From [Chlorobium] sp. 445 (GTDB taxonomy: Bacteria; Bacteroidota; Chlorobiia; Chlorobiales; Thermochlorobacteraceae), in the NCBI GenBank assembly GCA_002763895.1, contig NSLH01000011.1:1-64000 (forward strand): a DNA stretch of 64,000 nt, written 5' to 3'. Every line of letters starts with the position of its first letter. Positions within the stretch are counted from its first letter, which is position 1. The notes beneath the pieces were generated by a model. That model had not been told where the DNA came from and ran no database searches. It saw nothing but the letters and a program-made list of their open reading frames with translations. Position numbers and translations under genes: made by a program. Below, in pieces: positions 1 through 64,000 of this stretch.

Positions 1-224
1 TTTCATTGATTCAGAGCGCGCCGAAGAGCATCCGAAAAATTTTCACGAAGGTGAAATTTCGTTACGAGCTTACAAGCCCCGACGCTGAACTGGCTGACTT
101 AGAGCGTTCGGTTGAACTTTCCATGACGAAGTATTGCAGTGTTTCAGCCACACTTAAAAAAAGCGGGTGCGTGGTCGAGTATGAATCTGTAGTGAAGCGA
201 CCAGAGGCAGCTACGTTATCGTAG
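1..224 (+). CDS. OsmC/Ohr family protein, C-terminal part (5' end outside window, one frame break)
   Basis: This is the C-terminal portion of an OsmC-like peroxiredoxin-fold protein, a family that reduces organic hydroperoxides or handles related thiol chemistry in the cytoplasm. The segment FRYELTSPDAELADLERSVE followed by KYCSVSATLKKSG is typical of the family's C-terminal half, and the KYCSV cysteine matches the second conserved Cys. The upstream frame reads IDSERAEEHPK and joins the downstream frame IFTKVKF if one A is removed from the A-run at 35-39, so the break is probably a sequencing error. The start lies outside the window. Confidence 0.75.
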   Translation, partial: SLIQSAPKSIRKIFTKVKFRYELTSPDAELADLERSVELSMTKYCSVSATLKKSGCVVEYESVVKRPEAATLS

Positions 225-293
225 TTTTTGAAATGCGCGCTGGTAAGGATGTTGGCATGGAAGAGCGTTCTTCATCTTAGCACTAGCGCGCTC

Positions 294-323
294 TTACTCA
301 AATGCTTAAAAGTGTTTGAGTAA
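294..323 (+). terminator. Possible hairpin terminator after the OsmC gene
   Basis: TTACTCAAA at 294-302 pairs with TTTGAGTAA at 315-323. Three further weak or wobble pairs extend the stem inward to a TTAAAA loop, and a T-rich stretch follows. The stem is AT-rich, so its strength is modest. It sits between the OsmC gene and the next gene. Confidence 0.35.
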
Positions 324-334
324 AGTCTTATTTT

Positions 335-342
335 TAACTTTG
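335..342 (+). promoter_or_regulatory. Candidate -7 promoter element (TAACTTTG) for the HupE-like gene
   Basis: TAACTTTG matches the Bacteroidetes-type -7 consensus TAnnTTTG and lies 24 bases before the ATG at 366. A TTTG occurs upstream at 315-318, but the 16-base spacing is shorter than the usual 19-21. Confidence 0.35.
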
Positions 343-365
343 GCTGCAAATTCTAGCACATCGCA

Positions 366-956
366 ATGTCAAGTTTTTATACCTTTCTTCGGTTAGGGTT
401 TGAGCACATCTCAGATTTGAAAGGTTACGACCATATTCTTTTCGTCACTGCACTTGCTGCAGTCTATCCACTGCAGGCGTGGCGTCAACTTGTCTGGCTT
501 GTTACAGCTTTTACGGTTGGGCATAGCCTCACACTTGCACTTGCAACTTTACGTCTTATTGACGTACCGACTGATCTTATTGAGTTTCTGATTCCTGTTA
601 CAATCATTTTCACTTGTCTTGTCAATATGCTCTGCATGGGCGAGTCGACTGGTGAGCGCAACTGGCTCAAATACGCCGGGGCAACCTTTTTTGGTCTGAT
701 TCATGGATTAGGTTTCTCGAATTTTCTGCGTCAGATTCTCGGGGCTGAAGAAAATTTGCTTGGACCGCTTTTTGCGTTCAATTTGGGATTGGAAATCGGT
801 CAGTTGTTTATTGTTGCGGTAGCCTTAGGGTTTTCGTTTGTTATTGTCGATGTGCTGAAGACGTCTCGGCGCGAGTGGAATCTTGTGCTTTCGGGTGGTA
901 TTGCAGGCATTGCACTTGTACTGGTCTTTGAGCGTATCGAGCCACTGCTCTCATAG
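366..956 (+). CDS. HupE/UreJ-like integral membrane protein
   Basis: A 196-residue polytopic membrane protein with about six hydrophobic helices. Visible family motifs are HISDLKGYDHILFV near residues 14-27, GHSLTLAL near 53-60 and FGLIHGLGF near 115-123. The conserved His and Asp residues inside membrane helices fit a metal-transporting HupE/UreJ_2 type protein. HupE/UreJ relatives often act in nickel uptake for hydrogenase or urease, but neither enzyme is nearby, so the substrate is unknown. The gene is monocistronic in appearance and converges with the DHH gene on the opposite strand. Confidence 0.75.
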   Translation: MSSFYTFLRLGFEHISDLKGYDHILFVTALAAVYPLQAWRQLVWLVTAFTVGHSLTLALATLRLIDVPTDLIEFLIPVTIIFTCLVNMLCMGESTGERNWLKYAGATFFGLIHGLGFSNFLRQILGAEENLLGPLFAFNLGLEIGQLFIVAVALGFSFVIVDVLKTSRREWNLVLSGGIAGIALVLVFERIEPLLS

Positions 957-986
957 TGCGGTGCCTCGTTTATAGTAAGCTTGGTC

Positions 987-2063
987 TTATGCTGCAACAA
1001 AATTCCCTGCCCGCAAAATTTGGATGCACTGCTGCAAGACCTTTGGTATTGTTTCTTTGAGTGGGAATGGTGCGGTGCAGCCTGCCGCGTTTTTGTGTCC
1101 GCCACCACCATAGTATTTTGCAAGCAGATTTACGGCAAAATCACCACGAGAACGAAAACTAATTTTTGTGTTGCCGTCTGGCATTTCAATGAACATGATG
1201 GCAATTTTTGTCTCTGGCAATCCTAAGAGGTACTCCAGCAACCGCTCGGTATCAGAAAGTCCCACGCCTGTCTCACGCAGCAAGGATTGTGGTACAAAAA
1301 GGTATGCGATAGCCCCGTCTTCTAGCGTATGCAAGTTTGCAATGCTTTGGCTAATGAGTTGCAGTGTGCCGAGCGAGAGTGTGTTATAGATATTGTCGTA
1401 AATTTCCATTGGTGAGGCCCCCGCATCGAGTAACTCTGCAGTAATGCGGTGGATGCGCGATGTGGTTTTTGGCAGCCTAAATGAGGCGGTATCGGTCATA
1501 ATTGCTGTGTAGAGCCCTATGGCTACGGTTTTGTCGAGCAGCGAGCGTTCATAGTAGCGTTCCATTTCACGAATGAGTTCATACATCAGTTCGCCTGTTG
1601 CTGCAGCGGCGCTTCGGCAAATCATCACGTCGGCAAATTCCTGTGGCTCGAGGTGATGGTCTATACACACTACTTTGACCTTGCCCGATTTTTTGAGTTC
1701 GAGGATGTGTCGTTTGATAGCGCGCGTGCGTCCAATGTTATTGGTATCAAGCAGGAAGAAGAGGTCAGCGTCTTGTAAGCACTGAAGATGCTGTTCATTT
1801 TTTTCGTCAAAGATCCACACCTCTTTCATGAAAGGCAGGAATTGATAATTCCTCGGTACAAGTGTCGGATTGATGAGTGTTGCCTGCTTACCGATACTTC
1901 GAAGCGCTGCCATCAGGGCTACCTCGCTGCCAAGTCCATCGCCGTCCGAGTTTTCGTGTGTAGAAATCACAATGCGCTTTGCTGCATCAATCATCTCGAC
2001 AGCAGATTGCCACGGCGGGTTCTCAATCTGCAACGTCTCATCTTGCTTGTCGACTTGATGCAT
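987..2063 (-). CDS. DHH/DHHA1 phosphoesterase, NrnA-like oligoribonuclease/pAp phosphatase
   Basis: A 358-residue cytoplasmic protein of the DHH superfamily. The N-terminal domain carries HENSDGDGLGSE near residues 36-47, DTNNIGR near 105-111 and the DHH signature CIDHHLEP near 133-140. The C-terminal DHHA1 domain carries GGGGHKNAAG near 320-329. NrnA-type members degrade nano-RNA and dephosphorylate 3'-phosphoadenosine 5'-phosphate, using two Mn ions bound by the Asp/His motifs. The length fits the family, which is usually 310-360 residues. The exact substrate cannot be read from sequence. Confidence 0.85.
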   Translation of the reverse strand: MHQVDKQDETLQIENPPWQSAVEMIDAAKRIVISTHENSDGDGLGSEVALMAALRSIGKQATLINPTLVPRNYQFLPFMKEVWIFDEKNEQHLQCLQDADLFFLLDTNNIGRTRAIKRHILELKKSGKVKVVCIDHHLEPQEFADVMICRSAAAATGELMYELIREMERYYERSLLDKTVAIGLYTAIMTDTASFRLPKTTSRIHRITAELLDAGASPMEIYDNIYNTLSLGTLQLISQSIANLHTLEDGAIAYLFVPQSLLRETGVGLSDTERLLEYLLGLPETKIAIMFIEMPDGNTKISFRSRGDFAVNLLAKYYGGGGHKNAAGCTAPFPLKETIPKVLQQCIQILRAGNFVAA

Positions 2064-2239
2064 CGTGGTAGATTTTTTTCTGCTTGTTTGAATTAAAAGA
2101 TCAAGTTACGCAAATCTTTTAGTATTTCAAGTTAGACGTTAAAAGTAGAGAATTTAATGTTTTTTTAATACGCAAATTTCATGTGAATTGCTTGGGAGTG
2201 CTTACATTATGGAGCCTTAAGCAGACTTGGGGAGAAGTT

Positions 2240-2713
2240 ATGATATCAAAGTGTATAGTTGCGCTACTGATTTTGACAAGTCTTGTCTTTTTACAAAAGC
2301 AAGAGGCGCCCTTCCGCAACATTTCTTGGGGCATGCCGCCCTCTGCAGTCCTTTCAGTTGAAACTGCAACTCTCATCAAGGACGGTGGCAACCGTCTATT
2401 CTACAAAGCTGAAGAAGAAGGCTATCCGATTATTCTCGTCTATACCTTCATAGAAAATCAACTGGTGCAGGCAACTTGCATTTTCCAATACGACGGGCTG
2501 ATTTCTACCAGCGACCTTCTCAAAGACCTTGAAAGCAAAGTGTCCAAAAAATTTGGCTCTCCTGAAATTGTTAAGACCAACTACAAAGGGGTTTGGCTCC
2601 ACAACGGCACGAGTATCAGTCTGACGCTCACTGACGACCAAAAGGTCGTCTTAAACTACTTGAGCAATCATCATGCCAAGCAGTTTGCTGACAAGTGGAA
2701 ATCCTCTCTGTGA
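2240..2713 (+). CDS. Hypothetical exported protein, 157 aa
   Basis: I do not recognise this family. The chosen ATG at 2240 follows GGGGAGAA at a suitable distance and begins an N-terminal hydrophobic segment (MISKCIVALLILTSLVFL), which looks like a signal peptide. The mature part is a small mixed alpha/beta protein: an FRNISWGMPPSAV segment near the start, then alternating hydrophobic strands. The pattern of xxISWGMP plus late LxxKVSKKFGSP resembles small periplasmic proteins seen in many Gram-negatives, but I cannot assign a role. It diverges from the DHH gene and converges on the TPR gene. Confidence 0.6.
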   Translation: MISKCIVALLILTSLVFLQKQEAPFRNISWGMPPSAVLSVETATLIKDGGNRLFYKAEEEGYPIILVYTFIENQLVQATCIFQYDGLISTSDLLKDLESKVSKKFGSPEIVKTNYKGVWLHNGTSISLTLTDDQKVVLNYLSNHHAKQFADKWKSSL

Positions 2714-2759
2714 TTTTACCTTGCGCATTGCTGAGTGTGATTTAGTGCAGTACCCCCTC

Positions 2760-3512
2760 TCATCGTTTCTGGTTCAGTTCCACCATCAAGGTATTTTTTA
2801 CCCAATCATAATCAGGCTTGATAGATAAGGCATGTTGATAATACTGCTTAGCTAAGCCATAATTTTCTTCCTCGAAGGCGATTTTACCTAACCACGCATA
2901 GACTTCTTCTTTACCCCAGTCTGGGAACATTGGTGACTCGAGCTGATAGGTTTTGAAAGATTGCTCGGCGCGATTGAGTGCCTCAAGGGCTTTCTTGAGC
3001 CCACCGCCAAAGGACTCTGGGATAAGAAATGACGTGATGCCTTCGACGAGGTGCAAGCGTGGATTGTTTGGGTCTGTGATTTTGGCTTTGCCTAAAATTT
3101 CAGCGATGCGCAGCGCATACTTCATCACTTCTGCTGGGTTTGCAATGATTCTTTGCGCGTAGATATAGGCTTCTAAGATATGCGCTTCTGCCAGATCGCT
3201 TTTCATTGTGAGCGCTTTTTCAAGATGACTCATTGCGGTCTCAAACGAGCGTTCAGTGCCTACCTCATCATCTCGGTTGATGCAGCGAATGGCATAACGC
3301 ACGCTTGCTAGGGCAATATAGTAGTGCAGAATTGGCACGTGGTCGTACGCTGCAAGCATTTTCTCAAGTGCTGCCACATAGTTGAGCAAGATGTTATCTT
3401 CAAGTACATCTGGATTATGCAAAGCGGCACGAATTTCATGGAAGAGCATTTCCCGCTTTCTGGCATCAGGCTTTGCTGACGCTGTGCTAAGAGAATTGGG
3501 TTGCATCGTCAT
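2760..3512 (-). CDS. TPR-repeat protein
   Basis: A helical-repeat protein of 250 residues when started at the ATG at 3512; an in-frame TTG at 3584 gives 274. TPR-like pairs of helices are visible, most clearly the last one, EEENYGLAKQYYQHALSIKPDYDW, whose pattern of small, aromatic and Pro residues is canonical. Earlier segments such as SFETAMSHLEKALTMKSDLA match the same pattern. There is no convincing signal peptide with the later start. TPR proteins serve as scaffolds, and the partner is unknown. Confidence 0.7.
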   Translation of the reverse strand: MTMQPNSLSTASAKPDARKREMLFHEIRAALHNPDVLEDNILLNYVAALEKMLAAYDHVPILHYYIALASVRYAIRCINRDDEVGTERSFETAMSHLEKALTMKSDLAEAHILEAYIYAQRIIANPAEVMKYALRIAEILGKAKITDPNNPRLHLVEGITSFLIPESFGGGLKKALEALNRAEQSFKTYQLESPMFPDWGKEEVYAWLGKIAFEEENYGLAKQYYQHALSIKPDYDWVKNTLMVELNQKR

Positions 3513-3620
3513 CTTTATCGTTTTGGCACAAGTTAAGATGTTTTCTGTCGTGGAATTCTGCCCAGCATTGCTAGCATAGCGCAAGTCTATGCGTCGTCAA
3601 TGCTTAGCAAAGGCAAGGTA

Positions 3621-3628
3621 CAAACGTA
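3621..3628 (-). promoter_or_regulatory. Candidate -7 element (TACGTTTG) upstream of the TPR gene
   Basis: Read on the minus strand, the bases are TACGTTTG, a full match to TAnnTTTG. The element lies about 110 bases before the ATG at 3512, with no clear TTTG at the expected -33 distance, so support is weak. Confidence 0.25.
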
Positions 3629-3688
3629 ACGTTTTTTTTATACTCACACAGAGTTTTTACAGAAAAATAAAATTTGCCATGCACAAGT

Positions 3689-5609
3689 ATGAGACTAACC
3701 GAAGAAAAAATAGAGGAAATTCGTCGATTGGCTAACATCGTCGATATCGTCTCCGATTATGTCTCACTTCAACCTGCAGGCAGAAGTTACAAAGCGCGCT
3801 CACCTTTTACGAATGAAAAAACACCATCATTTTTTGTCTCACCTGAAAAGCAAATATACAAGTGCTTTTCAAGTGGCAAAGGTGGCAATGTCTTCACCTT
3901 CGTGATGGAAATGGAAAAGGTAGGGTTCATTGATGCGGTGAAAATCGTCGCCAAAAAAAGTTGGCATTGATTTATCCGAGTATGAGCAGTCGCCACAGGC
4001 TGGGGCGCAAGAACGCATTGAGTATGATGTGATGCGCTTTGCTGCCAAGTTTTTTCATCAAGCCCTTACTTCACCTGAAGGCAAGCTTTGTCTTGACTAC
4101 TTTAAGAGTCGTGGCTTGAGCGCCGCGACCATTTCTCACTTTGGGTTAGGTTATGCTTACAATGATTGGGATAGACTGATTTGCGCCGCACAACAAGCCA
4201 ATTTTTCACTTGACCTTCTCAGTCAATTAGGTCTTGCCGCCTATAGCGACAGATCTCAAAAGCATTATGATACCTTTCGTCATCGTGCGATGTTTCCTGT
4301 GTTTTCTTCGGCAGGTAAAGTTGTCGGTTTTGCTGGTCGCCTGCTTAGCCATGAAAAAGATGCACCGAAATACATTAACTCTCCAGAGAGCAAACTTTAC
4401 GAAAAATCCAAGTTGCTCTACGCGATGAACTTTGCCAAAGATGAGATTCGCAAAAAAGGTGAAGCTATTTTGGTTGAAGGTTATATGGATGCGATTGCCT
4501 TACACCAAGCAGGCATTTGCAATAGCGTTGCCTCAAGCGGAACAGCACTGACAAGCGAGCAAGTGCAGCTTATCTCACGCTATGCTAAACAAGTGATTTT
4601 CCTCTACGATGGCGACCGCGCTGGCATTGCTGCTATGCTGCGCGGCATTGACGTGATGCTCGAGCAAGGTATTGCGCCGAATATCGTAACCCTGCCCGAT
4701 GGACACGACCCCGACAGTTTCGTACGTGAGTTCGGCGCCTCAGAAATCAGTAAGTTTATTGCAGCGCATCAGACCTCTTTTCTTGATTTCAAATTGCATG
4801 CGCTTGAGCACAGCGGTGCGCTTTCCGATCCGCAGAAATTTCGAGCTGCACTCACCGACCTTGTCGCAATGCTGCTCAAGCTTCCTGACGAACTTTCACA
4901 AGAAATTTATTTCAAGACACTAGCGCAAAAACTTGACATTAGCCTCTCTTTGCTTCAGCGCGAAAAAGAGCGTGCGCTTGCAAAGCGCGAAAAGAAGCCA
5001 ATCTACTCTCGTGCTTACCGCACTGCACCAGATGCTCAGCCAGAGCGTGCAGATACGGCAGTCTCAAGCCCGCTCTCATCATCAGCTGAAAACCTCTCGG
5101 TCGTTGAGCGCACCTTTTTGAAAGCTTTTTTGGAAAGTTTGCTGCATGGCTCGGCGGTCATTGAGTTTGTCGACTCACATTCAGCGCTCTTTCATTTTCG
5201 GCATCCTTTGGTCAAATCTGCAGTTGAGTTTGTGCTCTCTCGCTATCATCATGCAATAGCACAAGGCGAAACCACACTCGATCTTCCCAGTGCACTTGCC
5301 TACATTGATCAGCCCGAACTGCGTGATTTCATTTCCGGCTTACTCATGGAGCCGCCGATCTCAGAGCGCTGGCCACAAGAATCTTCTCATCAACATGCGC
5401 GTCGCTGCTTGCAGGCTTTTTTTGATGCTACAAGCAAACTTATTTTGGAGCGTTACGATACCATTCTGAATGAAAATCTTGCCCGCTTGCAAAATGGCTT
5501 AAGTGAAGCCGAGCAAGTCTCGCTGTTAGAAGAACGCAAAGCTATTCTTGCACGCCGTCAGGAAGCCAAGCGTGAATTTGACCTTGCTGCGAAATTTTGG
5601 CTTAACTGA
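3689..5609 (+). CDS. dnaG: DNA primase DnaG (one frame break)
   Basis: DnaG makes RNA primers at the replication fork with DnaB helicase. The ATG at 3689 starts MRLTEEKIEEIRRLANIVDI, the usual DnaG N-terminus. The N-terminal zinc-finger-like domain reads SPFTNEKTPSFFVSPEKQIY then KCFSSGKGGNVFTFV. Three of the four usual zinc ligands are replaced (Cys to Ser, His to Thr, Cys to Ser). The TOPRIM core shows LVEGYMDAIALHQAG and FLYDGDRAGI with its acidic metal ligands, then LPDGHDPDSFV. The C-terminal third is a helicase-interaction-like helical domain. The frame breaks in the seven-A run at 3953-3959. Removing one A gives AKKVGIDLSEYEQSP and a protein of about 639 residues, normal for DnaG. Confidence 0.93.
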
Positions 5610-5644
5610 ATTATCGTCTCAAGCACATTGTCTTTGAGGTATAC

Positions 5645-6481
5645 CTAAGCCTGACTTTTTGCTTCGTTGAGTGGTCTGAATGCGTAGAGGTGTTGCTCAA
5701 TATAACTTTTGGCATCGTACCAGAAGCGAACATGAAGCGGCGCATTCGTGATGCTGAGCGGATAGTGCTCATCTGTGATGCCGTATCCTGTGGGTTTTTC
5801 TTTTGGTAGATACGCAGTGCCGAAAAGCCAATCCCAAATTGCAAGTTTGGTTGCATAGTTTAGCCCGCCTTCTTTGATTTCTTGCGCATGATGCCAGCGG
5901 TGCATTTCAGGTCCATTGATGATAAATTGTAGCGCGCCACTTCGCACATCGATATTGCTATGAATCCACATGCCCCAGATGCCATCAATAGCGCCTTTTA
6001 TCAAGAGTACTTCAGGTGAGGCGCCCAGCAGGATAATTGGTGCAAACTCTATGGTTTGATTGATGAAAATCTCCAGCGAGTGCGAGCGCGTGCCTGCAAT
6101 CCAATCGACTTGCTTTGCGGAGTGATGCGCTTCGTGCAGTCGCCACAGGATTTTGTTGTGGTGCTGCAGTCGGTGAAACCAGTAAATGTAGAGGTCGTGC
6201 GTAATTAGAAAAAATAGCACCTGTGCCCACAGCGGCCAGTCGCCTACGAGCTTCAAGCGTGAAAGCCCAGTTTGCTCATCCAGCCAGTAAATTAGCGCCC
6301 CAATGAGCAGTGAGAGCACATAACTTTGCAGCAGCGCATAGAAAATCAGGTCGGAGAAAAATCCTTCTCGAAAGAAAGGTTGGTTCTTATCATAAGGAAA
6401 GCGTCTCTCCAAGACAATAAACAGCAACGCCGCTGCAAGAATGAGAAATGGCAAAAGCGTCGCAAATGTCCCTAAGGTCAT
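5645..6481 (-). CDS. Sterol desaturase/fatty acid hydroxylase family membrane protein
   Basis: A 278-residue integral membrane di-iron enzyme. The ATG at 6481 starts MTLGTFATLLPFLILAAALL, a membrane helix; in-frame upstream sequence is not hydrophobic or conserved-looking. Several transmembrane helices come first, then the histidine clusters that bind the two irons: HDLYIYWFHR and LQHH near residues 100-112, HEAHHS near 119-124, and MHRWHH near 200. Such enzymes use O2 to hydroxylate or desaturate lipids or carotenoids, and the substrate here is unknown. The gene converges on dnaG and diverges from the sensor kinase. Confidence 0.82.
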   Translation of the reverse strand: MTLGTFATLLPFLILAAALLFIVLERRFPYDKNQPFFREGFFSDLIFYALLQSYVLSLLIGALIYWLDEQTGLSRLKLVGDWPLWAQVLFFLITHDLYIYWFHRLQHHNKILWRLHEAHHSAKQVDWIAGTRSHSLEIFINQTIEFAPIILLGASPEVLLIKGAIDGIWGMWIHSNIDVRSGALQFIINGPEMHRWHHAQEIKEGGLNYATKLAIWDWLFGTAYLPKEKPTGYGITDEHYPLSITNAPLHVRFWYDAKSYIEQHLYAFRPLNEAKSQA

Positions 6482-6506
6482 TGTTGCAAAGGTTTTTGTT
6501 TGTGTG

Positions 6507-6540
6507 CAAAAATATGACTTGTTTTGCAAAGTCTTAAATT
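6507..6540 (-). promoter_or_regulatory. Promoter for the fatty acid hydroxylase gene (TTTG-N22-TATTTTTG)
   Basis: On the minus strand a TTTG (6540-6537) precedes TATTTTTG (6514-6507) by 22 bases. This fits the Bacteroidetes-type promoter within one base of the usual 19-21 spacing. Transcription would begin about 20 bases before the ATG at 6481. Confidence 0.4.
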
Positions 6541-6670
6541 GCATTATTGTCTTGGCGTTCAAGCCTTGTGACGACTTAATTTTTTGTGCATTCTTTTTTG
6601 TGTCTTGTGTAACTTTGATGCATCGTCTGCACGCGCTGTGAGGCTTTGCACACACTATGAAGCACATACC

Positions 6671-8656
6671 ATGAGACTTTTTCGAGTCACCATTTTTTTC
6701 CTTGTCCTGAGCACCCCTGTTTTTAGCAACATTGTGTTTGGCCAAAAACGCTATGTTATTGATAGTTTGATGCAAAACCTTCCTGCTTCTTCTGACACAA
6801 GCTTAGCACGTCTCTATAACGCCATTGCATGGGAATACCGCTGGTTTGATTTGGATTCAGCACTCAAGTATGTACGGCTCGGCGAAGCTCTTTCACGCCA
6901 GATCAATTTCCGAGATGGACTTGCGCAAAATCAAAACTTTGCCGGGGTTATCTATTTTAACCGTGGCGATCTCTCCAAAGCCATGGATTTTTTTCTTAAT
7001 GCTCTTCAACTCTCCGAACAGCCACCGCGTAACCCCGTCGAACTTGGTTATGCTCTCAATAACATCGGTAATGTCTATAAGCAGCAGGGGGCACTGAAAC
7101 AAGCCATTGAATCCATGATGCGCGCGCTGCAAGAATTTGAGAGCCTTGGCGACAAGCGTGGCATTGCTTACTGCTGCATCAGACTTGCAGAGAGCTATAA
7201 AGCACAAAAAAACTACGATGCCGCCCTCATGTATGCCTACCGCTCACTCAAACTGCGCGAAGACATGGGCGACAAAGACGGTATTCAAAGCATTCGGATT
7301 CTCTTAGGCATTATCTATAGTGAAATTGGCGACTATGATAAGGCCCTCAATTTTCATCACAGTACACTGGAATCGTTGCGTGCCACTAACTCGCACTGGG
7401 GCATGGCAACAAGCCTCAATAACATCGCTCAGATTTACCTCAAGCAAGGGCGCTTAGATACAGCGCTTTCTACGGCGCAAGTTTGCTACAACGTCGCTAA
7501 AGGATTCAGCAGCAAAGAAAAATTGATGGACATTTCACGCACGCTTGGCGACATCTACGCTGCAAAGGGGGATTTTGCAAATGCTTACACTTACCTCAAA
7601 CGCGCCGAAATGCTCAAAGACTCTGTTCTCAATGAGCAGAATGTACGTGCTGTGGCGAATATGCAAGCCCTCTATGATGCACAGCGCCGCCAAAATCAGA
7701 TTGAACTTCTAAAGAAAGAAACTGAGTACCAAGCCTTCATTCGCAATTCACTTATCGGCACAGTGCTGCTTTTGTCTGTCATCGCCATTTTAGCAGTGAG
7801 CAGTTACCGGCAAAAAAAGCGCGCAGCAGCGCAATACAAAGCTCAAAACGATAGCCTTATTAAACTCAATGCCCTGCTTGCTCAAGAGCGTCAAAGAGCG
7901 GAAGTTGAACGGCAGCGTGCTGAAAAAGCCAGTGCATTCAAGACCGAACTTTTGAGTATTGCTGCACATGACCTTAAAAATCCGCTTCAATCTATTCTCG
8001 GCTTTTCTATGCTCATTCTTGAAGAGATTACGGAGCGGAGTTTGCTTGCAGACAAAATCAAAGCCATACAGCGTGCGGCTGAACGCATGCTTTCACTTAT
8101 CAAAGAACTTTTGGAGACCGCTGCGATTGATAGTCAGAAAATCCAGCTCAAAAAACAGAAAACATACCTCGTTGATTTGCTCTACCGTGTCCTTGATGCC
8201 AATCGTCTGCAAGCCGAGATGAAATTGCAACAACTCGGCTTTGAAGTTCTTAGTCCAAATGCTGTAGTCGAGATAGACGCCGATTGGATGCGTGAAGTGT
8301 TTGAAAACCTTGTGAGCAATGCTATCAAATTCACGCCTTTTGGAAAACACATTAGCGTTGCGCTCTCTGAAAGAGAAGACTATGTTCGTGTGGAAGTCAG
8401 AGATGAAGGGCAAGGCTTGAGCGCAGAAGATATGCCCAAACTTTTTGGCAAATTTCAGCGTCTTTCTGCCCAACCTACGGGCAACGAAACTTCCACCGGG
8501 TTGGGTCTATCTATTGCAAAGCAAATTGTAGAACTGCATGGTGGCAAGATCTGGGCAGAATCAGAAGGTCCAGGCAAAGGCGCAACATTTATCGTTGAAT
8601 TGCCTAAAGCACAAACTGACGACGCTCACGCCACGACGCTTACCGTTCGCGCTTAG
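6671..8656 (+). CDS. TPR-containing sensor histidine kinase
   Basis: A 661-residue kinase started at the ATG at 6671, which opens a signal peptide (MRLFRVTIFFLVLSTPVFS). The periplasmic part holds about six TPR repeats, for example GYALNNIGNVYKQQGALKQA and SLNNIAQIYLKQGRLDTA. One membrane helix follows (NSLIGTVLLLSVIAILAVSS), then a coiled coil rich in Glu, Arg and Gln. HisKA is next, with the phospho-acceptor in LLSIAAHDLKNPLQSILG. HATPase_c has the N box [11 protein letters not shown], the G1 box VRDEGQGL and the G2 box [17 protein letters not shown]. No receiver domain or response regulator is adjacent. Its kinase core closely resembles the one at 10265-12155, so the two are probably paralogues. 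Confidence 0.88.
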   Translation: MRLFRVTIFFLVLSTPVFSNIVFGQKRYVIDSLMQNLPASSDTSLARLYNAIAWEYRWFDLDSALKYVRLGEALSRQINFRDGLAQNQNFAGVIYFNRGDLSKAMDFFLNALQLSEQPPRNPVELGYALNNIGNVYKQQGALKQAIESMMRALQEFESLGDKRGIAYCCIRLAESYKAQKNYDAALMYAYRSLKLREDMGDKDGIQSIRILLGIIYSEIGDYDKALNFHHSTLESLRATNSHWGMATSLNNIAQIYLKQGRLDTALSTAQVCYNVAKGFSSKEKLMDISRTLGDIYAAKGDFANAYTYLKRAEMLKDSVLNEQNVRAVANMQALYDAQRRQNQIELLKKETEYQAFIRNSLIGTVLLLSVIAILAVSSYRQKKRAAAQYKAQNDSLIKLNALLAQERQRAEVERQRAEKASAFKTELLSIAAHDLKNPLQSILGFSMLILEEITERSLLADKIKAIQRAAERMLSLIKELLETAAIDSQKIQLKKQKTYLVDLLYRVLDANRLQAEMKLQQLGFEVLSPNAVVEIDADWMREVFENLVSNAIKFTPFGKHISVALSEREDYVRVEVRDEGQGLSAEDMPKLFGKFQRLSAQPTGNETSTGLGLSIAKQIVELHGGKIWAESEGPGKGATFIVELPKAQTDDAHATTLTVRA

Positions 8657-8722
8657 CTCAATGGCAAGGGTTCAGACTTTCTGATTTTTTTGCTCTAAGA
8701 CTTCAAGGACGCTCATTCCAAG

Positions 8723-9286
8723 ATGCCGCTTCGCAAACTCTCTGGTGCCGAGATGCAGCGTCTTTCGCCGGATGAATTTCATCGTGCGCCGAAACATCCG
8801 ATTTATGTCATGCTTCAAAACATTCGCTCTATGTGGAATGTCGGCTCTATTTTCCGCACTTGCGATGCTGCCCGCATTGAGCAAATTATCATCACGGGCT
8901 ACACAGCCACGCCGCCACGCAAAGAAATTGAAAAAACAGCACTCGGCGCTACCGAAACCGTTAAATGGTCATATTTCGAGCATGCACTCGATGCCGTAGC
9001 TTGGCTTAAAACAAAAGGTGTGCGGGTGTGCGCCCTCGAAATCACAGATAGCAGTCGCGCTTACGATACCGTTCGTCCCGAGGAATTTCCGCTATGCTTG
9101 GTTGTCGGCAATGAAGTCAGTGGTATTGATGATGAGGTCTTAGCAGCATGTGACTTTGCCCTTGAAATTCCACAATATGGCACGAAACACTCACTTAATG
9201 TCGCTGTGGCTGTAGGTATCGCTGTCTTTGAGCTGGTTAAAATTTCTCGTCAGCACGCTGCCGCATCGCAGTCTGACTCACGCTAA
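8723..9286 (+). CDS. SpoU/TrmH-family RNA 2'-O-methyltransferase
   Basis: A 187-residue SPOUT methyltransferase that would methylate ribose 2'-OH in tRNA or rRNA using S-adenosylmethionine. The three family motifs are present: NIRSMWNVGSIFRTCDAA near residues 33-50, LVVGNEVSGID near 130-140, and IPQYGTKHSLNVAVAVGIA near 152-170, which forms the knotted SAM site. It is a short form without an N-terminal substrate-binding domain, as in TrmL/TrmH-like proteins. The target nucleotide cannot be assigned. It sits 66 bases after the kinase gene on the same strand. Confidence 0.85.
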   Translation: MPLRKLSGAEMQRLSPDEFHRAPKHPIYVMLQNIRSMWNVGSIFRTCDAARIEQIIITGYTATPPRKEIEKTALGATETVKWSYFEHALDAVAWLKTKGVRVCALEITDSSRAYDTVRPEEFPLCLVVGNEVSGIDDEVLAACDFALEIPQYGTKHSLNVAVAVGIAVFELVKISRQHAAASQSDSR

Positions 9287-9302
9287 GACCGCTTTGCTTG
9301 CA

Positions 9303-10070
9303 TTACAGCTTCACGTTTTGCTCTCTACTTTGCTCGAGTGCCCTGTGTATGGTGCGGTCAACCAGTGTCGCTTTTCGGCGCACACGAATGTTGATGCTCT
9401 CCACGAACAGTGAAAATGCAATAGCAAAATACATGTAACCTTTTGGAATCTCGAAGTGCAACCCTTCTGCGACCAGCACCACGCCAATCATCAAGAGCAT
9501 GGCTAAGCCCAGCACTTTCATGGTTGGATGCTGCTCGACAAACTCGCCGATGCCTTTGGCAAAGAGTGCCGTGACCGCTGTTGAGAGCACAATTGCCAGC
9601 GCCATAATCAAGACTTCGCGCGCTAGCCCAATTGCTGTCACAATCGAGTCTATCGAGAAGACAACGCTCAAAACGGTAGATTGTAGCAACACACCGATGA
9701 ACGTATCCGCCGGTCTTGCGCCTTCTTCTTTTTCACCTTCGAGTTTGCTATGAATTTCTGTAATCGCTTTGAACATCAGGAAAAGTCCGCCTATGATCAT
9801 GACCACAGCTTTGCCTGAGATATCAAGCCCAAAGACTTGAAACAGTGTTTGGTTGAGTGAAGCCACCCAAGCAATTGCTAGCAGAAATAAGAGGCGCAAT
9901 GCCAACGCAATCAGCAGGCTTGAAAAGCGTGCACGTTCTCTCAACTCAGATGGCAAGCGTCCAACAAGAATTGCAATGAAAATCACATTGTCAATTCCTA
10001 AAACGATTTCCATGATGGTGAGACTAAAGAGACTGAGGATATTTTCTGGCTGCAGCAATATGTCAATCAT
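9303..10070 (-). CDS. TerC-family integral membrane protein
   Basis: A 255-residue protein with about seven hydrophobic helices. The family signatures are MEIVLGIDNVIFIAI near residues 20-34 and VVFSIDSIVTAIGLA near 135-149. In each, an acidic residue sits within a membrane helix, as expected for metal-ion handling. TerC members include Mn exporters (MeeF/MeeY type), loosely linked to tellurite resistance. No other ter genes adjoin it, so a Mn or general metal export role is more plausible than tellurite resistance. It converges with the methyltransferase gene with 16 bases between them. Confidence 0.85.
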   Translation of the reverse strand: MIDILLQPENILSLFSLTIMEIVLGIDNVIFIAILVGRLPSELRERARFSSLLIALALRLLFLLAIAWVASLNQTLFQVFGLDISGKAVVMIIGGLFLMFKAITEIHSKLEGEKEEGARPADTFIGVLLQSTVLSVVFSIDSIVTAIGLAREVLIMALAIVLSTAVTALFAKGIGEFVEQHPTMKVLGLAMLLMIGVVLVAEGLHFEIPKGYMYFAIAFSLFVESINIRVRRKATLVDRTIHRALEQSREQNVKL

Positions 10071-10264
10071 ACGATATAAATCTCAAGGATTAGTACAGAG
10101 GCTTTCTTTTGTTTTGTTTGTCTTTGTAAAGTGCTGGGCGCGATGCATTTACAACGCTATGAATGTTTGCGAAAAACACAACATTGGTTTAACAGTAAGA
10201 TTATTAAATTCAGTCGAAACAAAACAACAAGCAACTGTGCAATCACTACAAACTTTCTTGAAAT

Positions 10265-12155
10265 ATGCTTGACCTCTTGAAGAAGTTAGATGCGAAAATT
10301 CAATCTGCAAATGACCCGCGCGATATTGTCGACGCACTTAACGATTATGCTTGGAGCGTGATGCGCACCGACCTTAAAAGTGCCATGTCCCGCACCGAGC
10401 AAGCCTTAGAACTCTCAAAAATTTTCTCTATGAAGCAGGCATCGCTCGCAGTCTGCGCAACCGTGGTCTTTGTCATCAACAATACTCAGACTACGAATCA
10501 GCGCTGCGTGATATCAACGAAGCCCTGTATCTTTTCCGAAAAGTCGGTGATGTCTCTGGCGAAGCCAGTGCCCTCAATAACCTAGGCAGCATTTACTCTG
10601 ACTTAGGCGACTACCCACGCGCGCTGGATTACTTTGAGCAGAGCCACAAACTCTATGGCAGTCTAGATTACAAAATCGGTGAAGCGGCATGCATCAATAA
10701 CATTGGCAGCATTTATTTTAAGCTCGGAGAGTTTTCACGTGCACTGGGCTACTTCCAACAGAGCTTGCAACTCTACAAAGAAATCAAGCATAAGCAAGGA
10801 GAAGCCACCTCACTTGCCAGCATTGGTAATGTGTATTCTGAACTGGGCGCACATACTCAAGCTCTGAACAACCTACTCGAGAGCCTCAGACTTTTCGAAA
10901 CCTTGGACGACAAACAAAGCGTAGCAACCACACTCAAAGATATTGGTGCGGTCTACGAAAAACTTGACCACAGTGAGCAAGCAATTGAATATTTCGAGCG
11001 TAGTCTTTCGCTAATGGAACAAATCGGTGATAGACACGGGCAATCTGTTGTTCAACTTGCTTTAGGCAGTTTCCTTTTCTCGAAGGAAATGTTGGATAGT
11101 GCGAGAATGCATCTTGAAAAAAGCCTTGAAGTTGCCGAAGAAATCAATGCCAAGCCTGAAGTCTACAAGGCACACAAAGCTCTTGCGGAACTCTACAAAC
11201 AAAGCTGCAATTATCGTGCGGCGCTTGAGCATATTGAGCAGTATTATCAAGTCCGTTCCGAAGTGATGGGTGAGGAACTCAACCGCAAACTCACCAATCA
11301 ACAAATTACCTTTGCTGTCGAGAAAGCCGAGAAAGAAGCCGAAATCTATCGCTTGAAGACAGTCGAGCTTGCTAAAGCTAACGAAGCCCTGCAGGAAGCC
11401 AATGCACTTAAACGGAACTTTTGCACATTGCCGCCCACGATCTGAAAAATCCACTAACCGCTGTGATGACCTTCGCTGAACTTATTGCTGAACAAGCTGA
11501 TGATGTAGAGTTTGTCAAAAGTCATGCCCGCTCAATTTACCAGTCAACCGAGCAAATGTTTAACCTTGTCAAATCTCTGCTCGAACAAGCAACGATTGAG
11601 AGTGGCAAAGTAGAACTGCACAAAAAGCCTGTCGACATTGCTATGATTGCAGAATTTGTCGTCAAGCACAACGAAGTGCAAGCTCAAAACAAAAATCAAC
11701 ACATCAATCTTTCTCTCGAACGCGAGGCTTATGCAGAAGTCGATGTCGAAAAAATGCAAAGCATTTTCGATAACCTTGTCTCAAATGCCATTAAGTACTC
11801 TCCACCGGGTCGAAACATTTGGGTGAGTGTTAAAAAGAAACTACTTACGATTGATGGCATTACACCCACAAATGGCGCGATTCCTACAAAGGTCATTTTT
11901 GAAGTGCGCGATGAAGGCTTAGGGCTGACCGAGGAAGATAAGCAAAAGCTCTTTGGCAAATTTCAACGCCTCTCTGCACGTCCTACTGGCGGCGAGAGCT
12001 CATCAGGCTTAGGGCTTTCAATTGTCAAACAGTGGGTAGAGTTGCATGGCGGTCGAGTCTGGGCAGAATCGGAAGGTCAAGGCAAAGGCTCAACATTTTT
12101 CGTAGAACTTAACGCCATCGAAAAACCAGAGTCAGCAGATATCGTCAATGTCTGA
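10265..12155 (+). CDS. Cytoplasmic TPR histidine kinase (two frame breaks)
   Basis: A kinase of about 630 residues after repair. About seven TPR repeats fill the first 370 residues, such as SALNNLGSIYSDLGDYPRAL and SLASIGNVYSELGAHTQAL. A coiled coil follows, then HisKA with HIAAHDLKNPLTAVMTFAEL and HATPase_c with [21 protein letters not shown] and GLGLSIVKQWVELHGG. Unlike the kinase at 6671 it has no signal peptide or membrane helix, so it should sense a cytoplasmic cue. Frame breaks lie at the A-runs 10417-10421 and 11410-11412. Adding one A at each restores SKNFLYEAGIARSLRN and ALKTELLHIAAHDL. Confidence 0.85.
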
Positions 12156-12518
12156 TGCTCTCCTGTGTTGTCATTTAGTGCTGCAAATTCTGTTGGCACA
12201 TTCCTAGTAAAAGCAAAGAGGGGAATCAAGCTTGCAACTTACACCGTCTTACCTGCAAATCGAATTCATCGATTTACTTGGTTTTGCATGTAAGCCCTTC
12301 TCTCTTTGCTCAACTAGTGCATTACTCCATGCACAATGCTCAATTTGCCTACCATGTAGCTTCTTCTTGCACTTTTTGCTCTTTTTTCCTTTGCTTTTTT
12401 TGCTTGCAACTTTTTGCTTTGCTACACTGCTCCACGCACGACTCGCACAAGTTCAAAAAAATCTTTAAAATTGAGGTCTAATCTTTATACGCTTCTTCCA
12501 AAACGAGCAAGTTCTTCT
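12156..12518. other. Gene-free stretch before mutS with a pyrimidine-rich tract
   Basis: I find no convincing gene here. Bases about 12340-12430 of the plus strand are unusually rich in C and T, with repeated CTTTTTGCT-like units. The stretch presumably carries the mutS promoter, but no clear consensus is visible. An in-frame ATG at 12414 could extend MutS upstream, though the added residues look non-conserved. Confidence 0.4.
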
Positions 12519-15154
12519 GTGGCAAAGAAACAAGATGATACGCCGCTGATGCGGCAATACGAGAAAATTAAGTCGCAGTACCCTGGCGTTATTTTGCTTT
12601 TTCGTGTTGGCGACTTTTACGAGACCTTCAACGAAGATGCGAAACTTGTCTCTGAGGCTGTCGGCATTGTGCTCACCAAGCGCGCCAATGGGGCTGCGGC
12701 TGAAGTGCCACTGGCTGGCTTTCCACATCATGCCCTTGAAAATTATGTCGCCCGTCTTGTGCGCAAAGGCTTTCGCGTTGCGGTCTGTGAGCAGATGGAA
12801 GACCCTAAATTTGCGCGCGGCATTGTCAAGCGTGAGGTTACCGATGTTATCACGCCCGGTGTGAATTTTAGCGACAAACTGCTTGACGAAAAGCGTAACA
12901 ATTATCTCTGTGCCCTACACTTTGCTAAAGACCTTATCGGTGTTGCGTTTATTGATGTAACGACCGCTGAATTTCAAGCCTTCGAAGTTGCACGTGCTCA
13001 CCTTGGTGATGCCTTGCAAGCCATTCAGCCTTCAGAAATTCTCTACTCCAAAAACAAAAAGCTGAACGTGACTTTCTCACCTTGCTTACCTCTGCGCACA
13101 TGGCTTTCACCGAACTTGACGAATGGCTTTTTAATCTCGACTATGCTGAACAAACTCTGCATAGCCATTTCAAAACACAGTCGCTCAAAGGTTTCGGTCT
13201 TGAAACCATGCATGCTGCTAAAGTCGCTGCTGCAGTCATTCTCAACTACCTTGCCGATACACAGCGCAGCAAGTTAGAGTATATCAACAAACTCTCGCGC
13301 TTCGATTTAGGTGAAAGCATTGTGCTCGATGCACAAACCAAACGTAATCTTGAAATCATCTACTCCATGCAAGATGGCTCGCGCGAGGGCACACTTATTG
13401 CAGTTCTTGATAAGACACTGACTTCAATGGGCGCACGGCTACTCAAACGCTGGATTTCTCAGCCGTCCAGAAATTTAGACATGATTTCTTTGCGCCTTGA
13501 TGCTGTCGAAGAACTTGTCTCATGCAAGTCGGTACGTGAGACGTTGCGCGAGACACTCAAAATGCTTTGTGATCTTGAACGCGTACTCACACGCATTGCT
13601 ACAGGACGTGCTACACCAAAAGATGTGCTCTTGCTTGGCGAGTCGCTCTCTTATCTGCCCACAATTCAATCGCAACTGACTGCACTACATACTTCTCTGC
13701 TCTCCAAGCTTCGCACCGAGATTCAACCTTGCGACGAGCTTGTCGTGCTTATTCGTTCTGCAATTTCGCCCGATGCGCCCGTCTCACTCTCAGATGGCGG
13801 GGTCATTCAACCAGGCTACAATGCTGCACTCGACGCGCTGCGCAATTTAGCCAGCAATGCTAAAGACCAACTGCTCAAAATCCAAAGTGAAGAACGCGAG
13901 AAAACTGGTATCTCATCGCTCAAAGTGCTCTACAACAAAGTCTTCGGCTACTACATTGAGGTCAGCAACGCAAACAAGAACAAAGTGCCACCATACTACG
14001 AGCGCAAACAAACCATGGCAAACGCTGAGCGTTACACGATTCCTGCGCTCAAAGAATATGAAGCCCAGATTCTTTCTGCTGAAGAAAAAATCCTCGAGCT
14101 TGAAGCGCGTCTCTTTGCTGATGTATGCCAAAGTATTGCCCTTGCATCGGAGCGTATTCAATCAAGTGCACGCGCTATTGCTGCGCTCGATTGCCTGCTC
14201 TCTTTTGCAGAAGTCGCCTCACTTTACAATTACACAAAACCGACCGTTACACTTGACGACACTCTGACCATTGTGGGCGGCAGACACCCTGTTTTGGAAC
14301 GCTTAATGCCACTGGGCGAAAAATATGTGCCGAACGATTGCATCTTTGATGATGAGACACGCATCATGCTCATTACAGGTCCAAATATGGCAGGCAAAAG
14401 TTCATACTTGCGGCAAGTCGGTCTCATCGTCTTACTTGCGCAGATTGGATGCTTTGTGCCTGCAGAGCGCGCCGTTGTTGGGCTCGTAGACAAAATTTTC
14501 ACACGTGTTGGCGCTAGCGACAATCTTGCTGCAGGCGAAAGTACATTTCTTGTTGAAATGCATGAGACCGCAAACATTCTCAACAACGCCACATCCAGAA
14601 GTCTTGTTTTGCTCGATGAAGTTGGACGCGGCACCAGCACTTACGACGGCATGTCGATTGCCTGGGCTATGACAGAATACCTTCATGATGTTATTGGCGC
14701 AAAAACACTCTTTGCCACACACTACCATGAACTTTCTGAATTAGAAGCACATCTTGCCAAGGTTAAAAACTTTAACGCCACTGTTGCAGAGACGGCCGAC
14801 AAAGTTATTTTTCTTCGTAAAATTGAGCGTGGTGCGGCACAGAGCAGTTTTGGCATTGAGGTTGCTAAAATGGCGGGCTTGCCTGCCAGCGTAGTTGCGC
14901 GTGCAAAAGAGATTCTTGCCCGACTTGAGCGCGAGGAAGCAGCACGGGTCTTGAAAGAAGAAGATTTGCGCAGTAAAGTCCAGCAAATAGAGCGTGCATC
15001 AGTCCCCTTGCAAGATCACTTTCAAATCTCACTTTTTGATATGAGTGATGGCAAACTGCGTGAAGCACTTCTTGCACTTGACCTCAATCGGCTTACTCCC
15101 ATAGAAGCCTTACTCAAACTTGCTGAGCTGCGTCGCCTTGCTGAGTCTTTATAG
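12519..15154 (+). CDS. mutS: DNA mismatch repair protein MutS (one frame break)
   Basis: MutS recognises mismatches and starts mismatch repair with MutL. The GTG at 12519 gives [18 protein letters not shown], close to normal MutS N-termini. The mismatch-binding motif GDFYETF holds the wedge Phe and Glu. Connector, lever and clamp domains follow, then the ABC ATPase with Walker [14 protein letters not shown], Walker [17 protein letters not shown] and [12 protein letters not shown]-terminal helix-turn-helix with [14 protein letters not shown] ends the protein at about 878 residues, a normal MutS1 length. The frame breaks at the A-run 13056-13060. One added A gives [17 protein letters not shown]. 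mutL is not in the window. Confidence 0.95.
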
Positions 15155-15249
15155 CTTTTTTACGATGGCTTGAAGCCAAAGCAACTCACACTGCACAGTG
15201 CACAATCCTGACCGAGTTTCATGCAGCCATGGATTACGATCGTTGAGTC

Positions 15250-18062
15250 TCACTTAATCAGCATCATTTTCTTTGACTCACTGAATGAACCTGCACGCAA
15301 GCGGTAGAAATACACGCCGCTTGAAAGTGCTGAGGCGTTAAACTGCGCCATGTAACTTCCTGCTGCCAAGCGTTCGCTTACCAGCGTGGCGACTTTTCGT
15401 CCAAGCACGTCAAAGACTTCTAAGCGGACATCTTCGCTTTGCGGGATTGTAAAGCGGATTGTTGTCGTTGGGTTGAAAGGATTAGGATAATTTTGTGCAA
15501 GCTCAAACTGCTGCGGCAGTCCGCTGCGTGTCTCTTCCACCACGGATGAGATGCCCGACACGGTTGTAATCACTGGACGAATCATCAAGTTTGAGGTGCG
15601 TGGTATGCCTGTGAAAGGTGAATTTGGTCCGTCAAAATTTGCCCACTGTCCATTTTGAAAGATTGAAGAGCGATTTGTCGGCGATGATCCGTTGTCGCCT
15701 GCAAGGATCAGGGTATCTGTAGAAGTTGGATTTGCCAGCGAAAGCACAAGATGATAATCCGTACCTGCATTGACATCCGCACGTGTGCCCAGCAAATCTA
15801 AGTAAGCATTACCGCCGCTGAGTTGTGAAAAACTTTGTGTTACCAAGTTTCCAATGCGTGTGCCAGGCAAGCCTGCATTATCACTGAATACTTCGAGGTT
15901 CAGCGGTCCTACGCCTGTTACAGGTGCGCTGCCTCCTGCTGGCGTCAGTCGAATAAATGCACCCGTTACGCGCCCTGATACAGTAGGCGTAAAGCGCACG
16001 GCAAAACGGCGTGTGTTGCGCAAGCCAAAGGCTACTCCGACCACGTTTTGATCGTAGGTTAGCACTGTTTGCCGCGTTGTAGCATTGCTTTGCACTGTGC
16101 GAGCAACGGCTTCAAGCGCATCTAATTTGCCTGCGCCCCATGTGTTGTTCGGCACAGCGCCGGTGAAAGCATCTGCATTTGCAGTTTGTTGAATCGTGGT
16201 GCGTATTTGCTCCCAAGTTAGTGTCGGATTGATCGCTAACATTAAAGCCGCAACGCCTGCTACCTGCGGCGCTGCCATACTGGTTCCGTTGAGTACTTGA
16301 TGCTGCCCACCAACCGCAATGCTTGAAGCTGCAGGTGGAGTGGTTATTGTTCTCGAAAGTGCAGAAATAATCATTTGCCCCGGTGCAGCAATCTCAGGCT
16401 TGACTCGCCCATCACGTGTAGGTCCAAGACTGCTAAATGTAGAGATGTCTCCTGTACGATCTGCTGCGATCAAGCCGAATGTAGAACCATTTGATGCCTG
16501 CCAGAACCAGCGTGTTACATAACTGCCTGCGCTAATGGCTCGGCGTGCGCTGTTTAGCCCTCCTCCAATTGTTTGCTGATTATCTGCTCCAATAACGCGC
16601 ACTGTATAAGCACTGCTCAGCGTATTGCGATACCCATCAAAGACAACAGGCAAACTGGGATTGGATAGCGTCAGTCGCCATGTGCCCGATGCTGGTGGTC
16701 TTGTAGTATCGCCATCGACCACACCGAAAAAGACACGTCGATGATTATTGCCCGCAGCGATGGTATTAGAAAACGATATGGTGCCTTTCGTATTATCTGC
16801 TACCGTGCTGCTTTGTCCATCTGATGCTGTAAACATCGCACTTCCATCTGGCGCGATAAGCGTAGCTGTAACGGTAGCATTGTTATTGAACCACACTTCA
16901 AACTGAAAGCCATCATTTGAGGTACCTGCGGTGAAAGAAGCTGTGGTGCGTTGCACTTGAAACTCGATTGTTGCAGAGCCACCTGTGGCAATTGTCCCTG
17001 CAATGTGCAGTGAATCTGCGCCGCTATTACCTGCGGCTGGCACGCAGACTCGTCCCGGCGTGTTACTAAATGCATCAATTGCGGCCGATCCTGCATCTGT
17101 GCCATCATGCGGTCCAAGAGTTGAGCCAAAGCTCATGTTTACGACAATTGGTTTGCCGGCTGCATTTGCGCGGTTTTGTGCATACTGCAAGCCATCAATC
17201 CATGTGCCACGAATTTCCCGACCCACACCTGCACGCACGATGATAATATCTGCTTCTGGAGCAATCCCTGTAAAACGTCGATTGGCAAGGTTGCCTGTTG
17301 TGGCTGCAAAAGCTAGACCATTGCCCACCGCTATACCTGCCACATGTGTGCCGTGTCCATTTTCATCTCGTGTGCGCAATGGTGTTCCACCAGCCAGCGC
17401 AGCATTGATTTGTGCTTGCGTGTACTCTACGCCATAGTTAAAGCCTTGTGGCGGCGCTTCACCGGCTTGTGCCGTGAGCGTCTGGTCCCAAATTGCTAAG
17501 ATGCGTGTGCGCGTAGTATCGCTCGGGTCACGAAAATCCAAATGTTGCCAGTCAATGCCCGAGTCAATAATCATCACAATGGCGCCGCGCCCTGTGTAAC
17601 GCTGTCCTGCTAAGAATCCCGCATGCAACAGATTTGCACCAGTTTCGGGCAGACTTACATCATCGGTGATTTCGCTTGTTGGCACCCTGTCAATGTAGTC
17701 TGTCTCTGGCGCTTGCACGAGCTGTTCCAAATCGCAAGGTGTGAGCATTGCAGTAACGAATTTGCCGAAGTCAGAATTGATGTGGATGCCGCGGGCGCGC
17801 AGTGCCGCTGCATTTTTTGTCCAGATTACAGCATGCACACGTCCATCGTGCAAAGTAACATCGCGTGCAAGCGTAGCTGCTACTTCAGGGAATTTATCGT
17901 CTCGAGCACCAGTTGCACGCGCTTGACGCAGCAGGTCCTGGAAGGCCGGGTGCAATTTCGCACGCTCTAATTCTGAGAGTGTTACAGCGCGCTTTTGTGC
18001 AAAGAGTGGTAAGGCAAAAAAACACAAAGCAGCAAAAAAGAGATCGCTTGCAAGCGTTTCAT
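15250..18062 (-). CDS. Secreted subtilisin-like (S8) serine protease with type IX sorting domain (one frame break)
   Basis: A protein of about 937 residues. The ATG at 18062 gives a clean signal peptide (MKRLQAISFLLLCVFFALPL) once one A is added to the A-run at 18016-18022. A prodomain follows with GIHINSDFGKFVTA. The S8 domain has catalytic Asp in IIDSGIDWQHLDF, His in GHGTHVAGIA and Ser in NGTSMAAPQVAG. A large beta-rich insertion or PPC-like region and further beta domains follow. The C-terminus is a Por secretion (T9SS type A) sorting domain: LAQNYPNPFNPTTTIRF, LEVFDVLGRKVATLV, SSGVYFYRL, ending in Lys. It should be exported by Sec, then type IX secretion, and act outside the cell. The prodomain-like lipoprotein gene lies 19 bases upstream. 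Confidence 0.92.
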
Positions 18063-18081
18063 CTTGTTTTGTCGTTTTGCA

Positions 18082-18458
18082 TTATTGATTTTGTTGATAT
18101 AGTTCTGCTTTCTGCGGAGCTTCTATGGCTTTCACACTTGGTAGTTTGGCAATTTTCTTCATCTCTTCAATTGTGCAGCGCGCCGTGATAATTTCGCCAA
18201 GCGCACTATTGACTGCAATACCAAGTTTGCGAATGTCGTCGGCTGAAGAGCCACGCACGATGATGCCGTAAATTTTTTTCCTTCTTTATTTGTCGATACA
18301 TCATAATCCGACTCCACAATATCAGCTTGACCTGAAATAAGCGGCAAAAGACGTGGGTCAAATTTTGCCTTCTCAGCATCTGTCAGTTCAAGTGAACTCT
18401 GGCAGGCAGCCAATATCATCAGCAGCAACAGCGTAGTTTGCAAGACATGTTTTTGCAT
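18082..18458 (-). CDS. Small lipoprotein resembling the subtilase prodomain (one frame break)
   Basis: A lipoprotein of about 125 residues with lipobox LAAC at residues 16-19. The frame breaks in the seven-base T-run at 18273-18279. Adding one base continues it as KKIYGIIVRGSSADDIRKLG and on to a stop at 18082. The mature part mirrors the prodomain of the downstream protease. LTDAEKAKFDPRLLPLI compares with LSELERAKLHPAFQDLL, and GIAVNSALGEIITA with GIHINSDFGKFVTA; a shared tail has T at +3 and a PxVxxIEAP-like end. It is in the same direction as the protease and 19 bases from its start. A membrane-anchored inhibitor or folding chaperone for the protease is my inference, by analogy with I9-type propeptides. 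Confidence 0.7.
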
Positions 18459-18485
18459 CGCTTATGTGAGTTGATTTGAATCGTT

Positions 18486-19415
18486 CTATTGTACTGGAGT
18501 GATCACGTGCTTGCTTTTGGATTCCTTTGCTTTCGCTGCATTCCAGAACGCATCGAGTTCTGCCAGAGAAAATTCGCTCCACGTTTTTCCGCTTTGTAAG
18601 ACTTGCTCTTCCACGAAGCGAAAGCGCTCAATAAACTTTTGTGTGGTTTTGCGCAGTGCATCTTCTGGATTGACCTTAATAAATCGGCAGTAATTGACAA
18701 GTGAGAACAAAATATCGCCAAGTTCTTCTTCTCTTTCTTCGGCACTAGTAGCCGCATGCAACTCCAAAATTTCTTCTTGAATTTTCTTGAGTACCTCGTT
18801 GCTATGCTGCCAATCGAAACCTACGCCTGCAGCTTTCTCTTGCACACGATACGCACGCAAGAGCTCTGGCATTGACTTCGGGACGCCCTCGAGTACAGAT
18901 TTTCGCCCTTCTTTCATCTTGAGTTTTTCCCAGTTGCGAGTTACTTCATTTGCGGTTTCTGCATGCTCTGAACCAAAGACATGCGGATGTCGGAAAATGA
19001 GTTTTTCAGCAATCGCATCCAAAACGCCTGCCATGTCAAATGCCTCTCGCTCTTTTGCTAAAACTGCTTGAAAGCAAATATGCAGCAGCAAGTCGCCCAG
19101 TTCTTTTTTAAGCTCATGCTCATCTTTTGTATCCACAGCATGAATCATTTCATAGACCTCTTCAAGCGTCAGGTGCACCAGTGAATCTGGCGTTTGTGCC
19201 CTATCCCATGGACATTGCGCTCGAAGCAATTCAACAATTTCGTAAAGGCGCTCAAACTTCTTGCCCAGCGCATCTGGTTGAATGCTTTGTAGATGTTGCT
19301 TTACACTTGTCGTGTTGTGTGTTTGGGTTTTGCTTGAGTTGCGCCTGACACGTTTTGCTGCCCTTGGCTTGCTTGTTGTCTTTGCGCTTGAACGGCTGTC
19401 TTTCTTTTTTGGCAT
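18486..19415 (-). CDS. mazG: MazG nucleoside triphosphate pyrophosphohydrolase
   Basis: A 309-residue enzyme that hydrolyses NTPs to NMP and pyrophosphate, cleaning aberrant nucleotides or affecting ppGpp. The first 45 residues are a Lys/Arg/Ser/Thr-rich extension. Two MazG domains follow. The first opens CPWDRAQTPDSLVHLTLEEV and has the metal-binding EEVYEMIHAV and ELKKELGDLLLHICF. It ends in the family linker IAEKLIFRHPHVFG. The second has IQEEILELHAA and EREEELGDILFSLVNYCR. The basic N-terminal tail is unusual and may bind nucleic acid or be disordered. It is 27 bases upstream of the lipoprotein gene on the same strand. Confidence 0.92.
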   Translation of the reverse strand: MPKKKDSRSSAKTTSKPRAAKRVRRNSSKTQTHNTTSVKQHLQSIQPDALGKKFERLYEIVELLRAQCPWDRAQTPDSLVHLTLEEVYEMIHAVDTKDEHELKKELGDLLLHICFQAVLAKEREAFDMAGVLDAIAEKLIFRHPHVFGSEHAETANEVTRNWEKLKMKEGRKSVLEGVPKSMPELLRAYRVQEKAAGVGFDWQHSNEVLKKIQEEILELHAATSAEEREEELGDILFSLVNYCRFIKVNPEDALRKTTQKFIERFRFVEEQVLQSGKTWSEFSLAELDAFWNAAKAKESKSKHVITPVQ

Positions 19416-19456
19416 CGGCTCTAAGAATCTGTTTAATCAGTTTTGACTTGACGAGA

Positions 19457-21097
19457 TTAAAGCGCACGCAAAACATCGGTTGCTGAAACCATTCCGACTT
19501 CCTCTTCCGCTGTTCTACCTGCTTGACCATGCAAGTATGCGGCAATTGCTGCAGCTACATCGATTGAAAGTCCTTGCGCTGCCAATGAGACAATCATACC
19601 AGCGAGCACATCGCCGGTGCCTGCTGTTGCAAGTGCTGCTGTGCCTGTGTCATTCAAATACAGTTTGCCATTAGCGGCAATCAGTGTGGGCGCGCCTTTG
19701 AGCAATAGTCCGATTGCGTAACGCTTCACAAACTCGCGCACGAAGTAGAGCCGATCTGCATCAACCTCTTCGGCATCAATACCTGTGAGGCGTTCAAATT
19801 CACCGAGATGTGGCGTAAGCAGTGCCTGAGAGAGTTTCAATTGCTCCAATAAGCCAAGTTCTGCGATTGTGTAAAGGGCATCGGCATCAATGACGAGCTT
19901 TTTGTCTTGGAAGTCAGGCGCCGTGAGCAATCGTGCAATAAAGGCTTGTCGCTCAGGCGTTCTGCCTAGTCCGCATCCGATGAGAATGGCATCTGCCCAG
20001 CGTGCCCGTTCATAGATTTGTTTTTCATCTTGTCCAATGAGCACGGCTTCAGGAATAGCAAGATGCACAGTGTTGAATGCTGAAGGCGGCACCGATGCGC
20101 AGACATAGCCGGCACCCATTTTTACTGCGGCACGAATTGCCATCAAGGCTGCACCCATCATGGAACTTTGCTCTGTCTGTGAGCCGACGATTGCCAAAAC
20201 CTTGCCGTTTTCGTGCTTTGCGCTGTTAGGCAGGCGTAAAGGCAAATGCGCACCGACAAATTCTTCATCAATCAAATTGCAGTGCTCATCTTTGGTCAGA
20301 AATTCAGGAATGGAGATATCTGCCACTACCACTTCCCCAGCACACTCTCGCCCTTTGCCAAAGAAAAATCCTGTTTTCAAAAAGCCCAGTGCAATGGTTA
20401 AATCAGCTTCAACTGCAACTTCATCCACTTCGCCGCTCGTCCCATCGACCCCTGTTGGGATATCGATGGCAATAACTGTTGCGCCTTCACTTGCACCTTT
20501 TTCATTGATGAGTAAAATTGCGTCTTTGATTAGAGGACTAAGTGCAGGTCGCAATTCTTGTTGCAATTCCACAGGCAGTGGCGTCGGCTCAGCAAGTGCC
20601 TCTTCGGAGATTTTCGGTAGAAAAGGATTGTTTTCTTCGCGCCGTTTTATACCGCGCGGGTGATCGGTACGCTTATAGCCTGTACCTAAAATGGCGTCAA
20701 TGACAAAATCATATTTGGTTTCAATCACAAATGCTGGAATCATCTCATCTGCCTCAACGGCACGCAATCTATCAGTGTAGCTCATGTATTGCGAGAGAAT
20801 TTTCAGTGTCGCTGCACCATCTTGTTTGAGCAGAGAGGTTGGACAGAGATAGACCAAATCAACCTTTGCCCCTGCATTGACCAGATGACGCGAGAGCACA
20901 ATCCCATCGCCGCCGTTGTTGCCTTTACCACAGAGCACTAGAAACGATTTTCCTGCAAGATTGCCATACTTTTGCAAAAGAATGTTGCACGACTCCTTTC
21001 CTGCAAGTTCCATTAGCTGTTTTTCGGTGATGCGCAGCTTGACGACAGCATCATAATCTACTTCGCGCATCTCTTGCGCCGTTAGCACTTTTCGCAT
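19457..21097 (-). CDS. nnrDE: Bifunctional NAD(P)H-hydrate epimerase/ADP-dependent dehydratase
   Basis: A 546-residue two-domain enzyme that repairs hydrated NAD(P)H. The N-terminal epimerase (YjeF_N) shows MRKVLTAQEMREVD and GKGNNGGDGIVLSRHL near residues 57-72, then IDAILGTG and IDIPTGVDGTSG. The C-terminal ribokinase-like dehydratase begins near 290 and shows GSQTEQSSMMGAALMAIRAA, ALLTPHLGEFERL and the ATP-site motif GTAALATAGTGDVLAGMI. Between the IDAILGTG and IDIPTG motifs there is a roughly 50-residue, Pro/Glu-rich insert (HPRGIKRREENNPFLPKISE onward) that I do not expect in most relatives. It lies 41 bases upstream of mazG, suggesting a metabolite-repair transcription unit. Confidence 0.92.
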   Translation of the reverse strand: MRKVLTAQEMREVDYDAVVKLRITEKQLMELAGKESCNILLQKYGNLAGKSFLVLCGKGNNGGDGIVLSRHLVNAGAKVDLVYLCPTSLLKQDGAATLKILSQYMSYTDRLRAVEADEMIPAFVIETKYDFVIDAILGTGYKRTDHPRGIKRREENNPFLPKISEEALAEPTPLPVELQQELRPALSPLIKDAILLINEKGASEGATVIAIDIPTGVDGTSGEVDEVAVEADLTIALGFLKTGFFFGKGRECAGEVVVADISIPEFLTKDEHCNLIDEEFVGAHLPLRLPNSAKHENGKVLAIVGSQTEQSSMMGAALMAIRAAVKMGAGYVCASVPPSAFNTVHLAIPEAVLIGQDEKQIYERARWADAILIGCGLGRTPERQAFIARLLTAPDFQDKKLVIDADALYTIAELGLLEQLKLSQALLTPHLGEFERLTGIDAEEVDADRLYFVREFVKRYAIGLLLKGAPTLIAANGKLYLNDTGTAALATAGTGDVLAGMIVSLAAQGLSIDVAAAIAAYLHGQAGRTAEEEVGMVSATDVLRAL

Positions 21098-21281
21098 AGT
21101 CTTTTGCCGTATTAAAGTTGATTAAGAATACAAGATAGTGCATCGCAGACAATCTCGTGTTGTGCAAAGCTGAGCACAGCTCACCTTTCAGTTTTTTGTA
21201 AGGAACGAAACCGCTGGCTTATGCATTTTTTGTAGATGCAAGTCACATGTTTTTTACTTTAACTGTACCACAATACTTTGT

Positions 21282-22903
21282 ATGGCATCCAAGCGTCCGC
21301 TTACTTTCCTTGCTGCACTACTTACACTTCACTTTTTTATCCCTGCATCACCCAGCCTTGCTGCGCGTCATGCCGATTCACTTGCTGGCGCAGCACCTGA
21401 CTCTATCCTAGCCTACGGCGTTTTACTTTCACAAAAAGCCGTCGGGGCTGAAGCACGCGCCAGTGCGCTTTACCAGCTTGCGCTGTCTTACTTCAACATG
21501 AATGACCGTAATCGCGCACAAACACTCTGGCATGAGGCGCTAGGTGAAGTCAATCGCTTAGTGCAACCCGAGACACGCTCACTTTATCTTCTACAACTTG
21601 TGAATTTAGGAATTACGCTTGGACTTGAAGATAGCGCTTACGCCATTGCTTCTCAGATACCTTCTCCCAGAGAGAAAACACTTGGGCTCTTTGCGCTTAC
21701 ACAATCTTTTCTTGCAAAAGATAAAGCACGTTTCGAGAAATTAGCTGACGAGACTTGGACTGCCGCCGAAGAACTTTCTCAAGTTCCCTCAGCCGTTGCA
21801 ATACTCTCACGCCTGTCACTTCTTTACCTCAAAAGTGGCGCTACAAAGTCTGGTCAAGAAGCTCTCAATCAGGCTTTAGGGATTCAGTTGTTGCCCAGTG
21901 TTGAAACTGTAGAGCTTTTTGGCAAGCTCGCTGTAGAGTTTTTCCAAGCTGGTCAAGCTCAGTATGGTGATAAACTTTTGAAAACTGCGCAGTCTTCTCT
22001 TTCCAAGATAAAAAATGACAGAGAGAGCGTTTCGTCAGCGCGCTTTGCCTTATCGCTTTTGCTGATTGATGCTGGTGAGTTAGAGCGCGCCCGTCCTATC
22101 GTTGCAGCTATCACGAATGTCATGGATCGGCTTTCTGCAATGCAAAAACTTGGCTTCGGCTTTGCTCAGCGCAATCAACCTGCGCAAGCAGTACAACTTG
22201 CCCAACAGATGCGTCAGATTAGTCAATCGATTCGCAATACTTCCGACCGTGCTACCGTTTTAGGTTTGATTGCAACACTCTTGGCAGAAGCTCAATCTCA
22301 AGCAGATGCCGCAGCAGATGAAGCGCTGGCAGCCATCAATGCCATTCCTGTGGCTTTCGACCGCTCTATACTGCTCGGCGAACTTGCTGCCAACTTTGCA
22401 GAAGTGCGCCTCTTCGACAAGGCTGAACTTGCTCTGAGTCAGGTGAGCATCCCACAACATCGTGCCACGTCGGCGTATCGTGTCGGTAGAAGATTTGCTC
22501 TTGCCAATAGGCCTGACAAAGCCAAGCCACTTTTTGCCGAAGCTCTTGCGCTGCGCGATAAATTTACCAATGCAGAGTTTAAAGCCCGAGCACTTATGCA
22601 CATAACCGCAGAGAGTTTCAAATTTCAGTTTGACCTTGCTGATTCAGCCTTTAGCGCTGCGCTCACAGCTATTGCTGATGTGTCAGCGCCTACCCAACGT
22701 GCTGAACTCCTACGCGCTTTTGCAACTGACCTTGCCAGCCTTGGCAAACTTCAACATGCGATGCTTGTTATCCAAAAATGGAGAACCCTGCTCAAATGGC
22801 AATCTCACTTTCCGACCTTGTGCGCATTGGCTACGAGAAAAAAATACCCTTTCCCAATGAGACCATTGCCACACTTAAATCCATTGTGGAATCTAGTCCG
22901 TAG
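21282..22903 (+). CDS. Exported helical-repeat (TPR-like) protein (one frame break)
   Basis: A protein of about 540 residues with an N-terminal signal peptide ending near LAARHA. The rest is a long run of alpha-helical pairs of about 35 residues, rich in Ala and Leu, such as VAILSRLSLLYLKSGATKSG and AMQKLGFGFAQRNQPAQAVQ, so it should form an alpha solenoid. The frame breaks in the A-run at 22774-22778. Adding one A gives VIQKMENPAQMAISLSDLVR and a stop at 22903. I cannot name the family or partner. A periplasmic scaffold is likely. Confidence 0.75.
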
Positions 22904-22977
22904 CAGCGCCTGCAGCATTCGCCTCTCTGTTTAGCTTTGGTATCACCACTCTATCGCAGCGGCATTGCGTAAATGGT

Positions 22978-23862
22978 CTAATGTGGGGGTTCATAGATAA
23001 GTCGGAAAAAGATGCCGAAGCGGTCAGCATCACGCCGCAGTGGCACACTAACCACGATACCGATGAGCACATTGTCTGCAATGCCCAAGCGCATTTGCGG
23101 ACGCAGTGTGATGCTGGCTTCCCTGTCTGAAAAGTACTTGTTGATTTCTACTCCGATGAAATTGCGCGTGCCACGAATCATATAGTGAATGTTGGTGTGC
23201 CATTCGTATTCGAAAAAGAGTGAGGCTGTCTTGAAAAAGGTATGCTCAATTCTTAGGCCTGTATAAATCATCGTGTGAAAATTGTATCCCCATCGCTTTG
23301 CTACAATGAAAAAGGGATTATAGAGATTGCCCTTGAAAAACGGGGCTTGGCGTAGCACATTCAAATCGCTTAGTTCAAGCTCATTGACGTAACCGAGTGC
23401 CATGGAGGTTGCAATGTCTTCAGAGACAAAGAAACTCCACTGCACTGCCGCTTTGAGCGACTCTATTCGGTTTGATGGCACAAAGCTCTCACTGCGTGCC
23501 GAGTATACTGTAATAGGCACTTCAAACTCCACGCCTAAACGATGAATCGGCGCAAACTCATATTCAATGAGCATGTTGTAACGATCATAGTCCAATTGGT
23601 CGGTTAGCCCAAAGCCGAAGTTCCACTCCGCCTCACCTTTGCGCGCCCCTAAATCACGAATCAAATCAATAAACAACGGCTCGGCATGAAGCACTTTATC
23701 TGGTCCCTCAATTTTGTCCTCGACCTCATAGATATACAGTGTATCTTTAATTGTTTTTTTATCAAGAGGTCTTTTCTTATCCAAAGTATCTGAAGTCATC
23801 TTAAACGCTGCCTCTGCAGAAAGTGGGAGCAAAAGGTAAAAAAGAAAAAGACTAAACCGCAT
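22978..23862 (-). CDS. Putative outer-membrane beta-barrel protein
   Basis: A 294-residue protein starting at the ATG at 23862 with signal peptide MRFSLFLFYLLLPLSAEA. A strong AGGAGG at about 23883-23888 would instead suit a TTG at 23880, so the start is uncertain. After a charged segment comes HAEPLFIDLIRDLGARKGEA, a motif I recall from uncharacterised Bacteroidetes outer-membrane proteins. The remainder alternates hydrophobic and polar residues with many aromatics, as in barrel strands, for example YNFHTMIYTGLRIEH. Function is unknown. Confidence 0.65.
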   Translation of the reverse strand: MRFSLFLFYLLLPLSAEAAFKMTSDTLDKKRPLDKKTIKDTLYIYEVEDKIEGPDKVLHAEPLFIDLIRDLGARKGEAEWNFGFGLTDQLDYDRYNMLIEYEFAPIHRLGVEFEVPITVYSARSESFVPSNRIESLKAAVQWSFFVSEDIATSMALGYVNELELSDLNVLRQAPFFKGNLYNPFFIVAKRWGYNFHTMIYTGLRIEHTFFKTASLFFEYEWHTNIHYMIRGTRNFIGVEINKYFSDREASITLRPQMRLGIADNVLIGIVVSVPLRRDADRFGIFFRLIYEPPH

Positions 23863-24034
23863 GAATTTTACTCGGTACAATTCCACCTCCTGTTAACGAT
23901 CGTTTTTTGAAGTGATGCGCGTTTTGCTTACCCTTTCTTCTTGACCTGTTTTTCTTGATAGTTTTTCATACTTGCTTGAACTCCATGCTTTTTGTGCTGC
24001 TCTCACAAGATGCATGCGCTCAGACCTTCTTCTA

Positions 24035-24813
24035 CTACGCTTGTTTCTTACCGAGTTGCTCTATTTCTTGTTCAATCTCTACATCATGGTAGGAGTTACG
24101 ATCGACAAAGTTGCGAATGATGGGATCTTTGGTTTCAGCAAGTTTCTCTGGTGTGCCAAAAAGTATATTTTTCCCTCATGCATCATCGCCACGCGATCGG
24201 CTACTTTGTAGACACTTTGCATGTCGTGCGTTACAACAACTGATGTTACGCGCAGCGTTTTTGCTAAGTTTTGAATCAGAGTGTCAATCGAGTCGGACAT
24301 AATCGGATCAAGGCCTGTTGTTGGCTCATCGTAGAAAATGTATTCAGGGTTAGTTGCCAGTGCGCGTGCTAATCCTACTCGCTTGCGCATACCGCCTGAG
24401 AGTTCTGAGGGCTTTAGATGTTCAATGTTTGGTAGCCCGACCATTTCTAATTTTTCGGCTACAATTCTGCGAATCTCTTTTTCTGAGAGTGTCGTGTTTT
24501 CTCTGAGTGCGATACCGACATTTTCACCGACGGTCATAGAATCAAAGAGTGCGGCGCCTTGAAAAAGAAACCCAAAGCGCAGTCGCAATTTGTAGAGTTC
24601 AGCTTTGCTCAGCTGCGAAATGACTTTTCCATCCACGCGCACGGTACCTTCGTCGGGCATGAGCAACCCCACGATATGCTTGAGCAAAACGGATTTGCCA
24701 CACCCGCTTCTGCCAATAATTACCATGGTCTCGCCCGTCTGAATGTCAAGCGTTACGCCTTGCAATACATGCTTATCACGAAAAGTTTTTCTCAAGTTTT
24801 CAATTTGGATCAT
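24035..24813 (-). CDS. mlaF: MlaF-like ABC transporter ATPase (one frame break)
   Basis: A protein of about 259 residues that powers retrograde phospholipid transport in Mla-type systems. Walker A is GRSGCGKSVLLKHIVG, the signature is LSGGMRKRVGLARAL and Walker B is FYDEPTTGLDP, followed by SVVVTHDM. The C-terminus shifts frame in the A-run at 24158-24162. One added base restores GTPEKLAETKDPIIRNFVDR and an end at 24035, the usual MlaF tail. Partner genes mlaE and mlaD are not adjacent. The gene starts 28 bases after the DAHP synthase gene on the same strand, so co-transcription is likely. Confidence 0.88.
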
Positions 24814-24841
24814 CAGACCCTTCTAGCAGATGATTGAATTT

Positions 24842-25882
24842 TTAACTGACTTCTTCTTCTGCAAAAATAGGCAGTTTTCTTTTCACGGCAGTTGCAACAG
24901 GCACAAGTTCTTTCAGGAGTTGCTCAAATTTTTTCGGCTTCAGCGACTGCGGTCCATCGGAGAGCGCGCATTCTGGTTTTGGGTGCACTTCAATCATCAC
25001 GCCATCTGCACCGGCTGCCACGGCTGCTTTTGCCATAGCTGGTACATATTCCCAGAAGCCTGTGCCATGCGATGGATCAGCAATAACAGGCAAATGCGAC
25101 AGCGCTTTGATGACTGGAATGGCAGAAAGATCAAGCGTATTGCGCGTGTAGGTCTCAAAGGTGCGAATACCGCGCTCGCAGAGAATAATGTTCGGATTAC
25201 CGTTGGAGTAAATGTATTCGGCTGCCATTAGAAATTCTTCGATTGTCGCAGCCAGTCCACGCTTGAGCAAAATAGGATGCGGATACTTAGCGACCGCTTC
25301 CAGCAGGGAGAAATTCTGCATATTGCGTGCCCCAATTTGTAAGATATCGGTATGCTCTGCCACCAACGGTAAGTTCTCTGTGTCTTTCACTTCAGTTACC
25401 ACCAGCAACCCATACTTTTCTGCCGCATCTTTGAGCAGTTTCAAGCCTTGTGCTTTCAAGCCTTGAAACGCATACGGTGAAGTTCTCGGCTTGAATGCGC
25501 CGCCGCGCATGATTTTCACACCCGTTTGCCTCAGCAGCACCGCAACTTCGTTGATTTGTTCTTCACTCTCGACAGAACACGGTCCTGCCATAATCTGCAA
25601 CTCTTCAGCACCGATTCTGATGCCACCGACTTGCACCACAGTATCTTGCAGTTTGACTTCACGGCTGACAAGCTTAAACGGCTTCGTGATACGCACGGCA
25701 TCCACCACGCCGCTCAAACTCATAAAAATCTCGCGCTCGATAGGTCCCTTATTGCCTGTAATGCCGATAGCGGTTCGCACATCGCTTGGAATTGGATGCG
25801 GCGTGAAGCCTAAGGCACGAATGCGCTCGCAGACCGCATTGATTTGTTCTTGCGTAGCATTGCAACTCATAACAACAAGCAT
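24842..25882 (-). CDS. aroF: 3-deoxy-7-phosphoheptulonate (DAHP) synthase, type I beta
   Basis: A 346-residue enzyme that condenses phosphoenolpyruvate with erythrose 4-phosphate, the first step of the shikimate pathway. Residues 1-70 form the ferredoxin-like regulatory domain found in the Thermotoga-type enzyme ([20 protein letters not shown]). The barrel has [13 protein letters not shown] near 92-104, [17 protein letters not shown] near 121-137, [14 protein letters not shown] near 198-211, [10 protein letters not shown], and [11 protein letters not shown] near 264-274. AAAGG-like AAAGGAGC precedes the ATG. The leader of about 160 bases contains a promoter and a short Trp/Tyr-rich frame, listed separately. 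Confidence 0.93.
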
Positions 25883-25965
25883 GGGAATGCTCCTTTCTTT
25901 GAATGGTTTATGTTGGTATTGGAAAAAGAATCAGAGACAGCGTGATGACTAAAAAGTCAAGCAGA

Positions 25966-26046
25966 TTAGCTACGCCAAGCGCAGCCTTGCCAAGTGGGGC
26001 GTCGCCAATATCGAGTGGCGCAGTATGTTGGCTTGTAGGTTATCAT
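25966..26046 (-). other. Possible 26-codon Trp/Tyr-rich leader frame before DAHP synthase
   Basis: From the ATG at 26046 the minus strand encodes 26 residues starting MITYKPTYCATRYWRR, with three Trp and three Tyr codons, upstream of the aromatic-pathway gene. This resembles a transcription-attenuation leader peptide. Against this, no clear U-run terminator follows, and the Trp codons coincide with Leu-Gly or Ile-Gly codons in an overlapping frame. That frame (IGDAPLGKAALGVANLLDFL and on) looks hydrophobic and coding-like but lacks a start. Confidence 0.25.
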
Positions 26047-26052
26047 AAAGTA

Positions 26053-26081
26053 ATTATAAGCAAAAATGCAGTATCGCGCAA
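26053..26081 (-). promoter_or_regulatory. Sigma-70-like promoter upstream of DAHP synthase
   Basis: On the minus strand TTGCGC (26081-26076) is separated by 17 bases from a perfect TATAAT (26058-26053). Transcription would begin near 26046, almost at the leader ATG, giving a 5' leader of about 160 bases for the DAHP synthase gene. Confidence 0.4.
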
Positions 26082-26177
26082 GTTTTCTCTATCTTGTTAT
26101 CTGCCTGCAATTAGGACTATTGCTTGAATGAACTTGCTCTAGAATGGTGTTAAAATTCCCGCTCTGATTTTCATTGT

Positions 26178-27281
26178 TTAGGCTTCTCTTAATAGGCGCG
26201 AAAACATCAGACAACATATGTCGTTATCGTTGTTAATCTTCAAGATTGGATTTCGTCCCGCGTCTTTTTCAATCTCAATGCCATCGCTGTACGGCGTGAA
26301 GGCTAAAATTTGTGCCATGCGTATGGTAAAATTTCGTTTTGACCCCATGAAAATCACACGCTTATCGGTCAGGTAAAGATTTCCGCTATCGATGTAGGTG
26401 AGTTCTTCGCTCGTGATGCGCTGCGGTGCAATGGTGCCGACCCTGTAATAAATGCCTTTTGCAATTCTCATGCGCCCGCTAAGACCAGCATAGTTGATTC
26501 TTTTCGTGACGGTTCTCAGTTCATACCATTCCGCATGGCTCTTGAGGTAGCACCTCTCATTTTTTTGAAGTTTAATATTAACAAACAGATTAGGCAGTTG
26601 AGATAAATCTGCATTTTCAATATACCAATAGAGGCGCAGCCGGTCTAATTGCGCTTTTGTATGGGCATCGAACTTTGGGGCAACGCCTAAATTTTTGCAT
26701 AGCATTTCAAATTCTGCATCTTCGTCAGGCGAGAGTCGGCCATCCTGAATTACTCGGCTTATAAAATTTGCAAGGATATCATGGCTAAGCTCTGCATAGA
26801 TTCTCTCTGCAATTCTTTTTGGTAGCAGGAGGTCTTGTTGGAGTTTTTCTAAGAAGGCATGTTCTTGCTCGTCTAATCGATTATCGGTAAGTGCTTGTTT
26901 GAGACTTTCTCGATAGATTTCGCTTACGACATTTTCATGCAGAATCTCGATCTCTCTGTCAGAAAGGTTCAGCAGTTTTTTTAAGTGCTGCAGTTCCTCA
27001 ATGTCTTTTTCAGAAAAAGCTTTATCCTGCAAGCAATGCTCAAGATAGCGTTTGTAGAGCTGCATAATTTCACTCCTGAACTCCTCAACGCGGTTGAGCT
27101 TTTTGTATTTAGCGAGACTTTGGCTTAGCTCTTCAAAGCTAATCTCTAAAATTGGTTTTGAGGCAAGCAGATTATTAAGTTCAATGAGCGCATTCTCAGG
27201 CGGGTGTTTTCCGAACAACTTTTGAAAAAATGTACGTTCCTCGAGTGGCTTTACCTTGAAGACTTGAGTCATGATTAGCAC
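26178..27281 (-). CDS. TerB-like repeat protein with C-terminal PH-like domain
   Basis: A 367-residue cytoplasmic protein whose family I cannot name. Residues about 80-220 contain three acidic helical repeats: QDKAFSEKDIEELQHLKKLL, LTDNRLDEQEHAFLEKLQQD and IQDGRLSPDEDAEFEMLCKN. These share a D-x-x-L-[SD]-x-x-[DE]-x-x-x-[FL]-x-x-L pattern like TerB (tellurite-resistance) helices. The C-terminal part, SGNLYLTDKRVIFMGSKRNF with IRMAQILAFTPYSDGIEIEK, resembles bacterial PH/GRAM-like domains (YokE type). Start is at 27281, or 27272 with MTQVFKVKP. A twin palindromic repeat lies 60 bases upstream. A stress-sensing or membrane-surface role is possible but unproven. Confidence 0.65.
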   Translation of the reverse strand: MLIMTQVFKVKPLEERTFFQKLFGKHPPENALIELNNLLASKPILEISFEELSQSLAKYKKLNRVEEFRSEIMQLYKRYLEHCLQDKAFSEKDIEELQHLKKLLNLSDREIEILHENVVSEIYRESLKQALTDNRLDEQEHAFLEKLQQDLLLPKRIAERIYAELSHDILANFISRVIQDGRLSPDEDAEFEMLCKNLGVAPKFDAHTKAQLDRLRLYWYIENADLSQLPNLFVNIKLQKNERCYLKSHAEWYELRTVTKRINYAGLSGRMRIAKGIYYRVGTIAPQRITSEELTYIDSGNLYLTDKRVIFMGSKRNFTIRMAQILAFTPYSDGIEIEKDAGRNPILKINNDNDICCLMFSRLLREA

Positions 27282-27297
27282 TGGAAGTTTAGCTGTG

Positions 27298-27305
27298 TAA
27301 ATGTA
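27298..27305 (-). promoter_or_regulatory. Candidate -7 element (TACATTTA) for the TerB-like gene
   Basis: The minus strand reads TACATTTA, seven of eight matches to TAnnTTTG, inside two TATACAT copies ten bases apart. It lies 17 bases before the ATG at 27281. The twin palindromes at 27341-27370 would then sit about 50-80 bases upstream of the transcription start. Confidence 0.25.
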
Positions 27306-27340
27306 TATCCATGTATAAGACCGTGCCGTTACTCGAACAA

Positions 27341-27370
27341 CTGGTCTATAGACTGCTGGTCTATAGACTA
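27341..27370. repeat. Tandem 15-bp repeat with 10-bp palindromes, possible operator
   Basis: Two adjacent 15-base copies, CTGGTCTATAGACTG and CTGGTCTATAGACTA, differ only in the last base. Each contains the perfect palindrome GTCTATAGAC (27344-27353 and 27359-27368), centres 15 bases apart. The site lies between the 3' end of dapB and the start of the TerB-like gene, both on the minus strand. Position and symmetry suit a dimeric activator or repressor of the TerB-like gene. Confidence 0.5.
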
Positions 27371-27410
27371 ATTATGCCGATCTGTGACAATTCGTTCAGT
27401 TAGAAGTGTC

Positions 27411-28157
27411 TTACAGGCGTTCGAGTTTCAATTTTTCAGCAAGGAAATCCTCGAAGGAAAAGAAGCCTTGTCTGCCTTGTAGCCATTCGGCGGCTTGCAG
27501 TGCGCCTTCAGCGAAGCCTCTACGACTTTTTGCAGTGTGTGTGAGAACCAGTTCATCAGCAGGTGAATCAATGTGAAGGGTATGCGTGCCGAACACACTT
27601 CCCAGACGCAGCGAAGCAACCAGCAACTGCCCTTTTTGAACTGGAGCGTTATCGGCAAGCGATGTGCGTAGCGTGGTTTTTCTTGGTAAGGCAGAAAGCA
27701 CATGATCAACTGCTTTGAGTGCCGTGCCGCTTGGGGCATCTTTTTTTCGGATGTGATGAATTTCAGATAAGGCGAGGTCAAACTCTGGGAAGGGCGCAAT
27801 CAGTGATGCTGCTACTTTGACTAATTGCAAGAACAGATTCACACCCAGCGAGAAGTTTGGGGCATAAAGCAACGCACCGTTGGCGGCTTGCACCTTTTGC
27901 TGCACTTCACCCAGCTGATCATACCAGCCCGTTGTGCCAACCACAATCGGCTTTTTGGCTTGCAACAGTATTGGGAGATTTTCCAGAAACGCTGCAGCGG
28001 TTGTAAAATCTATACAAGCATCTGCCTCGGCAAGCGCTTCTACATGGGGCGGTTCTTTTGAGCTGAATGTTGCAATTATCTGATGCTGTTGTGTTTCGGC
28101 AAGCAGTGCGGCAATAGCTTTGCCCATATTGCCATTGCCGACGAGAACGATTTTCAT
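27411..28157 (-). CDS. dapB: 4-hydroxy-tetrahydrodipicolinate reductase
   Basis: A 248-residue enzyme of the lysine/diaminopimelate pathway that reduces the product of DapA with NAD(P)H. The nucleotide-binding loop is VGNGNMGKAIA at residues 5-15. IDFTTAAAFLENLP and VVGTTGWYDQ line the cofactor site. The catalytic motif is HHIRKKDAPSGTALK near 135-149, with the His pair and Lys-Pro-Ser-Gly-Thr. The length fits the shorter bacterial form. The gene stands alone on the minus strand, next to tRNA-Ser on the plus strand. Confidence 0.95.
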   Translation of the reverse strand: MKIVLVGNGNMGKAIAALLAETQQHQIIATFSSKEPPHVEALAEADACIDFTTAAAFLENLPILLQAKKPIVVGTTGWYDQLGEVQQKVQAANGALLYAPNFSLGVNLFLQLVKVAASLIAPFPEFDLALSEIHHIRKKDAPSGTALKAVDHVLSALPRKTTLRTSLADNAPVQKGQLLVASLRLGSVFGTHTLHIDSPADELVLTHTAKSRRGFAEGALQAAEWLQGRQGFFSFEDFLAEKLKLERL

Positions 28158-28188
28158 TGGGGCGTATCCACTTTATGTTGAAAACTAT

Positions 28189-28196
28189 TATCTTTG
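28189..28196 (+). promoter_or_regulatory. Candidate -7 element (TATCTTTG) for tRNA-Ser
   Basis: TATCTTTG is a full match to TAnnTTTG and lies about 50 bases before the tRNA. No TTTG is seen at the usual -33 spacing. Confidence 0.35.
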
Positions 28197-28247
28197 TAAT
28201 TCAATATCTTTTTTTAGCTGAAAGTAGAATTTCTCTTCCCAGAGCTT

Positions 28248-28335
28248 GGAGAGGTCGCATAGTTGGTCTAGTGCGCTCGCCTGGAAAGCGGGTAGGGTGT
28301 AAAAGCCCTCGCGGGTTCGAATCCCGCCCTCTCCG
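28248..28335 (+). tRNA. tRNA-Ser (anticodon GGA)
   Basis: The acceptor stem GGAGAGG pairs with CCTCTCC, followed by discriminator G and an encoded CCA at 28336-28338. The anticodon loop is CTGGAAA, giving anticodon GGA, which reads UCC and UCU. The long variable arm and the GGTTCGAATCC T-loop are typical of tRNA-Ser. Length is 88 bases. Confidence 0.95.
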
Positions 28336-28379
28336 CCACTTCTCTGCACCAGTTTGTTTTGTTTTCCATCATTCCAGTC

Positions 28380-30516
28380 TCACTGTGAGTCTGCGCCAAA
28401 CTTCGGTGTCAGACCCATGTTGTAGAAAATGAACGCATAAATATCGGCAGCCGCTTCAAGCGCTTTTTTTGGTGCTTACAGCGCCATGTCCTGATTTTGT
28501 CTCAATGCGAATCAGCACAGGATTTTTACCCTTGTATTTTTCTTGAAGCGTCGCGGCATACTTAAAACTATGCGCCGGCACAACACGGTCGTCATGATCT
28601 GCGGTCGTGATGAGTGTGGCAGGATACTCTACGCCTTCTTTGATGTTGTGCAACGGCGAATAGGCATAGAGGGCTTTGAACTCTTCGGGATTTTCGCTTG
28701 AGCCATAGTCAGCAATCCAGTTCCAGCCAATCGTGAATTTGTGGAAGCGCAGCATATCCATCACCCCTACTTCAGGAATAGCCACTTTGAACAATTCTGG
28801 ACGCTGATTGATGACTGCGCCCACCAATAGCCCGCCATTTGAGCCACCTTGAATTGCTAAGCGCTCTGCCGATGTATAATTTTCTTTGATGAGATATTCA
28901 GCGGCTGCGATAAAATCATCAAAGACATTTTGTTTTTTGAGCTTCATGCCTTGTTCGTGCCACTTTTCACCGTATTCGCCGCCGCCACGCACATTCGCTA
29001 CGGCATAGACACCCCCTTGTTCAAGCCATGCCACACGTAGCGGATTAAAATTCGGATTGAGACTGATATTGAACCCACCATAGCCATAGAGCAATGCAGG
29101 ATTGGAGCTATCTTGCTTCAGACCTTTTTTGTGCACGATGAACATTGGCACACGCGTACCATCTTTGCTCTGATAAAACACTTGCTTTGTTTCGTAATCG
29201 TCTGAATTGAACTTGACTTCAGGCTTTCGGAAGACTTCAGATTTGCGCGTAGCAATGTTGTAGCGATAAATCGTGGGTGGAAAGGTGAAAGATGTAAAGG
29301 TGTAGAAGACTTCTTTGTCGCCTTTTTCGCCTTCGAAGCCAGCTACTGTGCCCAGCGTTGGCAGTTCAATTTCATTTTCAAATTTGCCAGTAAGGTCATA
29401 GACATAGACACGATGCGCCACGTCTTTCATGTAGGTTGCAAAGAGCTTTCCGCCCGCCGACGTAATGCTTGCCAGAGGCTCTGGCTTTTCAGGCAAAATC
29501 GTCTTCCAATTTTTCTCCTCTGGGGCATCTGGATCAACTAAGACAACTTTTCGGTTTGGGGCATTTCTGTTTGTTACAATCAGCAACTTATCCTCAAGGT
29601 TATCAATCACAGCAAAGTCGTCATCGAAGTCTGTAACGATAGGGCGAAAGGTTTGGTCACCTTTTTTGTGATCGCGCACATACAGCGCATTGCCATCTTT
29701 GCCCTTGCCTCTGTCGGAAATCGAGAGAATTGAGAAGCGCTCATCTTCTGTTGTGCCTACAAAATGGAAGCGCAATGGGTTTGCTTTATCTTCATAGACC
29801 AGCTGATCGTTTTCTTGTGTATCGCCGATTTTGTGATAAAAGACTTGATGATTTTCGTTCTTTGCTGAAAGTTTGCGGTTGGTGTCAGTCGGTGCGGGAT
29901 AGCGACTGTAATAAAATCCATTGCCTTGCCAAGCAATGCCTGAAACCTTTACCCAGCGCAATCTATCGGAGAGTTGTTTTTTTGTAGCAACCTCCATCAC
30001 ATAAATTTCTTGCCAATCCGACCCACCTGATGAGAGTCCATACGCCCAGTACTTTGCATCTTTGGAGACGGCATTGATGCCCAAGCGCACGGTGCCATCT
30101 GCCGAGAGTTGATTAGGATCAAAAAACACTTCCGGCTTTCCCTTTAAGCCTTTTTGGATATAAATCACGGCTTGATTTTGCAAGCCATCATTTTTGGAGA
30201 AAAAGTAATACTTGCCTTTTCGCGAGGGCGCAGAGTATTTCGGATAGTTGTAGAGTTCTTCGAGCCGCTCGTAGAGTTGTTTGCGAAACGGGATATTTTC
30301 CAGATAAGCAAAAGTTACCCTGTTTTGGGCTTCCACCCATGCTTTGGTTTCAGCCGAGTAATCATCCTCGAGCCAGCGATACGGATCAGGGACTTTCACG
30401 CCGAAGTAGTCATCGACTTGGTCGACTTTTTTTGTCACAGGATATTGAATGGATTGTGCGTCGGCAAGTGATGCTGTAACAAAGGTCATAGCAAGTAAAA
30501 GGATTATGGGTTTCAT
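28380..30516 (-). CDS. Prolyl oligopeptidase family (S9A) serine peptidase (one frame break)
   Basis: A protein of about 711 residues with a signal peptide (MKPIILLLAMTFVTASLADA), so probably periplasmic. The N-terminal domain is a seven-bladed propeller that gates access to the active site, for example VPDPYRWLEDDYSAETKAWV at its start. The alpha/beta hydrolase domain has catalytic Ser in GGSNGGLL, Asp in TADHDDRVVP and His in KSGHGA. It would cleave short peptides after proline. The frame breaks in the T-run at 28464-28470. Removing one base gives STKKALEAAADIYAFIFYNM and a stop at 28380, the normal family tail. recN lies 12 bases upstream, in the same direction. Confidence 0.93.
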
Positions 30517-30528
30517 CTTGATAGTTGA

Positions 30529-32307
30529 TTAGGTGTTGCTTTCTTCAGCCGTGAGTGTTTTTGATTTTGAATGTCTCCCTGCATCTCGTGATTCTGAGAG
30601 CGGTTTTGCGGCAGCAATAAGTTCTTGTGCTGATTTGAGTGCCGCTTCGGTTACATGTGAGCCAGAGAGCAGGCGCGCCACTTCGTATTGATGTTCTTCG
30701 CTATTCAGGCGTTCTACGCGTGAGACTGTGCGACCGTTTTCTGATTCTTTGTGTACTCGGAAATGCACGTCGGCTAAGGCTGCAATTTGTGGCAAATGTG
30801 TAATGGCAATGATTTGATGATAGCACGAGAGTTCTTTCATGCTTAGCCCTACTGTTTGCGCAATTTTGCCGCTGATGCCGGTGTCAATTTCATCAAAGAC
30901 CAAAATGGGCAAGCGGTCCGACTTTGCCAGTACACTCTTCAGGGCAAGCATCACGCGTGAGACCTCGCCGCCAGAGGCAATTTTGACAAGTGGCTTTGGC
31001 TCTTCACCTAAATTGGTTGAGAGTTTGAATTCCACGCGGTCTATACCGCTTGAGAATGCAGTATAGCGATAGCCATCCATGCACACTTCTCCCTCTGCAT
31101 TTTGTTCGCGCTGCAGCGAGACTTCAAATTTTGCGTGCGCAATGCCTAACTTTTGCAGCTCTTCGACAATCGCGCGACTTAGACGCTTAGAGACTTCCTG
31201 ACGCTTTTGCGAGAGCCTGAGTGCCACTTCAAGTAGCAATTGATGCTTTTGCTCTACATCTTTTTGGCGCTTTGCAATTTCATCTGCAAAATTTGTTGCC
31301 ACGCTTAGTTCCTCGCCAATGCTACGCCGATAGTTTAAAACCTCTCGCAGCGATGTGCCGCCACCATATTTCTTTTTGAGCATGACCAGTGCTGCCAGAC
31401 GCTCGTGCACTTCCTCGAGCCGCTCTGCGTTGAACTCCAAGCGTGAGTTGTAGCTTTGCACAAACTTGTTGATTTCATCCACTAAGGCTTGTGCTGAACG
31501 CGCATCAGTTGCAGCATCGGCAAAACTCTTATCTATACGCGAAAGATCTTGCAGCAAATTTCTCGCTTGTACTAAGCGGTTGTGCACGGAGTCATCTGCA
31601 CTGTAGAGAATCTCGTGCAGGTAGTTTGTTACGGAGAACAGTTTCTCGGCGTTTTCCAAGACATTTTGCTCGGTCAGCAGTTCTTCCTCTTCATTTTCTT
31701 CTGGCGCAACGGCATCTATCTCACGAATTTGAAACTCGAGCAAGGCTTTTTTTTCAAGCAAGTTTTTTTCCTGCTGCCGCAGGGCATCTAGATTTTTCTT
31801 GCTCTGACGCAGGGCTTCAAGTTGAGCTTGATACTCTTCGAGCAATCCGCCTAAACTGCCATACTCATCCAGCAGGCGCTGATGCGACTCTACGCGCAGG
31901 AGTGATTGATGCTCATGCTGACCATGCAAATCAATTGAAAGCTCACTTACAGCTTTAAGCAGCGCAAGTGTCGCTGGAGAATCGTTGATGAAGCAGCGCG
32001 ATTGCCCTTTTGCAGAAATCTCCCGCCGCACAATCATTTCGTCTCGAAACTCATGTTTATGCTCAAGAAGTAAGTTTCGCAAGCGCTCGTTGTTGGACGC
32101 ATCAATGACTGCTTCAATAATCGCTTTCTCTGCGCCCTGTCTGACAATGTCAAAATGCGCCCGATCACCTAGCACCAAACTGAGCGCACCAATCAAGATA
32201 GATTTGCCGGCACCTGTCTCACCTGTGATAATGTTTAAGCCACTTCCAAACTCAATTGTCAGTTCTTCAATGAGCGCAAAATTTTTGATGTACAGCGTCT
32301 TCAGCAT
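30529..32307 (-). CDS. recN: DNA repair protein RecN
   Basis: A 592-residue SMC-like ATPase that gathers broken DNA ends in recombinational repair. Walker A is ITGETGAGKSILIGALSLVL near residues 28-47. Two long coiled-coil arms flank the centre, with Glu/Gln/Leu-rich stretches near 155-215 and 300-370. The C-terminal ATPase half has the signature KIASGGEVSRVMLALKSVL and Walker B ILVFDEIDTGISGK, then IIAITHLPQIAA. Length and order of elements match the family. A short Ser/Lys-rich tail ends the protein. It is followed by the prolyl oligopeptidase gene with only 12 bases between. Confidence 0.95.
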   Translation of the reverse strand: MLKTLYIKNFALIEELTIEFGSGLNIITGETGAGKSILIGALSLVLGDRAHFDIVRQGAEKAIIEAVIDASNNERLRNLLLEHKHEFRDEMIVRREISAKGQSRCFINDSPATLALLKAVSELSIDLHGQHEHQSLLRVESHQRLLDEYGSLGGLLEEYQAQLEALRQSKKNLDALRQQEKNLLEKKALLEFQIREIDAVAPEENEEEELLTEQNVLENAEKLFSVTNYLHEILYSADDSVHNRLVQARNLLQDLSRIDKSFADAATDARSAQALVDEINKFVQSYNSRLEFNAERLEEVHERLAALVMLKKKYGGGTSLREVLNYRRSIGEELSVATNFADEIAKRQKDVEQKHQLLLEVALRLSQKRQEVSKRLSRAIVEELQKLGIAHAKFEVSLQREQNAEGEVCMDGYRYTAFSSGIDRVEFKLSTNLGEEPKPLVKIASGGEVSRVMLALKSVLAKSDRLPILVFDEIDTGISGKIAQTVGLSMKELSCYHQIIAITHLPQIAALADVHFRVHKESENGRTVSRVERLNSEEHQYEVARLLSGSHVTEAALKSAQELIAAAKPLSESRDAGRHSKSKTLTAEESNT

Positions 32308-32419
32308 AAATGAGTTAATTCGGGCATTGCTTCTCCTAGCGCTTTTGCAAAAATATCAAAATCGTAACAGATGCTCTCACCAATAAAGCCAAGCACATTT
32401 AAGTTGTGCCCGCTTCATC

Positions 32420-34276
32420 TCAAAATTCGTCCCACTTGACTTTTAGCCACGATTCTGCAATTTCTTTCTGGCGCGCATTTGCATTTGCTTTCTTTGAGAC
32501 ATCGTAAGTCAACGATGCAGTAAGCTTGACACTTTTTTCCATCAATTTTCCATCTCGGAAAAAAGAGATTTTGACCGTAGCGTCGGGTTTGACTTTTGCT
32601 AATACCGATTGCAGCGTTTTGCCCATGAGTGATTCGCCATCGATTGCCACAATCATATCGCCTTTGTCAAATCCGGCTACTGCCGCTGGCGACTCTGGCA
32701 CCACCATATCGATCACCTGAAATTTGTCTTCTGTCTTGAGCGTTGCGCCAAAGTAAGGCTGTGTTGGGAACTTTCTGACTTCGAGTCCTGCTATTGCCAG
32801 TGTCTCTTCAAACGGCAGTTCTTCGGTGCCATAGACATACTTTTCAAAAAATTCAGCAAATGATGATTTGCCCACGCGCTCGACGAGCTTTTCAAAGTCA
32901 CTGGCAGAAAACCCTTTAGCTGCTTGTGCAAATTCGGTGTTGAGCAATCGCATCACGTCGTCAAGTGAGGCACGATTATCGGTGCGCCTGCGAATTTCAA
33001 GATCGAGCAACATCCCGACCAGTTCGCCTTTGCTATAAAAGTTCACGGTGCTGTTTGCACGTCCTGTACCGTAGCCCGAAAGCCATGCATCGAACGACGA
33101 CATTGCCAGCGACTGCACCTTGCGTCCATACTGATTTTGCATATTGGTGATGTTCGCAGAAATTTCATTCAGGTAGCGCCGTGGCGACCAGAGTTTGCTG
33201 CGCACCAGCGTCAAATCGCCGTAGTAACTTGTGAAGCCCTCAGAGACATAGAGCATCGGTGTATAAGACTCTTTGGTGTAGTCGTAGGGCATAAACTCCT
33301 TTGGCTTGATGCGCTTGATATTCCAGACGTGATAAAATTCATGTGAAGTAATGGATAAAAATCGGTCGTAAAATTCAGGTGTGTTGACAGCGTCAATTGG
33401 TCCGAGCACGATAGAGGTAGAATTTTTGTGCTCTACGCCATGCCCAAATGGATAGGGCATGATGTGGTAAAGAAACCAGTATTCTTTGAACGGCACGTCG
33501 TTCATCATCTCAAATTGTTCGCGCACAATTTTGCTGATATCTGCTGAAAGCTGTTGCTCATTGAAGCGCACGCCGCCCAGTGCATTTGGATTGTGAAAAC
33601 AGATGTGAATCGTTGCACCACTTACCTGAGTTGAAAATTGTGTGAGTGTGGGACTTGCAATTGTCGGGGCATCAATCAGGTCGTCGTAAGTTTCTGCAGA
33701 GAAGAGTTTGGGGTCGCTCGTTCGATTCAGTTGCGTTGCTACTCTCCAGCCTTTTGGATAATCTATGTAGAGACTGACTGGCTTGAAGCGTGTTTCGGCA
33801 GTGTACATGAAAAGATTGGAGCCATTGAAATACATTTCATCACGCCCGACATAAGAATTACCCGCATCGAGCTGTGCGCCAGCGTAGTATTTGTAAGAGA
33901 CACTCACTTCGCTTTGGTTATCGGTCTTCACGCGCCATGTTTGCTTATCGATTTTCATAGCAAACAGTGGCTTATTAGCTGCCTTTGCACTGAACTCCTG
34001 CACGTTTGCCGCATAGTTTTGAATCTGATAGCGTCCCGGTCGCCATGCTGGCAAGATGAAATCAAGTTCTGGTTTCTGCTCTGGATTTTGAACCGTGATA
34101 GAGATTTGATAGATGTGCAAATTTGGCTCTAGCGATTCAATCTTGTAGGCTGCAGCATATTTCGGCAGTTCTGAATCTGAAGCACGATAAGAGGATTTCT
34201 TATGCGGTTTTGCTTTCGCCACTGTGGGCATAGTCAGAAGTGTTAAAGTTAGAGTTGAAAGAAAAATCCAACGCAT
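32420..34276 (-). CDS. M61 family metallopeptidase with PDZ domain
   Basis: A 618-residue protein started at the ATG at 34276 (MRWIFLSTLTLTLLTMPTVA), a signal peptide; an in-frame TTG at 34291 is less likely. An N-terminal beta domain typical of M61 comes first (LPAWRPGRYQIQNYAANV). The catalytic domain has the zinc motif SHEFYHVWNIKRI near residues 305-317 and GFTSYYGDLTL with the third-ligand Glu region. A PDZ domain occupies about 500-590 with VIDMVVPESPAAVAGFDKGD. Family members release N-terminal glycine or acidic residues, and the exact specificity is unknown. Location is periplasmic or extracellular. Confidence 0.9.
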   Translation of the reverse strand: MRWIFLSTLTLTLLTMPTVAKAKPHKKSSYRASDSELPKYAAAYKIESLEPNLHIYQISITVQNPEQKPELDFILPAWRPGRYQIQNYAANVQEFSAKAANKPLFAMKIDKQTWRVKTDNQSEVSVSYKYYAGAQLDAGNSYVGRDEMYFNGSNLFMYTAETRFKPVSLYIDYPKGWRVATQLNRTSDPKLFSAETYDDLIDAPTIASPTLTQFSTQVSGATIHICFHNPNALGGVRFNEQQLSADISKIVREQFEMMNDVPFKEYWFLYHIMPYPFGHGVEHKNSTSIVLGPIDAVNTPEFYDRFLSITSHEFYHVWNIKRIKPKEFMPYDYTKESYTPMLYVSEGFTSYYGDLTLVRSKLWSPRRYLNEISANITNMQNQYGRKVQSLAMSSFDAWLSGYGTGRANSTVNFYSKGELVGMLLDLEIRRRTDNRASLDDVMRLLNTEFAQAAKGFSASDFEKLVERVGKSSFAEFFEKYVYGTEELPFEETLAIAGLEVRKFPTQPYFGATLKTEDKFQVIDMVVPESPAAVAGFDKGDMIVAIDGESLMGKTLQSVLAKVKPDATVKISFFRDGKLMEKSVKLTASLTYDVSKKANANARQKEIAESWLKVKWDEF

Positions 34277-34288
34277 GTTTTGATCTGC

Positions 34289-34313
34289 CAATTGTTAAAT
34301 GTCAATTGTTAAA
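34289..34313. repeat. Direct repeat CAATTGTTAAA, two copies
   Basis: CAATTGTTAAA occurs at 34289-34299 and 34303-34313, a 14-base period, immediately upstream of the M61 peptidase start on the minus strand. Each copy holds the palindrome CAATTG. It may be an operator or a slippage duplication. Confidence 0.3.
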
Positions 34314-34513
34314 AGAAATTTTGAAGATAGAAGTTTGCTTGCCAAAAGAAAAGTGTCTGGCGATGCAAGACCTTACACCTCGTTTTCTCTCTTTGACTTC
34401 TTTTTTCAAAGTGCGCAAGGCGTGCGTATATTGCACAAGTTTTTTTGAAGAACGCATTGCCTGATGGCACAGCGTTTCTCAGATGAACATTTCAGAAAGG
34501 CAAGTAGTTAAAT

Positions 34514-35164
34514 ATGCCGATAAAGTCAAAAGTTTTCTTTGGCGTCGACCTTGCAGGTCGTATCGATGAACCTACCGGCATTGCCGCTATCTCCGACAAG
34601 CGCGAGCTCCTGCTTGTCAATACCGTCAAACCCGATATTGCCATCAGCAACTACATTGAATATCATCGTCCGATTCTCATTGGGATTGATGCGCCGCTCT
34701 CACTTCCGAGCGGTCGGTATGGCACTTATGCAAGCCGCAAATGCGATAGAGATCTTTCCACCTTGGGTATTCCCACTTTTGCAACATCTATGCTTGCGCA
34801 GCTGACCTTTCGCGCTATTTCTTTGCGTAAGCATCTTGAACCGAAGTACGATACTATTGAGATTTATCCTCAAGCCACCAAAGTCCGCTTAGGCATCGCG
34901 TCCAACAGCAAAAAGAATGGTATGGATTCACGTGAGTTTTTGCAGACCAAACTCTCGCGTTTTGTCAAAAACGTGCCTCGCGCTTCCAAAGTGCTGCTCA
35001 GTGATGATGAACTTGATGCTATTCTTGCTGCCTACACGGCATACTTGCACTACCACAAACTCACAGAAGGCATTGGTGATAGCCAAGAGGGGCTGATATA
35101 CATTCCTATCATAGATGCCCAAAAGCACCTCTCTTCCCTTGATGCTTCATCGAAGTGCAATTAG
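34514..35164 (+). CDS. DUF429 family protein (predicted RNase H-like fold)
   Basis: A 216-residue protein. It opens FFGVDLAGRIDEPTGIAAIS, where the Asp and Gly fit the first strand of an RNase H-like fold, and continues with IGIDAPLSLPSGRYGTYASR. Later it has EIYPQATKVRLG and, near the C-terminus, DDELDAILAAYTAYLHY, both typical of DUF429. Members are predicted nucleases, but the biological role is unknown. A TATATT box at 34425-34430 may be part of its promoter. Its stop overlaps the stop of the convergent downstream gene by four bases. Confidence 0.75.
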   Translation: MPIKSKVFFGVDLAGRIDEPTGIAAISDKRELLLVNTVKPDIAISNYIEYHRPILIGIDAPLSLPSGRYGTYASRKCDRDLSTLGIPTFATSMLAQLTFRAISLRKHLEPKYDTIEIYPQATKVRLGIASNSKKNGMDSREFLQTKLSRFVKNVPRASKVLLSDDELDAILAAYTAYLHYHKLTEGIGDSQEGLIYIPIIDAQKHLSSLDASSKCN

Positions 35165-36081
35165 CGCAAGATAAAGCCAAACTGTAAGATATTTGATGAA
35201 ATGCTTGTGCGTCCAAAAGCTCGATTGTTGTAGTCGAAGTATGCACTGAAGGTAGGAGTGAAAAAGAGCTCAAATCCAATAGCAAGTTGCAAGTAAGATT
35301 CATCACCGACGAGGCGGATAGGGCGATTGCGCTGGAAGTTTTCTATGATGCCTACTGGACTTTGAAATTCTCCTAAGGTCACGATGCCATTGAGCGATGT
35401 GCGCAGCATCAACTCTTTTGCGGCAGCAATGCCAAACTCCACGCGAAATGGAACTTGATTGCCAAACTCACCGCCACGCCAGCGAAACCCTGAATCGAGA
35501 ATCAAATAGCTTGGAATTCCTGAAATTTTGTGTTGCGATTCAGCTAACAGGCGCAGTTCGTAATCCAAGTAACCTGTGCCTGTTGGGACACGCAAGGTTA
35601 CATCGCCAGTTGGAAATTTAATACCAAGTTGCACTGCTACACCGATGCCTTCGTTTTGAACAATAGGGCGAATTAGCGCATAGCGCGCTGCAAGCCAAGA
35701 ATCATCGAACCCACTAACTTCCACGCGAAATAGTCGCTCGCTTGGTTGCAGCCTTGGATCGAGATTGTCAATATAAGTAAAGAGAATAAAGCGATACCCC
35801 ATTCGTGCCACCAGTGTCAAGCGCTCCGCTAACCCGTATTCGTAGTGAAGTGTGAGCAATCGTTCAGAGAATCGACCATCACTGAGGCGCTCGCCAGAAA
35901 AGAGTGGGCGGCGAAATCCATCTTCAGCAAATTCTTCGCTGCCATCAAGAAATACAGACTCAAACTGAAAATAGGAGCGTCCCAAAGGTTGATTTTGAAC
36001 CATGGCTGCCATGCGCGGTTGCGCTGGTGTGCACAGCGGCACCAGCAGCATCAGCCAAAGCCACAGTGCAGAGTATTTCAT
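35161..36081 (-). CDS. Putative outer-membrane beta-barrel protein
   Basis: A 306-residue protein started at the ATG at 36081, which gives signal peptide MKYSALWLWLMLLVPLCTPA. The remainder shows amphipathic strands ending in aromatic or Leu residues, such as RLTLVARMGYRFILFTYID and FSAYFDYNNRAFGRTSISSN, and it ends ILQFGFILR like an outer-membrane barrel. It resembles transporter-type or alginate-export-like barrels of about 12 strands, but I cannot name a substrate. Confidence 0.65.
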   Translation of the reverse strand: MKYSALWLWLMLLVPLCTPAQPRMAAMVQNQPLGRSYFQFESVFLDGSEEFAEDGFRRPLFSGERLSDGRFSERLLTLHYEYGLAERLTLVARMGYRFILFTYIDNLDPRLQPSERLFRVEVSGFDDSWLAARYALIRPIVQNEGIGVAVQLGIKFPTGDVTLRVPTGTGYLDYELRLLAESQHKISGIPSYLILDSGFRWRGGEFGNQVPFRVEFGIAAAKELMLRTSLNGIVTLGEFQSPVGIIENFQRNRPIRLVGDESYLQLAIGFELFFTPTFSAYFDYNNRAFGRTSISSNILQFGFILR

Positions 36082-36217
36082 GAAGAGGGCATTAGCATCA
36101 TTAAGCCGCTTACAAGCGCACTTTGCTGGCATATTCTTGCTTTTGCACACACGGGTTCTTTACTGACCTAGCTTTGTTCGAAATACAAACTTTTCCAGTG
36201 ATGCGGTTCAGCGCGTT

Positions 36218-37251
36218 TTACATAGGCTGCGACTCTGCAGGTGGCGTAAATCCAAGTTCTTGAGCGCGTTGCGCATTATGCACAAGTTTGCGCACTTTAA
36301 CTGGACGCAAGCCTACAGCTACCAAATCACCAGTATCGAAGTATTCAGCTGCGGCTTCACCGGCTTGATAGCCCCACATGTAGAAATCAGCACCATATGC
36401 AATGGTCGCGCCACGCTTGACTAAACCAATTTCAGATGTTACAATCGGCACTTTCTTTTCAAGCGTTTCTTTCAAAATCACTTCGAAACTGGCAAAGACA
36501 AGATTATCAGGCAAGGCAAAAACACATCGGGCTTTTTGCTCAGAATGGCTTGCACGGCTTGCTGTGTTTCAGCTGTTGATGTAATGGAGCGAGCTTCGAG
36601 TTTAAGATTATTTTGCTTGCACTTCTTGCGCAGTTCTTTCATCGCATTGGTAGAATTTGGCTCTGCGCTGTTGAAAATCACACCAATAGTTTTTGCATTT
36701 GGGAAAGCGCGCCGAATGAGTGCAATACTTGAATCAATGTAAGCCAAGGTTTCATAGACACCGACAAGGTTTGCAGGTGCTTTGACATTTTCTCCTTGCT
36801 TAATTGTTAAATCGTTGATTGTGGGCGCAGGACCCACCATCATGAAAATCGGTATATCTTTTGTTTTCTTCAGGGCGGTCATCATTGGCAACGTAGCATT
36901 TGCAGCAATGCAGGTTACCTTATCGGCAATGAATTTATCAATGATTTGGTTGAGCGTCGGAATATCGTTTTGTGCATTTTGGTAAATGATTTGCGCTGTA
37001 CCCGCTGTGTCAGAGTAGCCTCTTTTGGCAAGTGCATCAATGAATCCTCGGCGCGCTTCATCGAGTGTTTCATCATCGACAGGCTGCACAAAGCCGATTA
37101 CCACAGGCTTTTTGGCAGGTTTTTCAATTGAACTTTCGGGTTTCTTAGGTTCTTCTGGTTTTGAGGTACAGCCTACTGCATAGATGATTATGCCAAACGT
37201 CATAAGCAGCACCATGCGCCTGAATGCGTGGCTGCAGTGATTGTGCATCAT
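36218..37251 (-). CDS. ABC-type substrate-binding lipoprotein (TrpX/pfam04392-like, one frame break)
   Basis: A protein of about 344 residues with a membrane-anchoring lipobox (IIIYAVGC). After a Lys/Pro/Glu-rich linker it has the periplasmic binding-protein fold of the ABC_sub_bind family: VVIGFVQPVDDETLDEARRG, LNQIIDKFIADKVTCIAANA, KTIGVIFNSAEPNSTNAMKE, and later IVTSEIGLVKRGATIAYGAD with YMWGYQAGEAAAEYF. Relatives bind tryptophan or other small aromatics. The frame breaks in the A-run at 36518-36522; one added base gives PDVFFALPDNLVFASFEVIL. No permease or ATPase gene is adjacent, so its transporter must be elsewhere or it has another role. The start may be an ATG further downstream. Confidence 0.8.
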
Positions 37252-37323
37252 TGTTGGTGTGTTTTTTGGTTGTCTTGGTTGTTTTGCAAAAGTCGTCATA
37301 CTCTCAAACTGCACTGCGACACT

Positions 37324-37996
37324 TTATTTGAGTTCAATTTCTTCGTCCTTCAGCATGAGTTTTTTGGTCAAATCTGTGCTCAAAACGCCTTGCAGCGTTG
37401 CCCACATCGATGGATTACGATTTAGCAGTTTTCTTAGTTGTTCCTTAGACCACGCTAAACAACGCGTCTCTTTTGTCGCTCTGACCGTTGCCGTCGGTAA
37501 ATTGCCCGTCAGAAAACTCATTTCGCCAACAAAAGCCCCATCCTTTAGCGTCGCAATTTTTTTTGTCCTTGAGCGTGACTTCTACTTCTCCATTGTAGAT
37601 TAGCATCATGTGCGGTGCAGGTTGCTGCTCGACAATCAACACCTCACCCGGCGTGCACGTCTTCCACTCTCCGATACGCAGCAGTTTCATGAACTCTACT
37701 GGTGAAAACGTGCCAAAGAGCGTGTTGTAGAGTTCTTTTTCTTCTTCGCTGAAACTGACGCTTCGGCGCTCTTTGACAATTACAACAATCCAAGTTACAT
37801 TGACGCCGATAAACACCACATTCCAAATGATGTTAATCCAGAGTGGCTCAGAGAGCGCAGCGTAACTATACACGATACTTGCTAGCGATGACACAATTGA
37901 GATTGAGCGTAGCCAGAAAATGTCGCGTACCAGGTATGACAGGGCAATGAGCGCAAAAGCTAAATTACCTAACAGCAGTCCTACAAATTCCGGCAT
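37324..37996 (-). CDS. Popeye-like membrane protein with cyclic-nucleotide-binding domain (one frame break)
   Basis: A protein of about 223 residues from the ATG at 37996. Three hydrophobic helices come first: VGLLLGNLAFALIALSYLV, then IVSSLASIVYSYAALS, then WINIIWNVVFIGVNVTWIVV. A cNMP-binding barrel follows: LLRIGEWKTCTPGEVLIVEQ, LIYNGEVEVTL, and MSFLTGNLPTATVRATKETR in the phosphate-binding cassette position. This three-helix plus cNMP arrangement matches bacterial Popeye-domain relatives. The cassette lacks the canonical Arg-Ala pair after GE, so nucleotide binding is not certain. The frame breaks in the T-run at 37557-37564; one fewer base gives KKIATLKDGAFVGEMSFLTG. Confidence 0.7.
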
Positions 37997-38039
37997 AGCA
38001 CACAGCTCAAGAAATGTTGCGAAGATACGATTTTCAACA

Positions 38040-38699
38040 CTATTCTTTTGTGACATTCTTCGCCGCCACAGGTCGCGGCAACTCAAAGCGATCTTTGACG
38101 CCTGAATACCACAACCCACCTAACCGACCAATCGGGTCTAAGACCTCGACATCAATTTTACCATCCTTGAAGACTTTATCGGACAGATGTGCCAGCAGAA
38201 TTTCTCCCATCACCAGTGTCCCCCCCATGGGTTCTGTGCCGATTTCAATGAGTTTGTAGAGTTTGCACTCAAAGTTGATATAGCTTTCTGCAACACGCTT
38301 CGGCTTGACCAACAGCGACGGCTCACGCGTCAATCCTACTTCATCAAACTCGCTCACATCGCGATCATAGTCGTAACTTGTTTGGTTCATAGCTTCCACC
38401 AAATGCCGACTGACCACATTGACCACAAACTCGCCTGTTTCTCTAACATTGACGAGTGTATCTTTTGGCACACCTACAGTTTTATTTTCAGCGCGCTCAC
38501 TTTTAATTGCTGGCGCAAAACACAGTACAGGTGGATTGGCGCTTGCGACTGTAAAAAATGAAAATGGTGCAAGGTTATCAACGCCCTCTTTGCTCACCGT
38601 TGATACCCACGCAATCGGACGTGGCAAGACAGAACCGATTAAAATCTTGTAGAAATCTTTTGCAGATACTTCTCGCGGATTAACGATGCTTTTCACCAC
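38040..38699 (-). CDS. Flavin reductase family (FMN-binding split barrel) protein
   Basis: A 219-residue protein if started at the GTG at 38699 (VVKSIVNPREVSAKDFYKIL), which matches typical family starts. The longer frame to 38780 overlaps the preceding gene further and looks non-conserved. Family motifs are LPRPIAWVSTVSKEGVDNLA, PFSFFTVASANPPVLCFAPA and LVNVRETGEFVVNVVS. These proteins bind FMN and reduce flavins or serve as flavoenzyme components. The start overlaps the end of the RsbW-like gene by about 20 bases, suggesting translational coupling. Confidence 0.85.
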   Translation of the reverse strand: MVKSIVNPREVSAKDFYKILIGSVLPRPIAWVSTVSKEGVDNLAPFSFFTVASANPPVLCFAPAIKSERAENKTVGVPKDTLVNVRETGEFVVNVVSRHLVEAMNQTSYDYDRDVSEFDEVGLTREPSLLVKPKRVAESYINFECKLYKLIEIGTEPMGGTLVMGEILLAHLSDKVFKDGKIDVEVLDPIGRLGGLWYSGVKDRFELPRPVAAKNVTKE

Positions 38700-39120
38700 A
38701 GTTGGATTTAGGTTTGAACTTGATGCGGAACCGGACCGTCGTGCCTCTGTCAGAAAATTCGTAGCGCACATCCTCCGCAAGTTGCTTAATCAGAAAGACA
38801 CCACGACCTGAGGGCTTGAGTAAGTTCTCTTCATCGAGCGGGTTGGGCAATGCGTTGGGGTCAAAACCGCTGCCTTCATCGCGCACTTCCACATAGAGTT
38901 CACAGCCAGAGACTTCGCAGCGTAGCCATGCGCGTTTGGAAGTGTCAAGTCTATTGCCGTGCAGCACCGCGTTGTTCGTCGCTTCCGTAATCACTAACAT
39001 CACATCGTGCAAGCACGAGTCTGAAAAGCCTTGCTCTGCGGCTATTTTCTTGACGAACCGTTCAACTTTGCGAACTTCTTTAATCTCACTTTTCAGCCTA
39101 AGTTCGTAAGTTTTGTTCAT
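38680..39120 (-). CDS. RsbW-like anti-sigma/serine kinase (HATPase_c_2)
   Basis: A 146-residue GHKL ATPase started at the ATG at 39120. The N box is VITEATNNAVLHGNRLD, the G1 box VRDEGSGFDPNALPNP and the G2 box GRGVFLIKQLAEDVRYEF. Proteins of this size act as serine kinases and anti-sigma factors in partner-switching circuits with STAS-domain antagonists and PP2C phosphatases. No such partner is visible within the window, so the target is unknown. It sits 20 bases after the outer-membrane protein gene and overlaps the flavin reductase gene. Confidence 0.85.
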   Translation of the reverse strand: MNKTYELRLKSEIKEVRKVERFVKKIAAEQGFSDSCLHDVMLVITEATNNAVLHGNRLDTSKRAWLRCEVSGCELYVEVRDEGSGFDPNALPNPLDEENLLKPSGRGVFLIKQLAEDVRYEFSDRGTTVRFRIKFKPKSNCGEKHR

Positions 39121-39140
39121 CAATTTAACTTCTGAGCTAC

Positions 39141-41093
39141 TTACCACGAAAATTGCACCGCTAAAATTAAGTTTGGAATAATGCGCTGCACTGCCCCATT
39201 GATTTGTTCAACTTGATACCAGCCTCGGGCTTCAAACTCGGCATTCTGCGCTCGATACTGCACTTGCGCTGTAGGACCGATGTAAAGCACTTCTTGCTGC
39301 AAAAACTTTTCTGCGTTCAAAAACCCAAATTGCTGACGCAAAAATGCTTTTACGCCCAACGCAGTCGTGAGCACATCTGTCTGTAACCATAGTTCAAAAT
39401 GTACAAGTCGATCGTTAAACGAATTGAGCGGTCGCTCAGCAAACTCTCCCCAAAACAGTTCTCCGCGTTCATAGATACGCTGGTCGTAGAGAAATTTAAT
39501 AAAGAAGTGTTTGGAAAGAAAAACTTCAGCGGAGTCAACCACACTAAACTGACGAAATGAAAAACTGCGCACTTGCAGCGGCGTCTCAAAAGGATACACC
39601 GTGTAGTTTGCTAGCACACCAAACTCGGCATAGTTTCTGAATCCTTTACACACTTGCCACACCGCTGCTGGCGAAAAACGCAAGATAAAATTATCGGTGC
39701 TATTTGCACTTTGCTGGCGAAAAATAAATACATTACGACTCCACACCCCTATCGCTGTCAGGCTCAAGCCCAAAAAATCACTCACGCGCACACTATCAGA
39801 CACAGCAAGAAAATAACTAACCTCATCACGGTCGTCATTGTTTTCAGCCGAAGGTGTGTCGAATCGGAATCCGCGCATCTGATACTGCACACTGAATCGA
39901 TTGAGCGTCAGAGCATCTGCATTTTGAATAGCCCAGCCAAGTGAAAACGCCAGCGATGCTGCTTCAAGTGCGTTATCTCTTAGACGCTCCAAGCGCTGCG
40001 CTTCTGGCAAGTTTTGCAGCGCATTGATAGGACGATAGTTCTCTGCTTGCTGCTGATATAAAAATGACAGCGCCAGATTCAGCGACGCAGTCTGATAAGT
40101 TGCCCCTAAAAAAGTAGAGAGACGTTGCTGCGTGATTTCATTGTCGTACAGATTGCGTGTGATGTCTAAAAATTGCTGACTGTTTTCACGCGTTATGGTT
40201 CGGTATCGCAGTTCAAATCGTGCCGCTGCACTGAGTCTTTCATCAGCTTGATATGTCAGCGAATCAACTGTGTAAAGATTGCGTTCTGTTCGGCGTTCAA
40301 CTGTGGTCGTAAAACCTTCAGGAGCATTTGCTATGAAGACGTTGGAAAAGAAATCACGCTGCGCTCGTTCAAATCCACCTAAGAAAAATAGAGCGGCAGT
40401 GCGACCATAGGTTTGGCGTAGTGCAGCTTGTGCGTTCAACAGTTGATTATGGCGCGGTTGCAAAAATTCCTCACTTAGCCTTGCATTTGTTGCGAAAAGA
40501 AAATTCCCGAAGGCAAGGCTATCGAGTTCTGCCCTCACCGCATAGGTGAGCCCGCTTGAAGGTTGTCCAAGTTGCTGCTCAGCTTTTGCTCCAAGTCTCG
40601 TCTCCAGCAGTAGCCATGTCCATGGCGTATAGAAGACACCTGTTGTAAGTGCGTTTGCTTGCGCATCGTTGCGAAATAAACTGCGGCTATCGGAGAGCAA
40701 AAAATTTGAGACCTGCACCTGAACGCCCCACGTCTGACTCCAGCGCTTTTTTGCCTCGGCTTGAAATTGATTTTCATCTCGCACAGCGCGCTCGCTGGCA
40801 GTGCTAAGAAATTCTGCCAGATTCGATGTAAAATTCTCACTTGCTGAAAGCTGCCAATCGCCAAATGTGTGAAAGTATGTGGCTCTTGCACGCCAGAAAT
40901 ACGTGTTCAAAAAACGCTCAAAGGAAATGTCTGAAAATCCATTTGCATCTGACAGCGTTTGATGAGGCTGCACATGCAGTGAGTCGGGCAGGCTCCTGTT
41001 TATGTTGCTCGAATCATGTGTCTGCGCTTGCAACGCATGCACCAGTGCACAAATACATGTGAAACTGCATATTGCTGCTTGCCCGACCCACAC
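39141..41093 (-). CDS. Putative large outer-membrane beta-barrel protein
   Basis: A 650-residue protein started at a GTG at 41093. The N-terminus AAICSFTCICALVHALQAQT is a signal peptide. The body is a long series of amphipathic strands, many ending in aromatic residues, for example LASLAFSLGWAIQ-like and FLGLSLTAIGVWSRNVFIF. It closes with LILAVQFSW, whose terminal aromatic residue fits outer-membrane insertion signals. Many strands suggest a large barrel. I do not recognise the family. The CDGSH gene ends 14 bases upstream. Confidence 0.65.
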   Translation of the reverse strand: MWVGQAAICSFTCICALVHALQAQTHDSSNINRSLPDSLHVQPHQTLSDANGFSDISFERFLNTYFWRARATYFHTFGDWQLSASENFTSNLAEFLSTASERAVRDENQFQAEAKKRWSQTWGVQVQVSNFLLSDSRSLFRNDAQANALTTGVFYTPWTWLLLETRLGAKAEQQLGQPSSGLTYAVRAELDSLAFGNFLFATNARLSEEFLQPRHNQLLNAQAALRQTYGRTAALFFLGGFERAQRDFFSNVFIANAPEGFTTTVERRTERNLYTVDSLTYQADERLSAAARFELRYRTITRENSQQFLDITRNLYDNEITQQRLSTFLGATYQTASLNLALSFLYQQQAENYRPINALQNLPEAQRLERLRDNALEAASLAFSLGWAIQNADALTLNRFSVQYQMRGFRFDTPSAENNDDRDEVSYFLAVSDSVRVSDFLGLSLTAIGVWSRNVFIFRQQSANSTDNFILRFSPAAVWQVCKGFRNYAEFGVLANYTVYPFETPLQVRSFSFRQFSVVDSAEVFLSKHFFIKFLYDQRIYERGELFWGEFAERPLNSFNDRLVHFELWLQTDVLTTALGVKAFLRQQFGFLNAEKFLQQEVLYIGPTAQVQYRAQNAEFEARGWYQVEQINGAVQRIIPNLILAVQFSW

Positions 41094-41107
41094 GCTGCAT
41101 TTGGGAA

Positions 41108-41329
41108 TTATTTGTTTGCATCCGCTTTCACTTCAGAGACAAAATTGCATGTGCGGTGTGCACCATCGCAGAAAGGCTTCTTTTGACTTGCCCCGCATCG
41201 GCAAAGGAAGATGGTCGTTTTGCCTGCAAGGTCAAATGTTGCGCCGCTGGCGTCGCAGAGTTGAAAGGCTTCCTCAATGCCCTCGATTTTCAGAGGACCG
41301 TTGTTCAACACAGTGATTTTGATTGGCAT
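41108..41329 (-). CDS. CDGSH iron-sulfur domain protein
   Basis: A 73-residue protein with one CDGSH motif that would bind a 2Fe-2S cluster through three Cys and one His. The motif reads FLCRCGASQKKPFCDGAH, so the ligands Cys, Cys, Cys and His are all present. The N-terminal half (PIKITVLNNGPLKIEGIEEA) is the usual small beta domain of bacterial members. The ATG at 41329 is the natural start; an upstream ATG only adds a non-conserved stretch. Family members take part in redox or iron-sulfur transfer. It heads the minus-strand run of genes to 37324. Confidence 0.9.
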   Translation of the reverse strand: MPIKITVLNNGPLKIEGIEEAFQLCDASGATFDLAGKTTIFLCRCGASQKKPFCDGAHRTCNFVSEVKADANK

Positions 41330-41484
41330 GATTAAAATTAGATGAGTGTGAAAAAAGTTTGCATAAAAATACAAAAAATGTCAGGATGAGCCAGCGCTGC
41401 TCGAGCACCAAGTTAGGACTGCAGCAGAAACTTTCTTTTTGTTTTAGATTTGCCAGATATTTTATCACAAAATCAAACTTGATT

Positions 41485-42576
41485 ATGCCGCTCTCATTTC
41501 AGCTTGACGCTAATGTCTTAGATCACATCAAGCCAAGTGTGCGTGCGCTGTCGCCCTACACTGTAGAAGGGGGTCAGAACGCTGAAATTAAACTCAATCA
41601 AAATGAAAATCCTTACGACCTGCCCGACTGGCTCAAGCGTGAGATTATGGAGGCGTTTCTCAAAGAGCCTTGGAATCGCTATCCAAACACGTTTCCAGAG
41701 GACGCTATTGCGCGCTATGCGCAGTTTATCAACCTGCCCAAAGAGTGCATCATGATGGGCAATGGCTCTAATGAACTGATCTACACCATTTTCTTAGCCA
41801 CGCTGCGTGCTACAGCTTCTGTACTGATTCCTGCTCCATCATTTTCGCTCTACGATAAAGTCGCTGCGCTGCTTGAAGCCGAGCGCCTGCATGTTGCTAT
41901 GACACCCAGCTTAGACTTTGATACCGAGCAAATTCTCGAAGAAGCTCACCGCTCACAGCCAACTCTCATTGTGCTTTCAACGGCAAATAATCCGACCAGC
42001 AAATCCATGAAGTTTGACGATGTCGAGCGTATTGTCGCCGAAGTGCGTGCACTCGTCTTGGTCGATGAAGCCTATGCAGAATTTTCTCGTGAGCGTTCGG
42101 CGCTCGAGCTTCTGGAAAATTATTCCAACGTGATTGTTCTGCGCACGCTCTCAAAAGCCTTTTCCATGGCAGGTCTGCGCATTGGCTTTGCAATTAGCAA
42201 TCCTATGCTTACAGCCCAGCTTCTCAAGCCAAAGATTCCTTTTGCTTCCTCACGCCTTGCTGAAATTGCAACTATCAAGGTTTTAGACAACTATCACATT
42301 ATTCAAGAGACCATTCAGAAAGTGCTTGCAGAGCGTGAGCGTGTATTTCATGCACTTCGCGCTATTACACCGATTCAAGTACTGGAGAGCGACACAAACT
42401 TTCTCATTGTGATGGTCCCTTATCCGAAAGAGACTTTTCACGCGCTGAAAGCCAAAGGCATTTTGGTGCGCGATGTCTCAAAATACCCGATGATGGAACG
42501 CTGTTTGCGCATTGGCATTGGCTTGCCTGAAGAAAACGACCGTTTGCTCGAAGTATTGACTGAACTCTTTGGCTAA
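41485..42576 (+). CDS. hisC: Histidinol-phosphate aminotransferase
   Basis: A 363-residue PLP enzyme of histidine synthesis that transaminates imidazole acetol phosphate. The ATG at 41485 begins MPLSFQLDANVLDHIKPSVR, followed by the family hallmark KLNQNENPYDLPDWLK. The PLP-binding part has MGNGSNELIYTIFLA, VLSTANNPTSK, LVDEAYAEFS and the Schiff-base Lys in LRTLSKAFSMAGLRIGF. The C-terminus has VRDVSKYPMMERCLRIGIGL. Members of this fold can also act in cobalamin synthesis (CobD-like), but the motif set favours HisC. No other his gene is adjacent. Confidence 0.92.
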   Translation: MPLSFQLDANVLDHIKPSVRALSPYTVEGGQNAEIKLNQNENPYDLPDWLKREIMEAFLKEPWNRYPNTFPEDAIARYAQFINLPKECIMMGNGSNELIYTIFLATLRATASVLIPAPSFSLYDKVAALLEAERLHVAMTPSLDFDTEQILEEAHRSQPTLIVLSTANNPTSKSMKFDDVERIVAEVRALVLVDEAYAEFSRERSALELLENYSNVIVLRTLSKAFSMAGLRIGFAISNPMLTAQLLKPKIPFASSRLAEIATIKVLDNYHIIQETIQKVLAERERVFHALRAITPIQVLESDTNFLIVMVPYPKETFHALKAKGILVRDVSKYPMMERCLRIGIGLPEENDRLLEVLTELFG

Positions 42577-42595
42577 ATTTTACTTTTGAAGCCAC

Positions 42596-43351
42596 ATGCA
42601 ACACATTCGGCTGTTTCTGACGCTGCTTGCATTGTCTTTTTGCTTTACGCAACTCTCTTGCTCACAAGTTATGCCCAGCAATCATTCTGTTCATTTTGAA
42701 GATGCTGCTCCTGAGTTGCAGCGCATTCCGACCTTGCCTAACATTCGCGCGCGCATGGTTCAAACCCCTCGGCTACGCACACGCGTGCTTTTTTCGGGCA
42801 ATGAAACAGGTATACCGGTCATTTTTATCCATGGCAATCTTTCTTCAGCGACGTGGTGGGAAGAGACTATGCTGCGTCTGCCAGCCTCATATTATGCCAT
42901 CGCACCGGATTTGCGTGGATTCGGCGCTGCCGATAGCAGTGCATTCGTTGATGCACGTCGTGGTGTCGGCGACTGGGTCGACGATATTCTGGCTCTTGCA
43001 GACGCTCTGAACATCCAGCGATCTCATGTCGTTGGCAATTCACTAGGTGGCAATGTCGTGTGGGGCTTACTCTTGCGCTGCCCTGAACGTCTTATCAGCG
43101 CAACGCTTGTCGCCCCAGGCTCTCCCTTTGGCTTTGGCGGCACAAAAGATACACTTGGAACGCCTTGCTTTCCTGACTATGCTGGCAGTGGCGCCGGACT
43201 TGCCAATTCCTTCTTGCTCAACTCGATTAAGGCAGGCGACCGAGGATTATCTGCATTTTCACCACGCACAGCACTGCGCAATTTTGTCTTCAAGCCCGGC
43301 TTTATTGCATCGCGTGAAGAAGACCTCTTGACAGCAATGATGAGCGTCTAG
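42596..43351 (+). pseudogene. Truncated alpha/beta hydrolase
   Basis: A 251-residue frame with a lipoprotein-like signal peptide (LLALSFCFTQLSCS). The hydrolase fold begins with IPVIFIHGNLSSATWWEETM and IAPDLRGFGAAD. The nucleophile Ser lies in VVGNSLGGNVVWG, near residue 149. The cap region continues, but the frame ends at EEDLLTAMMSV, before the usual catalytic His and last strands. Immediately after, in another frame, the sequence becomes the tail of a TonB receptor. The gene therefore appears fused at a deletion or misassembly point and is probably non-functional as written. Confidence 0.75.
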
Positions 43352-43710
43352 CCAATGGACTCCTGTTTGGCTCTCTTGCTGTGCGATATGTTTCAGCTTA
43401 TGATTTCATCTCGGGCGTTCATTTTGCAGGTCGCTTCGGTGAGGGCACACGTACGATTGTGCCGCGCGACCCCAGCCAGCCCCTTGGTCCAACAAATCCT
43501 GCTGCGGCTACTTTTCTTTTCAACCGTGGTCCCTTGGGCGGATTTGTTACCGTCGATTTGAACCTTGGTATCAATATCACGAAAGATCTGCTCTTTTCTG
43601 TCTCTGCCACGAATTTGCTGAATACCGTTCAGCGCGAAATGGTCGCCTCGCCTGCTATCCCACGCTTTCTCTTAGCGGAGGTGCGCTATAAGATTCCTGC
43701 CTTCTATTGA
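43351..43710 (+). pseudogene. C-terminal fragment of a TonB-dependent receptor
   Basis: About 120 residues of outer-membrane receptor strands without start or plug domain: ANGLLFGSLAVRYVSAYDFI, FAGRFGEGTRTIVPRDPSQP, VTVDLNLGINITKDLLFSVS, ATNLLNTVQREMVASPAIPR. It ends LLAEVRYKIPAFY with a terminal aromatic residue, as real receptors do. Open sequence runs upstream into the hydrolase region in a different frame, with shared bases around AATGATGAGCGTC at 43336-43348. Confidence 0.75.
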
Positions 43711-43764
43711 TTGTTCTTTTGTCTTGAGTCTTATTGCAGTTGCGCATTGCTGTTGTTACAGAGA

Positions 43765-43795
43765 AAAAGGCTTGCGTGCAAGCCTTTTCTTTTTT
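43765..43795 (+). terminator. Rho-independent terminator
   Basis: AAAAGGCTTGC at 43765-43775 pairs perfectly with GCAAGCCTTTT at 43778-43788 around a two-base gap, followed by a T-rich run to 43795. It ends transcription of the hydrolase/receptor region and separates it from nuoK. Confidence 0.85.
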
Positions 43796-43839
43796 GCTGA
43801 ACACGCCATGCTCAGAGAAAAAGAGGTAGTAAGTTTTTG

Positions 43840-43846
43840 TATATTG
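43840..43846 (+). promoter_or_regulatory. Candidate -10 box (TATATTG) for nuoK
   Basis: TATATTG lies about 37 bases before the nuoK ATG and follows the terminator. Similar TATATTG boxes occur at 34425 and 61982 upstream of other genes. No good -35 or -33 partner is clear. Confidence 0.3.
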
Positions 43847-43882
43847 CTTTAAGTTTTCTCACACAAAAACGGAGCTGTAAGC

Positions 43883-44188
43883 ATGGAAATTTCTCTTTAC
43901 CACTACCTTTGGCTCTCTGCATTCATGTTCACGGTTGGCGTGGTTGGTGTGCTGGTGCGGCGCAATGCCATTGTGATTTTTATGTGCATTGAACTGATGC
44001 TGAACGCCGTCAATCTTTCCTTTGTCGCTTTCTCACATTTTCTTGTTGATATTCAAGGGCAAATGATGGTGTTCTTCGTGATGACCGTTGCGGCTGCCGA
44101 GGCTGCGGTCGGCTTAGCTATTATCATTTCGCTCTTTCGCAATAAGCAAACCATCAACATCGATGAAATCAATCTCCTAAAAGGCTAA
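43883..44188 (+). CDS. nuoK: NADH-quinone oxidoreductase subunit K
   Basis: A 101-residue inner-membrane subunit of complex I with three helices. GGAGCTG precedes the ATG. Family features are [20 protein letters not shown], whose Glu is needed for proton movement, [13 protein letters not shown], and the second Glu in [19 protein letters not shown]. It lies 33 bases before nuoL in the order usual for nuo operons. However, nuoJ is absent upstream and nuoM/nuoN are absent downstream. Confidence 0.93.
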
Positions 44189-44221
44189 ACAAAAAAATTT
44201 CACTAGCTAATCTGCAGTTTT

Positions 44222-46136
44222 ATGCATGACTACATCTTCCTTGCAGTGCTTTCACCCCTTGCTGGATTTCTCATCTGCGGCTTGCTCGATCGCTTGAATT
44301 TCATCCGTGAAGGCGAGACCTCTCGTGAATTCTTGCTTGGACTTCTTTCTACGCTTAGCGTTGTTCTTCCTTTTGCGATTGGCATTGGGATTTTGTTTGA
44401 GCTGCTCTCACTTCCAAAAGACTTGCGACTTTTTATCACACCAATCTATGAGTGGTTTGCGGCGGGTGATTTGCGCATCACTGTGGCTTATCAGATGGAT
44501 ACACTTTCCATCACGATGATGCTGGTGGTTACAGGTGTGGGCGGCTTAATTCACTTCTATTCGATTGGCTACATGCACGGCGATGCTGGCTTTGCACGGT
44601 TTTTCAGTTATCTCAATCTTTTCATTTTCGCCATGCTCAATCTTGTGCTCGCCTCAAGCATGCCGCTGATGTTCCTTGGCTGGGAAGGCGTTGGGCTTTG
44701 TTCATACTTGCTGATTGGATTCTGGTATGACCGTCGCTTCGATGGTGTGGGTATTTCCACGACAACCGATGCTGCCAATAAAGCCTTCGTGATGAATCGC
44801 ATCGGTGATTTTGCTTTGCTGGTGGCAATGTTTCTCATCTTTCAGCGTATCGGCACACTTGACTTCAATGCCATACTCGAGCAAACCTCCGCTTTTGATG
44901 ACACACATCTGTTTTGGATTACTTTACTGATTTTTATCGGCTGCACAGGTAAATCTGCACAGATTCCGCTCTACACTTGGCTACCTGACGCTATGGCTGG
45001 TCCAACGCCGGTCTCTGCTCTTATTCATGCGGCGACTATGGTTACAAGCGGCATTTACCTTATCTCACGCCTTGCTCCACTTTATGCGCTTGCTACATCG
45101 ACGATGATACTTATTGCCGTGCTTGGTGCACTCACGGCACTTATTGCTGCCACGATTGCACTCGTGCAGCACGACATCAAAAAAGTCTTGGCATATTCTA
45201 CTGTTTCGCAACTTGGCTACATGTTTTTAGCGCTGGGTGTTGGAGCATTTTCAGCCGCCATGTTTCATTTGGTAACACATGCTTTCTTCAAGGCGTGTTT
45301 GTTTTTAGGCAGCGGTTCAGTCATTCATGCTTTGCACGAAGAGCAAGACACTCGCAAAATGGGTGGCTTACACGCCTCCATGCCAGCTACATCAATCACT
45401 TTTCTTGTCAGTGCGCTTGCCCTTGCAGGCTTTCCACTCACAGCAGGATTTTTCAGTAAAGATGAAATTCTGGCACAAACCTTTGCTTCTGGTCAGTTCT
45501 TGCTCTATGGGGTTGGGATTTTTACCGCCGCACTCACTGCCTTTTACACCATGCGCCTTTATGTGCTCACATTTTTTAGGTGCACCGCGCTACGACACAC
45601 ATCAGCCTCCGCATGAGTCGCCACTGACCATGACCTTGCCCCTCTGGATCCTTGCTGTGCTGTCTGTGCTGGGCGGCATGTTAAATTTGCCTGCCGTCTT
45701 GGTCGAGCATGGCATTCTACACAGTTGGCTTTCTTTGCCGGACCTCACGCATGCACTTTCACACACGACGGAGTGGGTCTTGCTTGGTGCCTCGAGTGTG
45801 ATTGCTTTGGGCGGGTTATGGCTTGCATATTCATCTTACTCTAAATCACCGATGGAGACAGAGAGCAGATGGCGTTTTCTACTTTCTAAAAAGTATTATA
45901 TTGACGAGTTATACGACGCAGTAGTCACTAAGCCTTTTCAAGGGCTATTGGCGCGCGGCTCCGATGCGTTTGAGAGGCTATTTTTAGATGGTGCTTTTAA
46001 TAGCTTAGGTAAAGCTACGCTTGCTTTGGGTGGAGCGTTGCGTCAGTTGCAGTCTGGTACTGCCCAAAACTATGCCATTGCTATCGCCCTTGGTCTGATG
46101 GCAATCCTCACTTTTATCGTCTTTAATATCTCGTAG
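44222..46136 (+). CDS. nuoL: NADH-quinone oxidoreductase subunit L (one frame break)
   Basis: The largest antiporter-like membrane subunit of complex I, about 637 residues after repair. Typical segments are LGWEGVGLCSYLLIGFWY, GKSAQIPLYTWLPDAMAGPT, PVSALIHAATMVTSGIYLI, and HDIKKVLAYSTVSQLGYMF with the key Lys. FFSKDEILAQ in the channel region is present. The C-terminal long lateral helix region follows. The frame breaks in the six-T run at 45572-45577. Removing one T gives YVLTFLGAPRYDTHQPPHES. A 10-base tandem duplication covers its stop codon. Confidence 0.94.
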
Positions 46137-46147
46137 TATCTCGTAGT
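46128..46147 (+). repeat. 10-bp tandem duplication at the nuoL stop
   Basis: ATCTCGTAGT occurs twice in a row at 46128-46137 and 46138-46147. The first copy contains the nuoL stop codon TAG. It looks like a simple local duplication. Confidence 0.6.
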
Positions 46148-46203
46148 ATTTTGCTCTGGCTGTATAGGTTAGTTCTGCTGGGAGGTTGGTGATACAAATA
46201 AGA

Positions 46204-49200
46204 ATGCAAAACAATAGAACCGACATAGACCCTGACCGCGCGAACGTTTCTGTCCCCTCGACAGCGAGTGAGTCGAATTCTGCATCCTCGAGTGTGAGTC
46301 CGACACCTAATTTTTTTCAGAAATGCATAGCGAGCCTCCGCGCCACTTGCGCTATCGCTCTCCCAAACTTATTTCAGAGGAGTTGCAATCTTATTTGCAA
46401 GAGTTGGAGCGTTCTCATTCAGTTGCTCATGCGCTTGATCTGCTCTCTTCGAGTCTTGCACGCACACTTTGCTTTTCGTTTGTAGCAACTGTCTTGTTCA
46501 AAGATGATTTTTCGATTTGCTGTGCGAATTTTCATTCGCTTCAATCTCGCACTGTCCAGCGCGATCTTTTTTCTTGAGCACTTAGCTGCATCCGCACACA
46601 CGCTCAAGCAGTTCTACAACGCGCTTTTTCAACATAAGAAGTACCGTTTCCACAACATCTACTGCTTTGAACAACACGAACTTGAACAGACATTAGGGAC
46701 GCTGTACTTACCAATACCCTTTGTGGAAATGACCTCTACTGGCAACCATATCGCCTCTACTCAAGCAAAGTCGACTGCGTCTTCTCTGGAGCGCATATCA
46801 CGACACACCGCAAGTGCCGCAAGCTTACATAAAGCCTCATCGCGCAAAATTCCACTTGAAATTCTTTTTCTGTTCTATAACGTCTCTTCGCGCCAGCAGG
46901 TGAACGGACACTATGCTGTGATGCTGCCGCTGCGTAAAACCGATGGCTCACTTCTCGGCGCCTGCTTCATCGGCGAAAGTTTGCGCGACATTGCCCTCTC
47001 TCAAGAGCAAGTCTTGGAGTTACAGCAAGTCCTTGACAGCTATGTTCGCACTGCAGAACTTGCAATAGAACGCCGCCTGCATTTACTTGAAACTTCTGCA
47101 CCCCATCAGATGTCGCAAGTCCCTTCTTCTGATGTGTCTGTGGGACTTTCCGATGCTCAGCCCGAACAAACAAGCGAAATGAGGGCAGTAACCGATACGC
47201 CCTTTTCACTCAATACTGCAGGCAGTGCAGATAATCATCTGGATTTGCTTCTTGCTGTTGCACAGCAGATTCGTGAGCAAAAAACGATTGAGTCTAAAAC
47301 TCAAGTCTTGGGACATGCTCTGGTGAATCTGTGCAGTTTTTCTCACTGTGCCATTATGCTTTTTCAGTCGTCTGATGAATCTCCGCAAGGTCATTTTTAC
47401 GCTTCATCGGTAAAGCCTTCACCGCGTCCTTTCTTATTGCCTAACTTTGCTCTACCGCGTTACTTATGCGATTTCATCGCTTCTTCTCCTACGCTCAAAG
47501 TTGAGCACTCATACTGCTTAAGCGGCGAACAACTTTCAGCGATTCAAACTGCTTTGGAGAATGGGGTTAAAGTTCCTGATGAATGGCTTTCCACTACGCT
47601 CTCGCAGAAACTATTAGCGCGCTTTTTTGAAGATACCGACATTGGCTTGTTTTTGTTTTTACTCTCTGGCAATACCGTCCTAGGCTATATCAGCCTTGAC
47701 CTTGAACCGGCTGAGGGGCAAGAGCGTCTGGACACCCTTGCGTTTTTACAGCGTCAGACTAAGCTTGCTTCACTTTTGAGTGATATGTTTGCGCACGACA
47801 TAGCTCGACTGCGTGCACAAGCAGACTGCAAGCAGTATGCCTTGCTCAACAAAACCCTGCATGAACTTTTAGATTCTTTTTTCCTAACCAGTTCGCGCAT
47901 TCAATCTGCAAAGACAATTTCAGAGAAGTTCGCTATTGCTTCCGAAGCTATTGTTTTGGAACTCGGTTTTACTTCTGCTTCAATTGTTTTGTATGATCGT
48001 ACAGGCCATGTTACGGCAGCACATATGTTTACTCATCCGCAAATTGACGCCGATTCTGAGAAAATCAAGTTTGAACAGCGCTATCAGCCCGGGCGTCCCG
48101 TACCTTTACGCGTGTTAGATACTCTCTTCTCGCCGAGTTTCTCAGTAGGGTATTGCTATTTCTTCGAGCCCAGGCAATTACGCGCAGTGGCATCAGGTCA
48201 AACCTTGCATGTCGGCGCTGCGCTCTTGCAAGACTACTTCAAAGGGCATCTGCATGTTCGGATGATGATTCCCCTCTATACAGAGCACAAAGAAATCACA
48301 GGCTTTATTCGCCTCGGCGCGTGGATGCTACCTGCTGATGAGCAATTTACTGCTGAATTCATTGAGCATACGAGAATCATTACACTCTTTGCTGAGCGTC
48401 TCTCTCATGAATGCTCCTTACTTCAAATTGCAGTGCAGCGCGAACAGGAGCTTGCTGCTAAATTGCGCTTAAGTAAGACTCTGACACAGCTCTTTGAAGG
48501 CAGTAGCAAAATTTCGCAAGCTACTTCACTTAGCGAGAAACTCCAGAAACTAACCAATACGCTCGTTGAGGCTGCCGGTTTGGATTTTTCTGGCGTGGTT
48601 TTGTACAATCCGAACGGTATCGTGCAATATGGCTCAAGTGCAATGGCTGGCGCAGTACCCCATAACCTAAAAGACTTCATCCACAATCTGTTTCGTCCCG
48701 GCGTAAAAATTAACTATGAGGCTTATACGACACTTTTTAGGCACGATGATTTCAGAATCTTTCCTCTGAAAGTCTACTGTTGCGATTTGCGTCAAGTTAA
48801 AGTGCTTATGCGGGACTCTTCCTCTTCACTGTCGGCTTCGACGACCACACAGGCAAATATGCTTGAAGTCCATGATACAGCAGAGCCCTTGAGCGGTGCG
48901 CAAAACTTAGCACGGTATTTTCAATGCATGTGTGAGTCCTCACCTGAAGCTGACTATTATACGCTGGTCGTACCGCTCAATGTTGGTGCCCAAACAGATT
49001 TGCAAGTCTCAGGTTTTATTTCTCTTGGCAACTTTTTGGATTGCCAAGACTTGAATGAAGCCATGACTCGCTTGACCGCAATTGACCTTTTTATCAGCGT
49101 CGTAGCAGCAGATTTGACAAACTTTTTGCTCACGGAAAATCTTGCGCAAGAATCTCAAGAGCTTTTCCAAAAGAGCCTCTTTATCCAAAAACTTTTGGAA

Positions 49201-50954
49201 CTCGATGTGCATCTTGCGCAACCCATCTCCGCACACGACAAAATTAAAATGGTCTGTGAGCGTTCTGTTGAACAATCCAGTTTCCGCTATGTACTCTGTG
49301 CTCTTATCAATAAAACACAACAGACGCTTACAGATTTCTACTACATGGAGCACCCCGAACTTGTTGCCTTCTCAGATGACCAGCCCAGCAAGTCTATTGC
49401 GCCACTTATCCAAAGTTATTCTCAGGGCGTAGCCACCTATAATCCGCTCTTTTTGGAACTTTCTATGAGAGAGTGCAATCGCGTCAAACAAGTTGGACAT
49501 GCTTATTGTTATGATTTGCAGTGGCTTGAGTATGAAATGCATCGCCGCATGCAAGCACCGCATGCCTCAGAGCCCGAATCTGTTGCTGCGCTGACGCCCG
49601 AAGAAGCTTTTGCGGTCTTTTGTGGACACGTCGAACGAGAAGATCGTCTTATCAACTTTATCATTCCTCTTGTTGGCTCTCAAGGCAAACTCTATGGATT
49701 TCTTTCTCTTGGTAGAATGCTTGCGCGTGTCAAAAAGTCTGTTCAAGAGGTCATGGACGATGTACGCCTCATTGAACTTATCGCAGGCAGTTTAGCGACA
49801 CACCTTGAAAACATAGAATTGAATGAGAATCTCACTGCTTCAGAAGCTAAATTCCGCAATATCGTCGAAAATGTCGAGTATGGCTTTATCATCTTTGACC
49901 AGGAAGGCAAAATCGAGTATGCCAATGCTGCGCTCAAGCGTCTGCTCAACCGTGGCAACGACTTGCTGTTAGGTTACTCACTTGAACACATTGCGCATCC
50001 AAGCTCTGTAGAAGCTGTCAGGCGACAAATTTCCGTGCTCTTCTCAGGCGGCGTGCCATCCGAAGAACAAATTTTGCTTGTCAGTAGCCTCGGTGAAGCT
50101 ATCCCGTTCAGAGTGACGGCTGAACCGCAACTTATTCTTCGTGCAAGCGGCGAAGTTTCCGTGACAGGCGCTTTTGCTGTGCTGGTCGATCTGCGCAAAC
50201 AATTGGAACTTGAGCGAGAGCGCAAAGAACTTGAGACCATTCGCAATAATTTCTTTGCGATGGTCGTGCACGACATGAAGGTGCCACTCTCTGCCATTTT
50301 TGGCTACAGCGAGATGCTCAAGCAAACAGATTTCAGCCAGATGCCACCTGAGCACTTGCGCAACATTATGGATCAGATTCACCTATCATCTGCAAATATC
50401 ACGCGCTTGGTACAAGAAATTTTGGATTTCTCCAAGTATGAATCCCGAATGGTGAAATTAGACTATACGCACCGAAATCTGGAACTCTGCATTGATTTGG
50501 TGTTGGAGCAAAATCATTTTGACTTGCAGGCAAAAGAGATGATAGCAAAAAATTTGTCGCCCCTGAAGACTTCTCGTTCTACTTCGACTTTGATAAAGTC
50601 GTGCGCGTTGTCAATAATCTGGTCAGTAATGCTATCAAGTTTTCGCATCCACACTCGCAGATTGAAGTGCGCTTAGAGAAAATTTTGGAGCGCTTTACCC
50701 CCTTTGCACAAGTTACTGTGATTGACTACGGTGAAGGCATTTCACCCGATGAAGTTGAACTCATCTTTGATGCTTATCGCCAAGCCAATTCCAAGCATGG
50801 CTCGCGTGGTACAGGACTTGGTCTTTCTATTGCTAAGCAAATTGTCGAACTACACGGGGGCAAAATTTGGGCAGAGTCAGAATTAGGCAAAGGCACCACC
50901 GTTACTTTTACGCTTCCTATGCACCAAAATCCTCCGCGCTTACCCTCGCACTAA
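46204..50954 (+). CDS. Very large multi-GAF/PAS sensor histidine kinase (three frame breaks)
   Basis: About 1580 residues after repair, starting at the ATG at 46204 or at 46323. Five GAF-like modules of roughly 200-250 residues fill the first 1200 residues. Each has a Tyr-Cys motif ([51 protein letters not shown]). Each also has a later strand pair like [20 protein letters not shown]. One PAS domain follows ([20 protein letters not shown]). HisKA has [18 protein letters not shown], and HATPase_c has [23 protein letters not shown] and [18 protein letters not shown]. There is no signal peptide or membrane helix, so it should be cytoplasmic. Frame breaks lie at 46311-46317, 46567-46572 and 50547-50552, all A/T runs. 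No regulator is adjacent. Confidence 0.85.
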
Positions 50955-50968
50955 GCGCGCATGATTTT

Positions 50969-52572
50969 CTAGCCTACTCTTTTTGCAATGCTTTTACCTT
51001 GCACAAAAAGTAATAGATAATCGTTGCTACCCGTCTTGCTGCATGTTCCAGAGAGGTTGAATCCGCCGAAAGGATGTACGCCGACCAGTGCACCTGTGCA
51101 TTTGCGATTGAGATACAGATTGCCAACATAAAACTCTCGCTTGGCGCGCTCTAACTTCTTTGGGTTTTTCGTATAGACGCTTCCTGTTAGCCCATACTCT
51201 GTCCCATTTGCAATTTTTAGGGCTTCATCAAAATCTTTGGCTTTGATACACGACAGCACTGGTCCAAAAATCTCTTCTTGTGCAATGCGCGCTGTGGGTG
51301 CCACATCTGCAAAAACAGTCGGTGCAATAAAAAAGCCTTTGCTTTTGTCGCATGTTCCACCAGTGAGTAATCGTGCTTCACTCTTACCGATCTCGATATA
51401 GGATTTGATTTTTTCGAAGGCGCGCTCACTGGAGACGGCTGTTACAGGGGCATTACTTTCCGCATCACCGACTTTTAGGTCTTCAACTTTTTTAACCAGC
51501 AGGTCTAAGAACTTGTCATAGACTTTCGCATCGATAATGGCACGCGAGCATGCCGAGCACTTTTGTCCTGAAAATCCAAATGCCGATGTAACCACGCCCG
51601 TTACTGCTGCTTCAAGATCAGCTTCTCGGTCAACGATAATCGCATCTTTACCGCCCATTTCTGCAATGACACGCTTTATCCATTTTTGTCCTTCTTGAGT
51701 TTTTGCTGCCACTTCGTTGATGCGCAGTCCTGCCGCTTTTGAGCCTGTGAAGGAAATAAATCGTGTTTTTGGATGCGCCACTAAGCTTCGCCTACATCAG
51801 CGCCGCCATGAATCACATTGAGGACATTTTTTGGTATTCCGACTTCTTCCATCACCTCGTAGAACATGTGCGCAATGAACGGCGCATCAGGGGAAGGCTT
51901 GAGCACAACGGTGTTGCCAGTTACTAACGCTGCGGTTGTCATTCCCGCCAGAATCGCCAGCGGAAAGTTCCATGGTGGCAAGATGACGCCTACACCAAGC
52001 GGGATATAGACCATTTCATTTTTTTCTTTGCCAACCCATTTCGGCGTCGGTGTTACAGGTTGTTCGTCCGCTAGTCGGAGCACGCTACGCGCATAGAATT
52101 CCAGAAAGTCAATCGCTTCAGCTGTATCCATATCCGCTTCTACCCAATTTTTTCCGACTTCAAATACCATTGCCGCTGAAAACTCGTGCTTACGCCTACG
52201 AATCTTTTCTGCGGCTTTTAGGAGCAATTTTGAGCGCCATTTCACGGGCGTATATTGCCAGTGCTCGAAGGCTTCTGATGCCGCCTCAATGGCTGCATTA
52301 ACATCATCAAGTGTGTTTTTCGGGAATGTCGCAATGACTTGACGATAGTTGCACGGGTTGACGGAAATGATTTTCTCATCGCGCCAGATTTTTTCGCCTG
52401 CAATGATTGCAGGATAATCGCCACCAAGTTTTGCACTTACTTTTTGCAAAGCCCGCTCCATTGCACGGCAATTTGCAGGATCGCTGAAGTCTGTAGGTGG
52501 TTCGTTGACAAACGGTGGGAGTTTCTCGTTTTTGTTTTTCGCTTTATTGCTTTTTGCTTTCTTGTTTTTCAT
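50969..52572 (-). CDS. rocA: L-glutamate gamma-semialdehyde (P5C) dehydrogenase (one frame break)
   Basis: An aldehyde dehydrogenase of about 534 residues that oxidises the proline breakdown product to glutamate with NAD. The ATG at 52572 follows the weaker upstream frame; the first 20 residues are Lys/Asn-rich. Landmarks are PLGVGVILPPWNFPLAILAG with the catalytic Asn, FISFTGSKAAGLRI, EMGGKDAIIVD with the general-base Glu, and SGQKCSACSRAI with the nucleophile Cys. The C-terminal part has AQEEIFGPVLS and GVHPFGGFNLSGT. The order and length match RocA/PruA-type enzymes. Frame breaks near 51783; one added base gives GEALVAHPKTRFIS. No proline dehydrogenase gene is adjacent. Confidence 0.92.
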
Positions 52573-52733
52573 TGCTGCAGTACATAAATGTTTTGAAGCT
52601 CGCACATGTAGAGTCTAGCAAACTTAGCAAAAATCATTCGAATTGCACTACCTATGATTTGAGAGCGAGCTAAAAAATGCAGCAGCACTAAACAAGAGCA
52701 GCAAGCTGGGCCAATTAAGGCTTAAACTCGCCT

Positions 52734-53309
52734 CTAAAATTTTGCAGGGTCGACTTCGAAGCGTGGTTCTAATTCAGACTTGAGGATGTTCTCAAAAGCT
52801 TCTTTCTGGTCGTTCTGTACCCGAATTACGGTTACATTTCGACGTACGAGCTTCTTGCCTTTTTGCGTGGAGACTGTGTTGTAGAAGAAATGATACTCAA
52901 CGCAGTTTGTCTTTACCTTAGCGAAATAGTCTGTGATAGCGCCCCATTTCAGCAGAGCATTGCGGCGCGAGTTGACGCTGAGGTAAATCCCTTCATCTGT
53001 TACGACGCGTTGCTCTGACGCCCACGCGCCTAGGAACCAAAAGAGGCTTGCCAGAAAGTAGAAACTGAACTTGATGGCAGAGTTTTCATCACCAATAGCA
53101 AGAGCGATTACGGCACAAAGCACTTGCACCAATGCATAGATACTTGGCATCAGTGGGTATCCCCAGAGCGCGCCATGTCGTATGGCAAGTTTTACTTGTT
53201 TGATACGAAATCGATTGATGAGGGAGACCACTGCGAACATAGGCATCGCAAGTATCACCACAAAGAAGAAGTAACTTTCTATCGTCATCACGAGGCTTTT
53301 CAAATCCAT
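52734..53309 (-). CDS. Hypothetical membrane protein, 191 aa
   Basis: I do not recognise this family. Helices lie at about residues 10-32 (YFFFVVILAMPMFAVVSLIN), 50-72 (PLMPSIYALVQVLCAVIALA) and 80-97 (FSFYFLASLFWFLGAWAS). The C-terminal half is soluble and beta-rich (VVTDEGIYLSVNSRRNALLK through VTVIRVQNDQKEAFENILKS), somewhat like a bacterial PH domain attached to the membrane. It is monocistronic and diverges from crtB. Confidence 0.65.
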   Translation of the reverse strand: MDLKSLVMTIESYFFFVVILAMPMFAVVSLINRFRIKQVKLAIRHGALWGYPLMPSIYALVQVLCAVIALAIGDENSAIKFSFYFLASLFWFLGAWASEQRVVTDEGIYLSVNSRRNALLKWGAITDYFAKVKTNCVEYHFFYNTVSTQKGKKLVRRNVTVIRVQNDQKEAFENILKSELEPRFEVDPAKF

Positions 53310-53664
53310 AGCTTTACTCCTGACGAGGTTTGCTCATTTTTTTGCTTTGAATTTAATTCAGTGCTACAATTTTTCAAGGGCAATAAACCATTTTTTTGCC
53401 TAAAAATTTCTTTGTGTCAAGTGCTTTTCATTTGTTTGGTGCAGCTACGCTCTGCAGAGCTTTGATGTGTTGCTATGTTCATCATTTTCAGTCTTGCTAT
53501 GCGCTCATTTTTTACAATCCGAGAATATCGCTAAATTGAAAAATTGTTTGTAAGTGCCTACCGTTCATTTAGGATAGGAAATGTTTAGGAGTGATGTTAA
53601 AGAATGCTAAAGAATTAGCTGCTTTTCCTCATTGTTAAAACTCTGAAACTTGAAAAAATCCTTT
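53310..53664. other. Gene-free stretch between the membrane protein and crtB
   Basis: I see no gene or strong structure. It is AT-rich and must hold divergent promoters for the two flanking genes, but no clear TTTG/TAnnTTTG pair stands out. A TTG at 53650 could start crtB five codons earlier. Confidence 0.4.
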
Positions 53665-54651
53665 ATGCACCTTGAGCAGAAAGCGTTAGTAAACCCCGCT
53701 GTCCCGAAAGCAGCGGACCCTGATGCCGCTCTAAATTCCACGGCTCAACGACGACGGTTTCTGTCTGAGATTGATGCAGAGACGCTCACACTTGCTTATC
53801 AGTATTGCAGTAAGGTCTCGTGGAAGCATGCCAAGACGTTTTACTTTGCTGCGCACTTTTTGCCCGCTCAAAAGCGTGCTTCTGTGCATGCTGTCTATGC
53901 GCTTTGCCGCTATGTCGATGATCTGGTCGATCGCTCTGAAGAAAGTCGCCAGTCGCTCACCAAAGAAAAAATTGCTGCCCTGCTCGATCAATGGCGTTCT
54001 GACCTTGACCTTTGCTACAGCGGCATGATTGTCGACCACCCGATTATGATCGCATGGCATGATATGCTTCAGCGCTATCGTATTCCAAAATCGCTGCCGC
54101 TTGAACTTATTGATGGAGTCTGCATGGACTTACAAGTCAGTCGCTATCAGACGTTTGACGACTTGTATGTGTATTGCTACAAAGTTGCTTCCGTTGTTGG
54201 CTTAATGACCTCAGAAATTTTTGGATACTCTAACAAAGATGCGCTGGACTACGCTGTCAAACTTGGTATTGCCATGCAGCTTACCAATATATTGCGTGAT
54301 ATTGGTGAGGATGCATGCAAAGGTCGTATTTACCTGCCACTTGAAGATTTGAAGCGATTTGACTACAGCGAGCAAGACATTTTCAACAGGGTGATTGATA
54401 CGCGCTTTAAAGCCTTGATGCAGTTTCAAATTGAGCGGGCGCGCCGCTACTACACTGAAGCCGATGCTGGGATTGATTTGCTTTCCAAAGATAGCCAGCT
54501 TGCGGTGCACGTGAGCCGTGTTAATTACAGCAAAATTCTTGACCGCATTGAAAAAAATCACTACGATGTTTTTTCTCGACGTGCTTTTGTTTCACTTACT
54601 GGAAAACTCGTGAGTTTACCTTACCTTTGGCTTAGGACTGTGCTTTCCTGA
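53665..54651 (+). CDS. crtB: Phytoene/squalene synthase family protein, probably phytoene synthase
   Basis: A 328-residue prenyl condensing enzyme. The ATG at 53665 is preferred over the TTG at 53650. The first aspartate-rich motif is YALCRYVDDLVDRS near residues 77-90. The second is AMQLTNILRDIGEDACKGRI near 204-223, followed by YLPLEDLKRF. These bind Mg-diphosphate in head-to-head condensation of two geranylgeranyl diphosphates, or two farnesyl diphosphates for squalene synthase relatives. The GRIYLPLEDL wording and the length favour CrtB and carotenoid synthesis. No phytoene desaturase is adjacent. A DUF1997 gene follows after 46 bases. Confidence 0.85.
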   Translation: MHLEQKALVNPAVPKAADPDAALNSTAQRRRFLSEIDAETLTLAYQYCSKVSWKHAKTFYFAAHFLPAQKRASVHAVYALCRYVDDLVDRSEESRQSLTKEKIAALLDQWRSDLDLCYSGMIVDHPIMIAWHDMLQRYRIPKSLPLELIDGVCMDLQVSRYQTFDDLYVYCYKVASVVGLMTSEIFGYSNKDALDYAVKLGIAMQLTNILRDIGEDACKGRIYLPLEDLKRFDYSEQDIFNRVIDTRFKALMQFQIERARRYYTEADAGIDLLSKDSQLAVHVSRVNYSKILDRIEKNHYDVFSRRAFVSLTGKLVSLPYLWLRTVLS

Positions 54652-54697
54652 CACCTGTTCAGTTGGTGTAGTGAAAGTCCGGAGAAAGGAGAATACT

Positions 54698-55272
54698 ATG
54701 GAAGTCATTGGTAAGTCACGCGGTCAAGTGGTCTTGAACGGCAGTCTCGATCGCGTCTATCCGTTTTTGCAAATCAGGAGAAAATTCTGTCGTTCAATCC
54801 CTTCTGCAAGGAAGTCTCTCGTACTGAACTTGAAAATGTCTATCGCTGGGACTTCGAGATTACAGATCCGCAGTCGCATCCTATTCGCTTGATTTTCTTT
54901 GTCGAGCAACTTGAGCGTGCACCGCTTGGGCTTTCCGAGAGTCAGATTTTTTGGAAAGATTATCCCGTCGTCGTTGAAGGTGAAATGCCTGATGATCACA
55001 CGTTCATTGGAAAAGCAGATGGCGAAATGCTCTTGAAACCCCTTTCGCTTCATCAAACTTTTGTTGATGTCAGTATGAAGATTCAAGTTGATTTCGCTGT
55101 GCCCACGCTCTTGAAGTTTTTTCCAGAACCGATTATCAAAGTGATGTCAGAAGCCGCGATGAGTTTCGGTATGCAGCATGTATCGCGTAGGATGTTGGAG
55201 CGGATTCAGCAAGAGTTTTCATGCACGGTGTTGGAGTCGACAAATTTTGGTTCAGCAGTTGTGCACGAGTAG
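54698..55272 (+). CDS. DUF1997 (SRPBCC-fold) protein (one frame break)
   Basis: About 191 residues started at the ATG at 54698 after GGAGAAAGGAG, a strong ribosome site. The frame breaks in the T-run at 54764-54768. One added T gives YPFFANQEKILSFNPFCKEV. The body, VYRWDFEITDPQSHPIRLIF through FAVPTLLKFFPEPIIKVMSE and ERIQQEF, matches DUF1997 proteins of cyanobacteria and green sulfur bacteria, which have a lipid-cavity-like START fold. It follows crtB in the same direction. A role in handling or binding the carotenoid product is plausible inference, not shown. Confidence 0.75.
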
Positions 55273-55293
55273 GGCTCAAGGTCAGAGAAAATT

Positions 55294-55324
55294 TTTGAAA
55301 AAATCTCACGCCGCTGTATATTTG
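55294..55324 (+). promoter_or_regulatory. Promoter for tRNA-Arg (TTTG-N19-TATATTTG)
   Basis: TTTG at 55294-55297, a 19-base spacer, then TATATTTG at 55317-55324. This is an exact match to the Bacteroidetes-type consensus in both boxes and spacing. It starts about 36 bases before the tRNA. Confidence 0.7.
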
Positions 55325-55359
55325 CGGCTCTTCTGAGACTTAGGAGGCTTTTTAGGCAT

Positions 55360-55434
55360 GCACCCGTAGCTCAGTTGGATTAGAGCATCTGACTACGAAT
55401 CAGAAGGTCTGAGGTTCGAGTCCTCACGGGTGCA
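55360..55434 (+). tRNA. tRNA-Arg (anticodon ACG)
   Basis: The acceptor stem GCACCCG pairs with CGGGTGC, with discriminator A and no encoded CCA. The anticodon loop CTACGAA between TCTGA and TCAGA gives ACG, normally edited to ICG and reading CGU/CGC/CGA. The T-loop GGTTCGAGTCC is standard. Length is 75 bases. Confidence 0.95.
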
Positions 55435-55554
55435 CATCACTTTTCCATTTACTCAAGCACACAGCGACTTCAAGTCTAGCTAGCGTCCCTGTTGCGCAGT
55501 CTTCGGTGCGTCCACAGCATTAGCAGACTTGCCGCTTTACCTGTCTTGCCTTAT

Positions 55555-55626
55555 TGAGGAGTAGCCAAGTGGTAAGGCACCTGACTCTGGATCAGGCTAC
55601 CGCAGGTTCGAATCCTGCCTCCTCAA
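55555..55626 (+). tRNA. tRNA-Gln (anticodon CTG)
   Basis: The acceptor TGAGGAG pairs with CTCCTCA, with discriminator A. The anticodon loop CTCTGGA between CCTGA and TCAGG gives CUG, which reads CAG. The D-arm GCCAAGTGGTAAGGC is characteristic of tRNA-Gln. Length is 72 bases. It lies 120 bases after tRNA-Arg, likely in one transcript. Confidence 0.94.
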
Positions 55627-55699
55627 CCCTTTACTTTCGCCTTTCACTGTATCTGTCTCTGTTAGCTACCTGCAGCTTGCACGCGTACGTTGTGCGCAC

Positions 55700-57647
55700 T
55701 TAGCGTAGGACTTGCGTCGATTCTGCCATCTTGAATTGACGAATCGCGTTTTGCAGTTGCTCGGCTTGGTTAATCAGGTCTTGAGAGAGTTGGATAATTT
55801 CTTCAGATGCTGTCTTATTTTTGAGGGCTGTTTCAGAGAGGGTTTCAATGGCTTTCAACATTTTTTTGTCCCATTGCACGCTGTAATTCGTTCTGCTCTA
55901 TGACTTGCGAGGTACGAATTGTCATATCGGTTGTTTTCATCGTTACTTGCTGTCCGCTACGCATTTGGGCATCAATTAACCCTGACAAGCGACTCATAAT
56001 GCTGCTTGAGCGAGAATAATACTGTGTGATTTTGTCTAAGGTTTTCTCGGCATCCTTTACGGTTGCCATGCTATCGAGCGCAGCTTGATTTGTTTCTACG
56101 ATGGTATCTACAATTCGCATCACGTTTTGACGAATCTCGAGAATCATACTTTGAATCTGCTGCGCTGAAGCCGATGACTGTTCTGCCAGGTTTCGTATTT
56201 CAGATGCCACCACGCGGAAGCCTTTGCCTGCTTCGCCAGCGATAGCAGATTCAATTGAGGCATTGACAGCAAGCAGGTTTGTTTGCTTGGCGGTACGTGC
56301 TGCAATATCTGTCGTTCCGGTCACTTCACGCGTATTGCGGTCTAAGATTTGAATTTGATTGATGAGGCCCTCGAGACGCTCTGAGATGCCCAGGATAGAT
56401 TGGCTAATTTGCTCAATGCCAAAGCGTCCACCCTGCACCTCATTGATCACTTGACTAAAGACTTGGTTTGCATCTTGAATACTGCGTGCGGCTTCCTGAA
56501 CGGTACTGATGAGGTCTTCAATCGCTGTTCTTGTCTCACGTACATTGATTGTCAGTCCTTGTACATCTTCTGTTACCGCATTGAGCGACACACTCATTTT
56601 ACCAATCGTTTGTGAGGCTTCTTTGAGAATCGCATTTTGATTTTCAGCGCTTTTAGCAATGCCTGTTGCTGTATTGCTGATGTCCAATGCAACTTGGTTA
56701 AGTTTCATGGTCAGATCCACGATTTCACGCACTGTATCCTTGACACTATCGACCAGTGTATTGAAATGTTCGACGATTTCGCCTAACTCATCGGGCTTAT
56801 CGTAGAGCAGTCGTTCGGAGAGATCGCCTTGAGCGACACGTGCTGCGGTGCTAGCGATTTTCCGAACTGGCTCAGCGATTGTCTTTTTCATGATGATAAA
56901 GAGCAAGGCCATGATCACAACACCGGAGAGCAGCACAGCGCTCACAATCAGGAGCGTATCGTATAAGCGGCTCTGCTGAAATGTTTGCGCAGGCACAATG
57001 ATAGAGACCGCACCACGCAAGTCACCGACTTTGTAACCGTATCCTGTTTCGTAATTCTTTTGCACATACTCTGGGGCTTGTGCCTTATCGCCATGGCAGG
57101 TTAAGCATTGCTTTTTGATGATAATCGGCTGCGTATAGCGAATCACGTCTTGTCCGTTGATTTTACTCTTATCCCATATTGCGATTTGCTTGCGCAGTTC
57201 TGGCTCCGATAATCCTTTTGTGCGGTATTCAATCATGCGCTGCTGCAATTTTGCAAGCAGATTTTCTTCATCAAGGTCAGCAGGTTTATTGCGAATGTTG
57301 CGGAAGTTTTGAGAGATTTGGCGCACCTTGAAGCCCGATATGGTCGCATCGGCCTTTTGTTCTTTCTGCCCGAGTTGAGCGATGCTGGGGTTGTAGTGAA
57401 TCATCATCAGCAACGTGTAGCTTGTGTCGCTGAGCGTTGCATGAGATTTGACGAACATTTCAGCGTTGAATGCCCACATGTCTTGAAGCGTTTCAGCCGT
57501 TTGAATGGCTTTACTTTCAAACTCTTCTTGCACTCTTGATGCATAGCGATTTTGAAACAGCACCGTTAGCACCACCAGGACTATAGCTACTGCAATAGCA
57601 AGCGTGATTAGGATTTTCTTATCAAGACGGCTGTTACGCTCCTCCAT
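55700..57647 (-). CDS. Methyl-accepting chemotaxis protein with heme-motif DUF3365-like sensor domain (one frame break)
   Basis: About 648 residues after repair. An N-terminal helix ([20 protein letters not shown]) leads to a periplasmic domain of about 190 residues with a c-type heme motif, CLTCHGDK, followed by [20 protein letters not shown]. That wording matches DUF3365/Tll0287-like sensor domains. A second membrane helix ([20 protein letters not shown]) precedes HAMP ([20 protein letters not shown]) and an MCP signalling domain. Its hairpin tip is [20 protein letters not shown] with IRNLAEQSS. The frame breaks in the T-run at 55861-55867; one fewer base gives [20 protein letters not shown] and a stop at 55700. 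It likely senses redox or a heme-bound ligand. Confidence 0.9.
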
Positions 57648-57670
57648 AAACTTGAATTAGTAGGGCATTC

Positions 57671-57700
57671 AAGCTACTGACCGCTAAGGGTCAGTAGCTT
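57671..57700 (-). other. Perfect 12-bp hairpin upstream of the MCP gene
   Basis: AAGCTACTGACC at 57671-57682 pairs perfectly with GGTCAGTAGCTT at 57689-57700 around a six-base loop. It lies between the 194-residue protein's stop and the MCP start. No T-run follows on the minus strand, so it may be an mRNA processing or attenuation element rather than a terminator for this operon. Confidence 0.6.
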
Positions 57701-57717
57701 TTTGGATTGATTATGAC

Positions 57718-58302
57718 TTAGCTACTTACTTTTGTTAGGATTGGCATCCGTTCAAATCTGTAACCCAGTCCCTTCATAGCTTTCACCATGGCTTCAGTTT
57801 CTTGCGTAACACGCTGCTTTGTTTCTGCGATAGATTTTGAGGATACGCCAATCTCCGAGTTAAAATACTCTAATACCGCTTTGCTGAGCGTGTCCAGTTT
57901 GGCTTCGGCTTCCCCTTCTACCACCAAGCCTGTGATGCTCTTTTCATCGGGCGTTATAGCATAGCGGAAGCTAAAATCAATGAAGTTCAAGATGTTCGGG
58001 TTCTGTACGCTTCGCACATCCGTTGAGCGGTAGCGTTCGATAAAGTCACGCACAATCAAATCGGGACGAACCTTATTGGCTTCTTGCAAGATTTCTGCAA
58101 AGGCTTTTGTGTATTCAATGCGAAGTGTGCTGTTTTTGAAGGGCACATCGGCTTTCATAGCGTCCATTCGCTTTTGCCAAAGGTCAATCGTATCAATAAA
58201 CTTCTTGAAGCGCTGGTTTTCAAGTTTTGCACGCTCATATTCATCTTTTGCTGAGAGTTCCTTTTTGTCAGGTGTTTCGTAGCGTGAGCGCAGTTGCTTC
58301 AT
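57718..58302 (-). CDS. Unrecognised protein in chemosensory operon, 194 aa
   Basis: I do not recognise the family. The first 60 residues are highly charged and helical (KKELSAKDEYERAKLENQRF). The centre has DLIVRDFIERYRSTDVRSVQ and NFIDFSFRYAITPDEKSITG. The end is helical with alternating charge (SKSIAETKQRVTQETEAMVK). No signal peptide or membrane helix is visible. Its ATG overlaps the stop of the preceding 402-residue gene by four bases, so the two are translationally coupled and probably act together. Placement between CheW and MCP genes implies a signalling or adaptor role. Confidence 0.75.
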   Translation of the reverse strand: MKQLRSRYETPDKKELSAKDEYERAKLENQRFKKFIDTIDLWQKRMDAMKADVPFKNSTLRIEYTKAFAEILQEANKVRPDLIVRDFIERYRSTDVRSVQNPNILNFIDFSFRYAITPDEKSITGLVVEGEAEAKLDTLSKAVLEYFNSEIGVSSKSIAETKQRVTQETEAMVKAMKGLGYRFERMPILTKVSS

Positions 58303-59507
58303 ATCGGATTTAAAGCGGCGTCTATAAACTTATCGGCATAGGCGGGGTCTTTTTTGTGCAACGCCAGTAGAAAATCCACGCCATCATTTTCCACGAGCGG
58401 CAAAGGCACTTTGATATAGCGGCAGGCTTCGTCGAGACGACCGACTTCAATGTAGAAGTTTGCCAGTGCAATCTGGTATGGATAGTAGTTGATATCCGAG
58501 GCAAAGGTCATCAGCCAGTAAAACTCCTTGCGTGTTACATTTACCTCACGCATTGCCTTTTCTTTCCAATAGAAGCTCTTTTGCGCTTTATCTTCTGGCG
58601 CAGGCACCTTCACCTTTTTGAACAGTCCTGCCTTGATGTAAGCTGGTCCGCCAATCCCATCGCGCTCAATGAGTTTATCAATCACAGCCTTCATGTCTTG
58701 ACGCAGTTTTTCTTGCCCTGGAAGTGGCTGCTGGTCGAGTGCGTTATAGAGGTGCATGACCGCACTGAGTTTATTGTCGACTTGTTCATCGCCTTTTGTT
58801 ACCTTGACTTTCTCGAGGTAGTCATATGCGATGCGATAGTTGCAGTCGAAGAGAATCTCATCTTGGCGTCGCACAATGGCATCGGAGCGTTTGCCGACGC
58901 CTTGTTTGAAGCGAATATTCAGCGCGAGGGCTACAGCCAAAGCTTTGAAGTAATCTTTATTGCGATAGTGCTGCTCGACTTCAAACATTTTGGCTTCTTC
59001 ATCAATGCCTTGTTCGAGTTCTTCATCGATTTCCAAGATAATTTTATCGCCATCGATGCGCAGCAAGTCTTCAGTGTTTGTGTTGAAGATCGCTGCGGCG
59101 GCTTTTTCGTCAGCTAAGATATCGCCGAGCACGCTTTCAAGGTCTAAGCCCAGCACATTATCGCCGCCGCCGTCGCTATCATCATCCAAGAAAGATGAAG
59201 CAGGTTTAGTCGGTGCACTTGCTGCAGCAGCAGCTTTTGCGGCAATGGTTTTTGCTGACGCATGCACTTCTTCTTGTTTCGGCTTTTCTTTGACCACTTC
59301 GTCTAAGATACCCAAATACTCTTTGAGCATGCGGTCGCTAATTGCCGTATTCTTTACATAATCAAGTAGTTTTTTCTGCTCTTCGCAGAGCGTTCTTAAA
59401 AAGTCGTTGTTAGCATCGGCTTTCAAGGCTTGCTCCAACTCTACCACATTAGTAAGGAGTTTTTCGACGAGTTGCGCTCGCAGCGCTGCATTTTCTCTCG
59501 TGTTCAT
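58299..59507 (-). CDS. Unrecognised protein in chemosensory operon, 402 aa
   Basis: I do not recognise the family. Residues 1-75 are helical and coiled-coil-like (LRAQLVEKLLTNVVELEQAL). A low-complexity Ala/Lys/Pro linker with an acidic Asp/Gly segment (SSFLDDDSDGGGDNVLGLDL) follows at about 85-125. The remainder is a TPR-like helical domain: MFEVEQHYRNKDYFKALAVA, DYLEKVKVTKGDEQVDNKLS, and FASDINYYPYQIALANFYIE. The acidic linker and helical repeats fit a scaffold that could hold signalling partners. It is cytoplasmic. The coupled 194-residue gene follows with overlapping stop and start. Confidence 0.75.
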   Translation of the reverse strand: MNTRENAALRAQLVEKLLTNVVELEQALKADANNDFLRTLCEEQKKLLDYVKNTAISDRMLKEYLGILDEVVKEKPKQEEVHASAKTIAAKAAAAASAPTKPASSFLDDDSDGGGDNVLGLDLESVLGDILADEKAAAAIFNTNTEDLLRIDGDKIILEIDEELEQGIDEEAKMFEVEQHYRNKDYFKALAVALALNIRFKQGVGKRSDAIVRRQDEILFDCNYRIAYDYLEKVKVTKGDEQVDNKLSAVMHLYNALDQQPLPGQEKLRQDMKAVIDKLIERDGIGGPAYIKAGLFKKVKVPAPEDKAQKSFYWKEKAMREVNVTRKEFYWLMTFASDINYYPYQIALANFYIEVGRLDEACRYIKVPLPLVENDGVDFLLALHKKDPAYADKFIDAALNPI

Positions 59508-59536
59508 TTTGATCCATGAGATTTAGTTTACAAGTA

Positions 59537-60154
59537 TCATTGAAACTGACTAAGTTCTTTAGTACTGAGCAAACTCTCTGTGTCAATCAAAATCACATCG
59601 TTATCGCGCCCTTGTTCTCCAGGTCTGGTAAAAAGACCCTTTGCAAATTGAGAGATGCGTGCCAGTTCTCCATCGGCAGCATTCACCTTGACCAACTCTC
59701 GCTCGGCGACACGCAAGACATCGAGCACGGCATCGACCAGAATACCCACAGAGTAGAGTTCGCCACGCAGGATGATCATTTTTTCTGCAGCACGCTCACG
59801 CCGATTCTTTTGTTGTCGCCGTGTACCGAGGCCTAAAATTTTGCGCACATCTACAGCTGAGGTAATTTCGCCGCGCACATTGCAAATCCCAAGAATGTAG
59901 TCCGGCAACCCCGGCACAGGCGTAATGCGCGGCACATCGAGAATGGCTTCAATGTCATTGACGCGAAATGCGACTTCTTTTTCACCGAGCAACATGGCAA
60001 TATATTGCTCGCGCTCTTCTTCGCTTTCTTGCTGCTGAGATATGTCGCTGCTGGCGTCTATGCTGCTCAGCAACTTGATCACATCTTTATCAATCGTGTT
60101 CAAATCTTCAAGACGAATCTCCTCATTTTGCGCACTGGGCTTTTCATCATTCAT
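59537..60154 (-). CDS. CheW-like adaptor protein
   Basis: A 205-residue CheW-domain protein with an N-terminal acidic, Glu/Ser-rich extension of about 50 residues (MNDEKPSAQNEEIRLEDLNT). The CheW fold follows: LGEKEVAFRVNDIEAILDVP, ITPVPGLPDYILGICNVRGE and ITSAVDVRKILGL, then YSVGILVDAVLDVLRV. CheW bridges MCPs and CheA at the chemoreceptor array. The extension is longer than in the Escherichia coli protein (167 residues) and could bind the neighbouring unknown proteins. It lies 68 bases after cheY and 29 bases before the 402-residue gene. Confidence 0.92.
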   Translation of the reverse strand: MNDEKPSAQNEEIRLEDLNTIDKDVIKLLSSIDASSDISQQQESEEEREQYIAMLLGEKEVAFRVNDIEAILDVPRITPVPGLPDYILGICNVRGEITSAVDVRKILGLGTRRQQKNRRERAAEKMIILRGELYSVGILVDAVLDVLRVAERELVKVNAADGELARISQFAKGLFTRPGEQGRDNDVILIDTESLLSTKELSQFQ

Positions 60155-60222
60155 TTTCGCATCTCCCGCACTTAGTAAGAGTTATCTTGACGCCACGCTT
60201 TTGTCTTGCTTTCTGCACTTTA

Positions 60223-60591
60223 TCACGACGGGGCAAGGGCTTTGTTTACTGCTGAGACCAAGTCATCCTCGTTAAATGGCTTCACCAAATAGGCTATTGC
60301 CCCTTGCTTCATGCCCCAAAACTTATCGCTGTCTTGATTTTTGGATGTAATCATAATGACAGGAATTTTGGCTGTCTCTGGCATCTTTTTGAGATTGCGA
60401 CAGACTTGGAAGCCGTCTTTCTTTGGCATTACCACATCGAGCACGATGATATCGGGTTTGAGTTCAACGGCTTTAGCTTCACCTTCTTCGCCATCATTAG
60501 CCTCGACGATGGTATAACCCAACGCCGTCATGACTTTGGCGATAATGGTGCGCTCTACAGCGCTATCATCGATTATGAGGACTTTTGGCAT
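60223..60591 (-). CDS. CheY-like single-domain response regulator
   Basis: A 122-residue receiver domain. The acidic pair is in LIIDDSAVERT, the phospho-acceptor Asp in IIVLDVVMPKKDGFQ, the switch Thr in VIMITSKNQD and the conserved Lys in YLVKPFNEDD. No output domain follows, so it acts by protein contact. It lies 23 bases after the DUF4388-receiver gene and directly upstream of cheW, as in Pil/Pix clusters, where the equivalent is PilH/PixH. Confidence 0.93.
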   Translation of the reverse strand: MPKVLIIDDSAVERTIIAKVMTALGYTIVEANDGEEGEAKAVELKPDIIVLDVVMPKKDGFQVCRNLKKMPETAKIPVIMITSKNQDSDKFWGMKQGAIAYLVKPFNEDDLVSAVNKALAPS

Positions 60592-60614
60592 ACAGTTAAA
60601 GAATGAGATTAGTT

Positions 60615-61729
60615 TTAACTGGCAACAGGTTCAGTTTTCTTCAGAAACCGCTCTACAACTTGCAAGAGCTCTCCATCTTTGAACGGTTTGGTAATGTAAT
60701 CATTTGCGCCTGCATGCAACCCCAAATTTTTATCGATTTCCGCATCTTTTGCTGAAAGCATCACGATAGGCGCATCCTTGATAGCCTCATACTCTGCATC
60801 AGTACGAATTGTCTTACAGATTTTCAGACCTGTTGTATCTGGCAGCATCACATCCAGCAAGATCAGGTCTGGACGATGTTCTAACGCCAACTCCAGTGCT
60901 GCTTTTCCGCTTTCAGCAGTAATCAAGCTGTATCCCGTCTCCGAGAGTGCAAGTTGAATTGTCTTAAGAATCACTTTGCTATCATCGACAGCAAGAATTT
61001 TCTTTCTCGTATCTTTTTGTCCCTCTACGAGCTCAATCCACTTTCCATCGAGCAAGACGACCAAGCACTTTAGGACAGAGACTTCTTCCATGCGCAACTT
61101 TAACGCTAGCGTTTTGATATCCGTCTTACCATCAATCGCCAGGAAGACTTTCCACTCTGCTAATTTCAGAGAAATCTCGTTCATTTCTTCTTCGCCGCGC
61201 TTGGTTTTTCGGGGCACGGCGTTGACGTTTGGAATACGCTGGCGAACCAGTTCTAATTCATCGACCTTGACCGACGCTGTTAGCATGATGCCTTGAATGT
61301 CGACACCGTTACTTAGCCCTTGAACGGTGAGCGGGGCTTCGGGGTCGAAGGCAACCTTCGCGCTTTTTTCTTGCAGGAGTGCCGTAATGACACGCTCAAT
61401 TTGAATGCGTATAGCTTTGACTAACTTTGGCGCATCGACTTTCTTCATAGCAAGAAGAATTTGTTCAATGCGCTTGTCGCGATGCTGTTTTTGATAGGCA
61501 ATAGCTTGGTCTAAGTCAGCGCGTGTAATCATATTCTCCTCTAAGAGAATCGCGCCAAGATCTTCCGAGCCTGTATCGACAGCAATCACCAGCCCGTTAC
61601 GAAAAAATACTTTTTTTGCACATCGCCATCATCCGTCGTTACAATCATTGCGCCGGTTTTTTTCATCTGGCGAATGAGTTGAAGCATTTCCGTAATTGTC
61701 CATCCTTTGATGTTCCCAACAAATGACAT
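60615..61729 (-). CDS. DUF4388 (PATAN)-receiver protein, PatA/PixG-like (one frame break)
   Basis: About 371 residues. The start is the ATG at 61729, giving MSFVGNIKGWTITEMLQLIR, the usual DUF4388 opening. The frame breaks in the T-run at 61611-61617; one added base gives FFRNGLVIAVDTGSEDLGAI. The DUF4388 domain spans about 1-170, with a winged-helix-like middle (MNEISLKLAEWKVFLAIDGK). The C-terminal receiver has ILAVDDSKVILKTI, LILLDVMLPDTTGLKI with the Asp, IVMLSAKD and YITKPFKDGE. PatA/PixG proteins control heterocysts, phototaxis or pili in cyanobacteria. It is the first gene of this operon. Confidence 0.88.
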
Positions 61730-62065
61730 AGCAAGACTCTATTTTTTCGTGAGGCGGTTTGACAGTTTCACATGTTTTAGTTAAGACACACTGCGTACTT
61801 CGGTGTGATGCATCTTGCGACGCGTGGAAATTTTGCGCAGCGTTTTACTAAGCATATCGCAATATAACTTACCTGCGCAAAAAGTCAAACTTTGCAGCCT
61901 TGTCTTTTTCTCTCTGAGCCTATACACCGTTTGAAGATGTTGCGTCTCACAAGAGTTTTGGCAACCCTATTTTTTTTTCGCTATATTGTTTTGCTCAAGA
62001 TTTGCAGACTGAATGCTTTCTCAGACTAACTGCCTCAAAGGCAGCTCTAAACCCAATATGCATCA
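61730..62065. other. Divergent promoter region between the chemosensory operon and parA
   Basis: No gene is visible. The region should hold the operon promoter on the minus strand and the parA promoter on the plus strand. A TTTCACATG near 61757 resembles half a parS site only. Confidence 0.45.
61957..61988 (+). promoter_or_regulatory. Candidate parA promoter (TTTG-N21-TATATTG)
   Basis: TTTG at 61957-61960 lies 21 bases before TATATTG at 61982-61988. The -33 box and spacing fit, while the -7 box lacks one T. The parA ATG is 77 bases further on. Confidence 0.35.
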
Positions 62066-62974
62066 ATGGGAAAAGTTATTGCGATTGCTAACCAAAAAGG
62101 CGGTGTAGGCAAGACCACTACAGCCATTAATCTTGCCTCGTCGATTGCCGCTGCAGAAATGACTACACTGCTGATTGATATTGACCCCCAAGCAAACGCG
62201 ACTTCTGGCTCTGGGACACAAGTAAACGATGAGACCAAGACGATCTATGAGGTGCTTATTGAGCATGTCGACATTGAAGACGTCATCCAGCCGTCGGTGA
62301 TGCCATACATGGATATTGTGCCCTCTCATATCAATTTAGTTGGCACTGAAATTGAGCTCATTGATGTACCTGATCGTGAGAAAGTCATGCTCAAAGCCTT
62401 GCAGCGCGTACGCAAAAAGTATGATTACATTTTAATTGACTGTCCGCCTTCGCTTGGGCTGATTACACTCAACTCACTGACTGCTGCCGATTCTGTGCTT
62501 ATTCCCGTTCAATGTGAATACTACGCCCTTGAAGGATTGGGACAACTCTTAAACACCATTAACATCGTGCGCAAGCATCTGAACCCGACGCTTGAAATTG
62601 AGGGAGTTCTGCTTACGATGTACGACAGCCGCTTGCGGCTCTCTAATCAAGTTGCCGAAGAAGTGCGCAAGTATTTCAAAGAAAAAGTCTTCAATACGCT
62701 GATTCGACGCAATGTCAAAATCTCTGAAGCACCAAGTCATGGCAAGCCGATCATTCTCTACGATGCACAGAGCTTAGGCACAAAAGATTACATTGACCTT
62801 GCTTATGAAATGTTTGAGCGTGATGGTATTGAGAAGTTTAGCAAGAAAAAAGCCGCTGTCGGCGGCAGCGCAGAGCAAGAGCGCACACCGCCTTCTTCAG
62901 AGGCTTCAGCAGGTTCGTCCACACCGCTCTCAGAGCGCAGTGAGGAAGTACGCCACATGGCAGGCGGTCGTTAA
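62066..62974 (+). CDS. parA: Chromosome partitioning ATPase ParA
   Basis: A 302-residue Walker-type ATPase that works with ParB to segregate origins. [20 protein letters not shown] holds the deviant Walker A with both Lys residues. [13 protein letters not shown] and [20 protein letters not shown] carry the Walker A' and B motifs. The middle has [20 protein letters not shown] and [20 protein letters not shown]. The last 35 residues are a Ser/Glu/Pro-rich tail not needed for the fold. There is no N-terminal DNA-binding domain, as in chromosomal Soj-type ParA. parB follows after 70 bases in the same direction. Confidence 0.95.
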
Positions 62975-63044
62975 AAGCATATCTACAATCAAACTGCTGT
63001 GATATTGTTATGTGGTTTTTCAATCAACGAAATTGAAACAGGCT

Positions 63045-63983
63045 ATGGCAAAGTTAGCGCTTGGCAAAGGGTTGAAAGCCTTGATTCCTGACGAATCAAT
63101 AGAGGTGATTTCCAAAAAGGAGCATCGTCTACCGGGCGGGCGAGGCTACCAGTTCCGTGACACACGCACGGGGGAAGTCGGCATGATTGGCGTCATTCCT
63201 GTCGATAAAGTTGCGCCAAACCCCTTTCAGCCACGCATGGATTTTGACCCTGAGGCGCTCGAAGAACTTAAAGCCTCGATCAAAGAAAAAGGTGTCATTC
63301 AGCCTATCACGGTGCGCCTTAAAGGTGATGGCTATGAGCTCATCAGCGGCGAAAGACGCTTGCGCGCCTCCATTGAGGCAGGACTGCGAGAAATTCCTGC
63401 CTATGTCATGGATGTCAAGAGCGATCAAGAAATGCTTGAGCTTGCGCTCATTGAAAACATTCAGCGTGAAAAGCTCAATCCAATTGAAATCGCTACTGGC
63501 TACCAGCGCTTAATTGAAGAGTGCCATCTCACGCAGGAAGAAGTTGCCAAGAAAGTCAGCAAAGACCGCACGACGGTTACGAACTTTTTGCGCTTGCTCA
63601 AATTGCCTCAACCAATTCAAAAAAGTCTGCGCAATGGTGAAATTACCATGGGACATGCACGTGCCCTGATCTCAATTGAAGATCCAGAGACACAGATGGA
63701 AATCTGGGAACTCACCATGAGCAAAGGGCTCTCCGTGCGCAAAGTGGAAGATTTGGTCAGCCGCGCCGCACGTGCTGCAAAAAAGAACAAGTCCAAATAT
63801 CAGCCAACTTCAGATAGCAAAGATGTGAATGTCTCCGAAGTTGAGTCTATTCTGCGCAGTCGCTTGGCAACAAAAGTCAAAGTCGTGCACACCAGTAAAG
63901 GTTCAGGAGAAATTATCATAGAGTATTATTCGCCCGACGATTTAGAGCGCATTATTGATGCAATTGGCAATTCCGAGGTTTGA
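63045..63983 (+). CDS. parB: Chromosome partitioning protein ParB
   Basis: A 312-residue CTPase and parS-binding protein. The ATG at 63045 gives MAKLALGKGLKALIPDES, the usual ParB opening and ParA-contact region. The CTP-binding part has NPFQPRMDFDPEALEELKAS, IQPITVRLKGDGYELISGER and RRLRASIEAGL, with the GERR box. The helix-turn-helix is LTQEEVAKKVSKDRTTVTNF. A Lys/Ser-rich linker and a C-terminal dimer domain end it (GEIIIEYYSPDDLERIIDAI). The gene ends just before the window edge. Chromosomal parAB usually lies near the origin. Confidence 0.95.
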   Translation: MAKLALGKGLKALIPDESIEVISKKEHRLPGGRGYQFRDTRTGEVGMIGVIPVDKVAPNPFQPRMDFDPEALEELKASIKEKGVIQPITVRLKGDGYELISGERRLRASIEAGLREIPAYVMDVKSDQEMLELALIENIQREKLNPIEIATGYQRLIEECHLTQEEVAKKVSKDRTTVTNFLRLLKLPQPIQKSLRNGEITMGHARALISIEDPETQMEIWELTMSKGLSVRKVEDLVSRAARAAKKNKSKYQPTSDSKDVNVSEVESILRSRLATKVKVVHTSKGSGEIIIEYYSPDDLERIIDAIGNSEV

Positions 63984-64000
63984 CTTACGGCTCATGCTTT

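Follow-up and report, generated by a model that had tools for sequence, protein, structure and literature searches.

A five-gene chemosensory operon with an orphan protein in [Chlorobium] sp. 445, and a second locus with CheA and, in most genomes, MglA

Gene content of the operon

The window, a stretch of 64,000 nucleotides of contig NSLH01000011.1 from [Chlorobium] sp. 445, carries a row of chemosensory genes on its minus strand. An earlier note on this DNA had described a CheA-less, Pix/Pil-like operon made up of a DUF4388-receiver, CheY, CheW, two ORFs and an MCP. Pfam domain matches agreed with this gene content and strand, and the PATAN-REC, CheY, CheW and MCP genes do stand in a row, as in Pix/Pil clusters. 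A protein without a recognised family does sit between CheW and the MCP; neither of its two ORFs scored above cut-off in Pfam or NCBIfam. The genes were read as follows, and the protein without a family is called X.

60615..61729, minus strand: PATAN(DUF4388)-REC response regulator (PF14332 and PF00072); its halves match a single ORF in relatives
60223..60591, minus strand: CheY, a single receiver domain (PF00072, 94 bits)
59537..60154, minus strand: CheW (PF01584, 83.5 bits)
57718..59507, minus strand: protein X, almost certainly a single gene of ~597 residues (relatives carry it as one ORF: 11 genomes of Chlorobiales and 4 of a second Bacteroidota class)
55700..57647, minus strand: MCP with a heme-c Cache (Tll0287-like) sensor, HAMP and a signalling domain (PF11845, 98 bits; PF00672; PF00015; CLTCH motif)

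The outer limits proposed earlier, 55700 and 61729, hold only when the first and last genes are read through their frame breaks. The operon is flanked by a putative ParA/ParB-like pair above the PATAN-REC gene, as read from translations, and by two tRNA genes immediately below the MCP gene. Between X and the MCP gene there is a perfect 12-bp hairpin at 57671-57700; its sequence is not kept in 3 relatives, 1 of which has another strong stem at a similar place.

Protein X: reading frame, distribution and structure

In the window, X appears as a 402-aa ORF (58299-59507) and a 194-aa ORF (57718-58302), both on the minus strand, which overlap by ATGA. These had been taken for two separate proteins that were translationally coupled through overlapping starts. 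In relatives, however, both ORFs fall inside a single ORF of 492-644 aa. The matches to the 402-aa and 194-aa ORFs shared one ORF in 11 of 11 Chlorobiales relatives, where they lay 9-24 nt apart, and these relatives include two genomes of the same genus; in the second Bacteroidota class, X was one protein of ~490 aa in 4 genomes. At the junction, the closest relative has TTTATGGAGCGCCGCTTCAAATCGGATATGAAG where the window has TTTATAGA-CGCCGCTTTAAATCCGATATGAAG; likewise, TTTATAGA-CGCCGC in the window stands against TTTATGGAGCGCCGC in the closest relative, so that one base is absent near 58320. Past the junction, the 402-aa ORF reads a few out-of-frame residues to a TGA that overlaps an internal ATG. 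Because the relatives keep a single frame across the junction, the ATGA overlap represents an in-frame Asp-Met-Lys of one protein rather than translational coupling, and the supposed start is an internal Met codon; the apparent pair of coupled proteins is an artefact of the frame break. To judge by these alignments, the 402- and 194-residue ORFs are almost certainly one gene, split by a one-base error in the assembly.

Other genes were broken as well. Against G001 and G002, two genomes of the same genus, 8 of about 20 long conserved window genes were frame-broken (near 36530, 37500, 45600, 50540, 51785, 55865, 58320 and 61600), a count that covers only the window and its near flank. The PATAN-REC break near 61592-61616 is at C+A7 where the frame needs C+A8, and the MCP gene break near 55863-55867 has A7 for A6; both genes are unbroken in relatives. 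With 8 of about 20 compared genes broken, the operon's first and last included, the assembly appears to be error-prone, which would explain the breaks better than biology; assembly error rather than true mutation is the probable cause. That 2 of the operon's 3 breaks sit in A runs raised the option of a programmed frameshift or slippage, which was rejected because relatives are unbroken at these sites and unrelated genes are broken too. The ATGA overlap in the window is what speaks for two separate, translationally coupled proteins forming a split scaffold in this lineage. However, a single ORF in every relative, same-genus genomes included, and the like breakage of so many comparable window genes make that arrangement extremely unlikely. 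Claims from this assembly that depend on split or overlapping ORFs need checking; more generally, neighboring ORFs that overlap in a draft genome can turn out to be a single broken gene.

A search with the 402-aa protein found X in 12 of 61 genomes, namely the source genome and 11 Chlorobiales relatives. The order PATAN-REC, CheY, CheW, X, MCP was kept in 11 of these 12 Chlorobiales genomes, and its first four genes were kept in all 12. The same five-gene order was present in 4 of 4 genomes of the second Bacteroidota class, with an X identity of 34-36%. The gene order is therefore conserved in relatives, across two classes of Bacteroidota, as a search called for in the earlier note was meant to establish. 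Among 394 Bacteroidota genomes sampled across the phylum, X was limited to Chlorobiales and this second class. In one Chlorobiales genome, G007 (locus L020 9829-19000), the MCP gene is absent after X.

X begins with ~75 residues of variable helices. Next come a disordered linker and a conserved short motif with the consensus LGLDLExxLGDxLSDE, and after these a beta hairpin ahead of the helical body. The helical N-terminus is not a shared feature, being absent from one whole genus and from the second class. Two models of X (mean pLDDT 74.7 and 72.6, moderate confidence) predict a helical solenoid. Family and structure searches, also called for earlier, gave no clear match to a known unrelated family. 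Nothing convincing was found in Pfam, NCBIfam, PHROGs or PDB sequences; no TPR profile reached its cut-off (best E 0.017 in the member shown); and Foldseek searches with the two models returned no match at E<=0.001, with TM-scores below 0.3 and TPR/HAT proteins as the top names. No enzyme-like match to the models was found. X is like TPR/HAT alpha-solenoid proteins in its helical hairpins and its weak, sub-threshold TPR matches, but is unlike them in that it passes no profile cut-off and has no fold match at E<=0.001. The proposal that X is mostly helical and TPR-like thus holds for the helices and, more weakly, for the likeness to TPR proteins. X as a relative of the N-terminal half of CheA was rejected (hhalign probability 0.8%). 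Its position, its form and the absence of enzyme matches make an adaptor or scaffold the best guess for X, one to which we give an even chance of being correct.

CheA at a second locus, and the receptor

The description "CheA-less" is correct for the cluster, as no cheA lies in the window, but not for the genome, in which a CheA dimerisation-domain match at G000:C29, on a contig edge, rules out a lack of CheA. Each of the 12 Chlorobiales genomes had one such match, either on another contig or distant on the same one, and CheA and X occurred in the identical 12 of 61 genomes. Since the genome has the full set of MCP, CheW, CheA and CheY, the earlier idea that X replaces a step between CheW and the receptor is unsupported. 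The operon very probably functions together with that distant CheA.

G001 has at its second locus an MCP, a 2055-aa CheA, two CheWs, a REC-DUF4388 protein, a Roadblock protein and MglA. The domains of this CheA are Hpt, dimerisation, ATPase, CheW and REC, with the PF00072 match at the C-terminal end. Other Chlorobiales second loci had the same set or most of it (contig ends, fewer CheWs); that of G005 held the MCP and CheA only, and its MglA block was not beside cheA. The counterpart in the second class had the same set plus CheR and further genes. The second-locus MglA matched solved MglA structures at 1e-70, and the Roadblock protein matched PF03259 at 27.7 bits, above cut-off, with no MglB match in PDB. 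No Pfam domain lies in the first ~1,070 residues of the giant CheA (L086 8001-11210, minus strand), a part that diverges rapidly: within one family, its identity to the first sequence is 23-50%. With an MCP and CheWs encoded at the second locus too, each locus could instead build an array of its own.

The PF11845 match of the operon MCP, together with a CxxCH present as CLTCH, fits an sCache_heme MCP. The operon MCP shares this combination with sCache_heme (DUF3365/Tll0287) receptors (PMC12889525) and differs from them by its new genomic setting only, with loss of the heme loop in G012. Of 15 operon MCPs, 14 retain CxxCH; the G012 copy (L024 6385-8112, minus strand) has lost the entire loop.

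In the Thermochlorobacter family, the search for CheR gave no more than a weak match, in G007, so that adaptation there may not use methylation. The sole clear Chlorobiales CheR belongs to the Chloroherpeton family (G009 L122, G012 L121), where it is part of a ~1370-aa open frame that is probably a hybrid signalling protein. The lack of a dedicated CheR in the Thermochlorobacter family would suit a role for X as an adaptation factor standing in for receptor methylation. However, the second class has X and CheR together, with one CheR adjoining cheA, and because both are carried there a CheR substitute is a highly unlikely role for X.

Output of the system and its comparison with known systems

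PATAN regulators recur in motility operons (PMC5812497). Like Pix/Tax1 of Synechocystis (PixG-PixH-PixI-PixJ-PixL), the operon brings together PATAN-REC, CheY, CheW and an MCP; in contrast to Pix/Tax1, it has no CheA in the cluster, it has the extra X, its MCP carries a heme-c Cache and not a cyanobacteriochrome, and the 12 Chlorobiales genomes with CheA and X are without PilT. In Myxococcus xanthus, a response regulator connects a chemosensory system to MglA (PMC3441718). The CheA-REC kinase, MglA and Roadblock protein found here are like parts of the Frz-RomR-MglA/MglB system of that species, whereas the genes here lie over two loci, X is among them, and the Roadblock protein is without a PDB sequence match. 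Also different from Myxococcus, in this case from its Agl-Glt machinery, is the presence of SprA (type 9). ChpA of the Pseudomonas aeruginosa Pil-Chp system is a very long CheA with Hpt and REC, like the CheA here; unlike Pil-Chp, the present system occurs without PilT and with MglA and X.

SprA, the type 9 secretion translocon, was found in 12 of 12 CheA-bearing Chlorobiales and in 0 of 9 Chlorobiaceae tested. Its place in the source genome is given below.

G000:C7:96313-103050: SprA

PilT was found in none of the 12 CheA/X genomes, and the same search gave matches in 13 of 14 controls, 5 of them over cut-off. For GldL, which was searched without a positive control, TIGR03513 gave one sub-cut-off match and PF22827 gave none. 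Chloroherpeton glides, Ca. Thermochlorobacter is considered gliding, and Chlorobiaceae are nonmotile (PMC9318685). The co-occurrence of SprA, CheA and X amounts to few independent events because it tracks one clade split (shared ancestry). Together with the absence of PilT, this co-occurrence suggests a system that is Pix/Frz-like in parts and is probably linked through MglA to gliding, not to type IV pili. We consider it fairly probable that the system drives a gliding output. The surface motility suggested in the earlier note is thus plausible, with SprA and MglA present, but not by way of type IV pili, as PilT was undetectable.

Other outputs have to be weighed against gliding. If the operon were a Pix/Pil-type control of type IV pili with cheA simply relocated, the Pix-like ordering of PATAN-REC, CheY, CheW and MCP would follow, and a large multi-Hpt CheA with REC would be in keeping with it. 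That no PilT turned up across the 12 genomes, in a search that matched nearly all controls, and that SprA and MglA are present both disfavor a pilus output, which we regard as quite improbable. Alternatively, the system could have an output other than motility, for instance the secretion of surface proteins or the polarity of the cell, in which MglA would be a general-purpose polarity switch. The neighbors of cheA do include MglA and Roadblock genes, and SprA also serves secretion generally; however, the system is absent along with cheA in nonmotile Chlorobiaceae and present in gliders, and a non-motility output therefore seems unlikely to us.

Taken together, we lean slightly toward a chemosensory system for surface gliding that is divided between two loci, with the five-gene operon as one of its halves. 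In this system, the periplasmic heme-c Cache domain of the operon MCP would read a redox or gas signal, with NO as a candidate ligand. The operon MCP and CheW would join the single second-locus CheA, the giant kinase with Hpt, CheW and REC, in an array, and CheA would phosphorylate the operon CheY and PATAN-REC as well as the second-locus REC-DUF4388 protein. The phosphorylated regulators may act on the polarity switch of MglA and Roadblock, whose genes adjoin cheA, and through it would influence in which direction or how frequently cells glide by the type 9 (SprA) route. The REC-DUF4388 protein is a candidate for the RomR/RomX linker. X would be one cytoplasmic protein, with its conserved motif and predicted helical solenoid body, that serves as an adaptor or scaffold on the CheW/MCP side, for example by tethering a response regulator to the array or by connecting the array with the polarity proteins. 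A bolder reading, in which X is a new core chemosensory class, an alpha-solenoid adaptor that couples CheW/MCP/CheA to MglA and steers SprA gliding, is doubtful; if it held, a Bacteroidota gliding machine would be under chemosensory control by a dedicated two-locus Che-Mgl system.

These genes likely represent a variant chemosensory system with Pix-like genes at this locus, Frz/Mgl-like partners elsewhere, one orphan family and a likely link to SprA gliding. The steering of Bacteroidota gliders is poorly known. A 2025 study of type 9 rotational direction cited CheY only for the flagellar motor and left MglA unmentioned (PMC12239597), and no paper that tied a chemosensory system to type 9 gliding was found in the literature searched. 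In gliding relatives of the green sulfur bacteria, the MglA-bearing chemosensory system is found together with SprA, and the nonmotile Chlorobiaceae examined lack it. Because Chloroherpeton thalassium has been cultured, the role of X and the Che-Mgl link are testable.
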